Source of the DNA: Candidatus Kapaibacterium sp.
GTDB lineage: Bacteria; Bacteroidota; Ignavibacteria; Kapaibacteriales; UBA4661
Assembly: GCA_004292595.1 (NCBI GenBank)
Contig: RDXM01000092.1
Span: forward strand, 1-56,755
Length of the DNA: 56,755 bases
Direction of reading: 5' to 3'
Shown: positions 1-56,755 of the stretch, piece after piece
Numbering within the stretch: the first letter of the stretch is position 1
Layout of the letters: each line of letters opens with the position of its first letter
Notes under the pieces: generated by a model
What the model was told of the DNA's origin: nothing
What the model saw: the letters and a program-made list of their open reading frames with translations, nothing else
Databases searched by the model: none
Position numbers and translations under genes: made by a program

Positions 1-330
1 GAAAACTCTGTGGTGTGTGGGTAATACTTGTGGATTATTTCCACATAGCCACACGTAATCCACATCGCTGTGGGTAACTTCGGAGTTATCCAGAAGTTAT
101 CCGCATTGATATTGTGAAAAAACTATTCGCCCAAAATCCAGTATTGACCAGCCTTTGAACCACTTTTTTGCACACAAAAAGAAGGAGTTTTCCACTTTTC
201 CCCATTTATTACTGTGGATTTATGTTTAAAAAAGTTTATCTCCATAATCCACACAACACCATTTGGGGAATGAAACGAAAATAATACGACGGCAATACGG
301 AATCTCATACCTCATCCACACGGTTTCTTT
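1..330. other. DnaA-box cluster, candidate oriC region
   Basis: No convincing gene lies in the first 420 bases. Near-consensus DnaA boxes (TTWTNCACA, one mismatch each) are at 16-24 (-), 29-37 (-), 37-45 (+), 56-64 (+), 69-77 (-), 86-94 (+), 97-105 (+), 187-195 (+), 213-221 (-), 245-253 (+) and 312-320 (+), in both orientations. AT-rich stretches lie between them, for example around 200-240. Dense boxes beside AT-rich DNA are what an origin or a DnaA-regulated region looks like. No dnaA gene is visible; it could lie to the left of the window. No box is a perfect match, so this may instead be a DnaA titration or autoregulatory site. GC skew was not computed. Confidence 0.45.
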
Positions 331-460
331 TCTGTCAAACTTCTCTTCTGTCAAACAATGAAATTATCGTAGATTGCAATTCAGGTCAAATTAACAACAA
401 AAATCTGACCGTGTTGTATTCATGTTTCATTTCATTATCCGTTCATCTTCAAAAGACCGT

Positions 461-2248
461 ATGCAGAAGCCTTTTTCGACTATGCGCACCCTTTCACCCT
501 TTCTCGTCCTTGTTGTCTTTGCCCTTGCTTCGTCCGAAAGCGTATTTGCCCAAACGCAAGAATATATGCGGGCTATGCGTGATGAATTACAACGCTCTTT
601 GCGGGAATTGCGTTTGCCGTCGCTAGAGAAACCGTATTATATTCAGTATCTTCTGAGCGATAATGATGCCTACACGGTGAAAGCATCGTTTGGAAGCCTG
701 ACCGAATCGCGCCAAAGCCGCGACAAACGAGCAACAGTAAGCCTTCGCGTCGGTTCTCTCCAATTTGATAATACCAACTTTTTCGACCCCGCGCTCGGTT
801 TTTTTGGTTCGAGCGACGACGAAGAACGCTTCAAATCTCGCTCCTTGCCAAATGAACTGGACTACACCACGCTTCGCCGCGAACTCTGGCTCGCCACCGA
901 TGCTGCCTACAAGCAATCCGCAGAACTCTTTGCCAAAAAACAAGCAGCGTTGAAAAATCGTGTGCGCCTCGACACGTTGCCCGATTTCACAACGCTTGCA
1001 CCCGCCACACTTGCTGATACCGTTGCTATTCCTAGCTTCGACGCGCCAGCATTTGAGAAATTAGCAATGGAGCTTTCCGCAATTTTCAAGGAATTTCCCG
1101 CGATTGCGCTTTCCTCCGTAGCAATCGAGTATGTGCCGCACCGCGATTATTTCATCAACACCGAAGGGCGCGAATACGTCCGAACCGAGCTTTTATGCGG
1201 CATTGAAATAACGGCAATCTCGCAAGCAAAAGACGGAATGCCGCTTGCGCAAGTCTATAGCACGTACAGCAAAACGCCACAAGGCTTGCCCACGCGAGAT
1301 TCGCTCGTAAAAGCAACGCGGGTAATCGCTGAACGCCTTGCGGCGGCTGTTTCCGCGCCACTCTTGCCAGCGTATTCGGGACCCGTATTGTTTGAAGACC
1401 AAGCCGCAGCAGAGATATTTTTGCAAGCCTTCGCGCCAAATTGCGCCACGCAACGTGCGCCCGTCACCGAGCGTGGTATCAGCGATTCACCGCAAAATGC
1501 GGCATTTCAAAATAAAATCGGTGCGCGGGTCTTGCCAGAATTTATGTCCATTCAAGCCTTGCCAAAACTGGCAAATGCTGGCGCAACGCAGCTTATCGGC
1601 GCATATCTGATTGACGACGACGGCGTTCCTGCCGAGACGCTCCAACTTGTGAGAAATGGCTATCTGAAGGCTCTCATGTCCTCACGCGCTCCCACGCGCC
1701 GTGTAAAGCTCTCTAATGGGCATAATCGCGGCGGCGCGGCAATGTTCAGCACGATGGAAATTTCTGCCACAAAAGAGCGTACTTTGCCGAAAAACAAGCT
1801 CCGTGAGCGCATGATGCAGCTCTGCAAAGACCGCGAATTGCCTTATGGAATTATTGTGCGGAAAATTTTGAACCCGAATATCCTGATGACCACGCTCTAC
1901 AACATCACCGAAGGCGATTTCCCCTTTGCCCGCACACCAGGACAAATGAGCGCGTTGGAAGTCTATAAAGTATTCCCCAACGGCAAAGAAGAACTCGTGC
2001 GCGGATGCGATGTTGCGGGCATGACGGCACAAACCTTCAAGGATATTCTCGCGCTTGGCGACCGAAAATTTGCGTACAACTGCTATGCACTGCCCGTAAC
2101 GCCGTCGTTCTACTCCGGAGGCGCACAGTTCCTTGCTTCGTCGGTCATTATTCCATCGTTGTTGTTTGAAGATGTTGAAATTCGCCCGATTGAAGATGAT
2201 TTCACGAAACCGCCGATTTTGCCGCATCCTTTTTTTACGAAGAAGTAA
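461..2248 (+). CDS. Secreted TldD/PmbA-family protein (metallopeptidase-related)
   Basis: About 595 residues. The N-terminus is a signal peptide ending near ASSESVFA-Q, so the product should be exported, unlike cytoplasmic TldD/TldE of E. coli. The fold match rests on the region YSGPVLFEDQAAAEIF followed by a C-terminal part with IGAYLIDDDGVPAETLQLV and HNRGG, the arrangement seen in TldD/PmbA (U62) proteins. I do not see an HExxxH zinc motif, so it is closer to the TldE/PmbA half or to a non-peptidase relative. Alternative ATGs are at 422 and 482; 461 and 482 both leave a good signal peptide and none has a clear Shine-Dalgarno. It is the first gene beside the DnaA-box block. Exported members occur in Bacteroidetes-like genomes; the substrate is unknown. 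Confidence 0.75.
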   Translation: MQKPFSTMRTLSPFLVLVVFALASSESVFAQTQEYMRAMRDELQRSLRELRLPSLEKPYYIQYLLSDNDAYTVKASFGSLTESRQSRDKRATVSLRVGSLQFDNTNFFDPALGFFGSSDDEERFKSRSLPNELDYTTLRRELWLATDAAYKQSAELFAKKQAALKNRVRLDTLPDFTTLAPATLADTVAIPSFDAPAFEKLAMELSAIFKEFPAIALSSVAIEYVPHRDYFINTEGREYVRTELLCGIEITAISQAKDGMPLAQVYSTYSKTPQGLPTRDSLVKATRVIAERLAAAVSAPLLPAYSGPVLFEDQAAAEIFLQAFAPNCATQRAPVTERGISDSPQNAAFQNKIGARVLPEFMSIQALPKLANAGATQLIGAYLIDDDGVPAETLQLVRNGYLKALMSSRAPTRRVKLSNGHNRGGAAMFSTMEISATKERTLPKNKLRERMMQLCKDRELPYGIIVRKILNPNILMTTLYNITEGDFPFARTPGQMSALEVYKVFPNGKEELVRGCDVAGMTAQTFKDILALGDRKFAYNCYALPVTPSFYSGGAQFLASSVIIPSLLFEDVEIRPIEDDFTKPPILPHPFFTKK

Positions 2249-2285
2249 GTTTGGATTCCTTTTGCCGCATTTTGAGGTATATCCC

Positions 2286-2531
2286 ATGAACTATCAGAAT
2301 ATCATCACGATTGAACCCGACAAACGAAGCGGTAAACCCTGTATTCGTGGGATGCGGATTACGGTTGCCGATATTCTCGAATACCTCGCATCGGGTATGA
2401 ATATGGACGAGATTTTATCGGACTTTCCCGACCTTACTCGTGAAGATATTCAAGCGTGTTTGGCATTTGCTGCCGATAGAGAGCGTCATTCCTTGATTCA
2501 TCTCGCCAAACCGTATGAAACTGCTGCTTGA
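2286..2531 (+). CDS. DUF433 antitoxin (VapB-like)
   Basis: An 81-residue protein of the DUF433 family. It has the typical core GKPCIRGMRITVADILEYL, then a helical segment with MDEILSDFPDLTREDIQACL. These small winged-helix or HTH-like proteins act as antitoxins of DUF5615 PIN-like toxins. The next gene overlaps it by 17 bases and encodes exactly that toxin type, so the two form a translationally coupled operon. The antitoxin is intact although its partner has been disrupted by a mobile element; its ATG is the start that gives the standard family N-terminus. Confidence 0.85.
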   Translation: MNYQNIITIEPDKRSGKPCIRGMRITVADILEYLASGMNMDEILSDFPDLTREDIQACLAFAADRERHSLIHLAKPYETAA

Positions 2532-2691
2532 TGCGAATTTGCCACCGCAATCTGCTAAACGCCTTCAAGACCTCTATCCCGCATCAGAACACGTCAGAGG
2601 CGTTTCCTTACGCAATGCAGACGATACAGCCATCTGGAATTATGCCAAACGAGAAGGCTTTATCATCGTGAGCAAGGATTCAGATTTTTAC

Positions 2692-3139
2692 GATAATTAG
2701 TGCGGGAAAGCCCACGCGCTTCAGCCGTGGGATGAAAGCACCACGATTGCAGCTTGAGCGGTCACGCCTTGCGTTGCTTTGAACGTAAGGCGTGGCGCGA
2801 TATAGCGCAATCGTCATCGGGTAAATGGTTGTTCGTCGTCCAAAATTTGTATCTTTGTGCAGCTCTTTGAAAGTTGTACGACGTTGCCGTTCAAAAGCAT
2901 AGCAATAGAGTTTAGGATGCTACAAGAACGGTGTAAAACAACACTTGTCGCCATCGTAACGATGGCAGTCAGCTACAATCTCATGCAAGAACCACGCTAA
3001 AATTTGTAGTCTGGCGAAACAAACAAATGGCTCGAAAACAGCCTTAGCGGTCGGGCAGACCGTGTTAGCTTGGGAGATATACAACGGCGTTAGTCGGGTA
3101 GCCCAAGAATCCCACGTGCTTTAGCCGTAGGAGTGTCAA
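2692..3139 (+). mobile_element. 448-bp IS200/IS605 (IS608-like) non-autonomous element
   Basis: The left end follows TTAC (2688-2691) and the right end finishes in TCAA (3136-3139), the cleavage motifs known for IS608. There is no target duplication, as expected for this family. Subterminal imperfect hairpins with the usual core CCCACG...CAGCCGTGGG lie at 2711-2731 (left) and 3111-3131 (right). No tnpA or tnpB ORF is present, so the element must move in trans or is a deletion relic. The 3' part from about 3030 resembles the tnpB 3' end plus the segment that forms omega RNA in full-length relatives. TATCTTTG at 2850-2857 looks like a Bacteroidetes -7 promoter box. The boundaries are supported by exact restoration of the interrupted toxin frame. 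Confidence 0.88.
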
Positions 3140-3159
3140 GACCGTAGTATTCTTCTAGG
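2995..3159 (+). ncRNA. Possible omega-RNA-like scaffold with flank guide
   Basis: In IS200/IS605 elements the right end is transcribed into a guide RNA whose last roughly 16-20 bases come from the flanking DNA. Here the right-end segment is retained without tnpB. The guide would be read from 3140 onward, and the matching target is the empty toxin site next to TTAC, which would act as the transposon-adjacent motif. This is inference from position and end structure only; I see no direct evidence of transcription and no TnpB in the window. Confidence 0.3.
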
Positions 3160-3306
3160 GTTTCCGCCAAAAGTTATTTGGCTAAAACTTGGAAACTGCA
3201 CCGTTGCTCATTTGGAGAGTGTTTTGCGTCAGAATTATCACCACATTGAGCATTTTCAAAAGGACACAAGTGTTGCCTTCTTGATTCTCGCTTGAAAGCC
3301 TTGCCG

Positions 3307-4677
3307 ATGGATATTAATCTCTCATTCTGGAATTCCCCCGAAGGCGCGTCCTTACTGCATTCTGCAAAGGAAAAACTCTCGCTTTCCAATAACGACACCC
3401 TTCGCGCTGGAACGCTTCTGCGCAAACAGTTTTCCGCCCTCCCGCCAGAGCGCATTGCTGCTGCGCTGGAGTGCATTCTTCTCCGCGAAAAAGCTGCCCT
3501 CTTTGGCGAATGGACGCAACGCGGTTTTTTCACAAAACAATCGCTGGAACAAGCAAGTACGCCACGCATCGCCGAGCATCACGCAACGTGCTTTCGTGGG
3601 CGCAAGCATTTGGTGGAAATCTGTACTGGTCTGGGCTTCGATACAGCAGCGTTGGCGCGGGTTGTGGGGCGCATTACCACGATTGAAGCCGATGCAGAAT
3701 TAGCTGCTCTGGCGCGGCATAATCTCGCGGCGCAGGGTATTCACAACGTGGAAGTGATTGAGGGACGCGCCGAAGATATTCTACCAAACATGGGCGCAAG
3801 CAGCATTGATGCGCTCTGGAGCGACCCATCACGGCGTAATCCACACGGCTGTCGCATTGAAAATCCTGATGAATACTTGCCTTCACTGGCATTTGTGCAA
3901 AAGTATGTGGAAAACCATGTGGAAAAGTATGTGGAAAACCATGTGGAAAACCATGTGGAAAACCGTGTGGAAAAGTATGTGGAAAACTGTGTGGGAAATG
4001 GTGTGAATAACCTTCAATTGCCATTTTATGCAGGAATAAAAATTGCACCCGCAGCAAACCTTACTGCGCTGCATTTGCAAGGCTGGAAGCGTGAGTGGAT
4101 AGGTGCAGGCGTAGGGGGTGGACAATCTGCCGAGTGCCGCGAACAAACGCTTTGGTGGGGATTGCAGGATGATGTATTGGTGGATGGTAGAGTGTCGTTG
4201 CCAGAAATTGGCGCGATGTGGCAGCCTTCTGCGGGCGCAGCATCCCGAGCTTTCCAAGAATGTTCACCAACATCGCTTCAGGACTTGAACGATTGGTATT
4301 GCTGCGAGCCGCATCCGTGCTTGATTCGGAGCGGTTATTTGGCAGAATTTTTTCGGGAGCGCGGCATTGCCATGCTGGATAAACACATTGCTTATGGGAT
4401 TTCACCCCAGAAGCCCGAAGCAAGCCTTTGGTATCAAACATTTCGTATTCTCGAAGCATTTTCTTTTCACCGAGCGCGTTTGAAAGAGCGCGTCCTTGCT
4501 CGCGGTTGGGGAAAAAGTGTGGAAATCAAAAAACGTGGCTTTCCCGAAACGCCCGATGAAATCCGGAAATGGCTCAAACTTCCGCAGCAGGGTACAGGCG
4601 GTGTGGTGATTATCGCAAGGATTGGTGCGGGTGCAAGCAATGAGCATCTTGTCATGCTTGCCGAGAGATTACGGTAA
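3307..4677 (+). CDS. THUMP-like class I SAM-dependent methyltransferase
   Basis: About 456 residues. A Rossmann methyltransferase core shows motif I as VEICTGLGFDTAALARV, an acidic residue in TTIEADAELAALARHN, and SIDALWSDPSRR (a DPxRR motif IV). The C-terminal part (SGYLAEFFRERGIAMLDKHIAYG to RGFPETPDEIRKWLKL) matches the THUMP-like domain of Bacteroidetes RNA methyltransferase relatives. ATG 3307 is chosen; an in-frame TTG at 3292 overlaps the stop of the upstream toxin (TTGA) and could give translational coupling. Residues about 200-237 are an insert of 4-residue repeats (VENH/VEKY) encoded by a 12-bp DNA array, which probably forms a charged loop. The substrate is probably RNA but is unproven. 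Confidence 0.78.
   Translation: MDINLSFWNSPEGASLLHSAKEKLSLSNNDTLRAGTLLRKQFSALPPERIAAALECILLREKAALFGEWTQRGFFTKQSLEQASTPRIAEHHATCFRGRKHLVEICTGLGFDTAALARVVGRITTIEADAELAALARHNLAAQGIHNVEVIEGRAEDILPNMGASSIDALWSDPSRRNPHGCRIENPDEYLPSLAFVQKYVENHVEKYVENHVENHVENRVEKYVENCVGNGVNNLQLPFYAGIKIAPAANLTALHLQGWKREWIGAGVGGGQSAECREQTLWWGLQDDVLVDGRVSLPEIGAMWQPSAGAASRAFQECSPTSLQDLNDWYCCEPHPCLIRSGYLAEFFRERGIAMLDKHIAYGISPQKPEASLWYQTFRILEAFSFHRARLKERVLARGWGKSVEIKKRGFPETPDEIRKWLKLPQQGTGGVVIIARIGAGASNEHLVMLAERLR
3906..4010 (+). repeat. Nine 12-bp tandem repeats containing DnaA-box-like TGTGGAAAA
   Basis: TGTGGAAAA or a close variant begins at 3906, 3918, 3930, 3942, 3954, 3966, 3978, 3990 and 4002, an exact 12-bp step. 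The reverse complement TTTTCCACA fits the DnaA consensus TTWTNCACA. The last unit, TTATTCACA, also fits; only the 3990 unit has a mismatch. All boxes point the same way. Being a multiple of 3, the array stays in frame and encodes VEKY/VENH repeats in the methyltransferase. Confidence 0.85.
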
Positions 4678-4750
4678 AAAGACTACGGTAAAAAGACTAC
4701 GGTAAAAAGACTACGGTAAAAAGACTACGGTAAAGAAATGACGGTAAACT
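4671..4750. repeat. 14-bp tandem repeat at a gene end
   Basis: Four perfect copies of ACGGTAAAAAGACT occupy 4671-4726, followed by degenerate units at 4727 and 4741. The first copy contains the stop codon of the methyltransferase, so the array grew from the gene end into the gap between two convergent genes. No other role is visible. Confidence 0.9.
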
Positions 4751-4810
4751 GTATGGCGCGGTACAGGAGAGCTTCGTGAATCGTGCATTCTTCGCTCAAA
4801 AAATAGCTAC

Positions 4811-7777
4811 TTATCGCACCACCACAAGCGGCGCAACCTGTGTTCTGCTCCGGCTTTTCACGCGCACGAAGTATGTGCCGCTTGCAAGAATTTCTGTGTT
4901 GAAAAGCTCTTGATTGCTTCCTTTGCGGCGCGGTACGTTCTCCAGCACCTGCGCGACGCTTTGCCCCAGCATATTCATTATTTCTATCGAAACACTTTCA
5001 TCGTTTGGCAAAGAATACGAGAGAAAGACGAGATTTTGTGCGGGATTAGGGAAAACACGCACTGCCTGAACTGTGTTTGTATCGCCGCGCAAGAGAGCTT
5101 TTACCTCTGCGATTGTTTGACCGATTGTGAGAGAAAAACTCACCGTCGTCGAAGAATTTTTTGCAAGCGCAATCGGACCCGCGCCAATAACTGCGCACAC
5201 ATCGCCCTCTTTGCGCGTCGGTACGATGCCGCTTGCCAGCGAGGTATATTTTGCCGAGCGTGTGAAAAAGTCTGGCGTTGGTGCGTTGGCGGTGGTGTCG
5301 AAAAAGACCATTGGGTAAAAATTAGTTTTCTCGCCCGAAAGCATTTGCAGCGCAATGACGGGCAAGCATGGAGATTGTCCCGTCGGAGAAGAATTTCCCA
5401 ACGCCCGCACAAAACCTGCCTTCAGCGTGTCATCCCAGAAAACCTCGTTTCTGCTTGCATCTGTCCCAATATCCCAATCGAAAAACATTCCGACAAAGAG
5501 CTTCGAGAAATCGCGCTCGGAAGTATTGGTAATCTTAAAACTATGCAGAAGCGAGTTTTGCTGAAGCGGATTGCGGTATTGAAACACTTGCTGCTCCACG
5601 CTTACGCCTGCATCGGTCGCGCCATTGCGGTCTTGGAAGCTGCTTTTGGCGATAAGCGAGGAGGAATCGGGTGCGGCAACAAGGCGCACGAGCGAGCTTG
5701 GCAGAAAAGAGCGCTCGCGCTCGAAAGAATTTATCCGCACTGACGTGGAAACACTGTCCGTGCCGCTTGCCACCATAATTCCGCCATCATAAATCAAACT
5801 TTCTGCGGGACAGGGCTTGTAGGCAACGCCGTCGCCTTGTGTGCGGCGCGGGTATTCGTTATAGCCCAAACGCCCCGTCGTTCCTACGCTTGCGACGATA
5901 TTATTCAGGCGCATCGTTGCATATGATTGATTGGCGACCAGCACAAAACCATCGCGCCCAAGCAACGCGCCGCTTTGCGAGCGAAAACTGAAGATGAGCG
6001 GAATCTCGAAATTCTCCAGCAATGTCCGTGTGAGGCGAAAGCTAAAGCTCGCCGCACCGCGCCGAATCTCGCTTGCAGCAAAGGTAGGAAGCTGTTTGCG
6101 GAGGTCGTCCCAAAAGGGCAGAAAACGACTCGTGTCGGGAATGGTGCTGCGCATTTCCACAATGCCACGTTCCACCGCGCCCAAACCCGCACGAATGCTA
6201 AGGTTTATCTGAATGCGCTCGCCAGATTCCAACACACCGTTATTATTTTCATCGCTGACGGTGTAGCTTTCGAGCGCGAGGGACGGTATCGTTGGCGATT
6301 GCACCGCTCGCAGCATATTCAAGCGTCCTGTGCCGAGCAAGCCCGCTAGTTCGCCCAGAAGCGCGTCGTTGGTGTCTGCGCTGGACTTCAGGAGTTGTGC
6401 GATGTGCGGAGCGGTCATGCGTGGATAGCGCAACTTCACGAGTGCCGCCGCCGCCGTTACTTGCGGAGCCGCCATTGATGTTCCGCTTAAAACGCCGTAG
6501 CGATTATCTACGAATGTGGCGTAAATACCGCTTCCGGGTGCGGAAATACCGACAGTGGGATAAAAATTGCTCGAAAAGCTGCGCGAATCGTCGCTGTTCA
6601 GCCAACCAACGCTCAGAATATCTGGATATGACGACGGAAACATAGGAATAAACCGACCGTCGTTGCCCGCGCTCACCACCACAAGTGCGCCCATACGCTG
6701 GGCAAGCGCGATGGTTTCCTGCTCGGCAAAGGAACGCGCCGACGCGCTGCCCCAACTGCAATTTATTACCTGTGCGCCCATTGTTGCGGCATAGAGAACG
6801 CCCCGTGCGCCGTTGTAAATGGTTTGACTGCCGCTATTTGTGCCGCATTTCACCAAGAGCAGACGAAAGCGCGAACTCAGCCCCACTGCGCCCGCTACGC
6901 CGATGTTGTTGTTGGTAACTGCGCCCAAAATCCCCGCAACGTGCGTTCCGTGCGAGTTTTCGGTGAGCAAGGGGTCGTTGTCTTCGGTAAAGCTGTCTGT
7001 GCCAGCAATATCCCAGCCGCGCCAATCGTCAATTTTGCCATTACGGTCGTCGTCCACGCCATTGGTGCGGCGGTCTCTACCCAAGGCATCCATGCCGCTT
7101 TCGCCCTGATTGATAAAAATAACATCGCGCAAATCTTCATGGTTGTAATCAAAGCCTGTATCTACAACGCCAACAATGATGCGGCTTGTATCGGATTGCG
7201 GCAATGCTGACTGCACTGCGCTCCATGCCTCGAAAGCCCGAATACGCGGTAAATGCTGCTGTGCGCCGACAAGCGGGTCGTTGCTTGTGCTGTCTGCTTT
7301 GCGCTGGGGAGCGCATTCGGCAATTTCAACGTCGGGCAAGGCTTCGAGCTTTGCCGCCAGCATTGGTGCAATGTCTGCGCGTTGCGCGTCCAGCAAATGC
7401 ACTTCGCACCAGCGTCCCATTCCGTGCAGATAGCGCGTGGAAAGCTCGTGCAGAACTGGATAAGGATTTTGTTCGCCAATGGTCTCAAATACGTGTTTTT
7501 GCAGGCGTTCTTCGGCAGCGCGGTAGCTGGCATCGTCCACGTAGGGCTTGGTGTCGTGCTTGCCCAAAACGCCAGAAAGCGCATCAATGCTGCCTTTGCG
7601 GGCGTGAGTGCGCCAGGCTTGCAGCATTGGAGATTGCTCACGGAATTTGACGTAGAGAATATGCGCATGGGCAAATGGTTGTTTCTGTGCGAGTATTGGC
7701 GGGACGTTCAGGTATTGTGCAATGGTGAATGCAAGGAGAAACACAAGAAAAATGCGGGATTTCAGGAAATACAACAT
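4811..7777 (-). CDS. Secreted subtilisin-like S8 protease with T9SS sorting domain
   Basis: About 988 residues. A signal peptide (FLVFLLAFTIAQY...PPILAQ) is followed by a propeptide-like region and an S8 catalytic domain. The catalytic triad is clear: Asp in VGVVDTGFDYNHED (about 206), His in NSHGTHVAGILGA (about 276) and Ser in LSGTSMAAPQVTAAAAL (about 434). A calcium-binding-like stretch DDDRNGKIDDW follows the Asp. The C-terminus (VRVFPNPAQNLVFLSYSLP ... GTYFVRVKS) is a type A T9SS domain, so the enzyme should be exported by type IX secretion and anchored or released at the surface. ATG 7777 is chosen over a TTG at 7822. It converges on the methyltransferase; the gap holds only the 14-bp repeats. 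Confidence 0.93.
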   Translation of the reverse strand: MLYFLKSRIFLVFLLAFTIAQYLNVPPILAQKQPFAHAHILYVKFREQSPMLQAWRTHARKGSIDALSGVLGKHDTKPYVDDASYRAAEERLQKHVFETIGEQNPYPVLHELSTRYLHGMGRWCEVHLLDAQRADIAPMLAAKLEALPDVEIAECAPQRKADSTSNDPLVGAQQHLPRIRAFEAWSAVQSALPQSDTSRIIVGVVDTGFDYNHEDLRDVIFINQGESGMDALGRDRRTNGVDDDRNGKIDDWRGWDIAGTDSFTEDNDPLLTENSHGTHVAGILGAVTNNNIGVAGAVGLSSRFRLLLVKCGTNSGSQTIYNGARGVLYAATMGAQVINCSWGSASARSFAEQETIALAQRMGALVVVSAGNDGRFIPMFPSSYPDILSVGWLNSDDSRSFSSNFYPTVGISAPGSGIYATFVDNRYGVLSGTSMAAPQVTAAAALVKLRYPRMTAPHIAQLLKSSADTNDALLGELAGLLGTGRLNMLRAVQSPTIPSLALESYTVSDENNNGVLESGERIQINLSIRAGLGAVERGIVEMRSTIPDTSRFLPFWDDLRKQLPTFAASEIRRGAASFSFRLTRTLLENFEIPLIFSFRSQSGALLGRDGFVLVANQSYATMRLNNIVASVGTTGRLGYNEYPRRTQGDGVAYKPCPAESLIYDGGIMVASGTDSVSTSVRINSFERERSFLPSSLVRLVAAPDSSSLIAKSSFQDRNGATDAGVSVEQQVFQYRNPLQQNSLLHSFKITNTSERDFSKLFVGMFFDWDIGTDASRNEVFWDDTLKAGFVRALGNSSPTGQSPCLPVIALQMLSGEKTNFYPMVFFDTTANAPTPDFFTRSAKYTSLASGIVPTRKEGDVCAVIGAGPIALAKNSSTTVSFSLTIGQTIAEVKALLRGDTNTVQAVRVFPNPAQNLVFLSYSLPNDESVSIEIMNMLGQSVAQVLENVPRRKGSNQELFNTEILASGTYFVRVKSRSRTQVAPLVVVR

Positions 7778-7833
7778 AAGTGCCGGGATGAAAAAAGTGA
7801 AGGCGCAACACGGTGATGACAATCTGATGAGGG

Positions 7834-7943
7834 ACGCAGATGAAGATGATTGGATGGATGAAGATGATAGAATGAATCGTCTGTACCCTTGATATTTTCT
7901 ACTCTTGCATCATTGTTATCCGCTCAATCATCTTCATCTGCGT
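7834..7943. repeat. 19-bp inverted repeat flanking a 72-bp spacer
   Basis: ACGCAGATGAAGATGATTG at 7834-7852 is perfectly inverted at 7925-7943. The spacer contains further GATGAAGATGAT-like direct repeats. It lies between the oxidoreductase stop and the protease start on the minus strand, where a terminator, operator or small repeat element is possible. No T-tract makes a simple terminator convincing. Confidence 0.7.
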
Positions 7944-8011
7944 TCAAAAATCATGGAATTTTTGAGGCAAAATGCTTATACATTGCCGCAAAGATGTGGT
8001 AGTTGTGGCAA

Positions 8012-9022
8012 TCACGCATCCAGAAGAATTTCCGTGCGCTCGCGGGCAGAAACGTAGAGCGAATCAATTATCCGCATACGGTGGACAGCTTCGGCAGCCG
8101 TTGATGCAATCGGGACAATTCCTTGCACGGCATTGACAAAATGCTGCAATTCATTTTGATAAGATTTCTGGTACAAGCTCGCTTTGGAGCGGGTTGCATC
8201 GGGTGTTTCGGTGCTGATAAATTCATTTCCTTGACGGCGAATAATTTTCAGCGGATTCACGTACGCGCTGCCTTTTTCGCCGAAGAAGTTGCAGTAATAC
8301 AGCTCTTCGGGGCGTTGGAGCGTCCAGCTTGTTTCAAAAATTGCGACCGTATCATCAGCAAAATTGAGAAAGCCCGTTACGAAATCTTCCACGTTTTTTG
8401 TTTGATGCTTTTGCATGACAGCCCGCACAGAATGGACTTTTGGGAAGCCCGTCAGCCAGAGCATGAGGTCAATGAGAACAATGCCTAAATCCAGCATCAC
8501 GCCGCCGCCCGAAATATCTGCCTGCGCAAGCCATTTCTGCTCGCTGGAGCGTTGCTTGAGCCAGCCAGATTTGATGTATTGAAACTTGCCCAATTCCCCG
8601 CGCTCAATAATGCTTTTGAGCGTGATGGTATCGGGGCGAAAGCGGTGATTCATTGCCACCATGACCTTGCGCCCAAGCCGTGTGGCGGTTTCGTCAATCA
8701 TCGCGGCTTCCTGCCATGAGCGGGCGAGCGGCTTTTCGATGAGCGCGTCTTTGCCTGCTTCCAAGCATTGCACCGCGACTTCGTAGTGAGAACCAGTGCT
8801 GGTGCAAATATCAACGGCATCAATGCCATCAATCTTCAGAAGATCGCCGACATTGGTGCAAAAGTGCTTCACGCCGTACTTTTCCGCCAGCATTTTCGCC
8901 GTTGTTTTGTTGCGGTCGCAAATAGCCACAACCTCCGCGCCTGCAAGTTTCGATAAAATTGGCAAATGGATACTTTGCCCGATATTTCCTGCACCAATAA
9001 GCGCAATGCCTGTTTTTTTCAT
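8012..9022 (-). CDS. Gfo/Idh/MocA-family NAD(P)-dependent oxidoreductase
   Basis: About 336 residues. The N-terminal Rossmann nucleotide-binding motif is IALIGAGNIGQSIHLPIL, followed by the family lysine motif EKPLARSWQEA and the C-terminal alpha/beta substrate domain (GGGVMLDLGIVLIDLMLWL, the usual DxGxHxxD region in altered form). Members act on sugars, inositols or cofactor-linked substrates such as UDP-sugars. The substrate cannot be told from sequence. The sugar-modification genes at 9.7-11.4 kb are on the other strand, so a shared pathway is only a suggestion. ATG 9022 directly precedes MKKTGIAL; the upstream TTG-like extension has no family similarity. Confidence 0.88.
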   Translation of the reverse strand: MKKTGIALIGAGNIGQSIHLPILSKLAGAEVVAICDRNKTTAKMLAEKYGVKHFCTNVGDLLKIDGIDAVDICTSTGSHYEVAVQCLEAGKDALIEKPLARSWQEAAMIDETATRLGRKVMVAMNHRFRPDTITLKSIIERGELGKFQYIKSGWLKQRSSEQKWLAQADISGGGVMLDLGIVLIDLMLWLTGFPKVHSVRAVMQKHQTKNVEDFVTGFLNFADDTVAIFETSWTLQRPEELYYCNFFGEKGSAYVNPLKIIRRQGNEFISTETPDATRSKASLYQKSYQNELQHFVNAVQGIVPIASTAAEAVHRMRIIDSLYVSARERTEILLDA

Positions 9023-9289
9023 ACTACTTTTTCTAAAAAAATCCTCAAAATGATGCTGCAAAATTTATGCTTCTGTGCCGCTTCAATACTTGCGCTTGTA
9101 CGTTTTGCATTCCTCTTACGGCAACGTATGCACACGAACAAAAATTTTACAAAAATAGAGAAAAATACGGGAGAGAAAAATACTTGTTTGCACGAGGCGA
9201 AACAGTTAGATTGCGGGGCGAAAAATCGTATAAAAAATCGCATTTAACTCATTTTTTTCATGGTTTTGTTTGAGAGCGCGGAGCTTGCT

Positions 9290-9598
9290 ATGACCTTACC
9301 AAACGACGACATTATCCTTGAGCTTTTGCCAGAATTTGTTCTGGACTGGCAACGGCAATTAGAGGCAGAATTTCACGAAATCCTTGACAAAAAAGACGAA
9401 CAACGGCTCTACCGCTTGGGTCATACCTTGAAAGGTTCGTGTTTGCAATTTGGCTTGGAAGAACCTGCAAAAATCGGTATTACCCTCATGGAGCATTCCA
9501 AAGTGCAGGACTGGGACGCGGCTCGTGCCATGTACGACCCCATTCGTGGCTACTTTGAAGAAGCAAAAACGTTGCTCAAAGCAAAAGGGCTGATGTAA
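9290..9598 (+). CDS. Orphan histidine phosphotransfer (HPt) domain protein
   Basis: A 102-residue helical protein with the HPt signature LGHTLKGSCLQFGLEEPAKIG; the His in GHTLKGS is the expected phospho-acceptor. Such free-standing proteins relay phosphate between a hybrid kinase and a response regulator. No hybrid kinase lies next to it. The CheA and CheY genes 20-28 kb downstream, or the kinase at 48-52 kb, are only candidates. ATG 9290 has GGAG 6-7 bases upstream; ATG 9260 would add ten residues and has no such site. Confidence 0.82.
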   Translation: MTLPNDDIILELLPEFVLDWQRQLEAEFHEILDKKDEQRLYRLGHTLKGSCLQFGLEEPAKIGITLMEHSKVQDWDAARAMYDPIRGYFEEAKTLLKAKGLM

Positions 9599-9640
9599 AG
9601 GATGAAGTATGAAATCTGAGGGATGAAGCTGGAAGGTGCG
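9598..9640. repeat. Intergenic GGATGAA/GAGGGATGAAG repeat (family A)
   Basis: A low-complexity purine-rich segment (GGATGAAGTATGAAATCTGA then GGGATGAAGCTG). Related copies, some inverted, are at 14516-14546, 20463-20497 and 21660-21702. All follow or separate genes. Confidence 0.6.
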
Positions 9641-9707
9641 TAAAAACAGGCTTTTGCTTTATCTGCATCCGTAATGAATGATGACCAAATGTAAATTTTG
9701 AACGAAT

Positions 9708-10430
9708 ATGATTTCTTCTCATGCAATCGTTGAAAGCTCTGAAATAGGCGCGAATACTCGCATTCAAGAGTTTGCCGTTGTTCGTGCTGGGGCAAAAATA
9801 GGCGCGAATGTCGTCATTCATCCGCACGTCGTCATTGGCGATGGTGTGGAAATTGGCGATGGTGTGGAAGTGTTTCCGGGTGCTGTAGTCGGCAAAGAAC
9901 CCAAAGGCGCGGGCGCACTGTCCAGAACACCAGTCTTTGAGCGGCTTGTACGGATTGGCAATAATTCTTCGATTGGTCCTCATGCCGTGATTTACTACGA
10001 TGTCCGCATTGGCGAAAATTCACTCATCGGCGACGGCGCGTCTATTCGTGAGCAATGCACGATTGGCAACAAAACCGTGATTGGACGGCAAGTGACGATT
10101 AACTACAACGTCCGCATCGGCAATGGTGTGAAAATTATGGATAATTCGTGGATGGCAGGAAATATGGACATCCGCGACGGCGCGTTTATTTCGGGCGGCG
10201 TGTTTACCTCGAATGATAACGAAATCGGCAAGCACGGATACAGCGATGCTCACGTGCTGGGACCGATTATCGAAGAAGGCGCGATGATTGGCGTTGGCGC
10301 GAAACTGCTGCCAAATATTGTGATTGGCAAAAACGCCGTTGTGGGCGCGGGTTCGGTTGTTACGAAGAGCGTGGAAGCGGAAACGGTTGTGATGGGCATT
10401 CCGGCGAAGTTTGTTCGTAAAATCTCGTAA
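9708..10430 (+). CDS. Left-handed beta-helix (hexapeptide repeat) acyltransferase
   Basis: 240 residues made almost entirely of hexapeptide turns of the (I/V/L)GxxxxI type (VVIGDGVEIGDGVEVFPGAV ... IGVGAKLLPNIVIGKNAVVG), ending with VVMGIPAKFVRKI. The fold is a trimeric LbH acetyl- or acyltransferase. The C-terminal GAGSVVTKSVEAETVVMGIP is the usual capping segment of sugar O- or N-acetyltransferases such as QdtC/FdtC. Two FdtA/QdtA-like genes follow within 60 bases, so it probably acylates a 3-amino-3,6-dideoxy sugar nucleotide. No matching aminotransferase gene is in the window. Confidence 0.85.
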   Translation: MISSHAIVESSEIGANTRIQEFAVVRAGAKIGANVVIHPHVVIGDGVEIGDGVEVFPGAVVGKEPKGAGALSRTPVFERLVRIGNNSSIGPHAVIYYDVRIGENSLIGDGASIREQCTIGNKTVIGRQVTINYNVRIGNGVKIMDNSWMAGNMDIRDGAFISGGVFTSNDNEIGKHGYSDAHVLGPIIEEGAMIGVGAKLLPNIVIGKNAVVGAGSVVTKSVEAETVVMGIPAKFVRKIS

Positions 10431-10484
10431 AACCTTCTACACTTTCAAGAATTATCCTTTCCTGAATTCCTCATTTTCCCTACC

Positions 10485-10910
10485 ATGAAAACGTCTCTTG
10501 CCGATTGCCGCATTATTGACCTCCCAAAAATCTCCGACCCCAGAGGAAATCTCACTTTCATCGAAGGCGAAGGGCGGCATATTCCCTTTGACATCAAGCG
10601 GGCGTATTGGATTTACGACGTGCCAGGCGGCGAAAAGCGGGGCGGTCATGCGTACAAGGAATTGCACGAATTCATTATCGCGCTCTCAGGCAGTTTCGAT
10701 GTTGTTTTGGATGATGGCAACGAGCGCAAAGTTTTTTCGCTCAATCGCTCGTATTTTGGGCTGTACGTGCCGAATATGGTCTGGCGGCAATTGGAAAACT
10801 TCTCGACCAATGGCGTTACGCTTATTCTCGCTTCAACGGCGTACAACCCTGATGATTACATCCGCGACTACGAACAGTTTACCAAAGAAAAAAGCTGGCA
10901 CAGCCGATGA
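10485..10910 (+). CDS. FdtA/QdtA-like (WxcM-like) sugar 3,4-ketoisomerase, copy 1
   Basis: 141 residues forming a cupin-like RmlC fold of the FdtA/QdtA family, which isomerises dTDP-4-keto-6-deoxyglucose to the 3-keto sugar. Family landmarks are GNLTFIEGEGRHIPFDIKR, YDVPGGEKRGGHAYKELHEF, GSFDVVLDDG and NRSYFGLYVPNMVW. The family HAH pair after RG is here HAY, so one of the two active-site histidines is replaced by tyrosine; the paralogue downstream keeps both. This copy may therefore have different activity. It lies 54 bases after the acyltransferase in the same direction, consistent with an operon. Confidence 0.85.
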   Translation: MKTSLADCRIIDLPKISDPRGNLTFIEGEGRHIPFDIKRAYWIYDVPGGEKRGGHAYKELHEFIIALSGSFDVVLDDGNERKVFSLNRSYFGLYVPNMVWRQLENFSTNGVTLILASTAYNPDDYIRDYEQFTKEKSWHSR

Positions 10911-10919
10911 AGGTCATAA

Positions 10920-11002
10920 GTGCTAAGTATTGAGTGTTGAATGCTTCGTGCATAATTCTTAAAAACCTATCACTTAAAACTTATCACTCAACACTGAATA
11001 CA
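10920..11002. repeat. Imperfect inverted repeat between the two ketoisomerase genes
   Basis: TATTGAGTGTTGAATGC near 10927 pairs with CACTCAACACTGAATA ending at 11001. It is an AT-rich low-complexity spacer; it could form a stem but has no terminator T-tract. Confidence 0.5.
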
Positions 11003-11434
11003 ATGAGCTATCGCACATCCACCATTCGTGATTGTAAAATCTTCGACTTGCCGCGTATTTACTACCGCGAGGGCAATCTTACGCCTATTGAAGGCGCAGC
11101 AGATATTCCCTTCGACATCAAGCGCACCTTTTACATTTACGACATTCCAGGCGGCGAAAACAGAGGCGCACACGCCCATATCGAATGTGAACAGTTTGTG
11201 GTGTGCATCATGGGCAGTTTTGATGTGGCAGTGGATGACGGCTACAGCCGCGATACCATCCATTTGAACCGCTCCTACAAGGGTTTGTACATTCCGCCGA
11301 TGATTTGGGCTTCAGAAATCAACTTCTCTTCAGGCTCAATTTGCCTCGTCTTTGCCTCCGACACCTACAAGGAAAGCGACTATTTCCGCGATTACACAAA
11401 GTTTTCCGCCGCCGTCAAAGAACGCGATTTGTGA
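11003..11434 (+). CDS. FdtA/QdtA-like (WxcM-like) sugar 3,4-ketoisomerase, copy 2
   Basis: 143 residues, a clear paralogue of the gene just upstream: shared PFDIKR, IPGGENRG, GSFDVAVDDG and NRSYKGLYIPPMIW. Here the HAH pair is intact (GAHAHIECEQF), so it is the likelier active TDP-4-oxo-6-deoxyglucose 3,4-oxoisomerase. ATG 11003 is chosen; the longer reading from 10934 translates the intergenic repeat. The pair suggests a tandem duplication followed by divergence. The pathway would supply 3-amino or 3-acylamino-dideoxy sugars for surface glycans; the aminotransferase is missing nearby. Confidence 0.86.
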   Translation: MSYRTSTIRDCKIFDLPRIYYREGNLTPIEGAADIPFDIKRTFYIYDIPGGENRGAHAHIECEQFVVCIMGSFDVAVDDGYSRDTIHLNRSYKGLYIPPMIWASEINFSSGSICLVFASDTYKESDYFRDYTKFSAAVKERDL

Positions 11435-11452
11435 TGGGTGTGCGATTTGCAA

Positions 11453-11484
11453 TTTGTAAAATGTACGTTCTTTTTTTATCTTTG
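11453..11484 (+). promoter_or_regulatory. Bacteroidetes-type promoter upstream of DUF3127 gene
   Basis: TTTG at 11453-11456 and TATCTTTG at 11477-11484 are separated by 20 bases, matching the -33 TTTG / -7 TAnnTTTG promoter of Bacteroidetes. The start codon follows 63 bases later. Confidence 0.55.
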
Positions 11485-11547
11485 CACCTTCACAGTGAAT
11501 TTTACTTTTCTACTCTCTTAACGTATTTATTCAAAAAGGATTAGTCC

Positions 11548-11931
11548 ATGTTGTACGAAGCGTTTGGCAAGCTCCACGCAATTTTTCCGGAGATGCAAGT
11601 AACCGAGAAATTCCGCAAGCGTGAATTTGTGTTGGAAATCGAAGACGGTAATTATCCGCAGCACGTAAAATTTCAGTTTACTCAGGATAAATGCTCTGCG
11701 CTGGAATCCTTCAGCAAAGGCGATAAAGTAAAGCTCGTCTTTGGTTTATCGGGGCGTGAATCAACAAACCGCGACGGAAACTTGGTCTATTACACCAATC
11801 TTTCGGCATGGAAATTAGAGCGCATTGACGAAGGTGGCGGCTCTGCACCCCAGCAATCACGCCGCACTGCCGCTCCGCAATCTGCTCCTGCAAGCAACAA
11901 TGCTGCTGAAGATGACGATATTCCGTTCTAA
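11548..11931 (+). CDS. DUF3127 OB-fold protein with SSB-like acidic tail
   Basis: 127 residues. The body (YEAFGKLHAIFPEMQVTEKF, KREFVLEIEDG, VKLVFGLSGRE, NLVYYTNLSAWKLERI) matches DUF3127, a single OB-fold-like domain common in Bacteroidetes. After a Gln/Ser/Ala-rich linker the chain ends in AAEDDDIPF, which is almost identical to the C-terminal tip of SSB that recruits DNA repair and replication proteins. The inference is a single-stranded nucleic-acid-binding protein or SSB paralogue. It stands alone, with its own promoter and a terminator directly downstream. Confidence 0.88.
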   Translation: MLYEAFGKLHAIFPEMQVTEKFRKREFVLEIEDGNYPQHVKFQFTQDKCSALESFSKGDKVKLVFGLSGRESTNRDGNLVYYTNLSAWKLERIDEGGGSAPQQSRRTAAPQSAPASNNAAEDDDIPF

Positions 11932-11972
11932 ACTGACATTTCAAATTTCCTCGTTGAAATAATGACCATTGC

Positions 11973-12015
11973 AAGGAAGCCCTACAAACAAGGTTTTGTG
12001 CGGCTTCCTTTTTTT
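11973..12015 (+). terminator. Rho-independent terminator
   Basis: AAGGAAGCC (11973-11981) pairs perfectly with GGCTTCCTT (12002-12010) and is followed by a run of T. It ends the DUF3127 transcript before murB. Confidence 0.85.
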
Positions 12016-12037
12016 ATTGACCAATTTTGAACCACGC

Positions 12038-13072
12038 ATGATTTTCCACCAACATTATTCCCTGAAGCCGCATAATTCCTTTGGTTTGGAGGTGTTTGCC
12101 GAACAGTTTGTGAGCATTTCGAGTGAAGAAGAATTGCGCGAAGTATTTCGCTCCAAACAGAGCGCAACACCAGTTTTTGTGCTAGGTGGCGGTAGCAACG
12201 TTCTCTTCACACAAAACGTCCAAGGTCTCGTCTGCAAAATTGCGCTCAAAGGAACGCGCGTTGTCCGTGAGACCGCAGAAACACTGGAGCTAGAGTGTGC
12301 GGCGGGCGAAGTTTGGGATGATATTGTGCGCTATGCGGTGGCACAGAACTGGGGCGGCATTGAGAATTTATCGCTTATTCCGGGCAGTATTGGTGCGGCT
12401 CCGGTGCAGAATATCGGTGCATATGGCGTAGAATTGAAAGATGTACTCGTCTCTGTGCAAGGAATGATGCGAGATACAGGCGAAATGCACACCCTGACGC
12501 AGGAAGAATGCGCCTTTGGCTACCGCGATAGTATTTTCAAACGCGAACTCAAAAACAAATGTGTCATCACCTCAGTAACGATGCGCCTTCGCAAGAATCC
12601 GACCGCAAACGACTTGCATACAAGTTATGGCGCGATTCGAGAAGAACTCACAAAACTCTTCCCCGAAACACCGCATGAATCCTACACCGTGCATCATGTA
12701 AGCGAGGCAGTACGCAGTATTCGTCGTTCTAAACTGCCCGACCCCGCCGTTTTGGGCAATGCTGGCAGTTTTTTCAAGAACCCCGAAGTTTCCCGCGAAG
12801 TGTACGAGCGTTTGTACGCGGAATATCCCGCAATGCCAGTATTTATGCTGGATTCAGGCTTGGTAAAAATTCCTGCTGCTTGGCTCATTGAGCAAACAGG
12901 CTGGAAAGGGCGCAGAGACGGCGATGCAGGAATGCACACGCAGCAAGCATTGGTGCTAGTGAACTATGGCAAGGCGACGGGACAAGATTTGGTACGGCTT
13001 TCAGAGCGTGTTCGTGCAGATGTTTTTGCGAAATTTTCTCTTCAGCTTGAAACGGAAGTGAATATTCTTTGA
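12038..13072 (+). CDS. murB: UDP-N-acetylenolpyruvoylglucosamine reductase (MurB, type I)
   Basis: 344 residues, the length of E. coli type I MurB. It reduces UDP-GlcNAc-enolpyruvate to UDP-MurNAc with FAD and NADPH, the second step of peptidoglycan precursor synthesis in the cytoplasm. Diagnostic stretches are VFVLGGGSNVLFT (FAD site), SLIPGSIGAAPVQNIGAYGV, GYRDSIFK (the serine acid of the active site lies in this segment), FFKNPEVS and AAWLIEQTGWKGRRDGDAGM. ATG 12038 gives the usual short N-terminus (MIFHQHYSLKPHNSFG); the upstream ATG 11969 would start in the terminator. The other mur genes are elsewhere. Confidence 0.96.
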   Translation: MIFHQHYSLKPHNSFGLEVFAEQFVSISSEEELREVFRSKQSATPVFVLGGGSNVLFTQNVQGLVCKIALKGTRVVRETAETLELECAAGEVWDDIVRYAVAQNWGGIENLSLIPGSIGAAPVQNIGAYGVELKDVLVSVQGMMRDTGEMHTLTQEECAFGYRDSIFKRELKNKCVITSVTMRLRKNPTANDLHTSYGAIREELTKLFPETPHESYTVHHVSEAVRSIRRSKLPDPAVLGNAGSFFKNPEVSREVYERLYAEYPAMPVFMLDSGLVKIPAAWLIEQTGWKGRRDGDAGMHTQQALVLVNYGKATGQDLVRLSERVRADVFAKFSLQLETEVNIL

Positions 13073-13089
13073 ACAACGCTCATGCTTTC

Positions 13090-13746
13090 TCAATGCCCAT
13101 GATACGGTTCATCGCCATCAAAATCGTAGCGATAAATGTCGTTGATGTCTTTATCGGGATGCAAAAGTACCATTTCGTTGAGCAAGCCTGTGTGCAAATC
13201 GTACACCCAGCCGTGAATGTAGGGAAAATGCTCATTGCGCCACGCTTTTTGCACAATGGAGGTTTCTGCGACGTTGCGGCATTGTTCAATAACATTGAGT
13301 TCTACCAAACGGCGGAAGCGTAACTGTTCATCGCCGATTGCCTCTAATTCCGCCGCGTGATAGCGATACACATCTTTAATGTAGCGAAGCCATTTATTAA
13401 GCAAGCCTAAGTTCTTGTGCGACATGGCATTCCACACACCGCCGCAGCCGTAATGCCCGCAAACAATGATGTGTTTAATGTGCAGATTCTCCACCGCATA
13501 CTGCAAAACGCCAAGAAAATTGAAATCCGTATGCACCACAACATTCGCAATATTGCGGTGGACAAACATATCGCCTTGCTCAGTTCCCGTAATATCCGTT
13601 GGCGGAACGCGACTATCGGCGCAGCCAATCCACAGAAATTCTGGCTTCTGTTCGGGATATGTGCGCTCAAAATAATCAGGCTTCACGGCAAGTTTTTCCT
13701 CTACCCATGCGCGATTGGACAACAGCAGTTTTTTGTACGATTCCAT
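13090..13746 (-). CDS. Beta-class carbonic anhydrase
   Basis: 218 residues. It hydrates CO2 to bicarbonate using a zinc ion. Ligands are visible: Cys in [10 protein letters not shown], with the Asp-Arg dyad in the same motif, then His and Cys in CGHYGCGGV. The region [12 protein letters not shown] is the family's conserved core. ATG 13746 is preceded by AAGGAGAAAAATC, a good Shine-Dalgarno and one of the few in this window. It converges on murB with a 17-base gap. Confidence 0.95.
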
Positions 13747-13842
13747 GATTTTTCTCCTTGAAGATAAAGATGTGAGCATCAAATGAAACATACCTGACGT
13801 GCGCAATATACCACAATTTGCAATTTGCAATGTTCCTTTTGC

Positions 13843-14526
13843 CTACTGCGTTCGTACAAAGAAAAACAATGCGACCATAATTCCAGCCGCCGCAATCACC
13901 AGAGCTGGCTCTACGACTTGCTTCCAGAAGTTTGGCGGCACCTCTGGCACATTTGCTTGCGTGAAGGCATATTGCTTGTTTTCAAGATTTGCCACAAAGC
14001 GGCGCGAAATGGTGTCGCGTGAGATTTCGCTCAGGCTTTGCAATTCTTGAATTGTGCCATATTTTGTTTCCAAATGTGCGTGAACGGTGCATGAAATCTC
14101 GCGTTGTAGCAAATCAACATTGCTCTGGCAAGTAGCGTAGCGCGTTGCAGCCTCTTCCATGCGCAAATGCAAGCAGTAATGCGGTGTGGCGGAATCGCTC
14201 ATGCGATACCGCTTTTTGCGCGGGAGTTGTGAGAATAGTGCTTGTTCTAGCATCCATGCGGCTTCGTGGCTGTTGGAGCGCAGACGAAGTGTATCGCGGA
14301 CGGCTGAGGAATCCGATACTTGCTGGATGAGATAGGCAGGAAAAAGCGGCGAGCGCAGTTGCTTGATGATTTGTAGCGCAATATTTTTGCTGATGAGACT
14401 ATCCAAAATTTCCAGATTGCGCTTCGGTAGTGCTGTTGCGGTGCGCTCTTGGGCGAAAAGAGGTATGCCGCAATGAAGAACTATTGCGCAAAAAATGACC
14501 GCCCATTTCCACGTTTCAGCCTTCAT
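13843..14526 (-). CDS. Exported protein of unknown function with C-terminal TM helix
   Basis: 227 residues, not recognised. There is a signal peptide (WKWAVIFCAIVLHCGIPLFAQ), then a helical, charged body with five or so cysteines (YCLHLRME, TCQSNVDLL, ISCTVHAHLE), and a single membrane helix at the end (PALVIAAAGIMVALFFFVRTQ) preceded by a proline-rich stretch. The likely topology is a periplasmic domain anchored by its C-terminus. The start ATG and first codons (MKAE) fall in a dispersed intergenic repeat that also occurs after ftsW. The spacing to purD is 20 bases, so it may be its operon partner. Confidence 0.6.
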   Translation of the reverse strand: MKAETWKWAVIFCAIVLHCGIPLFAQERTATALPKRNLEILDSLISKNIALQIIKQLRSPLFPAYLIQQVSDSSAVRDTLRLRSNSHEAAWMLEQALFSQLPRKKRYRMSDSATPHYCLHLRMEEAATRYATCQSNVDLLQREISCTVHAHLETKYGTIQELQSLSEISRDTISRRFVANLENKQYAFTQANVPEVPPNFWKQVVEPALVIAAAGIMVALFFFVRTQ

Positions 14527-14546
14527 ATTTCAGCCCTCCACCTTTC

Positions 14547-15854
14547 TTATTTACTCGTGTTCAAGCCTTTTTGACCAATATCGGTGCGATAGGTTTTTCC
14601 GCGAAAATGTATCTTGGAAACCGCTTCATAGCTTGCTGTGATAGCTTCTTGCAAATTCTCACCTCGCGCCGTTACGCCCAGCACACGCCCGCCGTTGGTG
14701 GTGAGTTTATCCTTGCCAGATTCATGGTGCAATGCTGTTCCTGCATGGAAAACAACCGCGCCTGTGGCTTCCGCATCAGCTATACCCATGATTTCATCGC
14801 CCTTGCGGACTTCTCCTGGATAACCACCCGCCGCCAAGACCACGCAACACGCCACGCCACGCGCCACATTCCGCACTGCGCTTGGGTCGAGATTGCCCAA
14901 TGCCGCGCTGTGCAAGAGTTTCGTGAGGTCGCCGTCGAACACACTACAAATAACTTGCGTTTCGGGGTCGCCAAAACGGGCGTTAAATTCCACCACGCGC
15001 GGATTTCCTTCGGCATCAATCATCAAACCCGCGTACAAGCAGCCGACAAACGGCATTCCTTCCTGCTTCATTGCTGCCAGCACGGGCGCAATGACGCGCT
15101 CTTCGGTGCGGCGCAAAATATCGGGCGTTACAAGCGGCGCAGGAGCGTACGCGCCCATTCCACCCGTGTTTTCGCCCGTGTCGCCCTCGCCAATGCGCTT
15201 GTGGTCTTGCGCCGAGGCGAGCGTGAGAAAGCGTTCTCCGTCAGAAATGGCGAAAAGAGAGGCTTCCTCGCCGTGCATAAACTCTTCGACAACGATATTA
15301 TGCCCTGCCGCACCAAATTTTCCATCAAACATTCCATCAAGCGCGGTGAGTGCTTCGCGGTGCGTTGTGGCAACGCTCACGCCCTTGCCCGCCGCCAAAC
15401 CATCAGCTTTAATCACGACGGGAAGCGCATGATTGGCAACATACTCACGCGCCGCCGCGTGTTCCTGTACGGAAAAACTACGGTACTGCGCCGTCGGAAT
15501 GCCGTGCTTCTGCATAAAATCTTTGGCAAATTTTTTGGAGGATTCCAACTGCGCCGCCAAGCGCGATGGTCCAAACACCGCGATATTCCGTGCGCGGAGG
15601 TCGTCTGCCAAGCCAGAAGCGAGCGGGGCTTCGGGACCGATTATCACCACATCAATCGCTGCCATTTCGCAAAATTCACACACTTCCGCATGGTGATTGG
15701 CGTTCAAGGCTTTTTCGCCAAGATGCGCTGCGTGGGCAAATTGAAAAATTCCTGGATTGCCAGGAGCCGCGTAGATTCTCGTGTCTGGGCTTTCTGCGCA
15801 TTTGCGGGCAAGCGCGTGTTCGCGTCCGCCAGAGCCGATAAGAAGGATGTTCAT
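14547..15854 (-). CDS. purD: Phosphoribosylamine-glycine ligase (PurD)
   Basis: 435 residues, full length. It ligates glycine to phosphoribosylamine with ATP to form GAR in purine synthesis. Landmarks: N-terminal MNILLIGSGGREHALARKCA, GPEAPLASGLADDLRA, the ATP-grasp segment PVVIKADGLAAGKGVSVA, VVEEFMHGEEASLFAISDG, TGGMGAYAP and the metal-binding VVEFNARFGDPETQ. No other pur genes are adjacent. It may be co-transcribed with the exported protein that follows it. Confidence 0.97.
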   Translation of the reverse strand: MNILLIGSGGREHALARKCAESPDTRIYAAPGNPGIFQFAHAAHLGEKALNANHHAEVCEFCEMAAIDVVIIGPEAPLASGLADDLRARNIAVFGPSRLAAQLESSKKFAKDFMQKHGIPTAQYRSFSVQEHAAAREYVANHALPVVIKADGLAAGKGVSVATTHREALTALDGMFDGKFGAAGHNIVVEEFMHGEEASLFAISDGERFLTLASAQDHKRIGEGDTGENTGGMGAYAPAPLVTPDILRRTEERVIAPVLAAMKQEGMPFVGCLYAGLMIDAEGNPRVVEFNARFGDPETQVICSVFDGDLTKLLHSAALGNLDPSAVRNVARGVACCVVLAAGGYPGEVRKGDEIMGIADAEATGAVVFHAGTALHHESGKDKLTTNGGRVLGVTARGENLQEAITASYEAVSKIHFRGKTYRTDIGQKGLNTSK

Positions 15855-15884
15855 GGAAGAATAATGAGGTTGTTTTCTGGGAAG

Positions 15885-15917
15885 CCCGTTCTACCGCTCA
15901 CGAAACGGTAGGACGGG
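15885..15917. repeat. REP-like hairpin (family B), copy 1
   Basis: CCCGTTCTACCG (15885-15896) pairs with CGGTAGGACGGG (15906-15917), with one G-T pair, and is followed by AAGAG. A near-identical hairpin is at 20421-20452. It lies downstream of the chemoreceptor gene on the minus strand. Confidence 0.8.
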
Positions 15918-15927
15918 AAGAGTGCCT

Positions 15928-18138
15928 TTATAATTCAATCGTGAATGGCTCATTGAGCGCGGGTGCTTGCTCGCCCAAGTGAATACCACTGGTGTTACCT
16001 GCAAGCGGCATAAAATCTGCATCCGTGAAGCCAATGAATGGCTGGTGAGCCTCCGCTGCGGCTTGCAGCACGTCGGCTTCGTCGAGTTTGAAGAAATTCA
16101 GCAAGCCTTGTAGGTTATTGGTCAATTTACCCAAACGCTGCACACTTTGGCGTATTTGCTGGATGGACGCGCCTGATTCCGCCGAAATTTTCTGCACGGT
16201 TTGAATTGTCCGCACGATATTTCCGCTCATGGAGGCTTGCTGTTCGCTTGCTGCGGCGATATTTTCTACGACTTTCGCAACATTTTCGGTGCGGTCAATG
16301 ATGCGGTGCAGCGCAGAGCCAGCGTCTTGTGTGATGCTTTGTCCGCGCTCGACGCGGTCTTTTCCCGCTTTCATGGCTTTAATCGCACTGCCTGTGTCGG
16401 ATTGAATGCGGTCAATCATAATGGTAATCTGCTTTGTGGCTTGCTGTGTGCGCTCTGCCAAAAAGCGTACTTCGTCGGCAACGACCGCAAAGCCGCGTCC
16501 TTGCTCGCCTGCGCGGGCGGCTTCGATAGCGGCGTTCAATGCGAGAAGGTTTGTTTGGTCGGCAATTCCTTCAATCACCTGCGCAATTTTCCCAATTTCC
16601 TTGCTGCTTTTGCCAAGTTCAGAAATCACGCTGGCAGAATGCGAGACCGCCTCGCCAATCACGCTCATTTCGCGTATCATTTCCTCCACAATCGTTTCGC
16701 TCTGTGCCGCATCATTGCTTGCACCAGAGGCATCGTGCGCAGCCATGACGGTTTTGCGGGAATTGTCGTGAATCGTGCTGTTTATTTCACCAACGGTCAG
16801 GGTGGCAGCCTCCATTTGGTCGGCTTGTTGGGATAATCCTTGAATAAGATGCTGCACTTGTTGTGTAATTTCAGTATTCGCTGTCGCAGTATTTTCGGCG
16901 GCATCGGCAACTTTGTCCACCATGAGGCGAATGTTGCTCACAGCAGCATTGAAGCCGTCGTAGAGCTTGCCAATGTCGTCATTGCTGGTAACAGTGAGCT
17001 TCACGGTCAGGTTTCCGTTGGAAAATTCCTCCATGCTATGCAAAATGGTTTCAACACTTGCCGACAAGCGTTGTTTTTCTTCGCTAATTTGCCGTACAGC
17101 CGCATCCACCTTCGCTTGGACGCTCGCTTTTTCCTCGCGCAATTCCGCGATATACGACTGAATATGCGTCGTCATTTGTTGAAAAGAAACTGCCAAATCT
17201 TCGATTTCATCGTTACTTTTCACGTCATCCAAGCGCACCGTGAAGTCTCCCTGAGCAACGGCGCGGGCTGCACGACGCAAGGTGTTCACGGGCTTGGTGA
17301 TAATGCGTGAGAGCAGCAGCGCGATTCCGATGCTCAAAATAATCGTTAGCACAATAGCTATGCCTGAAAACGCAAGATATGATGCGGCTTTGGAGGATTT
17401 TTCTCTCGCCATTTCTTTCAAAATCGGACGCACCGCTTTGACGTTTTCTTTGAACGTAGCACGGTTTTTTTCCACTACTTTTGCAAGCATGGAAAGCTGT
17501 TCGGACTGCAAACGACATTCCTCGACGATGCGGATAAACTCTTGCTGCGAAGCGGGGTCTGGGCTGACAAGTCGTGCTTTTGTTTCGACAAAATTCAGCG
17601 TTGCATCAAATTCCTTTTGCGCTTTTTGGATTTTCCGTCCCATAAATGCTGCTTCTGCATATTCGCGGAGCTTGCTACGGCAGAGCTGCATCGTAAAAAA
17701 AAGCTCGTCGGCTTCTGCGCCAGAAGTGAGTTTTTCTGCGGCTTTCAGACGGGAATTGACCTCGCCTAAAATTCCCAGCGTGTCGTTTAAGCCAATGGTG
17801 CGCGAAAGAAATACCGTAGAATCGAAACTTTGTTTGTAGTTTGCAAGCACGATATTAAGCCGCTCGGCAGTTGGTTCGTCACGAAATAAGCGCACTAATG
17901 AATCGCACGCAGCGACGGCAGAATCAACGCGCAAGGCGTATTTCGTTTGGCGAAAGGTAACAAAATCCAAGTCGCTTTGGCGCGATTGTAAAAAGCTAAT
18001 TTCAATCAATCGCACATTCTCGCGCTCGTCCAACGCGCGGTTGGAAAGCAGCGCAAACCCGCTCAGAAGCATAGTAAACAATAGCAACACGCCCGCCATT
18101 CCAAGAAGTTTGCGTGAAAGTGTCCAGCGAAATTTCAT
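15928..18138 (-). CDS. Methyl-accepting chemotaxis protein
   Basis: About 736 residues. A cytoplasmic N-terminus, TM1 ([21 protein letters not shown]), a periplasmic helical sensor of some 230 residues resembling a four-helix bundle with several Cys, TM2 ([21 protein letters not shown]), and a HAMP domain ([20 protein letters not shown]) come first. A second HAMP-like stretch and the long signalling coiled coil follow, with the hairpin tip [20 protein letters not shown]. The tip is the CheA/CheW binding site. ATG 18138 ([10 protein letters not shown]) is preferred to a GTG at 18201. It is 11 kb from the che cluster and is the only receptor in the window. The ligand is unknown. Confidence 0.93.
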
Positions 18139-18283
18139 AAAATTGCCCCGAAAACGTCGGTAAGGAAAATCGTAATAACTCAAGTATTCATTTCTTTTCA
18201 CCCTACGGCAAATTACGATGAAAACATCTCAATTTCAAGCATTTATGCGCATCATTGGTCAATTACCTTTCAAGGATTTTTTT

Positions 18284-18991
18284 ATGCGAAAAGACCTGAT
18301 ACAATGCGGCGTTGGCGCACTTCTCGTGAGTCTGTTTTTGTGCGGAGTCTGCGAAAACACGTTTGCGCAAACCGCGCCACATCACTTGGATTCGCTGCAT
18401 TCCACGCGCCTTTCCATCAATAAAACCGCAATGCTGACGCTCGGCGCGTGGGCGGTCGGGAATATGGCACTCAACGGTGCGCTCATGCTGCAATCCTCAC
18501 AAAACCTTGCTTCGGGAAATGAAGCTGCCAAAGTGCCGTTTTATTTTCAGCAAATGAATGTGTTCTGGAATGTAATAAATCTTGGCTTGGCAGCAGGTGG
18601 ATACTGGGGTTCGCTCTCCGAGCCTGCTCGTGCGGTCTCGCTTGTGGACGCGCTCGAAAAACAGGCTTCGATTGAGCGCATTTTGCTTTTTAATGCTGGA
18701 CTCGACTGCGCCTATCTCGCTGCCGCCGCATGGATGCTGGAACGCAGCAAAACCGACCCAGAGCGGCAAGGCTTATGGCAAGGCTACGGGCAATCACTTC
18801 TGCTGCAAGGCGCATTCTTGCTGGTCTTTGACGTTGCCGTTTTTGCGATTCAGCATACTGCGACCGAGCCGCTTGTGCGGAAAGTGCTGGAGAGTGTGCA
18901 GCTTGCACCCGTGAGTGTTGGTGCGGCTTCGGGGACAAATCAAGGAGTGCAGACAGGATTTCAGTTCGGTGTGCGCGTGAAAATTGAGTAA
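18284..18991 (+). CDS. DUF6992-type membrane protein
   Basis: About 235 residues. A signal peptide (GALLVSLFLCGVCENTFAQ) is followed by four or so hydrophobic helices with soluble segments, including TLGAWAVGNMALNGALML, NVFWNVINLGLAAGGYW and GQSLLLQGAFLLVFDVAVFAI. This pattern matches DUF6992 proteins of Bacteroidetes, which have no assigned role. The start at 18284 follows AAGGATTTTTTT; an upstream ATG at 18218 is also possible. It is divergent from the chemoreceptor with a short shared promoter region. Confidence 0.65.
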   Translation: MRKDLIQCGVGALLVSLFLCGVCENTFAQTAPHHLDSLHSTRLSINKTAMLTLGAWAVGNMALNGALMLQSSQNLASGNEAAKVPFYFQQMNVFWNVINLGLAAGGYWGSLSEPARAVSLVDALEKQASIERILLFNAGLDCAYLAAAAWMLERSKTDPERQGLWQGYGQSLLLQGAFLLVFDVAVFAIQHTATEPLVRKVLESVQLAPVSVGAASGTNQGVQTGFQFGVRVKIE

Positions 18992-19050
18992 ATGTAGCAA
19001 ATAATTGAGCAGATAATTCCAATTCCACCACGCACCCAAAAAGGCAGATT

Positions 19051-19827
19051 ATGTGCGGTCGCTACACCATGTTCATGAAACCAGAGGAGATAAAACGCCG
19101 CTTCAAAGCGCAGATGTCTCCCGACGTTCTGGAAAAACTCCGCCAGCCCAGATATAATCTTGCTCCCACGCAAGATATTCCCACCATTACGAAAAGCCTG
19201 AGCGCGAGTGCTGATAACGCAAGCACTGATGCGGCACTGACGCAGGAATGTACGATGATGCGCTGGGGGCTGATTCCATCGTGGGCGAACGATGCGAGTA
19301 TTGGTGCAAAACTCATCAATGCTCGTGCGGAAACGTTATTGGAAAAACCTTCCTTCCGAAATGCCGTGCGGTCGCGTCGTTGCTTGATTCTGGCAAATGG
19401 CTTTTACGAATGGCACGCTCTCTCGCCCAAGCACAAACAGCCAATGTACGTGCGTCTGCGCTCGAACGCGCCCTTCGCGCTTGCGGGACTTTGGGACGAC
19501 TGGAACAATCCTGAAACACAAGCAACCGTGCGCTCGTGCAGCATTATCACCACAACGCCGAATGCTGTTTTGGCGCAATTTCATCACCGCATGGCGGTTA
19601 TTCTTTCGCCCAACGACGAAGCCGCGTGGCTAGACGAATCCTTGCCAATCGCAGATGTGATGCGGCTTTTGCACCCTTATCCCGCAGAGGAAATGGAGGC
19701 TTTTCCTGTGTCCGAGCGCGTGAATAGCTTCCGCGATGACGACGCGGGCTTGATTGAAAAAGTTGAGCCGCTTCGGTTCGATACCCCGAAAATACATCCA
19801 GCAGACGCGCAGCAAAGCCTTTTTTGA
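19051..19827 (+). CDS. SRAP-domain protein (HMCES/YedK family)
   Basis: 258 residues, full length. The second residue is the catalytic Cys of MCGRYTMF, which forms a thiazolidine crosslink with abasic sites in single-stranded DNA and shields them. The other family motifs are present: YNLAPTQDIP, MRWGLIPSWA, INARAETLLEKPSF, CLILANGFYEWH and FHHRMAVILSP. It acts in the cytoplasm at replication forks. No SOS box was recognised upstream. Three DnaA-box-like sequences follow the gene. Confidence 0.95.
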   Translation: MCGRYTMFMKPEEIKRRFKAQMSPDVLEKLRQPRYNLAPTQDIPTITKSLSASADNASTDAALTQECTMMRWGLIPSWANDASIGAKLINARAETLLEKPSFRNAVRSRRCLILANGFYEWHALSPKHKQPMYVRLRSNAPFALAGLWDDWNNPETQATVRSCSIITTTPNAVLAQFHHRMAVILSPNDEAAWLDESLPIADVMRLLHPYPAEEMEAFPVSERVNSFRDDDAGLIEKVEPLRFDTPKIHPADAQQSLF

Positions 19828-19859
19828 ACGGAACTCACGCACGGAAAAAAACGACAAAT

Positions 19860-19910
19860 TGTGGAAAACTCTGTGGAAAACAAGAGTAATTCACAATAAA
19901 ATGTGGAAAA
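19860..19910. other. Three DnaA-box-like TGTGGAAAA sequences between convergent genes
   Basis: TGTGGAAAA occurs at 19860-19868, 19872-19880 and 19902-19910. The reverse complement fits TTWTNCACA. The first two are again 12 bp apart, like the coding array at 3906-4010. They sit in the 88-base gap between the SRAP gene and rpiB. Confidence 0.55.
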
Positions 19911-19915
19911 CCGTG

Positions 19916-20356
19916 TTATCGCCCCGTCAAATCATGGATTTTCTGCACCCGCCCCGCATGGCGACCGCCTTCAAAGGGCGTTTCTAAAAAGGTGCGCACA
20001 ATGGCTTTTGCTGCGTCGAAGGAAACAAGCCGCTCACCGACCGTTACGACGTTTGCGTTGTTGTGCTGCCGCGCAAGGCTCGCCATTTCTTCGGTGAGGC
20101 AGTTTGCCGCTCGCACCCCGCTTACTTTGTTTGCCGTTATCGAAACACCAATCCCGCTTCCGCAGACTAACACCCCAAACTCCGCATCATTGCTTGCTAC
20201 TTCGCGGGCGACGGTTGCCGCGAAATCGGGATAATCAACCGAATCCAGCGAGTGCGTTCCTACGTCGTGAACGTCGTGGTGTAAATCAGTCAAATACTGC
20301 TTCAGTTCTTGCTTGTAGCGAAATCCTGCGTGGTCTGAGCCGAGAGAAATTTTCAT
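19916..20356 (-). CDS. rpiB: Ribose-5-phosphate isomerase B
   Basis: 146 residues. It interconverts ribose-5-phosphate and ribulose-5-phosphate in the pentose phosphate pathway. It has the RpiB/LacAB core: MKISLGSDHAGFRYKQ, GVLVCGSGIGVSITANKVSGVRAA (active-site Cys and phosphate loop) and ARQHNNANVVTVGERLV. ATG 20356 gives the canonical start. It is followed on the minus strand by the DnaA-like boxes. Confidence 0.95.
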   Translation of the reverse strand: MKISLGSDHAGFRYKQELKQYLTDLHHDVHDVGTHSLDSVDYPDFAATVAREVASNDAEFGVLVCGSGIGVSITANKVSGVRAANCLTEEMASLARQHNNANVVTVGERLVSFDAAKAIVRTFLETPFEGGRHAGRVQKIHDLTGR

Positions 20357-20420
20357 GGTGTGGTTGGTTTTGAAAATGGAAATTGTTCAAATCTTTCCGT
20401 GCGAGAGCCTTTCCGTGAAA

Positions 20421-20452
20421 CCCGTTCTACCGTTCAGAAACGGTAGGACGGG
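20421..20452. repeat. REP-like hairpin (family B), copy 2
   Basis: CCCGTTCTACCGT (20421-20433) pairs with ACGGTAGGACGGG (20440-20452) around a TCAGAA loop and is followed by AAGAG. It is the same element as 15885-15917 and again follows a minus-strand gene (ftsW). Confidence 0.8.
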
Positions 20453-20462
20453 AAGAGCGAGA

Positions 20463-20497
20463 TTTTCAGCCTTCATATTTCAGCCCTCATCCTTTTC
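20463..20497. repeat. Intergenic repeat (family A), inverted copy
   Basis: CAGCCTTCATATTTCAGCCC followed by TCATCCTTTTC directly abuts the ftsW stop. It matches 14516-14546 almost base for base and is inverted relative to 21660-21702. Confidence 0.65.
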
Positions 20498-21655
20498 TTA
20501 CGGCTTCGTCGCTTGCGAAGAGATATTCAGCAGTATGCCGAGTGCGGCAGCCGAGAAAAGAATCGCCGTGCCGCCGTAGGAAATAAAGGGAAGTGGCAAA
20601 CCTGTTGTTGGCAGAAGCCCTGTTGTTACGCCCATACTGATAAGCGCGTAGAGCGCGAAGACAGTCGTGATGCCGCCTGCAAGGAAGCGTCCGAAATCGT
20701 CGGGCGCAGTGCGGGCGGTGATGTAGCCGCGCCAAAGAATAATCGCAAACGCGAAAATAATTGCCACAACGCCGACAAAACCGTATTCTTCGCCGATAAT
20801 GGAGAAAATAAAATCGCCGTAGGATTCTGGCAAAAACCAATCCCGTTGCCGACTTTGACCAGGTCCCAGCCCAAACACGCCGCCATTGCCAAAAGCGAGA
20901 ATTGCTTGATACAATTGATAATTTTTGGGCGAAATGGATTCCACGTGAATAATCGAAGAAAGCTGTTCCCAAAATACGTCCAAACGCTTCATGCGATACG
21001 GCGCAGAAACCGCATATGCGCCGCCTCCCAAGATACCTGCGGCAAACATCGCAAGCAAATATCCCACGTGCGCATTGCCGATAAACACCAAAATAATTCC
21101 CGAAAGAAAAACAACGGCGGCAGTAGAGAAATTCGGCTGCGCAGCGATAAACGCGGCGACAATCAGAATCCAAAACATCATCGGCAGAAAAGCGCGTTGG
21201 AAGTCCTTGATGTAGGCGTTCTTCTCCGCCAGCATCCGCGACAAATGCAGCACGAGCGCGAATTTTGCTAATTCCGACGGCTGAAAACTGAGCGGTCCGT
21301 AGCCTAGCCACCGCTTCGCGCCTTTGATTGTCGTTCCTGCAACCAGCACAAACGCAAGGCAGACGAGCGCGAAAATCATCAGCGTTTTGCTGTGTTTTTG
21401 CAGCCAATGGTAATCAATTTTCGCAAAGACGATAATCACGCAAAAGGAAAGCAGAACATTGAACAGATGTCGCGTGAAGAGGCGTTCGGGCGAACCAAAT
21501 TTTATATCCGCAAAATACGCACTCGCGCTGTACACAAACGCCACGCTGAAAAGCATCAGCGCAGAAACCGATAAAAACAAGAGCCAGTCGATGTGCGTCC
21601 GCTTCAAAGCAGTGTGCTTGAGCGTTGCGACGAATGTTTGTGCGGCAGAGGGCAT
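20498..21655 (-). CDS. ftsW: SEDS-family peptidoglycan glycosyltransferase FtsW
   Basis: About 385 residues and ten predicted membrane helices. It polymerises lipid II during division together with a class B PBP. Family marks are IDYHWLQKHSKTLMIFAL, KGAKRWLGYGPLSFQPSELAKFALVLHL (the conserved R-W-L...QPSE loop), SYGDFIFSIIGEEYGFVG and GLLPTTGLPLPFISYGGTA. The last motif is between FtsW and RodA usage, but the Bacteroidetes FtsW pattern fits best. ATG 21655 (MPSAAQTF) is preferred; the GTG at 21724 would translate a dispersed repeat. No mur or pbp genes are beside it. Confidence 0.88.
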   Translation of the reverse strand: MPSAAQTFVATLKHTALKRTHIDWLLFLSVSALMLFSVAFVYSASAYFADIKFGSPERLFTRHLFNVLLSFCVIIVFAKIDYHWLQKHSKTLMIFALVCLAFVLVAGTTIKGAKRWLGYGPLSFQPSELAKFALVLHLSRMLAEKNAYIKDFQRAFLPMMFWILIVAAFIAAQPNFSTAAVVFLSGIILVFIGNAHVGYLLAMFAAGILGGGAYAVSAPYRMKRLDVFWEQLSSIIHVESISPKNYQLYQAILAFGNGGVFGLGPGQSRQRDWFLPESYGDFIFSIIGEEYGFVGVVAIIFAFAIILWRGYITARTAPDDFGRFLAGGITTVFALYALISMGVTTGLLPTTGLPLPFISYGGTAILFSAAALGILLNISSQATKP

Positions 21656-21659
21656 AGAA

Positions 21660-21702
21660 GGAAAGGATGAAATTTGAGGGCTGAGGGATGAAGGCTGAAT
21701 GG
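21660..21702. repeat. Intergenic repeat (family A), upstream of ftsW
   Basis: AAGGATGAAATTTGAGGGCT continuing to GAGGGATGAAGGCTGAATGG. It resembles 9598-9640 and, inverted, 20463-20497, so ftsW is bracketed by copies of one repeat in opposite orientation. Confidence 0.6.
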
Positions 21703-21736
21703 TTCGTGTGCCGCTTTTAGACACGCTTGTAGGCGT

Positions 21737-22114
21737 TTAGCATTCAATCTGTGTGCGGAGTTTAATTTCCTCCAAAACACTGCTTACTTTCAAGCATTCA
21801 ACAAAATCGCCATCATAGACCATCGCTTTTCCAGCGTTGTGGACTTCGAGCGTGAGCGTTTCCGCCTTGTCGTAGGCGCAGCCCGTCGCTTTGATAATTT
21901 GCTCAATCACTTCCTCGAAGGTGTGCCATTCATCGTTGAAAAGAATGACGCGGCTGGTGAGTTGCGTCATAACATCGTCTTCGAGTTCGGGCGAATCGTA
22001 CACGCCTGGCATAGCAACGGCACTTGTAAACGTCGCGGGTGCGATTGCCTGAACGCCGCACAGAAACAAGGGTTTGGGCAATGTGTTTTCGGGGAATACT
22101 GCAAAGTTTGACAT
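21737..22114 (-). CDS. clpS: ClpS adaptor protein
   Basis: 125 residues. ClpS binds N-degron substrates and the N-domain of ClpA/ClpC for delivery to ClpP. The core is recognisable: SRVILFNDEWHTFEEVIEQI, AETLTLEVHNAGKAMVYDG and ECLKVSSVLEEIKL. The N-terminal 45 residues are longer than usual and rich in hydrophobic and acidic residues; internal Met codons (MPGVYDS, MTQLT) could be the true start. No clpA is adjacent. ATG 22114 is the longest reading. Confidence 0.9.
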   Translation of the reverse strand: MSNFAVFPENTLPKPLFLCGVQAIAPATFTSAVAMPGVYDSPELEDDVMTQLTSRVILFNDEWHTFEEVIEQIIKATGCAYDKAETLTLEVHNAGKAMVYDGDFVECLKVSSVLEEIKLRTQIEC

Positions 22115-22211
22115 AGTTCAATACTTCAAAAATTCGGTGAATGCGAGATGTTGGGGAAGCGTGTCGGAAAACACTGAGACGCAAATTTACAAAATTACCG
22201 CCTAAAAACAG

Positions 22212-22252
22212 CACAGACAGAAGCGTCTCTCAGCGAGATACTTCTGTCTGTG
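22212..22252. repeat. Hairpin related to the 78-bp repeat arms
   Basis: CACAGACAGAAG (22212-22223) pairs with CTTCTGTCTGTG (22241-22252), and inner bases extend the stem through GTCTCT/AGAT. The CACAGACA...TGTCTGTG ends are the same as in the 78-bp element that starts 50 bases downstream. Confidence 0.75.
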
Positions 22253-22301
22253 GCTTGGATTGTTTTCAACTCTTTGGGAGCGCATGACAAAATCTTTTCA
22301 T

Positions 22302-22379
22302 AGTGGCACAGACATTCTTGTCTGTGAGAGTTGGTGAAGGATGTAGGCAGGAAACACAGACAAGAATGTCTGTGCCACT
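22302..22379. repeat. 78-bp double-hairpin repeat (family C), copy 1
   Basis: Left arm AGTGGCACAGACATTCTTGT..., right arm its inverted copy ending in TGTGCCACT, with a variable centre. Each arm is itself a perfect 8-bp hairpin, CACAGACATTCTTGTCTGTG. It lies in the clpS to GH57 gap; both genes are on the minus strand. Confidence 0.92.
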
Positions 22380-22428
22380 GAAGCCTGATTAAACCTTCGT
22401 TAAAAAGATTTTATCGTCAATTCTACCA

Positions 22429-24336
22429 TTACTTTTTCGCACTAGCTTTCTTCGCTGGCGCAGCTTTTGGCGCAGCCTTGCTCGCCGCTTTTTTCGGTGC
22501 TTTTTCTGAAACCGAGACAGAGTCTTCGCTCACCGTTTTCGCGCTTGCCGCTTCAGTGGTTGCTTTTTTCTTGGGTTTCGCACTGGGAACGTAGTCCACG
22601 TGCGGTGCAAGCGGGTCGTTCCACCATTCTAAGCGGAGTTCAGGGAAAATGCTGTTACGAGCTTCAGCTTGCTCCAAGTATTCGTCGTCTTCTTTGGAGA
22701 TTTTTTTTGTTGCGGCGTAGGTTTCCGCGAGTTCGCAGAACCGCTTGCAATCTGCGTAGTGGTAGGTGAAGCGCATTTCTGCGTAATCCCGCGCCGACCA
22801 CGTTGTGATGAGGAATTGCCAATCCGACGACTGAAGCAAGAGCAACTCACGCATTGCTTGCGTACAGATGCGGCGCATGGTTTCGTCCATTTCGTAGGGC
22901 GAATGCGTTGCCATGAGGCGGTCGAAGCGTTCTTCTGCTTCGTAGAGCATTACCCATGTCCATTTTGTGCCGTCGTTCATCCAAACGTTGTGATGACCAT
23001 TTTCGCCCCATGAGCCTTCGGGCATAGAGACCACCTCGTGTGGCTTGATGTGGTCGAGCTGCTCCGATGCCGTTACCGCGTTTACATATGGCGAGTGGTG
23101 CAAGCCTTTCAAGAGAGCCTTGATAAAGAGCGGTCCCTCGAACCACCAGTGTCCGAAAAGCTCGGTATCAAAGGGCAGACAGAGCGTACCTTCTTTGCCC
23201 GTTTGGGATTTGTAATGCCCCAGCGCACCTTCAATGCAATAGACAAAGTGATGGACTTGATTGCCAATTTTCCCTAAAATCCAATCGGGATTGTAGGGCT
23301 GCTTGTATTGCATATCAGCTTTGGTGTCCGTTACGCGCCAGTAACGAAGCCCTGATGGCATTTTCTTTTTGTGGAAATCCATGTAATCGGGTTCGCCTGG
23401 ATAGCCCGCTTCCGCGCTCCAAACCTGCATTGCAATGTTTTGATGACGCGGAAACGCAACTGCTGTTTTTTGATTGTGAATATCGCCGTGCGAACTCACA
23501 TTGTAGAGACTAAGCGGGGTTTTGTCGAAATTCCAAGGGAAATGCGTGTATTCGGCGGAATAGGCTGAAATCATGCGTTGCCCCTTCTCCGTGTCAATCA
23601 AGACCCCAAGCGGCTTCGCGCCTTTGTTCAATTGCTCATCCACCACGAAGTAGTCAATTCCCTGCTCCTTCACGTAATTTTCCACGCCATAGCGATAGGT
23701 TGGCGTTTGGTGGAGCGGCGTTTCCAAGTAGGTGCGCCAGTCGAAGCCCGGACGGTATGCGCACTCTGGAAGCCACGTCCCACGCGGTGCGCGACCGAAA
23801 TACTTGATATAATTTTCTTTCGCTACTTTCATCTGCACACGAATACTTTTGTCCATGCCCAAAAGCGCGAAGTAACCGTGCGTCGCGCCGCATGTCATTA
23901 CTTCAATCATGCCAGCATCTTGCAATGCCTTGAAGCCGCTAATGACGGACTTGTTGTATTTGTGCAAATACTCCTCGCGGCGCGTTGCGTACCACGATTC
24001 CCAAAACTTCGCCATCGGAGCCATGTAGCCTTCATGCTGGCTGTGGATGAATTCATTGTAATCCGCTTGCGCCCCCAAAATTTTATCTTCGCAGTATTTC
24101 ACAAACACCGCTTCAAAATCGGGATGCTCCATTTGCTCGCACAAAACGGGCGAAATATCAAACGTAATTTTCGACGTTGAACCTTCTTCGCGCAATTCGT
24201 TCAGTACGTTCAAAAGCGGAATGTAGCACTCCGCAACGGCTTCGCAAAGCCAGTCCGAGCCGTGGGGCCAAGCACCATGATGCAACACCCACGGCAAGTG
24301 TGTATGCAAGGTCAAAACAACATTTCCGTTATGCAC
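22429..24336 (-). CDS. GH57 alpha-glucan branching enzyme (DUF1957-type) with lysine/alanine tail
   Basis: 635 residues. GH57 enzymes of this group form alpha-1,6 branches in glycogen or act as amylases. The start MHNGNVVLTLHTHLPWVL carries the family HTHLPW motif, the nucleophile Glu is in TWLPECAYRP (191), and the acid/base Asp is in FDTELFGHWWFEG (390). The C-terminal about 45 residues (PKKKATTEAASAK ... KAAPAKKASAKK) are low-complexity, basic, and resemble histone H1-like or nucleoid-protein tails; they are not part of the catalytic fold. No glgA or glgC is near. Confidence 0.9.
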   Translation of the reverse strand: MHNGNVVLTLHTHLPWVLHHGAWPHGSDWLCEAVAECYIPLLNVLNELREEGSTSKITFDISPVLCEQMEHPDFEAVFVKYCEDKILGAQADYNEFIHSQHEGYMAPMAKFWESWYATRREEYLHKYNKSVISGFKALQDAGMIEVMTCGATHGYFALLGMDKSIRVQMKVAKENYIKYFGRAPRGTWLPECAYRPGFDWRTYLETPLHQTPTYRYGVENYVKEQGIDYFVVDEQLNKGAKPLGVLIDTEKGQRMISAYSAEYTHFPWNFDKTPLSLYNVSSHGDIHNQKTAVAFPRHQNIAMQVWSAEAGYPGEPDYMDFHKKKMPSGLRYWRVTDTKADMQYKQPYNPDWILGKIGNQVHHFVYCIEGALGHYKSQTGKEGTLCLPFDTELFGHWWFEGPLFIKALLKGLHHSPYVNAVTASEQLDHIKPHEVVSMPEGSWGENGHHNVWMNDGTKWTWVMLYEAEERFDRLMATHSPYEMDETMRRICTQAMRELLLLQSSDWQFLITTWSARDYAEMRFTYHYADCKRFCELAETYAATKKISKEDDEYLEQAEARNSIFPELRLEWWNDPLAPHVDYVPSAKPKKKATTEAASAKTVSEDSVSVSEKAPKKAASKAAPKAAPAKKASAKK

Positions 24337-24379
24337 AATCGTATCTCCTGAAACATGAAAACAAAAAAATTAAGATGAA

Positions 24380-24475
24380 GGCAAAAGGATAAGGGATAAA
24401 GGATAAAGGCTGGATTGCAGTTCTCGTTGAGCAGAATCTTTATCCCTTTGCCCTTATCCTTCGTCCTTTGACTTA
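24380..24475. repeat. GGATAAAGGATAAGGG repeat (family D), inverted pair
   Basis: AAAGGATAAGGGATAAAGGA (about 24383) faces TTTATCCCTTTGCCCTTATC (about 24441). Together they could fold into a long purine/pyrimidine stem between the DUF3467 stop and the GH57 start. A single copy recurs at 29679-29712. Confidence 0.6.
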
Positions 24476-24808
24476 GTGAAACTGCGCTCCTGAGTTGCCG
24501 CTCACAGGGAAACCGCCTGCTTGGGGCATGAGTTGTCCATCAATGTTGATTTCTCCGTATTGCGCTTCGTAGCGCGTGATGTTGTCGTGCAGCGCGTGGA
24601 GGAGGAGCTTGGAGTGTTGCGGTGTCATCACGATACGCGCATGAACACGTGCTTTCGGGACTCCAGGCAAAAGGCGCGTAAAATCAACAACAAATTCTGC
24701 TGGAGAATGGGAAATAATTGCAAGATTAGAATAAATGCCCTCTGCTTCTTTTTCGCCGAGTTCAATGTTAATGTTCATCGGCTGTTGGGCTTGGTTCAAG
24801 TCGTTCAT
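24473..24808 (-). CDS. DUF3467 protein
   Basis: 111 residues. The sequence IELGEKEAEGIYSNLAIISH, EFVVDFTRLLPGVPKARVHA and RIVMTPQHSKLLLHALHDNI is typical DUF3467, a small family widespread in Bacteroidetes/Chlorobi and unrelated phyla, of unknown function. There is no signal peptide or membrane segment. ATG 24808 (MNDLNQAQQPMNINIEL) gives the usual family length; the longer reading to 24886 would start with unrelated sequence. The gene is divergent from the TPR lipoprotein. Confidence 0.85.
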   Translation of the reverse strand: MNDLNQAQQPMNINIELGEKEAEGIYSNLAIISHSPAEFVVDFTRLLPGVPKARVHARIVMTPQHSKLLLHALHDNITRYEAQYGEINIDGQLMPQAGGFPVSGNSGAQFH

Positions 24809-25261
24809 TTGGGTTGGATAAAAATGGAGAAATGAGGGGAAAATCACACAAGGCGGAAAGTTAGTGTAGCAAAGCGGTTTGTGCAAATTTTTTTACAGAA
24901 GCGACGCTTTTTTCCCACGCGGAGCGCATTTCGTGTCATAATTCCAAACTTTTGCGGTATATTTGGGGTTGGAGTAAAAAATTGAGTAAAAATCCCTATG
25001 TCTTTACAATCAGGCTTCAGTGGCACAGACATTCTTGTCTGTGTTTTCTCCCTGAACCTCGCATCAAAACTCACAGACAAGAATGTCTGTGCCACTAAAT
25101 ATTGATGTTTTTGTATGGTAAAGGGTAAGGCTCATTCCATCTTCATTCCACAACACTATTTGCCACAACGCTACTCATCCAACATATTTCCTGAATCCCC
25201 GTGAAAGCGCGTCATTGCTGAACGCTGTGGCGTTTTCCTTTGTTTCATTTGCTTTGTTGTT
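24809..25261. other. 453-base divergent intergenic region
   Basis: No gene seen. It must carry the promoters of the DUF3467 and TPR-lipoprotein genes, and holds one full 78-bp repeat at 25019-25096. I see no clear promoter pair or structured RNA in the rest. Confidence 0.5.
25019..25096. repeat. 78-bp double-hairpin repeat (family C), copy 2
   Basis: Both arms are perfect, AGTGGCACAGACATTCTTGT... and its inverted copy, around the centre TTTTCTCCCTGAACCTCGC. It lies between divergently transcribed genes. Confidence 0.92.
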
Positions 25262-27331
25262 ATGAAAAAACGTTTGTTGCAAAAGAAGATGGAAAAAGTC
25301 TTAAAAAGTCTGATTTTCTGCGCTCTCGCGCTTGTCCTTGTGGTTTCGTGCAAAACGGTGCCAAAGCCGATGAAAAACGCGCTCGCCTACTTCAACACGT
25401 ACTACAACGCCAATCGCCTCATGGTTGCGACCGAAGATGAGTTCTTTTACTTTGATGAAAAACAGCGCGTGAAGCCGCGAATCATCATCATCGAAGAGCG
25501 CACACTGCCTGATGACGCGCCCGATGCGAGCCAAGCACCGAAGTTTGTGCAATCGCTTGTGATTTCCAAAGAAAAGCTCGCGCCTGTGCTGCTTGGTGTG
25601 GATTCGATTCTCTTCAAAGGCTCGAAAATACTCTCGCGCCACGCAGAATCGGACTTCGTTGATGCCACGCTCTTTCTCATGGCAAAAGCGTATTTTTACA
25701 AAAGCGACTGGTTCCAAGCGCAGGTAAAATGCCAAGAATTGATGGATAATTATCCGTACAGTGTGCTTTCGCCCGATGCGCACTTGCTTCTAGCGAAGGC
25801 GTATTTGCTGCAAGCAAAATTCCCACAAGCAGAAAACGCGCTCTTGAAAGCGATTGACATTTCATGGGGGCAGCACCGCTACGACGCGCTCTCGGAGGCA
25901 TTTCGCATACAAGCGGAAATTGCATTGCACTTTGGCAATACCGACGATGCCGTCAAGCCCTATCGCCGCGCCATTACGCAAGCCGACGACATCCAGCAGC
26001 AATCGCGCTGGCAGTTGGAAATTGGCTTGTTGTATTATCGGCAGAAAAAATTTCAGGAAGCAATTACGGAATTGAACAAAGCTCTGTGGTTTTCCCCCGA
26101 TGCACTCACGCGCTACGAAGCCGAGCTGTACATCGCATCAGCACAGGCGCGGGTAAATGGCATGGAAAAAGCAGCTCCGCTCTTTGAACGCCTCATTACC
26201 AATCGCAGCGTTACGGAATGGCGCGGATTCGCTTACGGCGAGCTTATCAACTCGAAGCGCATCACAGGACAAGCGCAAGGAATTGACAGTTTGTATGCGC
26301 TTGCTGATACTTTGAAAACGCCCGAAGCTACTGCCGCCGCACGCTATCAAGGCGGAGTGCAGTTGCTTCAGGAACGGCAGTTTCAAGGCGCACTGAGCTT
26401 TTTTGCAAAGGCGCAAATTGAACAAATGCCGTCGTTCTTTTATGCGAACAAGTATTTGCAATTTTTGTCGGATTGGCAAGTGCTTTCGCCCGACGCAAAC
26501 AGCAAATTTCACTTCTTCTCGAAAATGCGCGAAGACACGGCAACGTTCTTTCATCCGAACATTCAGCAATCCAGAGTGGAAGCGGCTTCGCTCTTTTTTC
26601 GCACAGGGCGCGTGTTCGACCGTTTAGGCTTTGCCGATTCCGCATTGTACTACTACCAAGCAGCCGTTTGGACAGCACACGAAAAAGACACGAATCGCGC
26701 ACGGTATCTCTTCGCAGAGGCAGCCACACTTGGTATAGATAAACGTGGCACTGCGCCTACGGTTGCGCCGAGCGTCAATCAAAAACCAAGCGCGGGGCAA
26801 ATCCAGCAACGCATCCCAACAGCGCATATTGACTCGCTTTTGAATGTGATTGCCTTTCGCTATCCCACAACCGAACAAGGTAGAGAAGCCCGCACCCGAC
26901 TCGGCTTGACGCAAGAAGCCGTGCGCGATACAGCCTCTGAACTGATACAATCTGCCGAACAGCTACGCGGATTGAAAAAATACAACGACGCGCTGAAGCA
27001 GTACGCAAGCGTCGTGCAGATGTACCCGAATACACGCCACGCACCACGCGCCTTGTACGCACAGGGCTGGCTCTACGAGCGGGATATGAAGAATTTGGAT
27101 AGTGCATTGCGCTATTACGCTTTACTCTTGGAAAAGTATCCCGAATCACCGTTTGCAAATGAAGTTCGACCCAGCTACGATGCGGCTTTGGAATATCGGC
27201 GTTTGCAAGATTCCATGCGCACAGCACGTTTGAATACGACCACCGCAACAAGCTCACTCGCGCCTTCCAGCACGGCAACGCTGGTGCAATCGACAGGTGC
27301 GACAGCGGCTCCAGCGCGGCGAAGGAAGTAA
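25262..27331 (+). CDS. TPR lipoprotein, SprE/PorW-like
   Basis: 689 residues. A basic N-terminus and hydrophobic stretch end in LVLVVSCKTVP, an acceptable lipobox with Cys near residue 30. After it, NALAYFNTYYNANRLM resembles the F-N-x-Y-(Y/F)-N start of the mature SprE/PorW proteins of Bacteroidetes, which are TPR lipoproteins needed for type IX secretion. About eight TPR-like helical pairs follow (for example AKAYFYKSDWFQAQVKCQEL, AEIALHFGNTDDAVKPYRRA, LGLLYYRQKKFQEAITELN). The link to T9SS fits the sorting domain on the S8 protease here, but similarity to BamD-like TPR proteins is also possible. Alternative start ATG 25289. Confidence 0.65.
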   Translation: MKKRLLQKKMEKVLKSLIFCALALVLVVSCKTVPKPMKNALAYFNTYYNANRLMVATEDEFFYFDEKQRVKPRIIIIEERTLPDDAPDASQAPKFVQSLVISKEKLAPVLLGVDSILFKGSKILSRHAESDFVDATLFLMAKAYFYKSDWFQAQVKCQELMDNYPYSVLSPDAHLLLAKAYLLQAKFPQAENALLKAIDISWGQHRYDALSEAFRIQAEIALHFGNTDDAVKPYRRAITQADDIQQQSRWQLEIGLLYYRQKKFQEAITELNKALWFSPDALTRYEAELYIASAQARVNGMEKAAPLFERLITNRSVTEWRGFAYGELINSKRITGQAQGIDSLYALADTLKTPEATAAARYQGGVQLLQERQFQGALSFFAKAQIEQMPSFFYANKYLQFLSDWQVLSPDANSKFHFFSKMREDTATFFHPNIQQSRVEAASLFFRTGRVFDRLGFADSALYYYQAAVWTAHEKDTNRARYLFAEAATLGIDKRGTAPTVAPSVNQKPSAGQIQQRIPTAHIDSLLNVIAFRYPTTEQGREARTRLGLTQEAVRDTASELIQSAEQLRGLKKYNDALKQYASVVQMYPNTRHAPRALYAQGWLYERDMKNLDSALRYYALLLEKYPESPFANEVRPSYDAALEYRRLQDSMRTARLNTTTATSSLAPSSTATLVQSTGATAAPARRRK

Positions 27332-27364
27332 GAAATCTTTAGTAGAGAGTTGAAAACATCAGGT

Positions 27365-27442
27365 AGTGGCACAGACATTCTTGTCTGTGGGTGTTGGTGC
27401 TGGGTTCAGATGGCAACCACAGACAAGAATATCTGTGCCACT
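27365..27442. repeat. 78-bp double-hairpin repeat (family C), copy 3
   Basis: Same arms as the other copies; the right arm has one change (AAGAATATCTG). It lies between two + strand genes. Confidence 0.92.
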
Positions 27443-27499
27443 AAAGACTGATTTTATGAGCCTTCTAAGAATTTTGTTTGAACGGCAAACCCAACATTT

Positions 27500-28960
27500 A
27501 TGGCAAAGCAAAAATATACCATTTTGATTGTTGATGACGACCCCGCAGTGCAGACCGTCTGCGCGGTGCTCGCCGAGCAGTATGAAAATGTTGTGTTCTT
27601 CCAAGAACCCGACTACGCAAAGGCTTTCGCCGATGTAGAACGCTTGCGCCCTGATTTGGTGCTGCTCGACGTGTATCTCGGCGATAAAATGTGTTTCGAT
27701 GCGATTGATATGTTGCACGACAGAGGCTTGAAAATCCCGACGATTGTGATGACGGGTTCGTCGGATATGCGCATTGCTGTCCATGCGATAAAATCAGGCG
27801 CGGAAGACTTTATTGTCAAGCCGCTCGACCCGAATCAGGTAGAATCTGCCGTTGCGCGAGCATTGCGCAATTCCGACCTCCGCCGCCAAATGGATGTGTT
27901 GCAAGAACGCCTTCAAGAAGAGGAACAAAACGAGCTTCTCGGCGACTCCGAGAGCATGAAGCAAGTAAAACATCTCGCCGATATTTTTGCGCAAACCGAC
28001 GACACGACGATTTTAATTTTAGGTGAATCTGGCACGGGCAAGGAACTGATGGCGCGGTACGTGCATCAACGCTCGCCGCGCGTGTCGGGACCGTTTGTGT
28101 CGGTGAATTGTGGCGCAATCCCGCGTGAATTGGCGGAGAACGAGCTTTTTGGCTACGAAAAAGGCGCGTTCACAGGTGCAACCGAAAAAGTAAAACAAGG
28201 ACGCTTTGAAATGGCGCATCGCGGCACAATTTTGTTGGATGAAGTCGGTGAATTAAGCTACGAAATGCAAGTAAAACTGCTCCGTGTCTTGCAGGAACGC
28301 ACGTTTTATCGCTTGGGCGGCACGAAGGAAGTTTCCGTGAATGTGCGCGTTATTGCGGCAACGAATCGGAATTTGGAAAAGATGATTGAAGAAGGAAAAT
28401 TCCGCGAAGATTTGTACTTCCGATTGAACGTCGGCACAGTGTTTATGCCACCTTTGCGCGAGCGTCCAGGTGATATTATTTTGCTTGCGACGGCATTTTT
28501 GAATGAATTTAACAAAAAATTTGGCAAGCGGATTCAAGGTTTTACGCGGGAAGCGATTGATATTTTGGAATCCTACGAATGGAAAGGCAATGTGCGGGAA
28601 ATGCGCAACGCGATAGAGCGCATCACGCTTCTGGAGTCGGGCGATACGATTACCAAAGATTCGCTGCGCTTTTTGCGGGTTGGGTTTTCTGCTGGAGGAA
28701 ATAGCGGCGCAAGCATTGGTGGGGTTGCTGGCGCATCTTCGCACAAGCATTCGCAAATGCCACCAGGACAGCACCAACTCTCGCTTTCGCAGCAAGGCGC
28801 GAACTTGGAAAACGTCATGCGCGACCTTTTGCAACAGACTTTGCAGCTTGCGGGCGGCAATCAAACACAGGCAGCAAAAATGCTCGGCATCACGCGCGCA
28901 ATGCTCAAAACCCGCTTAGAACAATACGGCATCGAACCACAAACAAACGACAACGAATAG
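27500..28960 (+). CDS. Sigma-54-dependent response regulator (NtrC family)
   Basis: 486 residues. The receiver domain has DDD near the start (ILIVDDDPAVQ) and the phospho-acceptor in DLVLLDVYLG (about 53). The AAA+ activator shows Walker A GESGTGKE, the sigma-54 contact loop EKGAFTGATEK, Walker B ILLDEVGELS and the arginine-finger region FREDLYFRLNV. After a Gly/Ser-rich linker a Fis-type helix-turn-helix (GGNQTQAAKMLGITRAMLK) ends the protein. It should activate sigma-54 promoters after phosphorylation. No cognate kinase is adjacent; the che genes that follow suggest CheA or another kinase as a possible donor. Confidence 0.95.
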   Translation: MAKQKYTILIVDDDPAVQTVCAVLAEQYENVVFFQEPDYAKAFADVERLRPDLVLLDVYLGDKMCFDAIDMLHDRGLKIPTIVMTGSSDMRIAVHAIKSGAEDFIVKPLDPNQVESAVARALRNSDLRRQMDVLQERLQEEEQNELLGDSESMKQVKHLADIFAQTDDTTILILGESGTGKELMARYVHQRSPRVSGPFVSVNCGAIPRELAENELFGYEKGAFTGATEKVKQGRFEMAHRGTILLDEVGELSYEMQVKLLRVLQERTFYRLGGTKEVSVNVRVIAATNRNLEKMIEEGKFREDLYFRLNVGTVFMPPLRERPGDIILLATAFLNEFNKKFGKRIQGFTREAIDILESYEWKGNVREMRNAIERITLLESGDTITKDSLRFLRVGFSAGGNSGASIGGVAGASSHKHSQMPPGQHQLSLSQQGANLENVMRDLLQQTLQLAGGNQTQAAKMLGITRAMLKTRLEQYGIEPQTNDNE

Positions 28961-28996
28961 CTTTGCTATTACAACAACATTGTTGTATATTCTGTG
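28957..28996. other. Two small hairpins after the NtrC-type gene
   Basis: AATAGCTTTGCTATT and TACAACAACATTGTTGTA form two neighbouring stems directly after the stop codon. No T-tract follows, so this is a weak terminator at best. Confidence 0.35.
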
Positions 28997-29025
28997 CCGT
29001 GAAGAAAATGGCGCAATTATTTATT

Positions 29026-29102
29026 AGTGGCATAGACATTTTTGTCTGTGTTCCTACTGAAACTCCTCACGAAACCTCACAGACAAGAATGTTTGTGCCA
29101 CT
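29026..29102. repeat. 78-bp double-hairpin repeat (family C), copy 4, diverged
   Basis: 77 bases with several changes in both arms (AGTGGCATAGACATTTTTGT and AATGTTTGTGCCACT). It lies upstream of cheW. Confidence 0.85.
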
Positions 29103-29183
29103 GGTTGAGGAAAAACCTAAAGTAAATTAAACTACCTTTCATTTGATTCACTCATTTGATAAACTGCCGGAAGGAATTGCACT

Positions 29184-29678
29184 ATGCAAAAAGCATTTGA
29201 CAAAGGCACGGACAAACGCGAGCAAGGCTCAAGCAGCGAAGAAGTATTACAGCTTGTGAGTTTCACTCTTGGTAGAGAAGAATTTGGCATTGATATTCTT
29301 CGCGTTCAGGAGATAAATCGGACTTCCTCGGTAACGCGTGTACCAAACTCGCCGCATTTTATCGAAGGCGTCATCAACTTGCGCGGCAAGGTGATTCCGA
29401 TTGTCGACTTGCGTAAGCGATTCGGTATGCCGCCTTCGCAGCACGACAAAAATACCCGTATTATTGTTGTAGAAATTCTTACAAAAACCGTTGGTTTTAT
29501 TGTAGATTCTGTGCGCGAAGTATTGCGTATTCCGCAAAGCGTTGTGGACCCGCCACCGCCAATCGTTGCGGGCATCAGCTCGGATTACATCGAAGGCGTT
29601 GGCAAAATGGACGACCGTTTGCTGATTTTGCTAAATCTTGAAAAAGCATTGTCTTCGCAGGAATTGCAAGCGTTGTAA
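29184..29678 (+). CDS. cheW: CheW chemotaxis coupling protein
   Basis: 164 residues, a full CheW (two SH3-like subdomains). It bridges receptors and CheA. The motifs LVSFTLGREEFGIDILRVQEI, PHFIEGVINLRGKVIPIVDLR, NTRIIVVEI and DSVREVLRIP are standard. AGGAA lies about nine bases before the ATG. It opens the colinear che block, with HEAT, cheR, two cheY, the cheZ-like gene, cheA and cheB following in the same direction. Confidence 0.97.
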   Translation: MQKAFDKGTDKREQGSSSEEVLQLVSFTLGREEFGIDILRVQEINRTSSVTRVPNSPHFIEGVINLRGKVIPIVDLRKRFGMPPSQHDKNTRIIVVEILTKTVGFIVDSVREVLRIPQSVVDPPPPIVAGISSDYIEGVGKMDDRLLILLNLEKALSSQELQAL

Positions 29679-29712
29679 GAAGGGCAAAGGGATAAAGGAT
29701 AAGGGCAAAAGG
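29679..29712. repeat. GGATAAAGGATAAGGG repeat (family D), copy
   Basis: AGGGCAAAGGGATAAAGGAT followed by AAGGGCAAAAGG. It matches the pair at 24380-24475. Confidence 0.55.
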
Positions 29713-29748
29713 TTAGTGTTTGCGTAATTGCTTAACCTTTGACCAAAC

Positions 29749-29790
29749 AGTGGCACAGACATTCCTGTCTGTATTCTCCGCCTGAAGCCG
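29749..29790. repeat. Half copy of the 78-bp repeat (family C)
   Basis: Only the left arm is present (AGTGGCACAGACATTCCTGT...), with centre sequence similar to copy 2. The right arm is missing, so it is a truncated or solo arm between cheW and the HEAT gene. Confidence 0.75.
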
Positions 29791-29836
29791 ACAAACTATC
29801 AACATTTGAGTAATTGAGTACAACATCTTCCTCATT

Positions 29837-31138
29837 ATGAGTGTTCAGGCATTTATCACAATCTTGCGTCAGGATAGCGATGCTGCCCAGCGTCGCCGTG
29901 CAGCTGAAGAACTGATTGCCGCAAATACCGTTACTACCGACATCATTGCCGCATTTGCGCAAGGCTTGAGCGATAGTGACAAGGGTGTGCGTGATATTTG
30001 TGCAATAGGTATTTTACGTTCTCCCGAGCAGCATCTTGCTGAGAAAGCACGTGCAGTTGCGCCGCTTATTACCCACGAGGATATTGAAATCCGCAATCTC
30101 GCGGGCGATGTACTGCTGAAGCTCGGTGCGCCCGCCGTTGATGCGCTTTTGCCATATTTGAACGATGCAAAAGAGGATAATCGTAAGTTTGCGTGTGATA
30201 TTATTGGGCTGAGTAATAACCCCGCTTCCATCCCGCACGTACGCGCCTTGCTCACCGATACAGACGACAACGTGCGCTGCGCTGCGATTGAAGCTCTTGG
30301 TTTTCTCAAGGCATCAGATTTTCTGGGCGATATTATTGCTATGTACGACGACGAAGCAGTAAAACCGTATGTTATTGGGGCAGTTGGGCATATCGGCGGT
30401 AAGTACGCGCAGGAATTTTTGCTGAATGCCTTGAATGAAGAGGATGAATTTACTCAAATAGCTGCAACCGACGCGCTTGCTGTTTGTGCCGATGAAATCG
30501 GAATTGCGCATAAACTGTTGCAGTCGCTTCCCGCAGCCAGCCCTGATGTACAGCCAGTTCTTCTACGAACAATTTACAGCATTGCCTTCCGTCTGCAAGT
30601 AGCGATTGAACTTCCAGCAAATTTACGCCCAGTGGCGCACCAAGCCTTGATGGATGATGACCGCGATACACGGATTTCGGGCTTGCTTGCCTTGGGTTCT
30701 GCGTACGAAGAAGAAGATGTAGCAGCACTCTTGTATGAAATCAAGAGTAATAATCCCGATACGCAACAACATATTTTATCTGTGACGCTGAATTCCTCTG
30801 CACCAGCAATGGTGCGTGTTTTCTTCGAGAGAGTTTTTGATTCTTTACTTGAGAATAATCTTCCTATAACCGAGTTTTTAGGCTTTTTAACGGCACTGCT
30901 AGCACACGCGCAAAGCGAAAATGCAGCAATCGCCACGCAGGCGGTTATGCGCGAATATGCAAGTGCCACGCAAGAACAACGCCGAGAAATACTAGAGTTT
31001 CTCCTTGCGGTAAACCGCGAAGCGGCACTACATCTTCTTTCTGACGAGCTTACTTCTTCTGAAGCTCATAGAATCGAAGATGCTCAATACTTTTTGAGCT
31101 ACTTCAATATCCGTGAACTTGCCCCCACTGAGCAATAA
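29837..31138 (+). CDS. HEAT-repeat protein in the che cluster
   Basis: 433 residues of repeating helical pairs: LRQDSDAAQRRRAAEELIAA, GVRDICAIGILRSPEQHLA, EIRNLAGDVLLKLGAPAVDAL, DNRKFACDIIGLSNNPASIP, DNVRCAAIEALGFLKASD and more. This is an alpha-solenoid of the HEAT or PBS-lyase type, a scaffold for protein binding. There is no signal peptide, so it is cytoplasmic. Its place between cheW and cheR suggests a chemotaxis accessory role, perhaps binding array components; this is inference from position only. Confidence 0.85.
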   Translation: MSVQAFITILRQDSDAAQRRRAAEELIAANTVTTDIIAAFAQGLSDSDKGVRDICAIGILRSPEQHLAEKARAVAPLITHEDIEIRNLAGDVLLKLGAPAVDALLPYLNDAKEDNRKFACDIIGLSNNPASIPHVRALLTDTDDNVRCAAIEALGFLKASDFLGDIIAMYDDEAVKPYVIGAVGHIGGKYAQEFLLNALNEEDEFTQIAATDALAVCADEIGIAHKLLQSLPAASPDVQPVLLRTIYSIAFRLQVAIELPANLRPVAHQALMDDDRDTRISGLLALGSAYEEEDVAALLYEIKSNNPDTQQHILSVTLNSSAPAMVRVFFERVFDSLLENNLPITEFLGFLTALLAHAQSENAAIATQAVMREYASATQEQRREILEFLLAVNREAALHLLSDELTSSEAHRIEDAQYFLSYFNIRELAPTEQ

Positions 31139-31246
31139 TTTGTCTTTGTAGCACTAATTGTGTGTAATCTTCGTTTATGGCATAAACATTGTACACATAA
31201 TTTTTGCTTATTGCTCAATTCCCTAACGACATTGACACTCTTTCAG

Positions 31247-32353
31247 ATGGCATCCGAACTCTTCGACAAGTTTCGCTTCAGTCAAGGAGCAGCAACACGA
31301 CCAACACCAAGCCCGCTTGGTGGGGATGCGCCGTCTGCACCCGCTCCGTCGCAACAAGCGTCATCGTCTGGGATGCCATTGCAGCCCGTATCTTCAACGC
31401 AAGGAAGCGATGCGAATACGCCTCCTTCTACGCCTTCGGTATTCGATAAAAGTCAATTCGGGCAAATTTTTATTCCGCCGTCGTTGCTCACGTCGGACTT
31501 GAACAGCAACGCACCGAAAATGGACGAGCCAACCTTCAAAAAGTTCCGTGATTTTGTGTATGAGCAGTGTGGTATTTCTTTTACTGAGAACAAAAAATAC
31601 CTGCTCGAAGGGCGCATTGCTAAACGCTTGGAGGCGCATAACCTCACGTCGTTTGATGACTATTTTCGCCTTATTTCTAGCTCTGCTTCGGCACGCGATG
31701 AATTACCGAGTTTGTTTGAAGTCGTAACCATTAACGAAACATATTTTTTCCGTAATCCGCCGCAGTTCGAGGCATTAGAGCAAGTGATTTTGCCAGAAAT
31801 TTTGAAGGCAAAACAAGCTCTCCCGAATGGCGCGAAAAAACTCCGCATTTGGAGTGCCGCATCGTCGTCTGGCGAAGAAGCATACACGATGTCTATGCTT
31901 ATCCTAGAGCGCATCAAACCTCAATTTCCCGGCTTTCAATTCGAGATTGTTGCGAGTGATATCAACACTGCCGTTCTCGAAAAAGCGCGTACTGGTGTGT
32001 ACAAAGAATACTCTGTGCGCAATATGCCGCAGCATTATCTCAATAAGTATTTCACACAAGAAGGCGACAAATATATTCTTAGCCCCGAAGTGCGCAATCA
32101 AGTGAAATTTATGTGTGTCAATTTGTATGACACGCCCACGATGCGCAGCATGACGAGTTTTGATGTGATTTTCTGCTGTAATGTTCTTATCTACTTCGAT
32201 ACGCAAGCAAAGCAGCAGGTTGTGGCAAATTTATATGACGCATTGAATAAAGGTAGTTATCTCTTTATCGGCTATTCTGAATCGTTGCATGGTGTTTCTA
32301 AAGCATTTAAGCTCGTACACTTTCCGAAGACTATTGCTTACAAAAAGGAATAG
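31247..32353 (+). CDS. cheR: CheR chemoreceptor methyltransferase
   Basis: About 368 residues. It methylates receptor glutamates with SAM. The CheR domain begins near residue 90 (DEPTFKKFRDFVYEQCGISF, YLLEGRIAKRL), then TINETYFFRNPPQFEAL, the SAM motif LRIWSAASSSGEEAYTMS, IVASDINTAVLEKAR and FDVIFCCNVLIYFD. The first 90 residues are a low-complexity Pro/Ser/Gln-rich extension not found in typical CheR; it may be a flexible tether. ATG 31247 is chosen since the longer reading from 31160 adds unrelated sequence. Confidence 0.94.
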   Translation: MASELFDKFRFSQGAATRPTPSPLGGDAPSAPAPSQQASSSGMPLQPVSSTQGSDANTPPSTPSVFDKSQFGQIFIPPSLLTSDLNSNAPKMDEPTFKKFRDFVYEQCGISFTENKKYLLEGRIAKRLEAHNLTSFDDYFRLISSSASARDELPSLFEVVTINETYFFRNPPQFEALEQVILPEILKAKQALPNGAKKLRIWSAASSSGEEAYTMSMLILERIKPQFPGFQFEIVASDINTAVLEKARTGVYKEYSVRNMPQHYLNKYFTQEGDKYILSPEVRNQVKFMCVNLYDTPTMRSMTSFDVIFCCNVLIYFDTQAKQQVVANLYDALNKGSYLFIGYSESLHGVSKAFKLVHFPKTIAYKKE

Positions 32354-32476
32354 TATGCTTCCTCTTTCTCATGGTTAAACAAAACGTCTGCTTCAGGATG
32401 TTTTCTTGAAAGGTGCGGTAGGTAGATATGCTGAAAATACGCTCGTCTGTTCACGGATACACTTTTTTGGTACGGA

Positions 32477-32854
32477 ATGATGAATAATCTTATGAAAAAG
32501 ACCATTCTCACTGTGGATGATTCGATGTCGGTGCGAAAGTTTATTGCGCTCGCATTGAAGTCTGGCGGGTATCGCGTTATATCTGCTGTGGACGGGATGG
32601 ACGCGCTAGAAATTTTACCAAAAGAAAAAGTTGATTTGGTCATTACCGACCTCAATATGCCCAATGTGGACGGCTTCGAGCTTGTACGCACTATCCGCGA
32701 GAATCCAATGTATGGTTCTTTACCAATCATCATTCTTTCCTCACTTGCCGATGCTCAATATATCGAACGTGGGATGCAAGCGGGAGCAAATTCGTATATC
32801 GTGAAGCCTTTTAACATGAAAAAAATTCAATACGAAGTATCAAAGTTTTTGTAG
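32477..32854 (+). CDS. cheY: CheY-type single-domain response regulator, copy 1
   Basis: 125 residues, receiver domain only. The acidic pair is in ILTVDDSMSVRK, the phospho-acceptor Asp in DLVITDLNMPNVDG, the Thr/Ser in IIILSSLAD and the Lys in SYIVKPFN. Carries the chemotaxis signal from CheA. A second ATG 15 bases downstream (MKKTIL) may be the real start. It shares only moderate similarity with the other CheY, so the two probably have different outputs. Confidence 0.92.
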   Translation: MMNNLMKKTILTVDDSMSVRKFIALALKSGGYRVISAVDGMDALEILPKEKVDLVITDLNMPNVDGFELVRTIRENPMYGSLPIIILSSLADAQYIERGMQAGANSYIVKPFNMKKIQYEVSKFL

Positions 32855-33334
32855 GCAAAGTGATTGGTACCATTACAACCAAACACACAGACTGTTCTTA
32901 TAGAAGTCGCTATTTGTCTAGTACGATTGTGGACAGTAATACAGTAAAGATGCTTCAACACTATCAGTATGATGCTCTGTGTGCTGTATTCACCATGAAC
33001 TTGTCGAAGGGCTTGGCTTGCTGTATCTACGCCTACAGCCTTAGTGCAGAGAGTATGCCTACGGCTGCGATGTGGTAAGTTTTTATGCCCAGAGCTTTGT
33101 TTTTGCAGAGATTTGCCGCAAAAGCGCAAAAAGTTTTTGATAAATTCTTTTCCCGCTCTTATATTACCGTACTATTTGCTTAATTTTTACCAAAAGGTAT
33201 GGAGTAAAATGGCAGCAAAGCAATATTCAAGACTTTTCTTGTTTTCTCGAAAGAGCTAGGAAAAGACGAGAAAAAAATGAAACTTACACTGAAAATTACC
33301 TCTATTAACCCCAATTTTTACGAGAAGAGTTGCT
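32855..33334. other. 480-base gene-free stretch between the two cheY genes
   Basis: No credible gene. It contains TGAACTTGTCGAAGG (about 32997-33011), which resembles the TGAGCTTGTCGAAGG dispersed sequence found in many bacterial genomes. Promoter elements for the second cheY are expected but not clear. Confidence 0.4.
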
Positions 33335-33703
33335 ATGAAATTTCTTGTTGTTGATGACTCGCCAACGATGCGTCGTATCGTAATTAACGCGCTTCACAGC
33401 TTCGGATACAATGATGTGGTAGAGGCGAGCGACGGGCAAGATGCGCTTGCAATTCTCTACACAGAGAAGATTGATTTCGTCATTACCGACTGGAATATGC
33501 CCAATATGAACGGTCTGGAACTTACCAAAGCTATCCGCAATGATGCAACATTTGGTAATCTGCCTGTTCTTATGGTAACGACACGCGGTATCAAAGAAGA
33601 CATCGTGCAGGCACTCCAAGCAAAAGTGAACAATTACATTGTGAAGCCCTTCACTCCAGCTGTCCTGAAAGAAAAAATTCAGGCAATCGTTCCGAGCGTG
33701 TAG
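33335..33703 (+). CDS. cheY: CheY-type single-domain response regulator, copy 2
   Basis: 122 residues, receiver only, and the closer of the two to classic CheY. FLVVDDSPTMRRIVIN carries the acidic pair, FVITDWNMPNMNGLELTKAI the acceptor Asp, LMVTTRG the Thr, and NNYIVKPFTP the Lys. GAGAAG lies about 10 bases before the ATG. It is the likely partner of the CheZ-like protein that follows. Confidence 0.95.
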   Translation: MKFLVVDDSPTMRRIVINALHSFGYNDVVEASDGQDALAILYTEKIDFVITDWNMPNMNGLELTKAIRNDATFGNLPVLMVTTRGIKEDIVQALQAKVNNYIVKPFTPAVLKEKIQAIVPSV

Positions 33704-34244
33704 AAGATGTGGTCTTGTTTGAATATCGCAAGGGTAATGTGTAGAAACAGTAGTGTGTAGAAACGGTGGTGTGTAGAAAATATTCCTACGCTTTATTCGC
33801 ACCGCGAGATGATAGTGGTAAAAGTGCATGAATGTTCGTTTTAACAAAAAAAACATACCTTTTGCGCACTTTTTCTCAAATCACATTGCATCAAACATCT
33901 TTGAAGTGCTTTTTTCCTCATGTATTCATAGATGTTGCACATACAACCAATGCACAATGTATAAGCGTATAAGCACAGAGAAATCAGTTGCTTGCGCTAT
34001 TATTTTTCTTTTATGTAAGGCTTGGTCAGTCTTGTTTGAACCGTATCGTATTCTATTTGCACCTCCGTGATAAATTGCGGAATGTTGCTCTGGAATTATG
34101 GTTAGTTTCATTACTTGTTTGTGTTACTGACCGTCTTGCTCTTTAAAGCTCTTCTCATGCGGTAGTCCTCTCCAAGATTGTGGGCTGCATCTCGCTTAAA
34201 TTCTGTTCTTCCATACTTCGCATTCATCCTCGGAGAAATCAACT
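33704..34244. other. 541-base gene-free stretch upstream of the cheZ-like gene
   Basis: Three imperfect 16-bp direct repeats beginning GTGTAGAAA lie at about 33739-33786. An ORF-like reading at 33828-34070 has no family signature and is not called. I see no clear terminator or structured RNA. Confidence 0.4.
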
Positions 34245-35378
34245 ATGCGCGTAGGTGAAATAAATGAAATGTTGCACAAAACCGAAGAGCTTAAGGCACT
34301 TTTTGTATTTGGTCAGCGCGTGATTCCTTTCTTGGAAGAAGTATTTATGTTTATCCGCGAGGTTACACCTCTCTTGGAGAATATCAATGCGTCTATCGAA
34401 GAAAACTTGTCGAAAATGCCGAAAGCCGCACAACAGCTTTCCAGCGTAACAAAGGCTACTGAACTCGCCACAACGGAAATTCTTGATACACTTGATGGTT
34501 TATCGTACAAATCCGATGTCATCAGCTCAAATCTAAAGCAATTGCTGCAAATCCAGCGTCTGAATCGTACTGAGCAGGAAAAAGTGATTGAAGCGGTGAA
34601 TAAATTGCAAGATGAAGAAAATACCGAGACCGAGAATAAAGAATCCGTTTATTCGCGGCTTATTGACGTTATTCGGAAAATTGAACACCGCGATGGTGGC
34701 TCTTCTTCTGCCTACCAAGTAGATACTATCAAGTCTGCTCTCAACGTTCTCCAAAAGCCAGAAGTCTCGGAAGAGTTAGTAAATAACTCCGAGAAGCTCT
34801 TAGAAAGCATTCGGATGGACTCCACGCAGATTATGATGTCGCTTCAGGTGCAAGATATTACATCGCAACAGCTTGCGGCAGTAAATAGTCTCTTGCAAAC
34901 AGTGCAAAGCCGACTCGGTGAGATTATGATTCACTTCCGCAATACGGAAATTGGTGAGTTGATTACGACTTCTGGTCGTCGCCCTGTAAGTACAAGCGAT
35001 GACAGCGCAACGCACGTTGCAACGCTTCACCGCGCCATTGCCTACGACCACGATGTCGGTTCGGCATTGAACAAAGACCCTGAACGTCAAAATGCTGTTG
35101 ATTCTATTTTAGCATCTTTTCAGCAAGGCGATACAAGTGGTGGCGGTGTAAGTACGGGTGTGAAGCCTGGCAGCGACTCCGAAGAAGTTGATATTGATGC
35201 ACTCTTCGGTAATGCCGCTATCAATAACAAACCATCTGCTTTGCCCGTTCCTCCTCCAGCAAGCCACGAGACCTCATCCCAAAATGATATTGATGCACTC
35301 TTTGGCAGCAGTAATAGTGGTGGTGGAAGCGGAACGCCATCACAAGACGATATTGATGCATTGTTTAACAGCAAATAA
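34245..35378 (+). CDS. CheZ-like protein with three C-terminal FliM-like CheY-binding motifs
   Basis: 377 residues. The N-terminal two thirds are long alpha-helices with the CheZ-like segments VTKATELATTEILDTLDGL (68-86) and QVQDITSQQLAAVNSLLQ (201-218). The D204-x3-Q208 spacing matches the Asp/Gln pair of CheZ that dephosphorylates CheY-P. The C-terminal part is a flexible linker with three copies of a short motif: EEVDIDALF (313-321), SQNDIDALF (345-353) and SQDDIDALF (366-374). These resemble the SQxEIDALL peptide of FliM that binds CheY-P. GGAG precedes the ATG. It is inferred to be a CheY-P phosphatase that can hold several CheY molecules; phosphatase activity is not proven. Confidence 0.72.
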   Translation: MRVGEINEMLHKTEELKALFVFGQRVIPFLEEVFMFIREVTPLLENINASIEENLSKMPKAAQQLSSVTKATELATTEILDTLDGLSYKSDVISSNLKQLLQIQRLNRTEQEKVIEAVNKLQDEENTETENKESVYSRLIDVIRKIEHRDGGSSSAYQVDTIKSALNVLQKPEVSEELVNNSEKLLESIRMDSTQIMMSLQVQDITSQQLAAVNSLLQTVQSRLGEIMIHFRNTEIGELITTSGRRPVSTSDDSATHVATLHRAIAYDHDVGSALNKDPERQNAVDSILASFQQGDTSGGGVSTGVKPGSDSEEVDIDALFGNAAINNKPSALPVPPPASHETSSQNDIDALFGSSNSGGGSGTPSQDDIDALFNSK

Positions 35379-35466
35379 CAACAACAGTATCGCATTAGCC
35401 TTGATTACAGGTCAATAGCCTAAAGTTTCCATTCTTTCAACCCTCTTCTTCGTGTGAGATAACATT

Positions 35467-37518
35467 ATGAGCGGCGGTTTCGATAACGAAATGAAAGAAC
35501 TTCTTGATAGTTTTCTCATTGAAACACAAGAAATTCTGGATACCCTCGACCAAGACCTCATGCAATTGGAGTCCCAAGCCGAGAATTTTGACCTTCTCAA
35601 TTCTGTCTTTAGAAGTTTTCACACCATCAAGGGCACATCTTCGTTCATGGGCTTTGACCAGATAACGGAGATTACGCACCATGCTGAGGATATTCTTAAT
35701 AAACTTCGCAAGGCCGAGATACGTGTTAATTCTGAAATTGTAGATGCTCTTTTGGAAGTATATGATTGGCTAAAGACCCTTCTGAAGAAGGCACAAGCTG
35801 GTGATACTGAGCGTGTAGATTACTCCAAAACAATGGAGAAGCTCCACAAAATCAGCCATCCTGAAGCGGCAACAGAGGAAGTCAGTGTAGGAGTTCCTGC
35901 CGTAGGTGCTGCACCGCCACCTGCTGCGCAAGCTCCCTCAGTGGTGGATAATCTTCTTGCCGACCCGTCTTTTGGCAAAAAGGGTGATTATTTTACCGAT
36001 GATGAGCTTTCTATGATTGCCGCTGCCTTCGATGAAATCAATCGCACGATGACGGGCGGAGGAAGTGCCGCTGCCACTCCAGCCCCAGCAGCCCCAGCAC
36101 CAGTATCGCAAGCTCCCGTCACCACTCCAGCCCCAGCAGCCCCAGCACCAGTATCGCAAGTTCCCGTTACCACTCCAGCCCCAGCACTCAAACCTGTAGA
36201 GGCGGCGAAATCAGCAACTCCAACCGCTATTAAAACGGCAGAACCACCGAAAAAATCTATTGCAAAAGAGCTTACGAGCGATGACAAAGCAAAAGCTGCT
36301 GTTGCAACAGAAACGACGATTCGGGTGGATGTGAATCGTTTGGAAACCTTGATGGACTTATCTGGCGAATTGGTTCTTGGGCGCAATCGTTTAGCGCAGG
36401 TTACGCAAGAACTCATGCAACGATATGAAAATCACGACTTTTTGCGCGAACTTCAAGAAACAAGCTCTGCGATTGACTTTATTACAACAGAGCTTCAATC
36501 GGCAATCATGAAAACACGGATGGTGCCGATTTCTAAAATCTTCCAAAAAGCACCGCGCATTGTTCGTGATTTGTCGAAAGAATTTGGTAAAGATATCGAA
36601 CTCGTCTTGCGGGGCGAGGAAACAGAATTAGACAGAGGTATTATTGAAGAATTGAATGACCCTCTTGTCCATATGATTCGTAATTCCTGCGACCACGGCA
36701 TTGAAGGTCCTGTTGAGCGCGAAAAATCTGGTAAGCCTACCAAAGGCACACTCATTCTGGATGCGCAGCACGAAGGTAACCACATCGTCGTAAACATCAT
36801 TGATGATGGAAAAGGCATCAATCCTGAGTTCTTGAAAATGAAAGCACTCGAAAAGGGCTTGATTACCCAAGAACAAATCCAGACCATGACCGACCGCGAC
36901 GCATACAGCCTCATTTTCATGCCTGGCTTCTCAACGGCAGAAAAGGTTACCAGTGTGTCGGGACGAGGCGTTGGGATGGACGTTGTGCGCACAAACATCC
37001 AAAAGCTCAAAGGCATTATTGAGGTAGATTCTAAGCTGGGTGCTGGTACAACCTTTACCATTAAATTGCCGCTGACCTTGGCGATTATTCAAGGTTTGCT
37101 TGTGCGTGTGCAGTCGGAAATTTACGCTCTGCCGCTCAGTGCCGTTGTTGAGGTTGTCAATACAGATTTGAACCAAATCTACAGCGTTAATCAAAACGAA
37201 GTCATGCGGATTCGGAATCAAGTCTTTCCGCTTATTCGTATGGACAAAGTGCTGAAAACACCAAGTAAAGACGATACGCTTGAGAACCGCTATGTGGTGG
37301 TTGTCGGCTTGGCAGATAAGCGTTTAGGCTTGGTGGTGGATGAACTTCTTGGACAAAAAGAAATTGTTATTAAGTCTCTCGGTGAATACTTGGGTCATAT
37401 TCGCGGTATGTCTGGCTCGACGATTTTGGGCGATGGGCGCGTAATTATGATTCTCGACATTGAAGAGCTTATCCAGGAAGCACATTCAGTAGCTGCATCA
37501 GTGTGGCAGCAGCAATAG
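35467..37518 (+). CDS. cheA: CheA chemotaxis histidine kinase
   Basis: 683 residues. P1 HPt domain with phospho-His 52 in RSFHTIKGTSSFMGF, then a long proline/alanine-rich linker in which no clear P2 domain is seen, P3 dimerisation (ETLMDLSGELVLGRNRL), the P4 ATPase with N box MIRNSCDHGIE, G1 IIDDGKGIN and G2 SGRGVGMDVVRTNI, and a C-terminal CheW-like P5 (GLLVRVQSEIYALPLSAV). The linker holds a 48-bp tandem duplication giving repeated TPAPAAPAPVSQ. It phosphorylates CheY and CheB. It follows the cheZ-like gene by 88 bases. Confidence 0.97.
   Translation: MSGGFDNEMKELLDSFLIETQEILDTLDQDLMQLESQAENFDLLNSVFRSFHTIKGTSSFMGFDQITEITHHAEDILNKLRKAEIRVNSEIVDALLEVYDWLKTLLKKAQAGDTERVDYSKTMEKLHKISHPEAATEEVSVGVPAVGAAPPPAAQAPSVVDNLLADPSFGKKGDYFTDDELSMIAAAFDEINRTMTGGGSAAATPAPAAPAPVSQAPVTTPAPAAPAPVSQVPVTTPAPALKPVEAAKSATPTAIKTAEPPKKSIAKELTSDDKAKAAVATETTIRVDVNRLETLMDLSGELVLGRNRLAQVTQELMQRYENHDFLRELQETSSAIDFITTELQSAIMKTRMVPISKIFQKAPRIVRDLSKEFGKDIELVLRGEETELDRGIIEELNDPLVHMIRNSCDHGIEGPVEREKSGKPTKGTLILDAQHEGNHIVVNIIDDGKGINPEFLKMKALEKGLITQEQIQTMTDRDAYSLIFMPGFSTAEKVTSVSGRGVGMDVVRTNIQKLKGIIEVDSKLGAGTTFTIKLPLTLAIIQGLLVRVQSEIYALPLSAVVEVVNTDLNQIYSVNQNEVMRIRNQVFPLIRMDKVLKTPSKDDTLENRYVVVVGLADKRLGLVVDELLGQKEIVIKSLGEYLGHIRGMSGSTILGDGRVIMILDIEELIQEAHSVAASVWQQQ
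36073..36187 (+). repeat. 48-bp tandem repeat inside cheA
   Basis: Two near-identical 48-bp units (36073-36120, 36121-36168) and a partial third. They encode the Pro/Ala-rich linker repeat TPAPAAPAPVSQ(A/V)PVT. The length is a multiple of 3, so copy number can change without a frameshift. Confidence 0.9.
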
Positions 37519-37726
37519 TCTTTCAGAAGCTAGTAAAGTAAAGCGTATAATTCTTTTGATTTTGGCAAGGCAAGACATTTTCGTATTCGCTTTCTTCACC
37601 GCACATAGTTCATTGCAAGATGAGGCACGACAAGTAACAGTGCTACCGCATCCAGCATCTTGATTGAAGTATCACGCGAGCGTTTTCCAGACAATACCCG
37701 AATTATGAAGTGAAAATTTTTAAGGT

Positions 37727-37776
37727 AAAAAAGCTGCAAAGCCTCTTCAAATCTGGCTTCTCAGCTTTTTACTTTT
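37727..37776 (+). terminator. Terminator-like hairpin between cheA and cheB
   Basis: AAAAAAGCTGCAAAGCC (37727-37743) pairs with GGCTTCTCAGCTTTTT (37755-37770), with two mismatches, followed by T-rich DNA. It may limit read-through into cheB or act as an attenuator. Confidence 0.55.
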
Positions 37777-37800
37777 TATTACAAAGCGCAGCAGACCCCC

Positions 37801-39039
37801 ATGAAACCAATACGTGTTCTCATTGTTGATGATTCCGCCTTTGTCCGCAAGGCACTCTCTACCATGCTCCAAAGCGATCCAGATATTGAAATTGTTGGCT
37901 TGGCAAACAATGGTAAAGAAGCGGTCGAAAAAACTAGTGAATTAAAGCCAGACATTATCACAATGGATGTAGAAATGCCCGTGATGACTGGCTTAGAGGC
38001 ATTAAAAATTATCATGGAGCAAAATCCTACGCCTGTGCTGATGGTCAGCAGTATCACCACCGAAGGCGCAGAGGCAACAATCGAAGCCCTCTCGCTGGGC
38101 GCAGTGGATTTTATCTCCAAGCAATCAACGCTGACCATTCAGCAGACCATGCGGGATGATTTAGTTGGAAAAGTGAAAGCAATTACACAAAACACCAACT
38201 TAAAATCGCGCCTTGCTCGCCCATCACTGCTCAGTTCGCTTTCTTTCCGTAAATCAAGTCCCTCAGCTCCTCCTGCTAAAGAAGATCAAGCAATGGAGCG
38301 GCTGTCTCTGCAAGAACGTATCGCACGCCGCAGACAAACTATGCAAGAAGGTCAAGACACCCCCACTTCGCCAGCAGCAACAAATTCTGCGGCTCCCGCA
38401 AAACCTTTACATGAAGTCCGCGTAACGGGGCGCAAGCGTCCGTCGGCGGGTCATGCAAAAATTGTTGTCTTAGGTGTTTCCACAGGTGGACCGTTGGCGT
38501 TGCACCAAGTTGTGCCGCGCCTTCCGAAGGATTTCCCCGTTGGAATGCTCATTGTCCAGCATATGCCAGCGCATTTCACGAAATCGCTTGCAGACCGCTT
38601 GAATACGCTCTCGCACGTGACTGTGCGTGAAGCACAAGACGGCGATATTCTAGAACCAGGCTTGGTGCTGATTGCGCCAGGCGGATTCCATATGAAAATT
38701 AACAAAGACCAACGCACGATTCACGTTTCGCCAGAGCCTGCCGACACGCTGCACCGCCCGTCGGTGGATATTACCACTGAATCCGTTGTTGAGGCATTTG
38801 GCGGACACGCAGTCGGTGTGATTATGACGGGAATGGGACGCGACGGCTGCGCTGGCTTAAAAAAGCTGAATGCAAAAGGCGGCTATGTGATTGCGCAAGA
38901 CGAGGAATCATGCGTGGTGTACGGAATGCCGAAAGCCGTCGTGGATGAAGGCGTTGCCGATGAAGTCTTGCCGCTTGAAAGCCTCGCTGATTCTATTGCC
39001 GCTGCAATTGGTGTTCACGCTGTGAACGCGAAGGTTTAA
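37801..39039 (+). CDS. cheB: CheB receptor methylesterase
   Basis: 412 residues. The N-terminal receiver has VLIVDDSAFVRKA and acceptor D56 in DIITMDVEMPVMTG. A variable linker of about 100 residues precedes the methylesterase domain with the catalytic triad: Ser in VLGVSTGGPLALHQ, His in LIVQHMPAHFTKSLADRLN and Asp in GMGRDGCAGL. It removes methyl groups added by CheR and may deamidate receptor glutamines. It ends the che block, and a strong terminator follows. Confidence 0.97.
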   Translation: MKPIRVLIVDDSAFVRKALSTMLQSDPDIEIVGLANNGKEAVEKTSELKPDIITMDVEMPVMTGLEALKIIMEQNPTPVLMVSSITTEGAEATIEALSLGAVDFISKQSTLTIQQTMRDDLVGKVKAITQNTNLKSRLARPSLLSSLSFRKSSPSAPPAKEDQAMERLSLQERIARRRQTMQEGQDTPTSPAATNSAAPAKPLHEVRVTGRKRPSAGHAKIVVLGVSTGGPLALHQVVPRLPKDFPVGMLIVQHMPAHFTKSLADRLNTLSHVTVREAQDGDILEPGLVLIAPGGFHMKINKDQRTIHVSPEPADTLHRPSVDITTESVVEAFGGHAVGVIMTGMGRDGCAGLKKLNAKGGYVIAQDEESCVVYGMPKAVVDEGVADEVLPLESLADSIAAAIGVHAVNAKV

Positions 39040-39068
39040 GCATTATTCTGAAATTATAGAAGCATTTC

Positions 39069-39107
39069 AAAAGGCATTTTCTCCGCGAAAATGCCTTTTC
39101 TGTTTTT
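39069..39107 (+). terminator. Strong Rho-independent terminator after cheB
   Basis: AAAAGGCATTTT (39069-39080) pairs perfectly with AAAATGCCTTTT (39088-39099), extended by one C-G pair, then a T-rich tract. It closes the che block. Confidence 0.9.
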
Positions 39108-39232
39108 GCTCTATGTATCTATGTACACAACTGAAGTTACGCAAAGAGGCTTGGATTAAGATTCCACGCCATTTGTAGAGGAATAGGTTGGTTAAACAAC
39201 ACGGAGCGTATGTGGTACAGTGTTGATAATTT

Positions 39233-39332
39233 GTGTTTTACACGGAATAGCTCTTTTGTGTTTTACACGGAATAGCTCTTTTGTGTTTTACACGGAATAG
39301 CTCTTTTGTGTTTTACACGGAATAGCTCTAAG
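39233..39332. repeat. Four 25-bp tandem repeats in a transposase remnant
   Basis: GTGTTTTACACGGAATAGCT plus CTTTT is repeated four times without change up to the last unit (39233, 39258, 39283, 39308). Each unit contains the small palindrome GTGTTTTACAC. The units cover the C-terminal codons of the transposase fragment, and 25 is not a multiple of 3, so each added copy changes the reading frame. Confidence 0.9.
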
Positions 39333-39631
39333 GTGTTAAAACTCATCAAACAGACGTAGGCATGAGCGCGAATCGTCGGTATGGTTCGGGCTTGGCAGGT
39401 TTCAAAGCCAAACTCCGATTTGAGCAGTGTGATACACTCCTCAATCATCCACCGTTTGCGATAGGCTTTCTTGACCTCCTTTGGCTTCCACTGAAGCACC
39501 GAGGTCGCAAAAAACTCTTTGCCGTCTTGAACAATCAGGGCGTGAATATCACCAGCAAGCGTGGCAATGACTAAGGTGTACCCCAAGCATTTATTCACTC
39601 CGCACCTCACAACAGTGTAACAATACAACAT
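39263..39631 (-). pseudogene. DDE transposase C-terminal fragment (IS4-like)
   Basis: The reading contains TLAGDIHALIVQDGKEFFAT, KKAYRKRWMIEECITLLKSE and RAHAYVCLMSFNTLEL. The YRKRWMIEE stretch is the glutamate-containing end of a DDE domain as in IS4/ISAs1-type transposases. The N-terminal catalytic part is absent, so it is a decayed remnant. The 3' end runs into the 25-bp tandem repeats and gives an aberrant tail. The left limit of homology is uncertain; neither terminal repeat was identified. Confidence 0.6.
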
Positions 39632-39637
39632 AAAAAT

Positions 39638-39892
39638 ATGGGCTACGAAAACCTACACGACCTTTTTGTTCTTCTCGGCGTTCTCGGAGTGCCGAGCGTT
39701 ATTGGCTCAATGCTGCTCGGAGCGCGATATTTGGGCATTCTGAAGCAACGCGATAAAAATGAGCTTGAATTAAAAAAGTTTGAACTCGAAATCGCCGCTC
39801 GCAATGCCGACCTCCGCGAAAAAGAAGTGGAGATAGAAAACAAGCGGCTTGCATTCGATATTCAGGCTCTTGAGCAAAAGAGACTTTCGTAG
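39638..39892 (+). CDS. Small membrane protein with coiled coil
   Basis: 84 residues, not recognised. One N-terminal hydrophobic helix (DLFVLLGVLGVPSVIGSMLLGA) is followed by a long charged helix (KQRDKNELELKKFELEIAAR ... EKEVEIENKRLAFDIQALEQKR) with clear heptad character. It is probably an inner-membrane protein with a cytoplasmic coiled coil. It converges on the outer-membrane protein gene with a 12-base gap. It is adjacent to the transposase remnant, so it could belong to a former mobile element. Confidence 0.6.
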   Translation: MGYENLHDLFVLLGVLGVPSVIGSMLLGARYLGILKQRDKNELELKKFELEIAARNADLREKEVEIENKRLAFDIQALEQKRLS

Positions 39893-39904
39893 TTTAAACA
39901 AAAT

Positions 39905-41725
39905 TCAAAACGTCAAAACTGCTCCCACAGCAGCAAAGATGCCGCGTTCCTGATACCCGTCCCACAAAAAGACTGCTTGATTCAGCAGATTTGTTCCTCG
40001 CACATATACGCTGAACTGAGGCGTGAAGCGGTATTCCGCCCCAAAACGCACATCCACAAAAAGCGGCAAGGTCGCAGAAGGCTCATAGATACTCGCTTTG
40101 CGCTCACCAAGCAGAACGGCACTGAGATTCGTAGAAAAGCCCGAAAACCACGCCCGACGATACTCCACCGCCGCTTCGATGGGTGCGAGATACGGCACAA
40201 CGCCGATTGGTCTGGAGCTACTCAGCACAAATCCACTTGCGCTGAGAACAACATTCGCACGAGCAGAAACGGTATTGTTGGTATCTGGCAAGAACGAAAA
40301 CTCCCCAAAAACCCTATGAATGCTGGTGTTTCCAAATACAACAGCAATTTCCCCAATGTTGGACTCATTTCGACCAAAAAGAAGTGCGTTGGTATTCATT
40401 TCTGAGCGTCCGCCGAGCGTGAAACTTAGGTATTTGCTTGGCTGCAAGCGCAGGGAAAGCTGCGCATCGTATAAGGTTTGTGTGGCGAGAGGATTGGGAA
40501 AAAGCGCGTAATTCGGCACAATGCGCGGACGGGAGAATCCATCTAAAAACGGCGCGTAGGGATTTTCTTTCACAATGCGCCCAAGTGTCTGCAAACGCAC
40601 ACCAGAGAAGGCTTCCAGCATCACCGATACGCCGTAGGCAGGATGCAGAGCGGCATTCAGCGAAACGTGAGGTGTGATGCGGGCGGCAGGGTTTGTTCTA
40701 AAGGAAGCATCGTTCCAAATATGTGCGCCGCCGCGTAGTTGCATTTCAAAGGTTTTTTGTTCGCTGCGAAATTCCAGCACCAAACTGGGTGTCAGCAAAA
40801 ACGGCTGCTGCGGTGCGGCTTCCACGCTATCCTGCCGACCACTAATGAAGACCGATTCCGCCTGTATCTGTCCACCGATTGCCCATTCGCCCAGCAGTTT
40901 TTTACCGAGAAGATTGCCCTTTGCAGCAAGATTATCCGCCGTTGTGGGAAGATTGGTGATTTCTCGTGTGCGGATATTCGCAAATTCTCCATGCACACCC
41001 ATTTCATAGCCCCAGCCCTCGAACACGCCTGAAGTCTGAACACCAGCATCTATGCCAAGTTGCGCACGGCGAATTGCTTCCGCGCTCACATTGCTTGCTC
41101 CAAAGAACGAGTATTCACGCCGCCGCGCTCGCACGTATGTATCGGTGCGGCTTCCAGCAAAAAAAAGATACTGTTCAGGTGCGAGATAGCTTGAGTGGAT
41201 GCGTGCAAAAAGGTCGGAAAAATCAGCATTCGGAAGGTGTCCGTTGCTAAGAGTGCCGCCCAGAGCAGCATTGATATCGAAATTGCCAAGAACAGCTCTG
41301 TATCCCGCTTCGAGGCTTGGCGTAAGAAACATTCCAAATTCAGCTGTCAAAAAACCATTCCGTTCTTGGGACGGCAAGACGAGTGTTGGTGAGCTTGCGA
41401 AGGGCAACAGCCCGAAGGAGAGTTTATCAAGCGGATTGAAGTTTTGTAATTGCTGCGCAGAAAGTTTGCGCGATGGCTTTGGTGTTTGCTTTGCTCCGCC
41501 TGGTACGTCGAGCGATTCCACGCCCGTTATCACAAATTCTGGTAATTCTAGAGGTTGTTCTACTTTTGCTTTTTCTGGTTTGCTACTGGATTTCTCCAGA
41601 GGTTTTTCGCTTGGTTTCTCTGGTATTTGTGCGATGCTTTCATGCTGAAAAAAGCCGCAGAAAAGGCACAGAGTAAAAAGCACTGTGGCTGTTCTTCCAC
41701 GAAGAAAAACAGCCACAGAGCGCAT
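39905..41725 (-). CDS. TonB-dependent-receptor-like outer-membrane beta-barrel protein
   Basis: About 606 residues. A signal peptide (TVLFTLCLFCGFFQHESIAQ) is followed by a Pro/Lys/Ser-rich periplasmic segment (PEKPSEKPLEKSS), a short ELPEFVITGVESLDVPGG stretch, and then alternating amphipathic strands up to a C-terminal aromatic residue (GIFAAVGAVLTF), as in TonB-receptor barrels (RFTPQFSVYVRGTNLLNQAVFL is typical of the last strands). A plug domain is not clear, so it may be a plug-less barrel. ATG 41725 is chosen; the 167-residue upstream reading only shadows the next gene. It lies 68 bases downstream of the GH2-like gene in the same direction, suggesting an operon. Confidence 0.78.
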   Translation of the reverse strand: MRSVAVFLRGRTATVLFTLCLFCGFFQHESIAQIPEKPSEKPLEKSSSKPEKAKVEQPLELPEFVITGVESLDVPGGAKQTPKPSRKLSAQQLQNFNPLDKLSFGLLPFASSPTLVLPSQERNGFLTAEFGMFLTPSLEAGYRAVLGNFDINAALGGTLSNGHLPNADFSDLFARIHSSYLAPEQYLFFAGSRTDTYVRARRREYSFFGASNVSAEAIRRAQLGIDAGVQTSGVFEGWGYEMGVHGEFANIRTREITNLPTTADNLAAKGNLLGKKLLGEWAIGGQIQAESVFISGRQDSVEAAPQQPFLLTPSLVLEFRSEQKTFEMQLRGGAHIWNDASFRTNPAARITPHVSLNAALHPAYGVSVMLEAFSGVRLQTLGRIVKENPYAPFLDGFSRPRIVPNYALFPNPLATQTLYDAQLSLRLQPSKYLSFTLGGRSEMNTNALLFGRNESNIGEIAVVFGNTSIHRVFGEFSFLPDTNNTVSARANVVLSASGFVLSSSRPIGVVPYLAPIEAAVEYRRAWFSGFSTNLSAVLLGERKASIYEPSATLPLFVDVRFGAEYRFTPQFSVYVRGTNLLNQAVFLWDGYQERGIFAAVGAVLTF

Positions 41726-41793
41726 ACAATCAAGAAGTGTGCAATGGTAATGATGAGCGAGAACAGCCATAATACCTTGAAAACGTATCAAAA

Positions 41794-44484
41794 TTATCGG
41801 TACAAGACCGTAAAGAAATACTGCGTAAAGGCAATGCTCGAGTGCGCGGAATCGTAGTAGAAAACGACCGCACCAATAAATATCGCAAGTACAGCAATAC
41901 CAATAGCGTAAGTATGCCATGCGCGAACATCGTAAATAACCGATGTCCCTCGCAGCATTCGATAAAAGCACCACAACAACACATATGCAATAAGAATGAG
42001 CGAACTCATTGTGTAGAGGTCGGTGGAAAGCAGTCGGTACAAGCCAGCGGTCATCACCAGCAAGAACACAAGCGGTAGAAACGCCCACACCGCAATAACA
42101 AAAGCATCGCCAATGAAAATACGCGACTTCACCAGCAATGAGCCTATACGAAGAAGCAGCGTGAGAACACACAAAACACCAAGAAAAGCAACCGTTGCCG
42201 CCGCGAACGATGCCCACGGAATCCAAATAATCTGGTTCAAAAATTCCTTGATGAAATTCGATAACACAAGATGCGTAAGAACATAATCGAACAAATAGCT
42301 GAAACGGAGGAAATACAGCATAGAAGAAATAATCAAGCCCATGGTTGCGGAAAGCAAGAGCGCGAGCGTAAATGTTCCGGCATTCGACAAAATGCGTTGG
42401 TCGCGGATGTCGGAATAGAAGTTGTACGGACGCAAGAGCGACCGCAAGACATCTTCGCGGAAACGCCGCGAGGTATTCATCAAGACAAAAAATATCAGTA
42501 TCAGAGCAATGCTGACAATCGTGTAAAATGACGGTATTTCTGGCTTGTGGCTGCCTGCCTCCAGCGCGGGTTCTTTTTCGTCATTGAAAAGGGCTTTCAC
42601 CATATGGTAGGGCAAGCGTAAGTTACGATTGTGAGCGACAAGACCGCTTGTCGCAATATACTGTGCTTCATTATTGGTGATGAGTATTGGTCGCTCGGCT
42701 TCGTAATCATTGAACGAGCCAATGACGACGCTGCTCGAAATTTTATATTCCTGCAGAATACGAAAGCGCAAACGGATGTAGCGGGCTTGCGCCTCAACCG
42801 AGAGCGGGTCGGAGTACCCCCGATGATTGCTCGGCTGAATAAAACTCTCAAAGCTAAACACGCTTGGTTTCTTGGGATTGAGTGCAACTAAACGCTCGGC
42901 TTCAGCGCGAAAGGTTTGTCCATTTTCGCTCTTCATCGCAAAAACAATGAAATTGTAGCCGTCCACACTCAGACTGGATGTTTGACTGCGCACGGTTTTG
43001 TAGAGCAGTTTTGCTGATAACGGGCGAATTGTTTCCCGAACTTTTTGAGAATAGTCCGCCAGTTCAGGCGTTGCCTCAGCAGCTTCTTCGACAAGACCCC
43101 ATGCGATAACGGCTGGACTATTTTCATAGTTTTGAATGAGGGATTTGGCAATGGTTTGCGCGGTAACGATATAATTATCATTACCCAAAATAGAAACGGG
43201 GGTGCCACGTGCGGCAACATCAAGCATCATCATAATGCCATACTTATCGCACAAATACACCAAATATGGATGCGGTGAGGAATGGCGAACACGAATCACG
43301 TTTGCGCCAACTGCTTTTATGGCAACAACGTCTTTTTCGTATTCGCTCATGTTGATTGTCATGCCGCCTTTTTCGCTGTTTTCGATGTAATCTATCGCTT
43401 TAATGCTCATGGGCTGACCATTGAGAAGAAAGCCCATTTTATTATCTATGGGAGCTTCCTGGAGGCTGTACAAGCCGATATTGGTAACATAATTGTCAAT
43501 TATTTCGCCACCCTTGCGCAAGGTAACGGTAAGCGTGTACAGATTTGGTGCCGCCGGCGACCAAAGACGTGGCGCGGTAACGATAAAATTCAGTTTTACT
43601 TGTGCATTCCGATTTGCCTGTACTTCGAGCGTTGTGGGAGTTGCGCGAGCCACAACCGTCGTAGAGTCATCGGCAAGGCGCAATTCCGCACTTACTTCCA
43701 CATTTGCTTTTGGGATTTGCACCATTCGTGGGGCTTGCAAAGAATCTTCACGAATAAACTGGTATAACTTCCCTGGTACTAATGATGCCGTAACGACAGT
43801 ATTTGCGGTATTCAGGTCGTTATTGGGAAATTGTGTTTTTACGTCCACGCTTCCTAAGGACACATCGGGCGTTCCGACAAGGAATAACTCGCGGACAATT
43901 CCGCCAAAACCTTTAGCTTCCTGAGGCGTAGCACGAAATGGAATCGTACTACTTGCATCCAGCTTGTTATTTACTACGATTTCGAGCGTGTTATTGCCAC
44001 TGACCAAATAGGTATCGGGAATGCGCACTTGAAAGGGCAGAGTGCCGCCGATATGGCTCAAAAGATATTGCCCATTGATGTAGATTTCTGTGCGATAATG
44101 GCTGCCCAGCGAGAGAAGCTGCCACTCGTAGCGTTGTATAAGCAACTCATCAATCACAAACGTCCGACGATAGCGAACTTCTCCTTGCATTGATTCCGAG
44201 TATGGCAAGGTTACGCGCTGCCAGTCCCCATCAATAGAAGAAGAGCGTTGCCATTCGCCCGCAAGTGCTTGGACGAAGCGTGTGGTCGAGTGCGTAAAGG
44301 TTTTGTATTGGTCGGGTGTCATGGCGACATATTGCGGTGCTTGTGCTAGAGCGTCCAAAGCCAGAGCATATGAAAGAACAAAGCTCATTGCCACAGCGTA
44401 TAGGCTTGCAGCGAACAAAGAAAACAAGCGTGTCCGCAAGGAAAAAAGCGGGTTTGAGACAGAATATTTCACAAAAAATTTCAT
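41794..44484 (-). CDS. GH2-like glycosidase ectodomain fused to a multi-pass membrane domain
   Basis: 896 residues. A signal peptide or anchor (LFSLFAASLYAVAMSFVLS) is followed by a GH2-type sugar-binding sandwich (GEVRYRRTFVIDELLIQRYE, TEIYINGQYLLSHIGG, NNTLEIVVNNKLDA), an Ig-like domain (LWSPAAPNLYTLTVTLRKGG) and a TIM barrel (KDVVAIKAVGANVIRVRHSS, YENSPAVIAWGLVEEAAEATP). In active GH2 enzymes the acid/base lies in a W-(S/G)-(L/I)-x-N-E motif; here it reads WGLVEE, so the Asn is missing. From about residue 650 there are six or so membrane helices (SFYTIVSIALILIFFVLMN ... IGIAVLAIFIGAVVFYY). This fusion is unusual. It may be a degenerate glycan-binding membrane protein. Confidence 0.72.
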   Translation of the reverse strand: MKFFVKYSVSNPLFSLRTRLFSLFAASLYAVAMSFVLSYALALDALAQAPQYVAMTPDQYKTFTHSTTRFVQALAGEWQRSSSIDGDWQRVTLPYSESMQGEVRYRRTFVIDELLIQRYEWQLLSLGSHYRTEIYINGQYLLSHIGGTLPFQVRIPDTYLVSGNNTLEIVVNNKLDASSTIPFRATPQEAKGFGGIVRELFLVGTPDVSLGSVDVKTQFPNNDLNTANTVVTASLVPGKLYQFIREDSLQAPRMVQIPKANVEVSAELRLADDSTTVVARATPTTLEVQANRNAQVKLNFIVTAPRLWSPAAPNLYTLTVTLRKGGEIIDNYVTNIGLYSLQEAPIDNKMGFLLNGQPMSIKAIDYIENSEKGGMTINMSEYEKDVVAIKAVGANVIRVRHSSPHPYLVYLCDKYGIMMMLDVAARGTPVSILGNDNYIVTAQTIAKSLIQNYENSPAVIAWGLVEEAAEATPELADYSQKVRETIRPLSAKLLYKTVRSQTSSLSVDGYNFIVFAMKSENGQTFRAEAERLVALNPKKPSVFSFESFIQPSNHRGYSDPLSVEAQARYIRLRFRILQEYKISSSVVIGSFNDYEAERPILITNNEAQYIATSGLVAHNRNLRLPYHMVKALFNDEKEPALEAGSHKPEIPSFYTIVSIALILIFFVLMNTSRRFREDVLRSLLRPYNFYSDIRDQRILSNAGTFTLALLLSATMGLIISSMLYFLRFSYLFDYVLTHLVLSNFIKEFLNQIIWIPWASFAAATVAFLGVLCVLTLLLRIGSLLVKSRIFIGDAFVIAVWAFLPLVFLLVMTAGLYRLLSTDLYTMSSLILIAYVLLWCFYRMLRGTSVIYDVRAWHTYAIGIAVLAIFIGAVVFYYDSAHSSIAFTQYFFTVLYR

Positions 44485-44595
44485 AGAAAGTGAACAAAGT
44501 TTTTCAAGGGAAGTTTTTCGAGATTTTTCAAGAAAAAGTATGCAAAGATACTCTTCTACGCAGCATTTTCAAAGATGCTTTTCGGCAAGATGCTC

Positions 44596-45153
44596 TTAGG
44601 CAATCCGCAAATATGTGTTGCGTACAAATATACGCCGCCAAAGCGCACCCAAACAAAAACTTATCGCCGCACCAAGGAGCATTCCTGCAAGAACATCGCT
44701 CAGATAATGTACTCCCATATACACGCGAGAGTACGAAATAATGCCCGCAGCAAGCCACCATGAGCGCGAGGCTCGCCATCCAAAAACCATAGCCGCCGCC
44801 ATTGCCACCGCACCATTATTTGTGCCGTGTCCAGAGGGAAAGGATTTGCTTTTTCCGCAGCCGCCGAGCGCACGTGCGTCCGCCAATTCCTGACAGGGAC
44901 GAGAACGCTGAAAGGTTTGTTTGAGATACGTTGTTGCGGGGTCGGCAAGAAGAAGCGCACAGCACGCAAGCAGCATGAATACTATATCTTCACGGCTTCC
45001 TTGCCAGAGAATGATGAGCATAATCGCAATCATTACCGGAACGATATTGCTCATATCCGTAATAAACGGCATGACGACATCGAAGGCGGGATTGGCAACG
45101 GTGCTGTTCAGAACGTGAAATATTGCGCGGTCGAGAGCGAGAAGAGTATTCAT
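44596..45153 (-). CDS. PAP2-superfamily membrane phosphatase
   Basis: 185 residues. All three phosphatase motifs are present: KQTFQRSRP (KxxxxxxRP), SFPSGHGTNN (PSGH) and SRVYMGVHYLSDV (SRxxxxxHxxxD). Five or so membrane helices. The family includes undecaprenyl-PP phosphatases, lipid A or PG phosphatases and PAP2-type lipid phosphatases; the substrate cannot be told. ATG 45153 is used since the longer reading starts in the hairpin region. It is upstream of the GH2-like gene on the same strand. Confidence 0.92.
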   Translation of the reverse strand: MNTLLALDRAIFHVLNSTVANPAFDVVMPFITDMSNIVPVMIAIMLIILWQGSREDIVFMLLACCALLLADPATTYLKQTFQRSRPCQELADARALGGCGKSKSFPSGHGTNNGAVAMAAAMVFGWRASRSWWLAAGIISYSRVYMGVHYLSDVLAGMLLGAAISFCLGALWRRIFVRNTYLRIA

Positions 45154-45177
45154 TGGAAATGAAAAATGAAACGTAGA

Positions 45178-45207
45178 AATGGCGCAAATACTTGTATTTG
45201 CGCCATT
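45178..45207 (-). terminator. Perfect 14-bp hairpin after the M20 peptidase gene
   Basis: AATGGCGCAAATAC (45178-45191) is followed, after two bases, by its reverse complement GTATTTGCGCCATT (45194-45207). On the minus strand it lies downstream of the M20 gene and is followed by T-rich DNA, so it may be a terminator. Confidence 0.6.
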
Positions 45208-45263
45208 GTCATACATTGTGCTGGAGAAATTTTTGGTCAATCAAGAAAAGGTGCGCACCCGCT

Positions 45264-46631
45264 TCACTTCAAAAGCTCTTCATAAAACAGAGCAGAAGCA
45301 ACAATTCCACGATAGAAATTCTTCAGCGTGAAGTGTTCATCGGGCGAGTGGAGGTTTTCTGTGTTCAAGCCCATGCCCATCAGGACAACGGGCGCGTTCA
45401 AGATATTTTGAAAGAGCAGAACAATAGGAATAGAGCCGCCTTCACGGGTTAAAAACGGTTTTTTGCCAAAGGCAGTTTCCATTGCGCGAAGAGCAGCTTT
45501 TACGCCTTTGCTGTCAATGGCAGTAACGGCGGGCTTTCCACCGTGCAAGTAGGTAACTTCCACCGTAACCGTCGGCGGCGCGATGCGGCGCACGTGCGCT
45601 TCAAATTTTTTCGCAATATCGGCGGGGTCTTGATGCGGCACAAGGCGCATAGATACTTTCGCCGAAGCCTTTCCGGGCAACACCGTTTTCGCACCTTCGC
45701 CCGTGAAACCGCCCCAAATGCCGTTCACATCAAGCGTTGGGCGGGCAGAGGTTTTTTCGAGCGTGTTGTAGCCAAATTCGCCGTCGGTTGCGGGGATGTT
45801 TAATTCCTTGCAGTAGGCGGCTTCGTCGAAGGGAAGGCGGGCATATTCGGCGCGTTCTTCGGCGGAAAGCGGCTTTACATCGTCGTAAAAGCCTGGAATG
45901 GTGATGCGTCCGTAGTCGTCGGTCAGCTTTGCAATGATGGAGGCAAGCGCGTTTGCGGGATTTGCCACTGCGCCGCCGAACACGCCTGAGTGCAGGTCGC
46001 GGTTGGGTCCCGTTACCGTCATTTCCATATACGCCATGCCGCGCAAACCGTAGCAGAGCGACGGCACTTCGTCGGCAAACATTGCAGTATCGGAAATAAG
46101 CACGGTGTCTGCAGCCAGCATTGTTGCGTTGGTGCGGAGGAATTCTTCTAAATTTACGCTGCCAATTTCTTCTTCGCCTTCAATCAAGACTTTTACGTTC
46201 ACGGGCAATTTCCCGTGCGTTTTCAAATGCGCTTCGAGGCTCTTCAACTGCATGAATACTTGTCCTTTGTCGTCCACCGCGCCACGAGCATAGACTTTGC
46301 CATCGCGCACGGTTGGTTCAAACGGCGGATTTGTCCAGAGATGAAGCGGGTCCACAGGCTGCACGTCGTAATGCCCGTAAAACAGCACCGTTGGCGCGTC
46401 CTTGCCCGCGTGGAGATGCTCCGCGTACACGACAGGATGCCCTTTGGTCGGGAAAATCTGCACATTTTCTAAACCAATATCTTTGCAATGCGCCGCCACC
46501 CATTCTGCGCAGCGCAGAACGTCGCCTTTGCGCTCGGGGTCGGTGCTGATACTGGGAATCCGCAGAAAATCTTGTAATTGCTCAAGATACAGCGCGTGAT
46601 TGCTTTCGATAAACTGAACGAGATTGCTCAT
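45264..46631 (-). CDS. M20-family dipeptidase
   Basis: 455 residues, the size of CNDP-type peptidases that hydrolyse dipeptides with two metal ions. Ligands sit in the usual motifs: His in LFYGHYDVQPVDPL, bridging Asp in RGAVDDKGQVFM, the catalytic Glu pair in LIEGEEEIGSVN, and a later His near the C-terminus (SPDEHFTLKNF). The intervening lid/dimerisation domain starts near residue 200. Cytoplasmic, no signal peptide. ATG 46631 is canonical (MSNLVQFIESNHALYLEQL). Confidence 0.94.
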   Translation of the reverse strand: MSNLVQFIESNHALYLEQLQDFLRIPSISTDPERKGDVLRCAEWVAAHCKDIGLENVQIFPTKGHPVVYAEHLHAGKDAPTVLFYGHYDVQPVDPLHLWTNPPFEPTVRDGKVYARGAVDDKGQVFMQLKSLEAHLKTHGKLPVNVKVLIEGEEEIGSVNLEEFLRTNATMLAADTVLISDTAMFADEVPSLCYGLRGMAYMEMTVTGPNRDLHSGVFGGAVANPANALASIIAKLTDDYGRITIPGFYDDVKPLSAEERAEYARLPFDEAAYCKELNIPATDGEFGYNTLEKTSARPTLDVNGIWGGFTGEGAKTVLPGKASAKVSMRLVPHQDPADIAKKFEAHVRRIAPPTVTVEVTYLHGGKPAVTAIDSKGVKAALRAMETAFGKKPFLTREGGSIPIVLLFQNILNAPVVLMGMGLNTENLHSPDEHFTLKNFYRGIVASALFYEELLK

Positions 46632-46728
46632 AGCACAATTCCTTGCGATTCAAAAATTAAATAGAGAAAGATTATGTTTTCAATGATTGTCATTGTGAAG
46701 TGTCATTGTGAAGCATTCACAACCAAGT

Positions 46729-46806
46729 AGTGGCACAGACATTCTTGTCTGTGAGTATTAGTGCGGGATTCAGACGACAAACACAGACAAGAATGTCTGT
46801 GCCACT
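46729..46806. repeat. 78-bp double-hairpin repeat (family C), copy 5
   Basis: Both arms intact with centre TATTAGTGCGGGATTCAGA. It lies in the gap before the M20 gene start on the minus strand, downstream of the YdjM-like gene. Confidence 0.92.
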
Positions 46807-46847
46807 ACTTAATTTTTTTGTGCAACAGCGATTCTTACCCAAAAAAT

Positions 46848-47489
46848 CTAGCGAAAAAGCCGCATATCCCGCATACACGCATAGAGCATCAGCCCAAGAA
46901 CGGCGTAGGTAGCGGTCGTAGCGAGCAGCGACGAGGAATAAAATTTCAATGCCGTTCCAAAAGATTTTTTTGGTGCAATGCGTATGCCATCAAAATCTAT
47001 AAACGAAAACATTTCATCAATAATGAGGTGCGTCATAAAGCCCACAAGTGCGCTTGCAGCAGCAGCGTTCTTGATAAGTTGTGGCGACAGCCGAAATGCG
47101 TGATAGACGAGTGCGCCCCAGATAATTGCCATGGGAATACTATGAAACATTCCTCGATGCACCGAGAATTGCTGCATAAGCCAGCGAGCAAGATATTTCA
47201 CTGCCACATAGACCACAAGCGCAGTTAAAATAACATTCGATGCGCCAAGCCGCGCTAGTCCTATGCTTTGAAGCACGAAAATAGGCGTAATCGCACCTGC
47301 CAAGCCAAAGGCTAAATCATTCGGCTTGCTGTTGGGGCTGTCAATATCGGGCAGCAAACTTCCCACACAGGAAATAATCGCAAAGGCAGCAGCATCGGTC
47401 GCGGGCGTGTGGAGATTGTAGTACGAAACCGCACCACACAAGGCTCCAGCAGCGATGCCGCCGCTCAAATGATGAACAAAATTTCCCAT
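46848..47489 (-). CDS. YdjM-like (DUF457) membrane metal-dependent hydrolase
   Basis: 213 residues. The family signature is spread over the chain: N-terminal HH near MGNFVHHLSGGIAAGA, an Asp pair in SLLPDIDSPNS, the HRGMFHSIP motif and THLIIDEMF. Multiple membrane helices. The enzymatic role is not established for most members. ATG 47489 gives the canonical MGNFVHHL start. It lies 41 bases downstream of the inositol monophosphatase gene. Confidence 0.88.
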   Translation of the reverse strand: MGNFVHHLSGGIAAGALCGAVSYYNLHTPATDAAAFAIISCVGSLLPDIDSPNSKPNDLAFGLAGAITPIFVLQSIGLARLGASNVILTALVVYVAVKYLARWLMQQFSVHRGMFHSIPMAIIWGALVYHAFRLSPQLIKNAAAASALVGFMTHLIIDEMFSFIDFDGIRIAPKKSFGTALKFYSSSLLATTATYAVLGLMLYACMRDMRLFR

Positions 47490-47530
47490 GTATTGCTTAC
47501 ATTTGCTTACGTTTGCTTATATTTTTTGCA

Positions 47531-48325
47531 TTATTTCTGCATCAATATGGACGACATTTCGGCGTGAATGCGCCCATTTGTGGCAAGCATTGTGCCGTGA
47601 AACAAACTGTGTTCGGTTGTGCCGTCGTATTGCGTCATTGTGCCACCAGCTTCGTGCAAGATGAGCTTTCCTGCTGCTACGTCCCATGCTTGCAAGCTCA
47701 CTTCCCAGTAGCCATCGAAGCGTCCAGCAGCGAGATATGCCAAGTCTATTGCCGCCGAACCCAAACGCCGCACTGGAAGCCCCATCGAAACAAAGCGCGT
47801 GAAATGCTCCAAGCAGCCATGCGGGTTTGAAGCCGCATTGTAGGGGAAGCCCGTTACGAGAATAGCATCGTCGAGCTTTTCGGTTGTCGAGACGTGTATT
47901 TGCTGCCCATCCAGAAACGCGCCGCCGCCTTTGCTTGCGGTGAAAAGCTCATTGGTCATTGGTGCATAAATCACGCCGCAGAGCAGTTCTCCATTCATTT
48001 CCGCACCAATGCTCACGCAGAAAATTGGAATCGAATGAGCAAAATTCACGGTGCCGTCCAGAGGGTCAATAATCCAGCGCACTGTATGTGCGGGTGTGCC
48101 GCTTGCGCCGCTTTCTTCGGCAAGAAAAATATGGTCGGGGAAATGCTCTTTGATGCGAGCAATGATGAGCTTTTCCGCTTTGTGGTCGTATTCGGTTACG
48201 AGGTTGTGTCGCCCTTCTTTATTGTCCACGCGAAAGGACGTGCCGAAGCCGTCCCTGAGCAGATGCCCTGCTTCGATAGCGGTTGTACGGGCGACGTCGA
48301 GGAGTGCGCTGAGGTCTGGAGTCAT
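47531..48325 (-). CDS. suhB: Inositol-1-monophosphatase family protein (SuhB-like)
   Basis: About 264 residues. It dephosphorylates inositol-1-phosphate or related sugar phosphates with Mg2+. The metal-binding motifs are clear: AEESGASGTP (Glu), WIIDPLDGTVNFAH (DPxDGT) and LQAWDVAAGKLILHEAGG (WDxAAG). The N-terminal ALLDVARTTAIEAGHLLRDGF is typical. ATG 48325 is preferred to a TTG at 48361. SuhB can also modulate transcription antitermination, but that role is not visible here. Confidence 0.93.
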   Translation of the reverse strand: MTPDLSALLDVARTTAIEAGHLLRDGFGTSFRVDNKEGRHNLVTEYDHKAEKLIIARIKEHFPDHIFLAEESGASGTPAHTVRWIIDPLDGTVNFAHSIPIFCVSIGAEMNGELLCGVIYAPMTNELFTASKGGGAFLDGQQIHVSTTEKLDDAILVTGFPYNAASNPHGCLEHFTRFVSMGLPVRRLGSAAIDLAYLAAGRFDGYWEVSLQAWDVAAGKLILHEAGGTMTQYDGTTEHSLFHGTMLATNGRIHAEMSSILMQK

Positions 48326-48399
48326 GGTTGTTGGTGTTTGTAAGAATGTATTCGTATTCAATGGAAAGCCAGATGAAAAGCCAGATGGAAAGCCAGTGT

Positions 48400-51300
48400 T
48401 TATGCGCCTTGCTGAAGTATTGGCAGTTCCACAAAAAATGTTGTGCCTGCGCCTTCTTCGGTTTCAAACCACACCGTGCCGCGTAGCGTTTCGACGAGCT
48501 TTTTCACAATCGAAAGCCCCAAGCCAACGCCTTGAATGGTGCTGGATTCGTTTTTTTCTGAGCGATAAAAAAGGTCGAAAATATATGGTTTATCTTCGTT
48601 GCCAATGCCTGTCCCTTCGTCTTTCACCGCCCAGAGCAGCGTTTCTTCTTTTTGCGTAAAGGTAATTTCTATGCGGCTTTGCGGAGGAGAAAACTTAACG
48701 GCATTCGAGAGTAACTGCGAAATAATTTGCCGTAAGGATTCCTCATCAATGTTCACCACAGACGTATTTACGTTGCTTACCAACTCAATAATTCGCCCTT
48801 CGGTGGCGAGTTCTTGTTCTTGCGCGAGGCTGAAGTCCCGCACCAGCTCTTCGGTACGCTTTACCACGTCGGCGGGCATCAGGCGCAGTGGGCGGTTCTC
48901 AATGGTACTCATCATAATCACCGAATCCAAGATATTGACGAGGCGTTTCGAGCTTTCTTCAATATGAGTAAATTGCTTGTTCCGTTGCTCGTCGGTCATT
49001 TTGCCGATGTAGCGTTGGAGAATACCGCAGGAAGATTGCACGACCGTAATGGGCGTACGAAATTCGTGCGAAATCGAAGCAATCAGGCGTGCGCGAAGAT
49101 TATTGATTTCTTTCTCCTGCACAAGCGATTTCTCGAGTGCGTCCTTTGCCGCACGAAGCTCGACGGTGCGCTCTTGGATGCGATTTTCGAGGTCTTGATT
49201 CAAGCTATGTAATTCATCAAGCGTTTGGTCGAGAAGATTATTATTTTTCGCAAGCTGACCGTTCATTTCGGCAAGCTGCATATTCTTAGACTCTACTTGA
49301 TGATTACGGTCTTGGAGTTCTGTATTGGCAAGCTCAATTTCTTGCGCCAAATCATTCAAAATCGTTACCTGACGCTGCACTTCTTGTGTGCGCTCGGCAA
49401 CGGTCTGCTCCAAAATTTTATTTTGTTCTTGAAACGAGCGCACCCGCCACTTATAGACAGCAAAAATACCCACGCCGATAATGCTCATCCAGAGTGCATT
49501 TGCCCACCAGCGTTTCCACCAATGCGGCAAAATAACAACACGAATCTGCGCACCGTTTTCATTCCAAACGCCGTCGTTGTTGGCAGCTTTTACGCGAAAG
49601 GTGTAAGTGCCACCACTCAGATTGGTGTAGGTTGCCTCACGCTTATTGCCGACATAAATCCAGTTTTTATCAAAGTTTTCGAGCGTGTAGGCATAAATAT
49701 TTTTGCCAGAAAGCGTGTAGTTGAGCGCAGTAAATTCAAAAGTAAGAACATTTTTATCTTCGGGAATTTCGAGTTCTTCCGTTGCACTAATCGCTTTTTC
49801 CGTTTCAAAGGGTTCATTAAACGTCTTGAAACCTGTGATAATGACGGGCGGAATGTAATCATTACGGCGCACGCTATCGGGAAAAAACGTACTAAAACCA
49901 TTGATTCCGCCAAAATACATCCGCCCCGACCGCCCAAAATGGTACGCACCAGCATTGAATTCATTGCTTTGCAGACCATCCGACACATCATAGCGTTGAA
50001 AGGCTTTCTCACCTTTCTTTACTGCTGGGTTGTACGAAAAAATGCCGCGATTGGTGCTGCACCACAGCCGACCAGCACGGTCGCCGAGAATGCCGTAAAT
50101 CACATTATTTGGCAAGCCATCCTGCTCGCGGAAGAGCGTAGATTCTTGTGTTTCGGGGTTGAATTTATTCAGACCGCCTGCGGTGCCAAGCCAGAGAATA
50201 CCGTTTGCATCTTCATACATAGTGCGAATGATATTACTGCTAATGCCGTTTTTTTCGGTGAGAATTTTTTGATAGCTGATAAAACCTTGTGTCTTGGCAT
50301 CGAACTGGCACAAACTTCCGCCATTAGTGCCAAACCAGAGTCGTTTTTTACTGTCGCAGAAACCATAATACAAGCCGTTTGTCGGCAATGATGCGGTATC
50401 TGCTGGATTGTGTTTGTAATGAGCAATAAATTCGCCGTTTTTCGGATTGAAGCGATACAAGCCATATCCCCACGTTCCCACCCAAAACATTCCCTCAGCA
50501 TCCACGCAAATTGAGAAGGAAAATGCCGTTTCTGGTGTAGAAATTTCGGGCATATCTTTTGGGCGAAAGTGTGTTGCCGCACCATTTTTAGGGTTAAACT
50601 TATAGAGTGCGTCGCCGCTTGTGAGCCAAAAAATTCCGTCGTTGGTTTCGTGAATCGCACGAATGTTATTGCGTGGATTCGACGATGGCGTGTTATTATC
50701 CAGCCAATACGTCTGAAATTCGCCTGTTTGCTGGTTCAGAAGTTTATTCAAGCCTCCGCCGTTTGTACCAGCCCAGACCGTACCGGTGCGGTCTTCATGG
50801 AGCGAATAAATGTAGTTATGGCTCAAGGTCTTGGAAAGGCGCGGGTCGCGGCGATAGCTGACAAATTTTGCTTCGGCGGGGTCGTATTTATTCATACCGC
50901 CGCCATAGCTGCCAATCCACAAAATGCCAGAGCGGTCGCGGTGCAGCGAGTACACGAAGTTATTGACCAGCGAATTTGAACGAAGCTCATCTTGCAGAAA
51001 GCCAGTAAAGGTGCGTGTTTTGGGGTCGAAGTGCTGCAAGCCGCCACCATATGTGCCGAGCCAGAGCGCACCAGACGGCTCTTCGGCGATAGCAAGAATG
51101 TTATCTTGCGAGAAAATTTTTAGTTCGGTGCTGGAACGCCGAAAGCCCTCGAGTGCGTGGGTTGTTGTATTGAATTTATACAAGCCGCCGCCGTAGGTGC
51201 CAATCCAGAGAATATCAGGATTGACGCGGCTCACAAGCAAAGAACGTATGCCCGTAACGGCAAGACCTTTGCGGAACACCTGCGTTTGCTGGGTGATAGA

Positions 51301-52023
51301 ATTATAGCCAACAAGACCATTATTGCTCCCAATCCACACCATTCCTTTTGTATCTGCAACCAGCTCGTAGATATCCACGTCAGACGGCTTTTCCTTGCCG
51401 TTTGCGTCGGTGCATTCTCGCAGGAGTTGCCAAACTTTTGTTTTGGGATTGAAAATACTCACGCCCTCTGGCGTAGCAAAATAGAGCAGTCCCGTGCTGT
51501 CCTCGCAGATATTGCGCACACAGTTTGAAGCCAAACCTAGCGTAGTTCCTTGCGCAGCAGTTCCTTGCATGGGAAATGCTTGTTTGATCGCAGTGTAGGA
51601 AGAGAATTTTTCGGTTGTATAATCAAAAACACTTACGCCGCCATTGCGTGTACCGACCCAGATTTTACCTTCTTTGTCCTCGTGCAGCGAGAGAATATGC
51701 GCATCGGACAAGGCACATTTGGCACTGGGGCGATAAATCGTAAAGGTATAGCCGTCAAATTTATTTAAGCCGTCTTGTGTTCCAATCCAAATAAATCCCC
51801 GTTTGTCTTGCATGATGCAAAATGGGTTGCTTTGCGACAAGCCTTGCTCAATGGAATACCGACTAAAATTCATGGTGGGCTGTGCCTGAAGAACTCCGAC
51901 GGTATAGGGGCATATAATACTACATAGTGCAGCAAGGCAACACAGCAGCGCAGCAGAGAGAATGCACCCCACGCTGCGCCCGAAAACGCGCATCAATACT
52001 CCATTCCAAGTTCGTAATCTCAT
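48400..52023 (-). CDS. Large Reg_prop / Y_Y_Y sensor histidine kinase
   Basis: About 1207 residues. A signal peptide or membrane segment is followed by some 12-14 Reg_prop blades with the recurring LWIGTYGGGLYKF, forming two beta-propellers, and a Y_Y_Y domain (NIYAYTLENFDKNWIYVGN, GGTYTFRVKAANNDG). One membrane helix (WWANALWMSIIGVGIFAVY) and a coiled coil lead to HisKA with phospho-His in SISHEFRTPITVV and an HATPase with NAVKFSPP, DEGTGIG and GVGLGLSIVKKLVE. There is no receiver or AraC domain, so unlike hybrid two-component sensors it needs a separate regulator. The periplasmic signal is probably a polymer or envelope cue. Confidence 0.95.
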   Translation of the reverse strand: MRLRTWNGVLMRVFGRSVGCILSAALLCCLAALCSIICPYTVGVLQAQPTMNFSRYSIEQGLSQSNPFCIMQDKRGFIWIGTQDGLNKFDGYTFTIYRPSAKCALSDAHILSLHEDKEGKIWVGTRNGGVSVFDYTTEKFSSYTAIKQAFPMQGTAAQGTTLGLASNCVRNICEDSTGLLYFATPEGVSIFNPKTKVWQLLRECTDANGKEKPSDVDIYELVADTKGMVWIGSNNGLVGYNSITQQTQVFRKGLAVTGIRSLLVSRVNPDILWIGTYGGGLYKFNTTTHALEGFRRSSTELKIFSQDNILAIAEEPSGALWLGTYGGGLQHFDPKTRTFTGFLQDELRSNSLVNNFVYSLHRDRSGILWIGSYGGGMNKYDPAEAKFVSYRRDPRLSKTLSHNYIYSLHEDRTGTVWAGTNGGGLNKLLNQQTGEFQTYWLDNNTPSSNPRNNIRAIHETNDGIFWLTSGDALYKFNPKNGAATHFRPKDMPEISTPETAFSFSICVDAEGMFWVGTWGYGLYRFNPKNGEFIAHYKHNPADTASLPTNGLYYGFCDSKKRLWFGTNGGSLCQFDAKTQGFISYQKILTEKNGISSNIIRTMYEDANGILWLGTAGGLNKFNPETQESTLFREQDGLPNNVIYGILGDRAGRLWCSTNRGIFSYNPAVKKGEKAFQRYDVSDGLQSNEFNAGAYHFGRSGRMYFGGINGFSTFFPDSVRRNDYIPPVIITGFKTFNEPFETEKAISATEELEIPEDKNVLTFEFTALNYTLSGKNIYAYTLENFDKNWIYVGNKREATYTNLSGGTYTFRVKAANNDGVWNENGAQIRVVILPHWWKRWWANALWMSIIGVGIFAVYKWRVRSFQEQNKILEQTVAERTQEVQRQVTILNDLAQEIELANTELQDRNHQVESKNMQLAEMNGQLAKNNNLLDQTLDELHSLNQDLENRIQERTVELRAAKDALEKSLVQEKEINNLRARLIASISHEFRTPITVVQSSCGILQRYIGKMTDEQRNKQFTHIEESSKRLVNILDSVIMMSTIENRPLRLMPADVVKRTEELVRDFSLAQEQELATEGRIIELVSNVNTSVVNIDEESLRQIISQLLSNAVKFSPPQSRIEITFTQKEETLLWAVKDEGTGIGNEDKPYIFDLFYRSEKNESSTIQGVGLGLSIVKKLVETLRGTVWFETEEGAGTTFFVELPILQQGA

Positions 52024-52202
52024 TGTAATTCTTTGCAAAATGAATGTGCTGCGATGGCAAATAGCCAAGCCCCAAATATAGGGAAATATCGTTGTTGAGC
52101 AATGGTATTTCCTGTGCTGGCGCGTGGCTTTTGTGCGAGGTTTTGTGCGAGGCAGACGAGGGTTATTTTCCTCGCCTAAGTACCATACAAAAAATCTTCA
52201 GC

Positions 52203-52280
52203 AGTGGCACAGACATTCTTGTCTGTGAGTTTTGGCGCGGGTTTCAGGCGGCAAACACAGACAAGAAGTCTCAAGCCACT
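52203..52280. repeat. 78-bp double-hairpin repeat (family C), copy 6
   Basis: Left arm intact; the right arm has several changes (ACAAGAAGTCTCAAGCCACT). It lies between two minus-strand genes. Confidence 0.88.
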
Positions 52281-52322
52281 GAAGCCTCATTTTATGCGCC
52301 CTACAAGAGTTTTGTATGGTAC

Positions 52323-53489
52323 TCAGTTTCCTCGCATTTCTTTCATAAACAATGCCATTTCTGCCGCACTTACGCTTGCTTCGGCATTGGATTCGGGATG
52401 TGCGCCAATTTGCAAAGCGCGTATTGGCATCGGGACAACAATGCCGTGCTTTTTGAAGGTGTAGTATATCTGCTTCATCACGTTGCTCCGCGCTTCAAAT
52501 TGCCAATCAAAATGACTAATGGCAATAAAAAAACGGAAATTGAGCGTAAACTCGCCAAATTCTCGAAAGCGCACGAGTGGTTCGGGAGCGCACAAAAGAC
52601 CGCGTATTTTTCCCTCGCGCAGTTCGTGTGCTTCTTCGCACGTTGCCGAGCCGTACTCAAACACCATCGCGTTGAGTACGTCCTCGACAAGCTGCGGGTC
52701 GGTGTTGTGATGCACACCAAAGGTGAGGAGCAAATACTGAATTTCGGTTGGCAAGTGAAAATTCGTTACAATCGCTTGCGAGAGTTTATTGTTCGGAATC
52801 AGAATGCTATTCATTTCCTGCATTTCGATGGTGGTATTGCGCCAGCCAATATCGCGCACGTAGCCTTCAAAATTTCCATCGCTAATACGAATGTAATCGC
52901 CAACGCGAATTTGATGTGCTAAAGTGATATAAATTCCAGCAAAGAAGTTAGAGAGCGTGTCTTGAAGCGCGAGCGCGACCGCCAAACCACCCACACCAAG
53001 AGCGGTGATAATCGGCGCAATATCCACTCCAAATGCTCGCAAGACCATCACGCAGGCAATGGTATAAACAACAATTTCAATGCTTCGGCGCGTCAGCGAG
53101 ACAGCTACCATGCGGTTTTGGTCGTGTTCGGCGCGAATGCGAACGAGCATTTTCAATACTTTCGTAAGAATGTACGAAAGCAACACAACAAAGCTCGCTG
53201 TCAGGAATGGTCGGGCGTAGGGCATGATAATTTTTGCACGAGGCAGTTCTCGAAGGGCAATGTTCAGCCCCGTTAGAAGAACGATGTAGAGAATACTGCG
53301 CCGCAGTGCATCCACCAGTATATCATCGTATTTGTTCTCGCTGTGCGCTGCCATGCGCACAAGCCATTGTCCAGTGAGCCAACGAAGCAGAATCCCCAGC
53401 ACAAGCGCACTCAGACTAATGACAATCGAAGGAAAATACGGATTTGCTATGTATGGCAGAATAAGGCGATTGTAAAGTTCATCAATCAT
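52323..53489 (-). CDS. MscS-family mechanosensitive channel
   Basis: About 388 residues. Four or so N-terminal membrane helices lead to the pore helix VGGLAVALALQDTLSNFFAGIY (Gly/Ala-rich TM3 with the conserved ALQDTLSNF run), then the beta domain (VGDYIRISDGNFEGYVRDIGW, IEMQEMNSILIPNNKL) and the mixed C-terminal domain. It opens under membrane tension to release solutes. ATG 53489 (MIDELYNR) is preferred to the TTG at 53501. Confidence 0.94.
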   Translation of the reverse strand: MIDELYNRLILPYIANPYFPSIVISLSALVLGILLRWLTGQWLVRMAAHSENKYDDILVDALRRSILYIVLLTGLNIALRELPRAKIIMPYARPFLTASFVVLLSYILTKVLKMLVRIRAEHDQNRMVAVSLTRRSIEIVVYTIACVMVLRAFGVDIAPIITALGVGGLAVALALQDTLSNFFAGIYITLAHQIRVGDYIRISDGNFEGYVRDIGWRNTTIEMQEMNSILIPNNKLSQAIVTNFHLPTEIQYLLLTFGVHHNTDPQLVEDVLNAMVFEYGSATCEEAHELREGKIRGLLCAPEPLVRFREFGEFTLNFRFFIAISHFDWQFEARSNVMKQIYYTFKKHGIVVPMPIRALQIGAHPESNAEASVSAAEMALFMKEMRGN

Positions 53490-53604
53490 GGAATGTATCA
53501 ATCATGGAAGGTGGAGGAAAGGTAACGGTATCGTCCTTGTGCATATTGTAGAGCAGTCTAAATATACAAAGATTTTGCGCACAATTATCAGATTTGCCAA
53601 ATAC

Positions 53605-53640
53605 AAACGCCTCGTCGAATTTTATTCGGCGAGGCGTTTT
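53605..53640. terminator. Hairpin terminator downstream of the WG-repeat gene
   Basis: AAACGCCTCGTCGAA (53605-53619) pairs with TTCGGCGAGGCGTTT (53625-53639) with one G-T pair. T-rich DNA on both sides lets it act on either strand; it ends the minus-strand WG gene. Confidence 0.8.
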
Positions 53641-53664
53641 GTTTTCGGAAGAAAGCAATGGCAG

Positions 53665-54195
53665 CTACTTCATTGCGTGTGTTTGCATGGCAGCACCTTT
53701 TCGTGATTGTAAACGATGACCTTCCAAAAACTTGATTTCATCATACTCTGCCGCTAAAACCTGCTTTCCCTCAAGCGTGTAGCAGCCAAGTTTCGCGCCA
53801 TTATTCACCTTTATCCAGCCATTGTGCAGGACTTGTACGCCTTCGTACTCTGGCGCAATAATTTCTTTGCCTTTTGCATCCACCACACCATACTTTTTGT
53901 CAATACTCACAATGGCATAGCTGTTTGCAATAATCTGTACATTGTCGTATTTCGGTGCAATAAGCTCTTTCCCACCTTTCGTGAGAACTCCGTATTTCTT
54001 GCCAACTTTGGAAATCCACATCCCGTTTTGCATACGCTTTACCATATCAAACTGTGGCTCAATAACAATTTTGCCCTCCATATCGGAGAAGCCGTACTTT
54101 AGGGTTTTTGTATCTTGCCAGAGGACAAGCTGTTGTGCGCTTGCTGCGCTTTGTGCCAAAACAATGAGCAGAAAAATAGTCAGGACTTTCAGCAT
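53665..54195 (-). CDS. Exported WG-repeat protein
   Basis: About 176 residues. A signal peptide (LTIFLLIVLAQSAASAQ) is followed by four or five WG-type repeats: LKYGFSDMEGKIVIEPQFD, KKYGVLTKGGKELIAPKYD, KKYGVVDAKGKEIIAPEYE and KLGCYTLEGKQVLAAEYD. These form a small beta-structure of unknown binding role common in Bacteroidetes. It is probably periplasmic or surface exposed. ATG 54195 or 54201 may start it. Confidence 0.87.
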   Translation of the reverse strand: MLKVLTIFLLIVLAQSAASAQQLVLWQDTKTLKYGFSDMEGKIVIEPQFDMVKRMQNGMWISKVGKKYGVLTKGGKELIAPKYDNVQIIANSYAIVSIDKKYGVVDAKGKEIIAPEYEGVQVLHNGWIKVNNGAKLGCYTLEGKQVLAAEYDEIKFLEGHRLQSRKGAAMQTHAMK

Positions 54196-54216
54196 GAACA
54201 TAGAAAGTTAAATGTG

Positions 54217-54253
54217 AGAAAAAGCCGCCGCACGTGAGAGTGGGTGCGGCGGC
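54217..54253 (-). terminator. GC-rich terminator after lipoprotein 1
   Basis: GCCGCCGCAC (54224-54233) pairs with GTGCGGCGGC (54244-54253). On the minus strand it is followed by TTTTTC. It ends the 54262-55110 gene. Confidence 0.88.
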
Positions 54254-54261
54254 GGCTGGAA

Positions 54262-55110
54262 TTATTTATTTTTTTTTGATATTTGAGTAAGTTTTTGTAG
54301 ATAAATCTCTCGCTCTTGCTCCTCCGCAGCTGCCTCCATAGTGGCAGCCTGTAGTTGTTCCTGTATTTCAGGGCGTTGGGATTTTCTACGAGCTTCCGCT
54401 CTATCCTGTTTAAGTTTTTGTAGCAACTCCTCTTCAGCATTTTTGCTGGAGAAGAGTTCTGGGTTTGAATCAACCATGTATTTTGCTCGGCGGCGTAGAT
54501 ACTCTTCTTCAGTGATACTTTGCTTTTTGAGCAATCTCATTTGCTTTTCATTATGATGCGTGATGAAATTACTTGCAATCATTGCTATTTCGTCTGTTGA
54601 AGAGAGAATTTGTACACGCTCTAGAGCTTGAAATATCGTCTTCGTATCATAAATCCACCTGTTTTTGCTTAAAACGTCTAAATAAAACTTTATGGCTTGA
54701 TTGGTTTCTTGAGAAGGTTTGGTAGGTAATAAAACCCCGCGTAACATACCGTATGCAATAATTTGCTCAACGTGAAAGTCAAGTTTATCGCCAACCGCTC
54801 CCTTGATAACAGCTTTCGCTCTCGTATCTACTGTGCGCCAATCATGCGAGTTCCGTGCTGTTTTTTCCCAATCGCCTAAGCCTATTTTCTCAAATTTGCC
54901 ACTCTCTATATATAATTTACTGAGCGCAAGCCATTGTTCGTTAGGCATACCTACAGGCAGTTCAATCGGCGTTGCAAAACTAAGATTGGCTTGATTGTTT
55001 GACGTTAATAGAGCTTCTTCCTGCTGAGATATGCCCCCACTTGACGTACACGATTTGAGAAAAGCAAGGCTTAGAAATGCAAATAATGATATGACAATTT
55101 TTGTTGCCAT
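54262..55110 (-). CDS. Paralogous lipoprotein A (unknown function)
   Basis: 282 residues. A lipoprotein signal peptide ends in FLKSCTSSGG (Cys about 21). The body is helical, with PVGMPNEQWLALSKLYIESG, AYGMLRGVLLPTKPSQET and a C-terminal Glu/Gln/Lys-rich coiled coil (EELLQKLKQDRAEARRKSQR). It aligns along most of its length with the next gene, which has the same length. No family recognised. Both genes end in similar GC-rich terminators, so they are separate transcription units made by tandem duplication. Confidence 0.75.
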   Translation of the reverse strand: MATKIVISLFAFLSLAFLKSCTSSGGISQQEEALLTSNNQANLSFATPIELPVGMPNEQWLALSKLYIESGKFEKIGLGDWEKTARNSHDWRTVDTRAKAVIKGAVGDKLDFHVEQIIAYGMLRGVLLPTKPSQETNQAIKFYLDVLSKNRWIYDTKTIFQALERVQILSSTDEIAMIASNFITHHNEKQMRLLKKQSITEEEYLRRRAKYMVDSNPELFSSKNAEEELLQKLKQDRAEARRKSQRPEIQEQLQAATMEAAAEEQEREIYLQKLTQISKKNK

Positions 55111-55130
55111 AGTTAATGTTGAGTAGGAGG

Positions 55131-55164
55131 AAAAGCCGCTGCAAACGAGATAGGGTGCAGCGGC
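55131..55164 (-). terminator. GC-rich terminator after lipoprotein 2
   Basis: GCCGCTGCA (55135-55143) pairs with TGCAGCGGC (55156-55164). On the minus strand it is followed by TTTTCC. Its stem closely resembles that at 54217-54253. Confidence 0.85.
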
Positions 55165-55180
55165 TGGTCACATGAGAAAA

Positions 55181-56029
55181 TTATTTTTGATTATCAACGG
55201 AATTCTGACCAGCAAGAACAGCTAAAATAGCCGTATCTTCAAAGGTTGTTGAGAAACCAATAAATTTGTCTGCACGCTCATAAAGACTTTTCAATTTTGA
55301 TGCTTCGAGTTGAATATTCTGTTGGAATGCTTTTTTTTGCTGTTGAACTTCAGCTTGCAAAGTCTTATCATCGGTAATTGATTTATTGGTAGATTTCACC
55401 TTCGCTAAAAAATAGTTTTCTAAGGTAAAAGGCTGACCTTTCCATTCAGCATAGATTCTTGTGCCATATGGTAGGGTTTTTTGTGCAATATCCGCTATTT
55501 GCTGAGTGTTCCAATGTCCCTGAAGTTTTGGTAGTACCTGTGCAAATAGGCAAGGGTCCGAAAAGTATTTATTCCGAACAAGCATATCCATGTAATAACC
55601 CATTACCTGCTGCGTTTCAGGTGTAGCCTTTTCATGGATAAAGTAGCTCCGAAGCATACCCGAAGCAACCTGCTGTTGTATAAAAAATAATACTTCTTCT
55701 CGCTCATAGTCTTGAATCAATTGCCGACCCAGTACATCTGCTTCTTGCCAATTTTTCGCTTTGCGAATTTTTGACATCATTTCACCATAGCGTAAAACTC
55801 GCGGCGAACTCGTGAATTTATCATAGATATTATCCCACGCTTCCCGTGGCATTCCGCTAGGTAATGTTGGTGAAAAACCAAATCTAAAATTTGGGGAACT
55901 TTGAGGCTGAGTAAATTCTTTCGAGTGTTCAAAAGTTGAACTTGTCGAGTACAAGCCATTGCCACTAGGGCTACATGAAATTAAATATGCAAACGAAGAT
56001 AAGCATAAATAAATATAAAGTTTTTGCAT
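55181..56029 (-). CDS. Paralogous lipoprotein B (unknown function)
   Basis: 282 residues. The lipoprotein signal peptide ends in YLISCSPSGN. Shared landmarks with paralogue A: LPSGMPREAWDNIYDKF against LPVGMPNEQWLALSKLY; ASGMLRSYFIHEKATPETQQ against AYGMLRGVLLPTKPSQETNQ; and YYMDMLVRNKYFSD against FYLDVLSKNRWIYD. Helical, ending in a coiled-coil-like segment. Presumably periplasmic-facing or surface lipoprotein. The gene before it on the minus strand is the Pro-rich secreted protein. Confidence 0.75.
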   Translation of the reverse strand: MQKLYIYLCLSSFAYLISCSPSGNGLYSTSSTFEHSKEFTQPQSSPNFRFGFSPTLPSGMPREAWDNIYDKFTSSPRVLRYGEMMSKIRKAKNWQEADVLGRQLIQDYEREEVLFFIQQQVASGMLRSYFIHEKATPETQQVMGYYMDMLVRNKYFSDPCLFAQVLPKLQGHWNTQQIADIAQKTLPYGTRIYAEWKGQPFTLENYFLAKVKSTNKSITDDKTLQAEVQQQKKAFQQNIQLEASKLKSLYERADKFIGFSTTFEDTAILAVLAGQNSVDNQK

Positions 56030-56082
56030 TGTTTTTGAATCTTGGTTGTAGAGTTAGTGAGTTCATTTAATAACTTCTGAGG

Positions 56083-56755
56083 TTAATTTGAACATCTATC
56101 GTGGTCATAAACCTCTAAAGGCTCGTATTCAGAGTTATCATCGCCACAAACAGGGTAATCTGTAATTCGCTTCCTTTGTGTTTTTGAAGCACCACTTTTG
56201 TCGCCTTTCTGACATACTTCGGTATGACTTTTCGCTGGCACTGATTGGGCTGATTCCAACCTAGAGCTATATGCAAGGCGAATAGTATAATGAACTTTGG
56301 GAGTTTTGTTGCAGTTTACATTGCGCGGGTCGTCTATACTATGGCTGTAATCCTGAAGAACGCATGTACAAAACTCCTTTTGTACTCTTGGTGGCGGTGG
56401 GGTAGTGTCCGCTGGCTGTGTTCCACCCCCTCCTGGATCTGGATTACTCGGCTGCCCACCTGGCGTTCCAGGCTGCGAGGGCTGTCCAGGTGTCCACGGG
56501 TATATCGGCGGGTCATAGCGCGGAGCTTTGACAATCACACCCTCAAGCTGTACAGGTCCTCGCGGTACGCCATGTTCAGGAGGGTCTGCTGGCATAATCC
56601 TCGGTACGTTTTCCTCGACACGCTTTGGGGAACGTTTTTGCACACTACCAAACCTTTGCGCAAACGCGCTTTCAACAACACCAAACAGAACAAATGTGAA
56701 CACCATAAAGACAGCAACGGCAGAAGGCAGGGGTGATGCAGCCTCGCTTTGCGCG
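56083..56755 (-). CDS. Secreted Pro-rich, Cys-rich protein, probably partial at the window edge
   Basis: Starting at ATG 56706 there are 207 residues: a hydrophobic start (VFTFVLFGVVESAFAQ), a Pro/Gly-rich linker (YPWTPGQPSQPGTPGGQPS), and a C-terminal part with seven or so Cys (CTCVLQDYSH, CNKTPKVHYT, VCGDDNSEYEP). The reading frame stays open to the window end at 56755 with no other ATG, so the real start, with the positively charged end of the signal peptide, may lie beyond the window. Not recognised. Possibly disulfide-stabilised extracellular protein. Confidence 0.6.
   Translation of the reverse strand, partial: AQSEAASPLPSAVAVFMVFTFVLFGVVESAFAQRFGSVQKRSPKRVEENVPRIMPADPPEHGVPRGPVQLEGVIVKAPRYDPPIYPWTPGQPSQPGTPGGQPSNPDPGGGGTQPADTTPPPPRVQKEFCTCVLQDYSHSIDDPRNVNCNKTPKVHYTIRLAYSSRLESAQSVPAKSHTEVCQKGDKSGASKTQRKRITDYPVCGDDNSEYEPLEVYDHDRCSN

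Follow-up and report, generated by a model that had tools for sequence, protein, structure and literature searches.

In the genome of Candidatus Kapaibacterium sp., a gene of the chemotaxis cluster probably encodes an active CheZ-family phosphatase of phosphorylated CheY (CheY-P), in which a helical body with the Asp/Gln pair would be combined with a disordered tail carrying several peptides for the multivalent capture of CheY. We consider this the likely reading of the window, by which we mean the whole 56,755-nucleotide stretch of DNA that was analysed, and CheY-P binding, phosphatase activity, dimerisation and a benefit from multivalency are all predictions from sequence. The open reading frame itself was borne out exactly as the preliminary description gave it. 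The gene and the parts of its product are as follows:

34245..35378, + strand: cheZ, encoding a CheZ-family protein of 377 amino acids with a FliM-like peptide array (match to PF04344)
34251..34943, + strand: helical body, residues 3-233 (AlphaFold2 model from a 47-row alignment)
34854..34868, + strand: D204-x3-Q208 (DITSQ), invariant in alignments and within the Pfam CheZ match
35085..35120, + strand: inner motif RQNAVDSILASF, residues 281-292 (alignment with relatives; helix 279-293 in the model)
35181..35207, + strand: FliM-like motif 1, EEVDIDALF, residues 313-321, the most divergent copy (0.72 identity)
35277..35303, + strand: FliM-like motif 2, SQNDIDALF, residues 345-353 (0.86 identity; helix 348-354 in the model)
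35340..35366, + strand: FliM-like motif 3, SQDDIDALF, residues 366-374, the last copy (1.00 identity; helix 367-374 in the model)

The CheZ-like identity proposed in the preliminary description is supported by the invariance of the Asp/Gln pair in the alignments and by a match to Pfam CheZ (PF04344) that exceeds the curated cut-off by a narrow margin (32.9 against 30.7 bits) and covers residues 175-235, ending at profile position 161. The choice of start codon is consistent with the relatives in a 22-row alignment. The NCBIfam CheZ equivalogs scored far below their cut-offs (NF008368, 15.4 against 257 bits; NF041271, 10.3 against 350), indicating a distant CheZ and not a member of that equivalog. 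A six-frame search with PF04344 gave no match in the eight genomes of the window's genus and missed the window gene as well, which reflects a failure of sensitivity, since a profile made from the alignment of relatives recovered the gene in all eight. Searched alone against the sequences of solved structures, the window protein matched no CheZ at E values up to 10, and the CheZ profile of relatives reached 1kmi_Z at E 0.1 only. The AlphaFold2 model (mean pLDDT 72.1, pTM 0.44, 47 sequences) matched the fold of the solved CheZ 1kmi_Z with a Z score of 10.3 (rank 11, 164 residues, rmsd 9.1), to which unrelated helical bundles were comparable, and Foldseek gave no match with an E value of 0.001 or less; helical or coiled-coil proteins made up the 50 rows listed, with no CheZ among them. 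Moreover, the FliM domain PF02154 was absent from the five Pfam families that matched the protein at E up to 1, so that the window protein has the peptide in common with FliM and nothing more.

In the model, the body consists of a long helix (3-125) followed by shorter helices and a second long helix (173-233), and it is within this last helix, in the stretch LQVQDITSQQ, that D204 and Q208 are found. We take these residues to be the counterparts of the catalytic D143 and Q147 of CheZ in E. coli numbering. The Asp/Gln spacing that had been pointed out from the sequence was invariant in all rows of the 22-row (A1) and 47-row (A2) alignments. Between the body and the inner motif lies a further segment, residues 258-274 (35016..35066, + strand), containing LHRAIAYD (LHRxIAxD), in which H262 and D268 are invariant in 22 rows and which shows 0.82 identity in the window's family.

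The inner motif, whose Q282 is invariant in both the 22-row and the 47-row alignments, is the putative counterpart of the C-terminal CheY-binding helix of classical CheZ, a placement made by alignment with relatives only, as the window's Pfam match ends before it. Among the 27 loci of the long type (L004-L030), the Pfam CheZ match extends to profile position 195 or beyond in 16 and breaks off before that position in the remaining 11. Fifteen of the 16 extended matches stop at the inner motif, as RQxxVDxL or a close form, and the other (L007) stops just short of it, while in L001-L003 the end of the profile falls on the classical terminus, SQEQVDALLESLGF or similar. As the profile ends at the inner motif in the relatives, the FliM-like array is an addition that lies beyond the ordinary C-terminus of CheZ. 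This inner, fourth motif goes beyond the preliminary description, as do the varying number of copies among relatives and the failure to find FliM and FlhA in the genus.

The core of the FliM type, SQx[DE]IDxL[LF], is complete in motifs 2 and 3, and motif 1 has the same core without SQ. The linkers of the array are rich in Ser, Gly and Pro, with AlphaFold2 confidence below 50 at residues 295-318, 322-345 and 354-363, and the model forms a short helix at motif 2 and another at motif 3 but none at motif 1. DIDALF was absent from all 200,000 shuffled versions of the tail, and a looser pattern appeared once in 607 of 200,000 shuffles, twice in one and three times in none, so that the three FliM-like motifs on a Ser/Gly/Pro linker described beforehand withstood this control. 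In addition, the codon pattern of DIDALF occurs three times in the 4.6-Mb genome of the organism, always within cheZ, and the reversed pattern does not occur. The FliM N-termini of relatives begin with SQxEIDxLL or a close form at all 20 loci read (from 56 genomes with FliM). The comparison with FliM was also well chosen in the preliminary description, although the window's genus yielded no FliM of its own.

Conservation within the family was assessed on nine proteins (the window and L085-L092), which were taken, from their equal protein lengths, as the genus plus its nearest family relative. All nine retain three motifs, separated by linkers of 14-33 and 7-13 residues. Mean pairwise identity, computed on seven of the nine after leaving out the near copies L085 and L089, rose from 0.72 for motif 1 to 0.86 for motif 2 and 1.00 for motif 3, and it was 0.14, 0.18 and 0.27 for the linkers. 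Synonymous differences within the motifs were many (pS 0.70-0.82), with pN/pS values of 0.256, 0.080 and 0.023 for motifs 1, 2 and 3, respectively; as the choice of these blocks relied on a pattern under which six of the nine residues are fixed or narrowed, which lowers pN, the alignment-based identities are the safer figures. The contrast between conserved motifs and diverging linkers supports the CheY-binding role first suggested for the tail peptides, which we regard as likely. The same gradient, with the last copy most conserved and motif 1 least, would be expected if only the terminal peptide mattered, the extra copies having arisen in the disordered tail by tandem duplication with almost no selective consequence and no multivalent function. 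We find this explanation possible but rather unlikely, as all nine proteins keep three copies while their linkers (in seven of the nine) have diverged down to 14-27% identity.

The distribution of the array among relatives bears on the same question. A PF04344 search of 99 genomes from the window's own genus, family and order detected CheZ in 28 of them, at 30 loci, and the open frames extended from these matches had tails with one to seven motifs. The A1 profile (22 rows) comprised the window and 21 of these 30 loci, leaving out the classical CheZ loci L001-L003 and six others that were divergent, near copies or contained unread bases (L006, L010, L021, L023, L025, and L030), and it detected CheZ in 36 of the 99 genomes, including all eight of the window's genus. 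When named genomes were scanned with A1, 108 places were confirmed, of which the best 80 were used, corresponding to 79 distinct loci; the DNA patterns of the scan derived from the protein body, but the ranking took in the complete window protein with its tail, and the best 80 of 108 may for that reason favour tail-bearing relatives. By their titles, these 80 belonged mostly to Ignavibacteria, Kapaibacterium/Kapabacteria or Bacteroidetes MAGs, along with Rhodothermus, Roseithermus, Calditrichota, Kryptoniota, and Melioribacteraceae. The A2 alignment (47 rows) included the window and 46 of the 79 loci, and the census and tree the window and 78 of them, L093 being dropped for having no ORF that fits the catalytic pattern.

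All 79 proteins scored in the census (window plus 78 loci from the best 80 of 108 places) carry at least one FliM-like peptide: one copy in 49, two in 13, three in 12, four in four, and seven in one, although one locus contains unread bases and its motif count may be low. The family-wide search for the tail proposed at the outset therefore found the peptide throughout these proteins, and repeated two to seven times in 30 of them. It is absent from three loci of the order with a classical CheZ ending (L001-L003). Likewise, the idea that no such protein had been described needs to be divided: the arrangement is not peculiar to the window protein, as relatives have one to seven copies, and the repeated array does appear undescribed in the open literature that was searched.

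On the tree of protein bodies, the state of three or more copies requires about five changes, at least two of which are forced by well-supported branches, and the two-copy state requires 11, indicating that copy number drifts. Copies 1 and 3 of L132 are identical at 18/18 core and 30/30 flank bases and copies 1 and 2 of L120 at 18/18 core and 26/30 flank bases, and the arrays of L120, L132, and L133 look like recent tandem duplications; L132 and L127, both of the Rhodothermus type, have four motif copies. The recent look of the L132 and L120 arrays and the frequent changes of copy number are again what near-neutral duplication around a single functional terminal peptide would leave behind, and the count for three or more copies, about five changes with at least two of them forced, speaks against it.

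Two response regulators are encoded upstream of cheZ, as the preliminary description had noted of its surroundings:

32477..32854, + strand: cheY1, the second single-domain response regulator (PF00072, 103.8 bits)
33335..33703, + strand: cheY2, close to E. coli CheY and the probable partner (CheY chains of solved structures matched at about 128 bits)

CheY2 aligned nearly end to end with the CheY chains of solved structures and has the same residues as E. coli CheY at D12, D13, D57, T87, Y106, and K109 (E. coli numbering). Across 77 loci, T87 was found in 76, Y106 in 75, K109 in 76 and K119 in 76, counted by fixed offset, so that an insertion could give a false exception. Among seven family orthologs, mean identity reached 98.5% for CheY2 and 89.6% for CheY1. 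Counting the window, 77 of the 79 loci (best 80 of 108 places) have a gene of the cheY2 type upstream of cheZ, and 69 have both cheY1 and cheY2 there. The near-frozen sequence of CheY2, together with the presence of FliM in only one of ten genomes of the family, points to another partner of CheY2; the CheZ tail, which CheY2 is predicted to bind, is among the candidate partners that may constrain its sequence. The intergenic stretches flanking cheY2 are long (32855-33334, 480 bases; 33704-34244, 541 bases), and some relatives, L088 and L091 for example, have a shorter one between cheY2 and cheZ. An Rfam scan of the window gave no match at the gathering score.

FliM binds CheY-P through its EIDALL motif (PMC9126983), and CheZ and FliM use a common face of CheY (PMC3774744). 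In the mechanism that we propose, the tail peptides, one of them ancestral (281-292) and three FliM-like (313-321, 345-353, 366-374), would dock on CheY at its alpha4-beta5-alpha5 face. Should the protein dimerise as E. coli CheZ does, a dimer would offer eight potential sites. Phosphorylated CheY2 would be caught by any of the peptides and then held close to the active site, and such capture would both speed the removal of CheY-P and buffer free CheY-P. The CheY-P "sink" suggested beforehand is one reading among several.

The distribution of flagellar genes provides further context. FliM was found in 56 of the 99 genomes of relatives, in one of ten genomes of the window's family and in none of the eight genomes of its genus, where FlhA was not found either (0/8). 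The family genome with FliM (G008, 70% complete) has no such CheZ. Over the 99 genomes, 25 have this CheZ and FliM together, 11 this CheZ without FliM, 31 FliM without this CheZ, and 32 neither. Loss of flagella as the cause of multivalency was rejected, as the genome with the seven-copy protein (G024) has FliM; the array, which occurs alongside FliM in other genomes, is not a product of flagellar loss and was kept where FliM was not found. The joint occurrence of CheZ and FliM in 25 of 99 genomes, and the similarity of the array motifs to the FliM peptide, would also suit a tail that acts mainly as a decoy or buffer, whose peptides compete with the effector for CheY-P and set a threshold or delay, dephosphorylation being secondary. 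We judge this unlikely, because the motifs are kept in a genus in which none of eight genomes showed a FliM competitor, and because the invariance of D204 and Q208 argues for enzyme activity.

The output of CheY in the window's genus is probably not a flagellum. In the eight genomes of the genus, PilT of type IV pili never exceeded the cut-off, with a single weak match under it, whereas all eight have SprA, of the type IX system, over the cut-off. GldL gave no match over the cut-off in 99 genomes (one weak match below) and GldM none in the eight of the genus, but the GldL model was silent in control genomes too and the GldM model in every genome including controls, so the motor may still exist. 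A CheY-like domain, that of PorX, acts on the type IX secretion motor in Bacteroidota (PMC10951265), and the type IX secretion or gliding apparatus is our best remaining, weakly supported guess for the output in this genus. Searching the eight genomes for the codon pattern of Q-x-[DE]-I-D-x-L-[LF] gave 27 matches, 21 in cheZ and six outside (reversed pattern, one). A rhomboid-type protein, the sole recurring one of those six, was discarded as a hidden effector, since it recurs in 2/8 genomes only and its motif lies within a DUF6576 tail.

The remaining members of the chemotaxis cluster are:

start 27500: sigma-54 response regulator
start 29184: cheW
start 31160: cheR
35467..37518, + strand: cheA, with HPt, dimerisation, ATPase, and CheW domains (Pfam)
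35992..36042, + strand: conserved, helix-like CheA linker motif FTDDELSMIAAAFDEIN, CheA residues 176-192 (pattern)
start 37801: cheB, after cheA

A gene for a HEAT-repeat protein (29837-31138) is located between cheW and cheR. An HPt-bearing cheA starts at most 1,500 bases after cheZ in 76 of 79 loci (best 80 of 108 places), and the gene order of the cheY/cheZ/cheA cluster is old. No P2 domain was detected by Pfam in the window CheA; P2 is missing from about half of CheA proteins and many P2 domains escape simple profile scans (PMC10542144), for which reason the absence of P2 here is likely rather than shown. In a pattern search, motifs of the FTDDELSMIAAAFDEIN type were present in at least 42 of the 76 CheA proteins adjoining such cheZ genes (best 80 of 108 places), a lower bound because the linker of L142, FSNDELDLIQAAFDELN, escapes the pattern. 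The 20 loci L143-L149 and L151-L163, from Melioribacteraceae, Ignavibacteriales and other Bacteroidota or from unplaced MAGs, gave no match. The motif is repeated three times in L117 and twice in L119 and L120, where CheZ has three to four motifs, and the seven-copy CheZ locus L116 has a single CheA motif, which indicates that the two counts are not simply linked. The linker motif may serve CheY or CheZ as a substitute place to dock.

These features of CheA are compatible with a tail that binds some other partner, such as CheA, CheW or an array protein, and positions CheZ in the cell: CheA has no P2 by Pfam and a conserved linker motif of its own, this motif is repeated in three loci that have three to four CheZ motifs, and in E. 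coli CheZ is localised by binding to CheA (PMC7750401). Nevertheless, we consider such a role quite improbable, given that the tail motif is of the FliM type, for which the known partner is CheY-P (PMC9126983).

Elsewhere in the window, a DDE transposase fragment (39263-39631; PF01609, 27.9 bits against a cut-off of 23) is located downstream of cheB, followed by a large ORF (39905-42226), for which Pfam gave nothing at E up to 0.01, and a glycosyl hydrolase family 2 protein (41794-44484) with a weak Yip1 match below the cut-off. The product of 4811-7822 is a subtilase whose tail bears a type IX sorting domain.

Beyond the active phosphatase with a multivalent tail that we favour, a broader and speculative scenario, on balance doubtful, would describe a tunable multivalent CheY-P trap in which evolution adjusts signal lifetime through the copy number (one to seven), and in which some lineages have corresponding repeats of the CheA linker motif standing in for P2. 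In a genus taken to lack flagella, the FliM peptide would have outlived FliM by way of CheZ, with CheY2 driving another motor, perhaps that of type IX gliding. In any event, these proteins offer a natural series of one to seven putative CheY-docking peptides on one type of phosphatase, and swaps of natural tails could test the effect of multivalency on signal lifetime. They also provide a handle on chemosensory pathways in bacteria seemingly without flagella.

Several known systems resemble parts of this arrangement. PorX and GldL/PorL of Bacteroidota offer a precedent for a phosphorylated receiver acting on a non-flagellar motor (PMC10951265), although PorX is a CheY-PglZ fusion, and a link of the CheY described here to such a motor would be hypothetical. 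The P2 domain of CheA also binds CheY on the signalling complex and is duplicated in Borreliales (PMC10542144), but it is a folded domain on the kinase. FliM shares the short motif SQx[DE]IDxL[LF] (EIDALL in FliM), which it carries as an N-terminal peptide next to its PF02154 domain, while the window protein has C-terminal copies on a protein of the CheZ type. A further parallel is classical CheZ (PF04344), as in E. coli and other Proteobacteria, in which a helical Asp/Gln body is followed by a flexible linker and a C-terminal CheY-binding peptide (PMC3774744), a single such peptide being an established CheZ feature (Guhaniyogi 2008, cited in PMC3774744). The window protein differs from classical CheZ in running 85 residues beyond the inner motif and carrying three FliM-like peptides there (one to seven in relatives), and the loci L001-L003, which come from the same taxonomic order as the window, have the classical CheZ ending with none of these peptides. 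We found no description of a CheZ with several FliM-like peptides in the open literature, which is weak evidence because subscription journals were mostly outside its scope. What looks new beside the systems above is the repetition of FliM-type peptides in an array, together with the variation in their number and their occurrence where FliM was not found.
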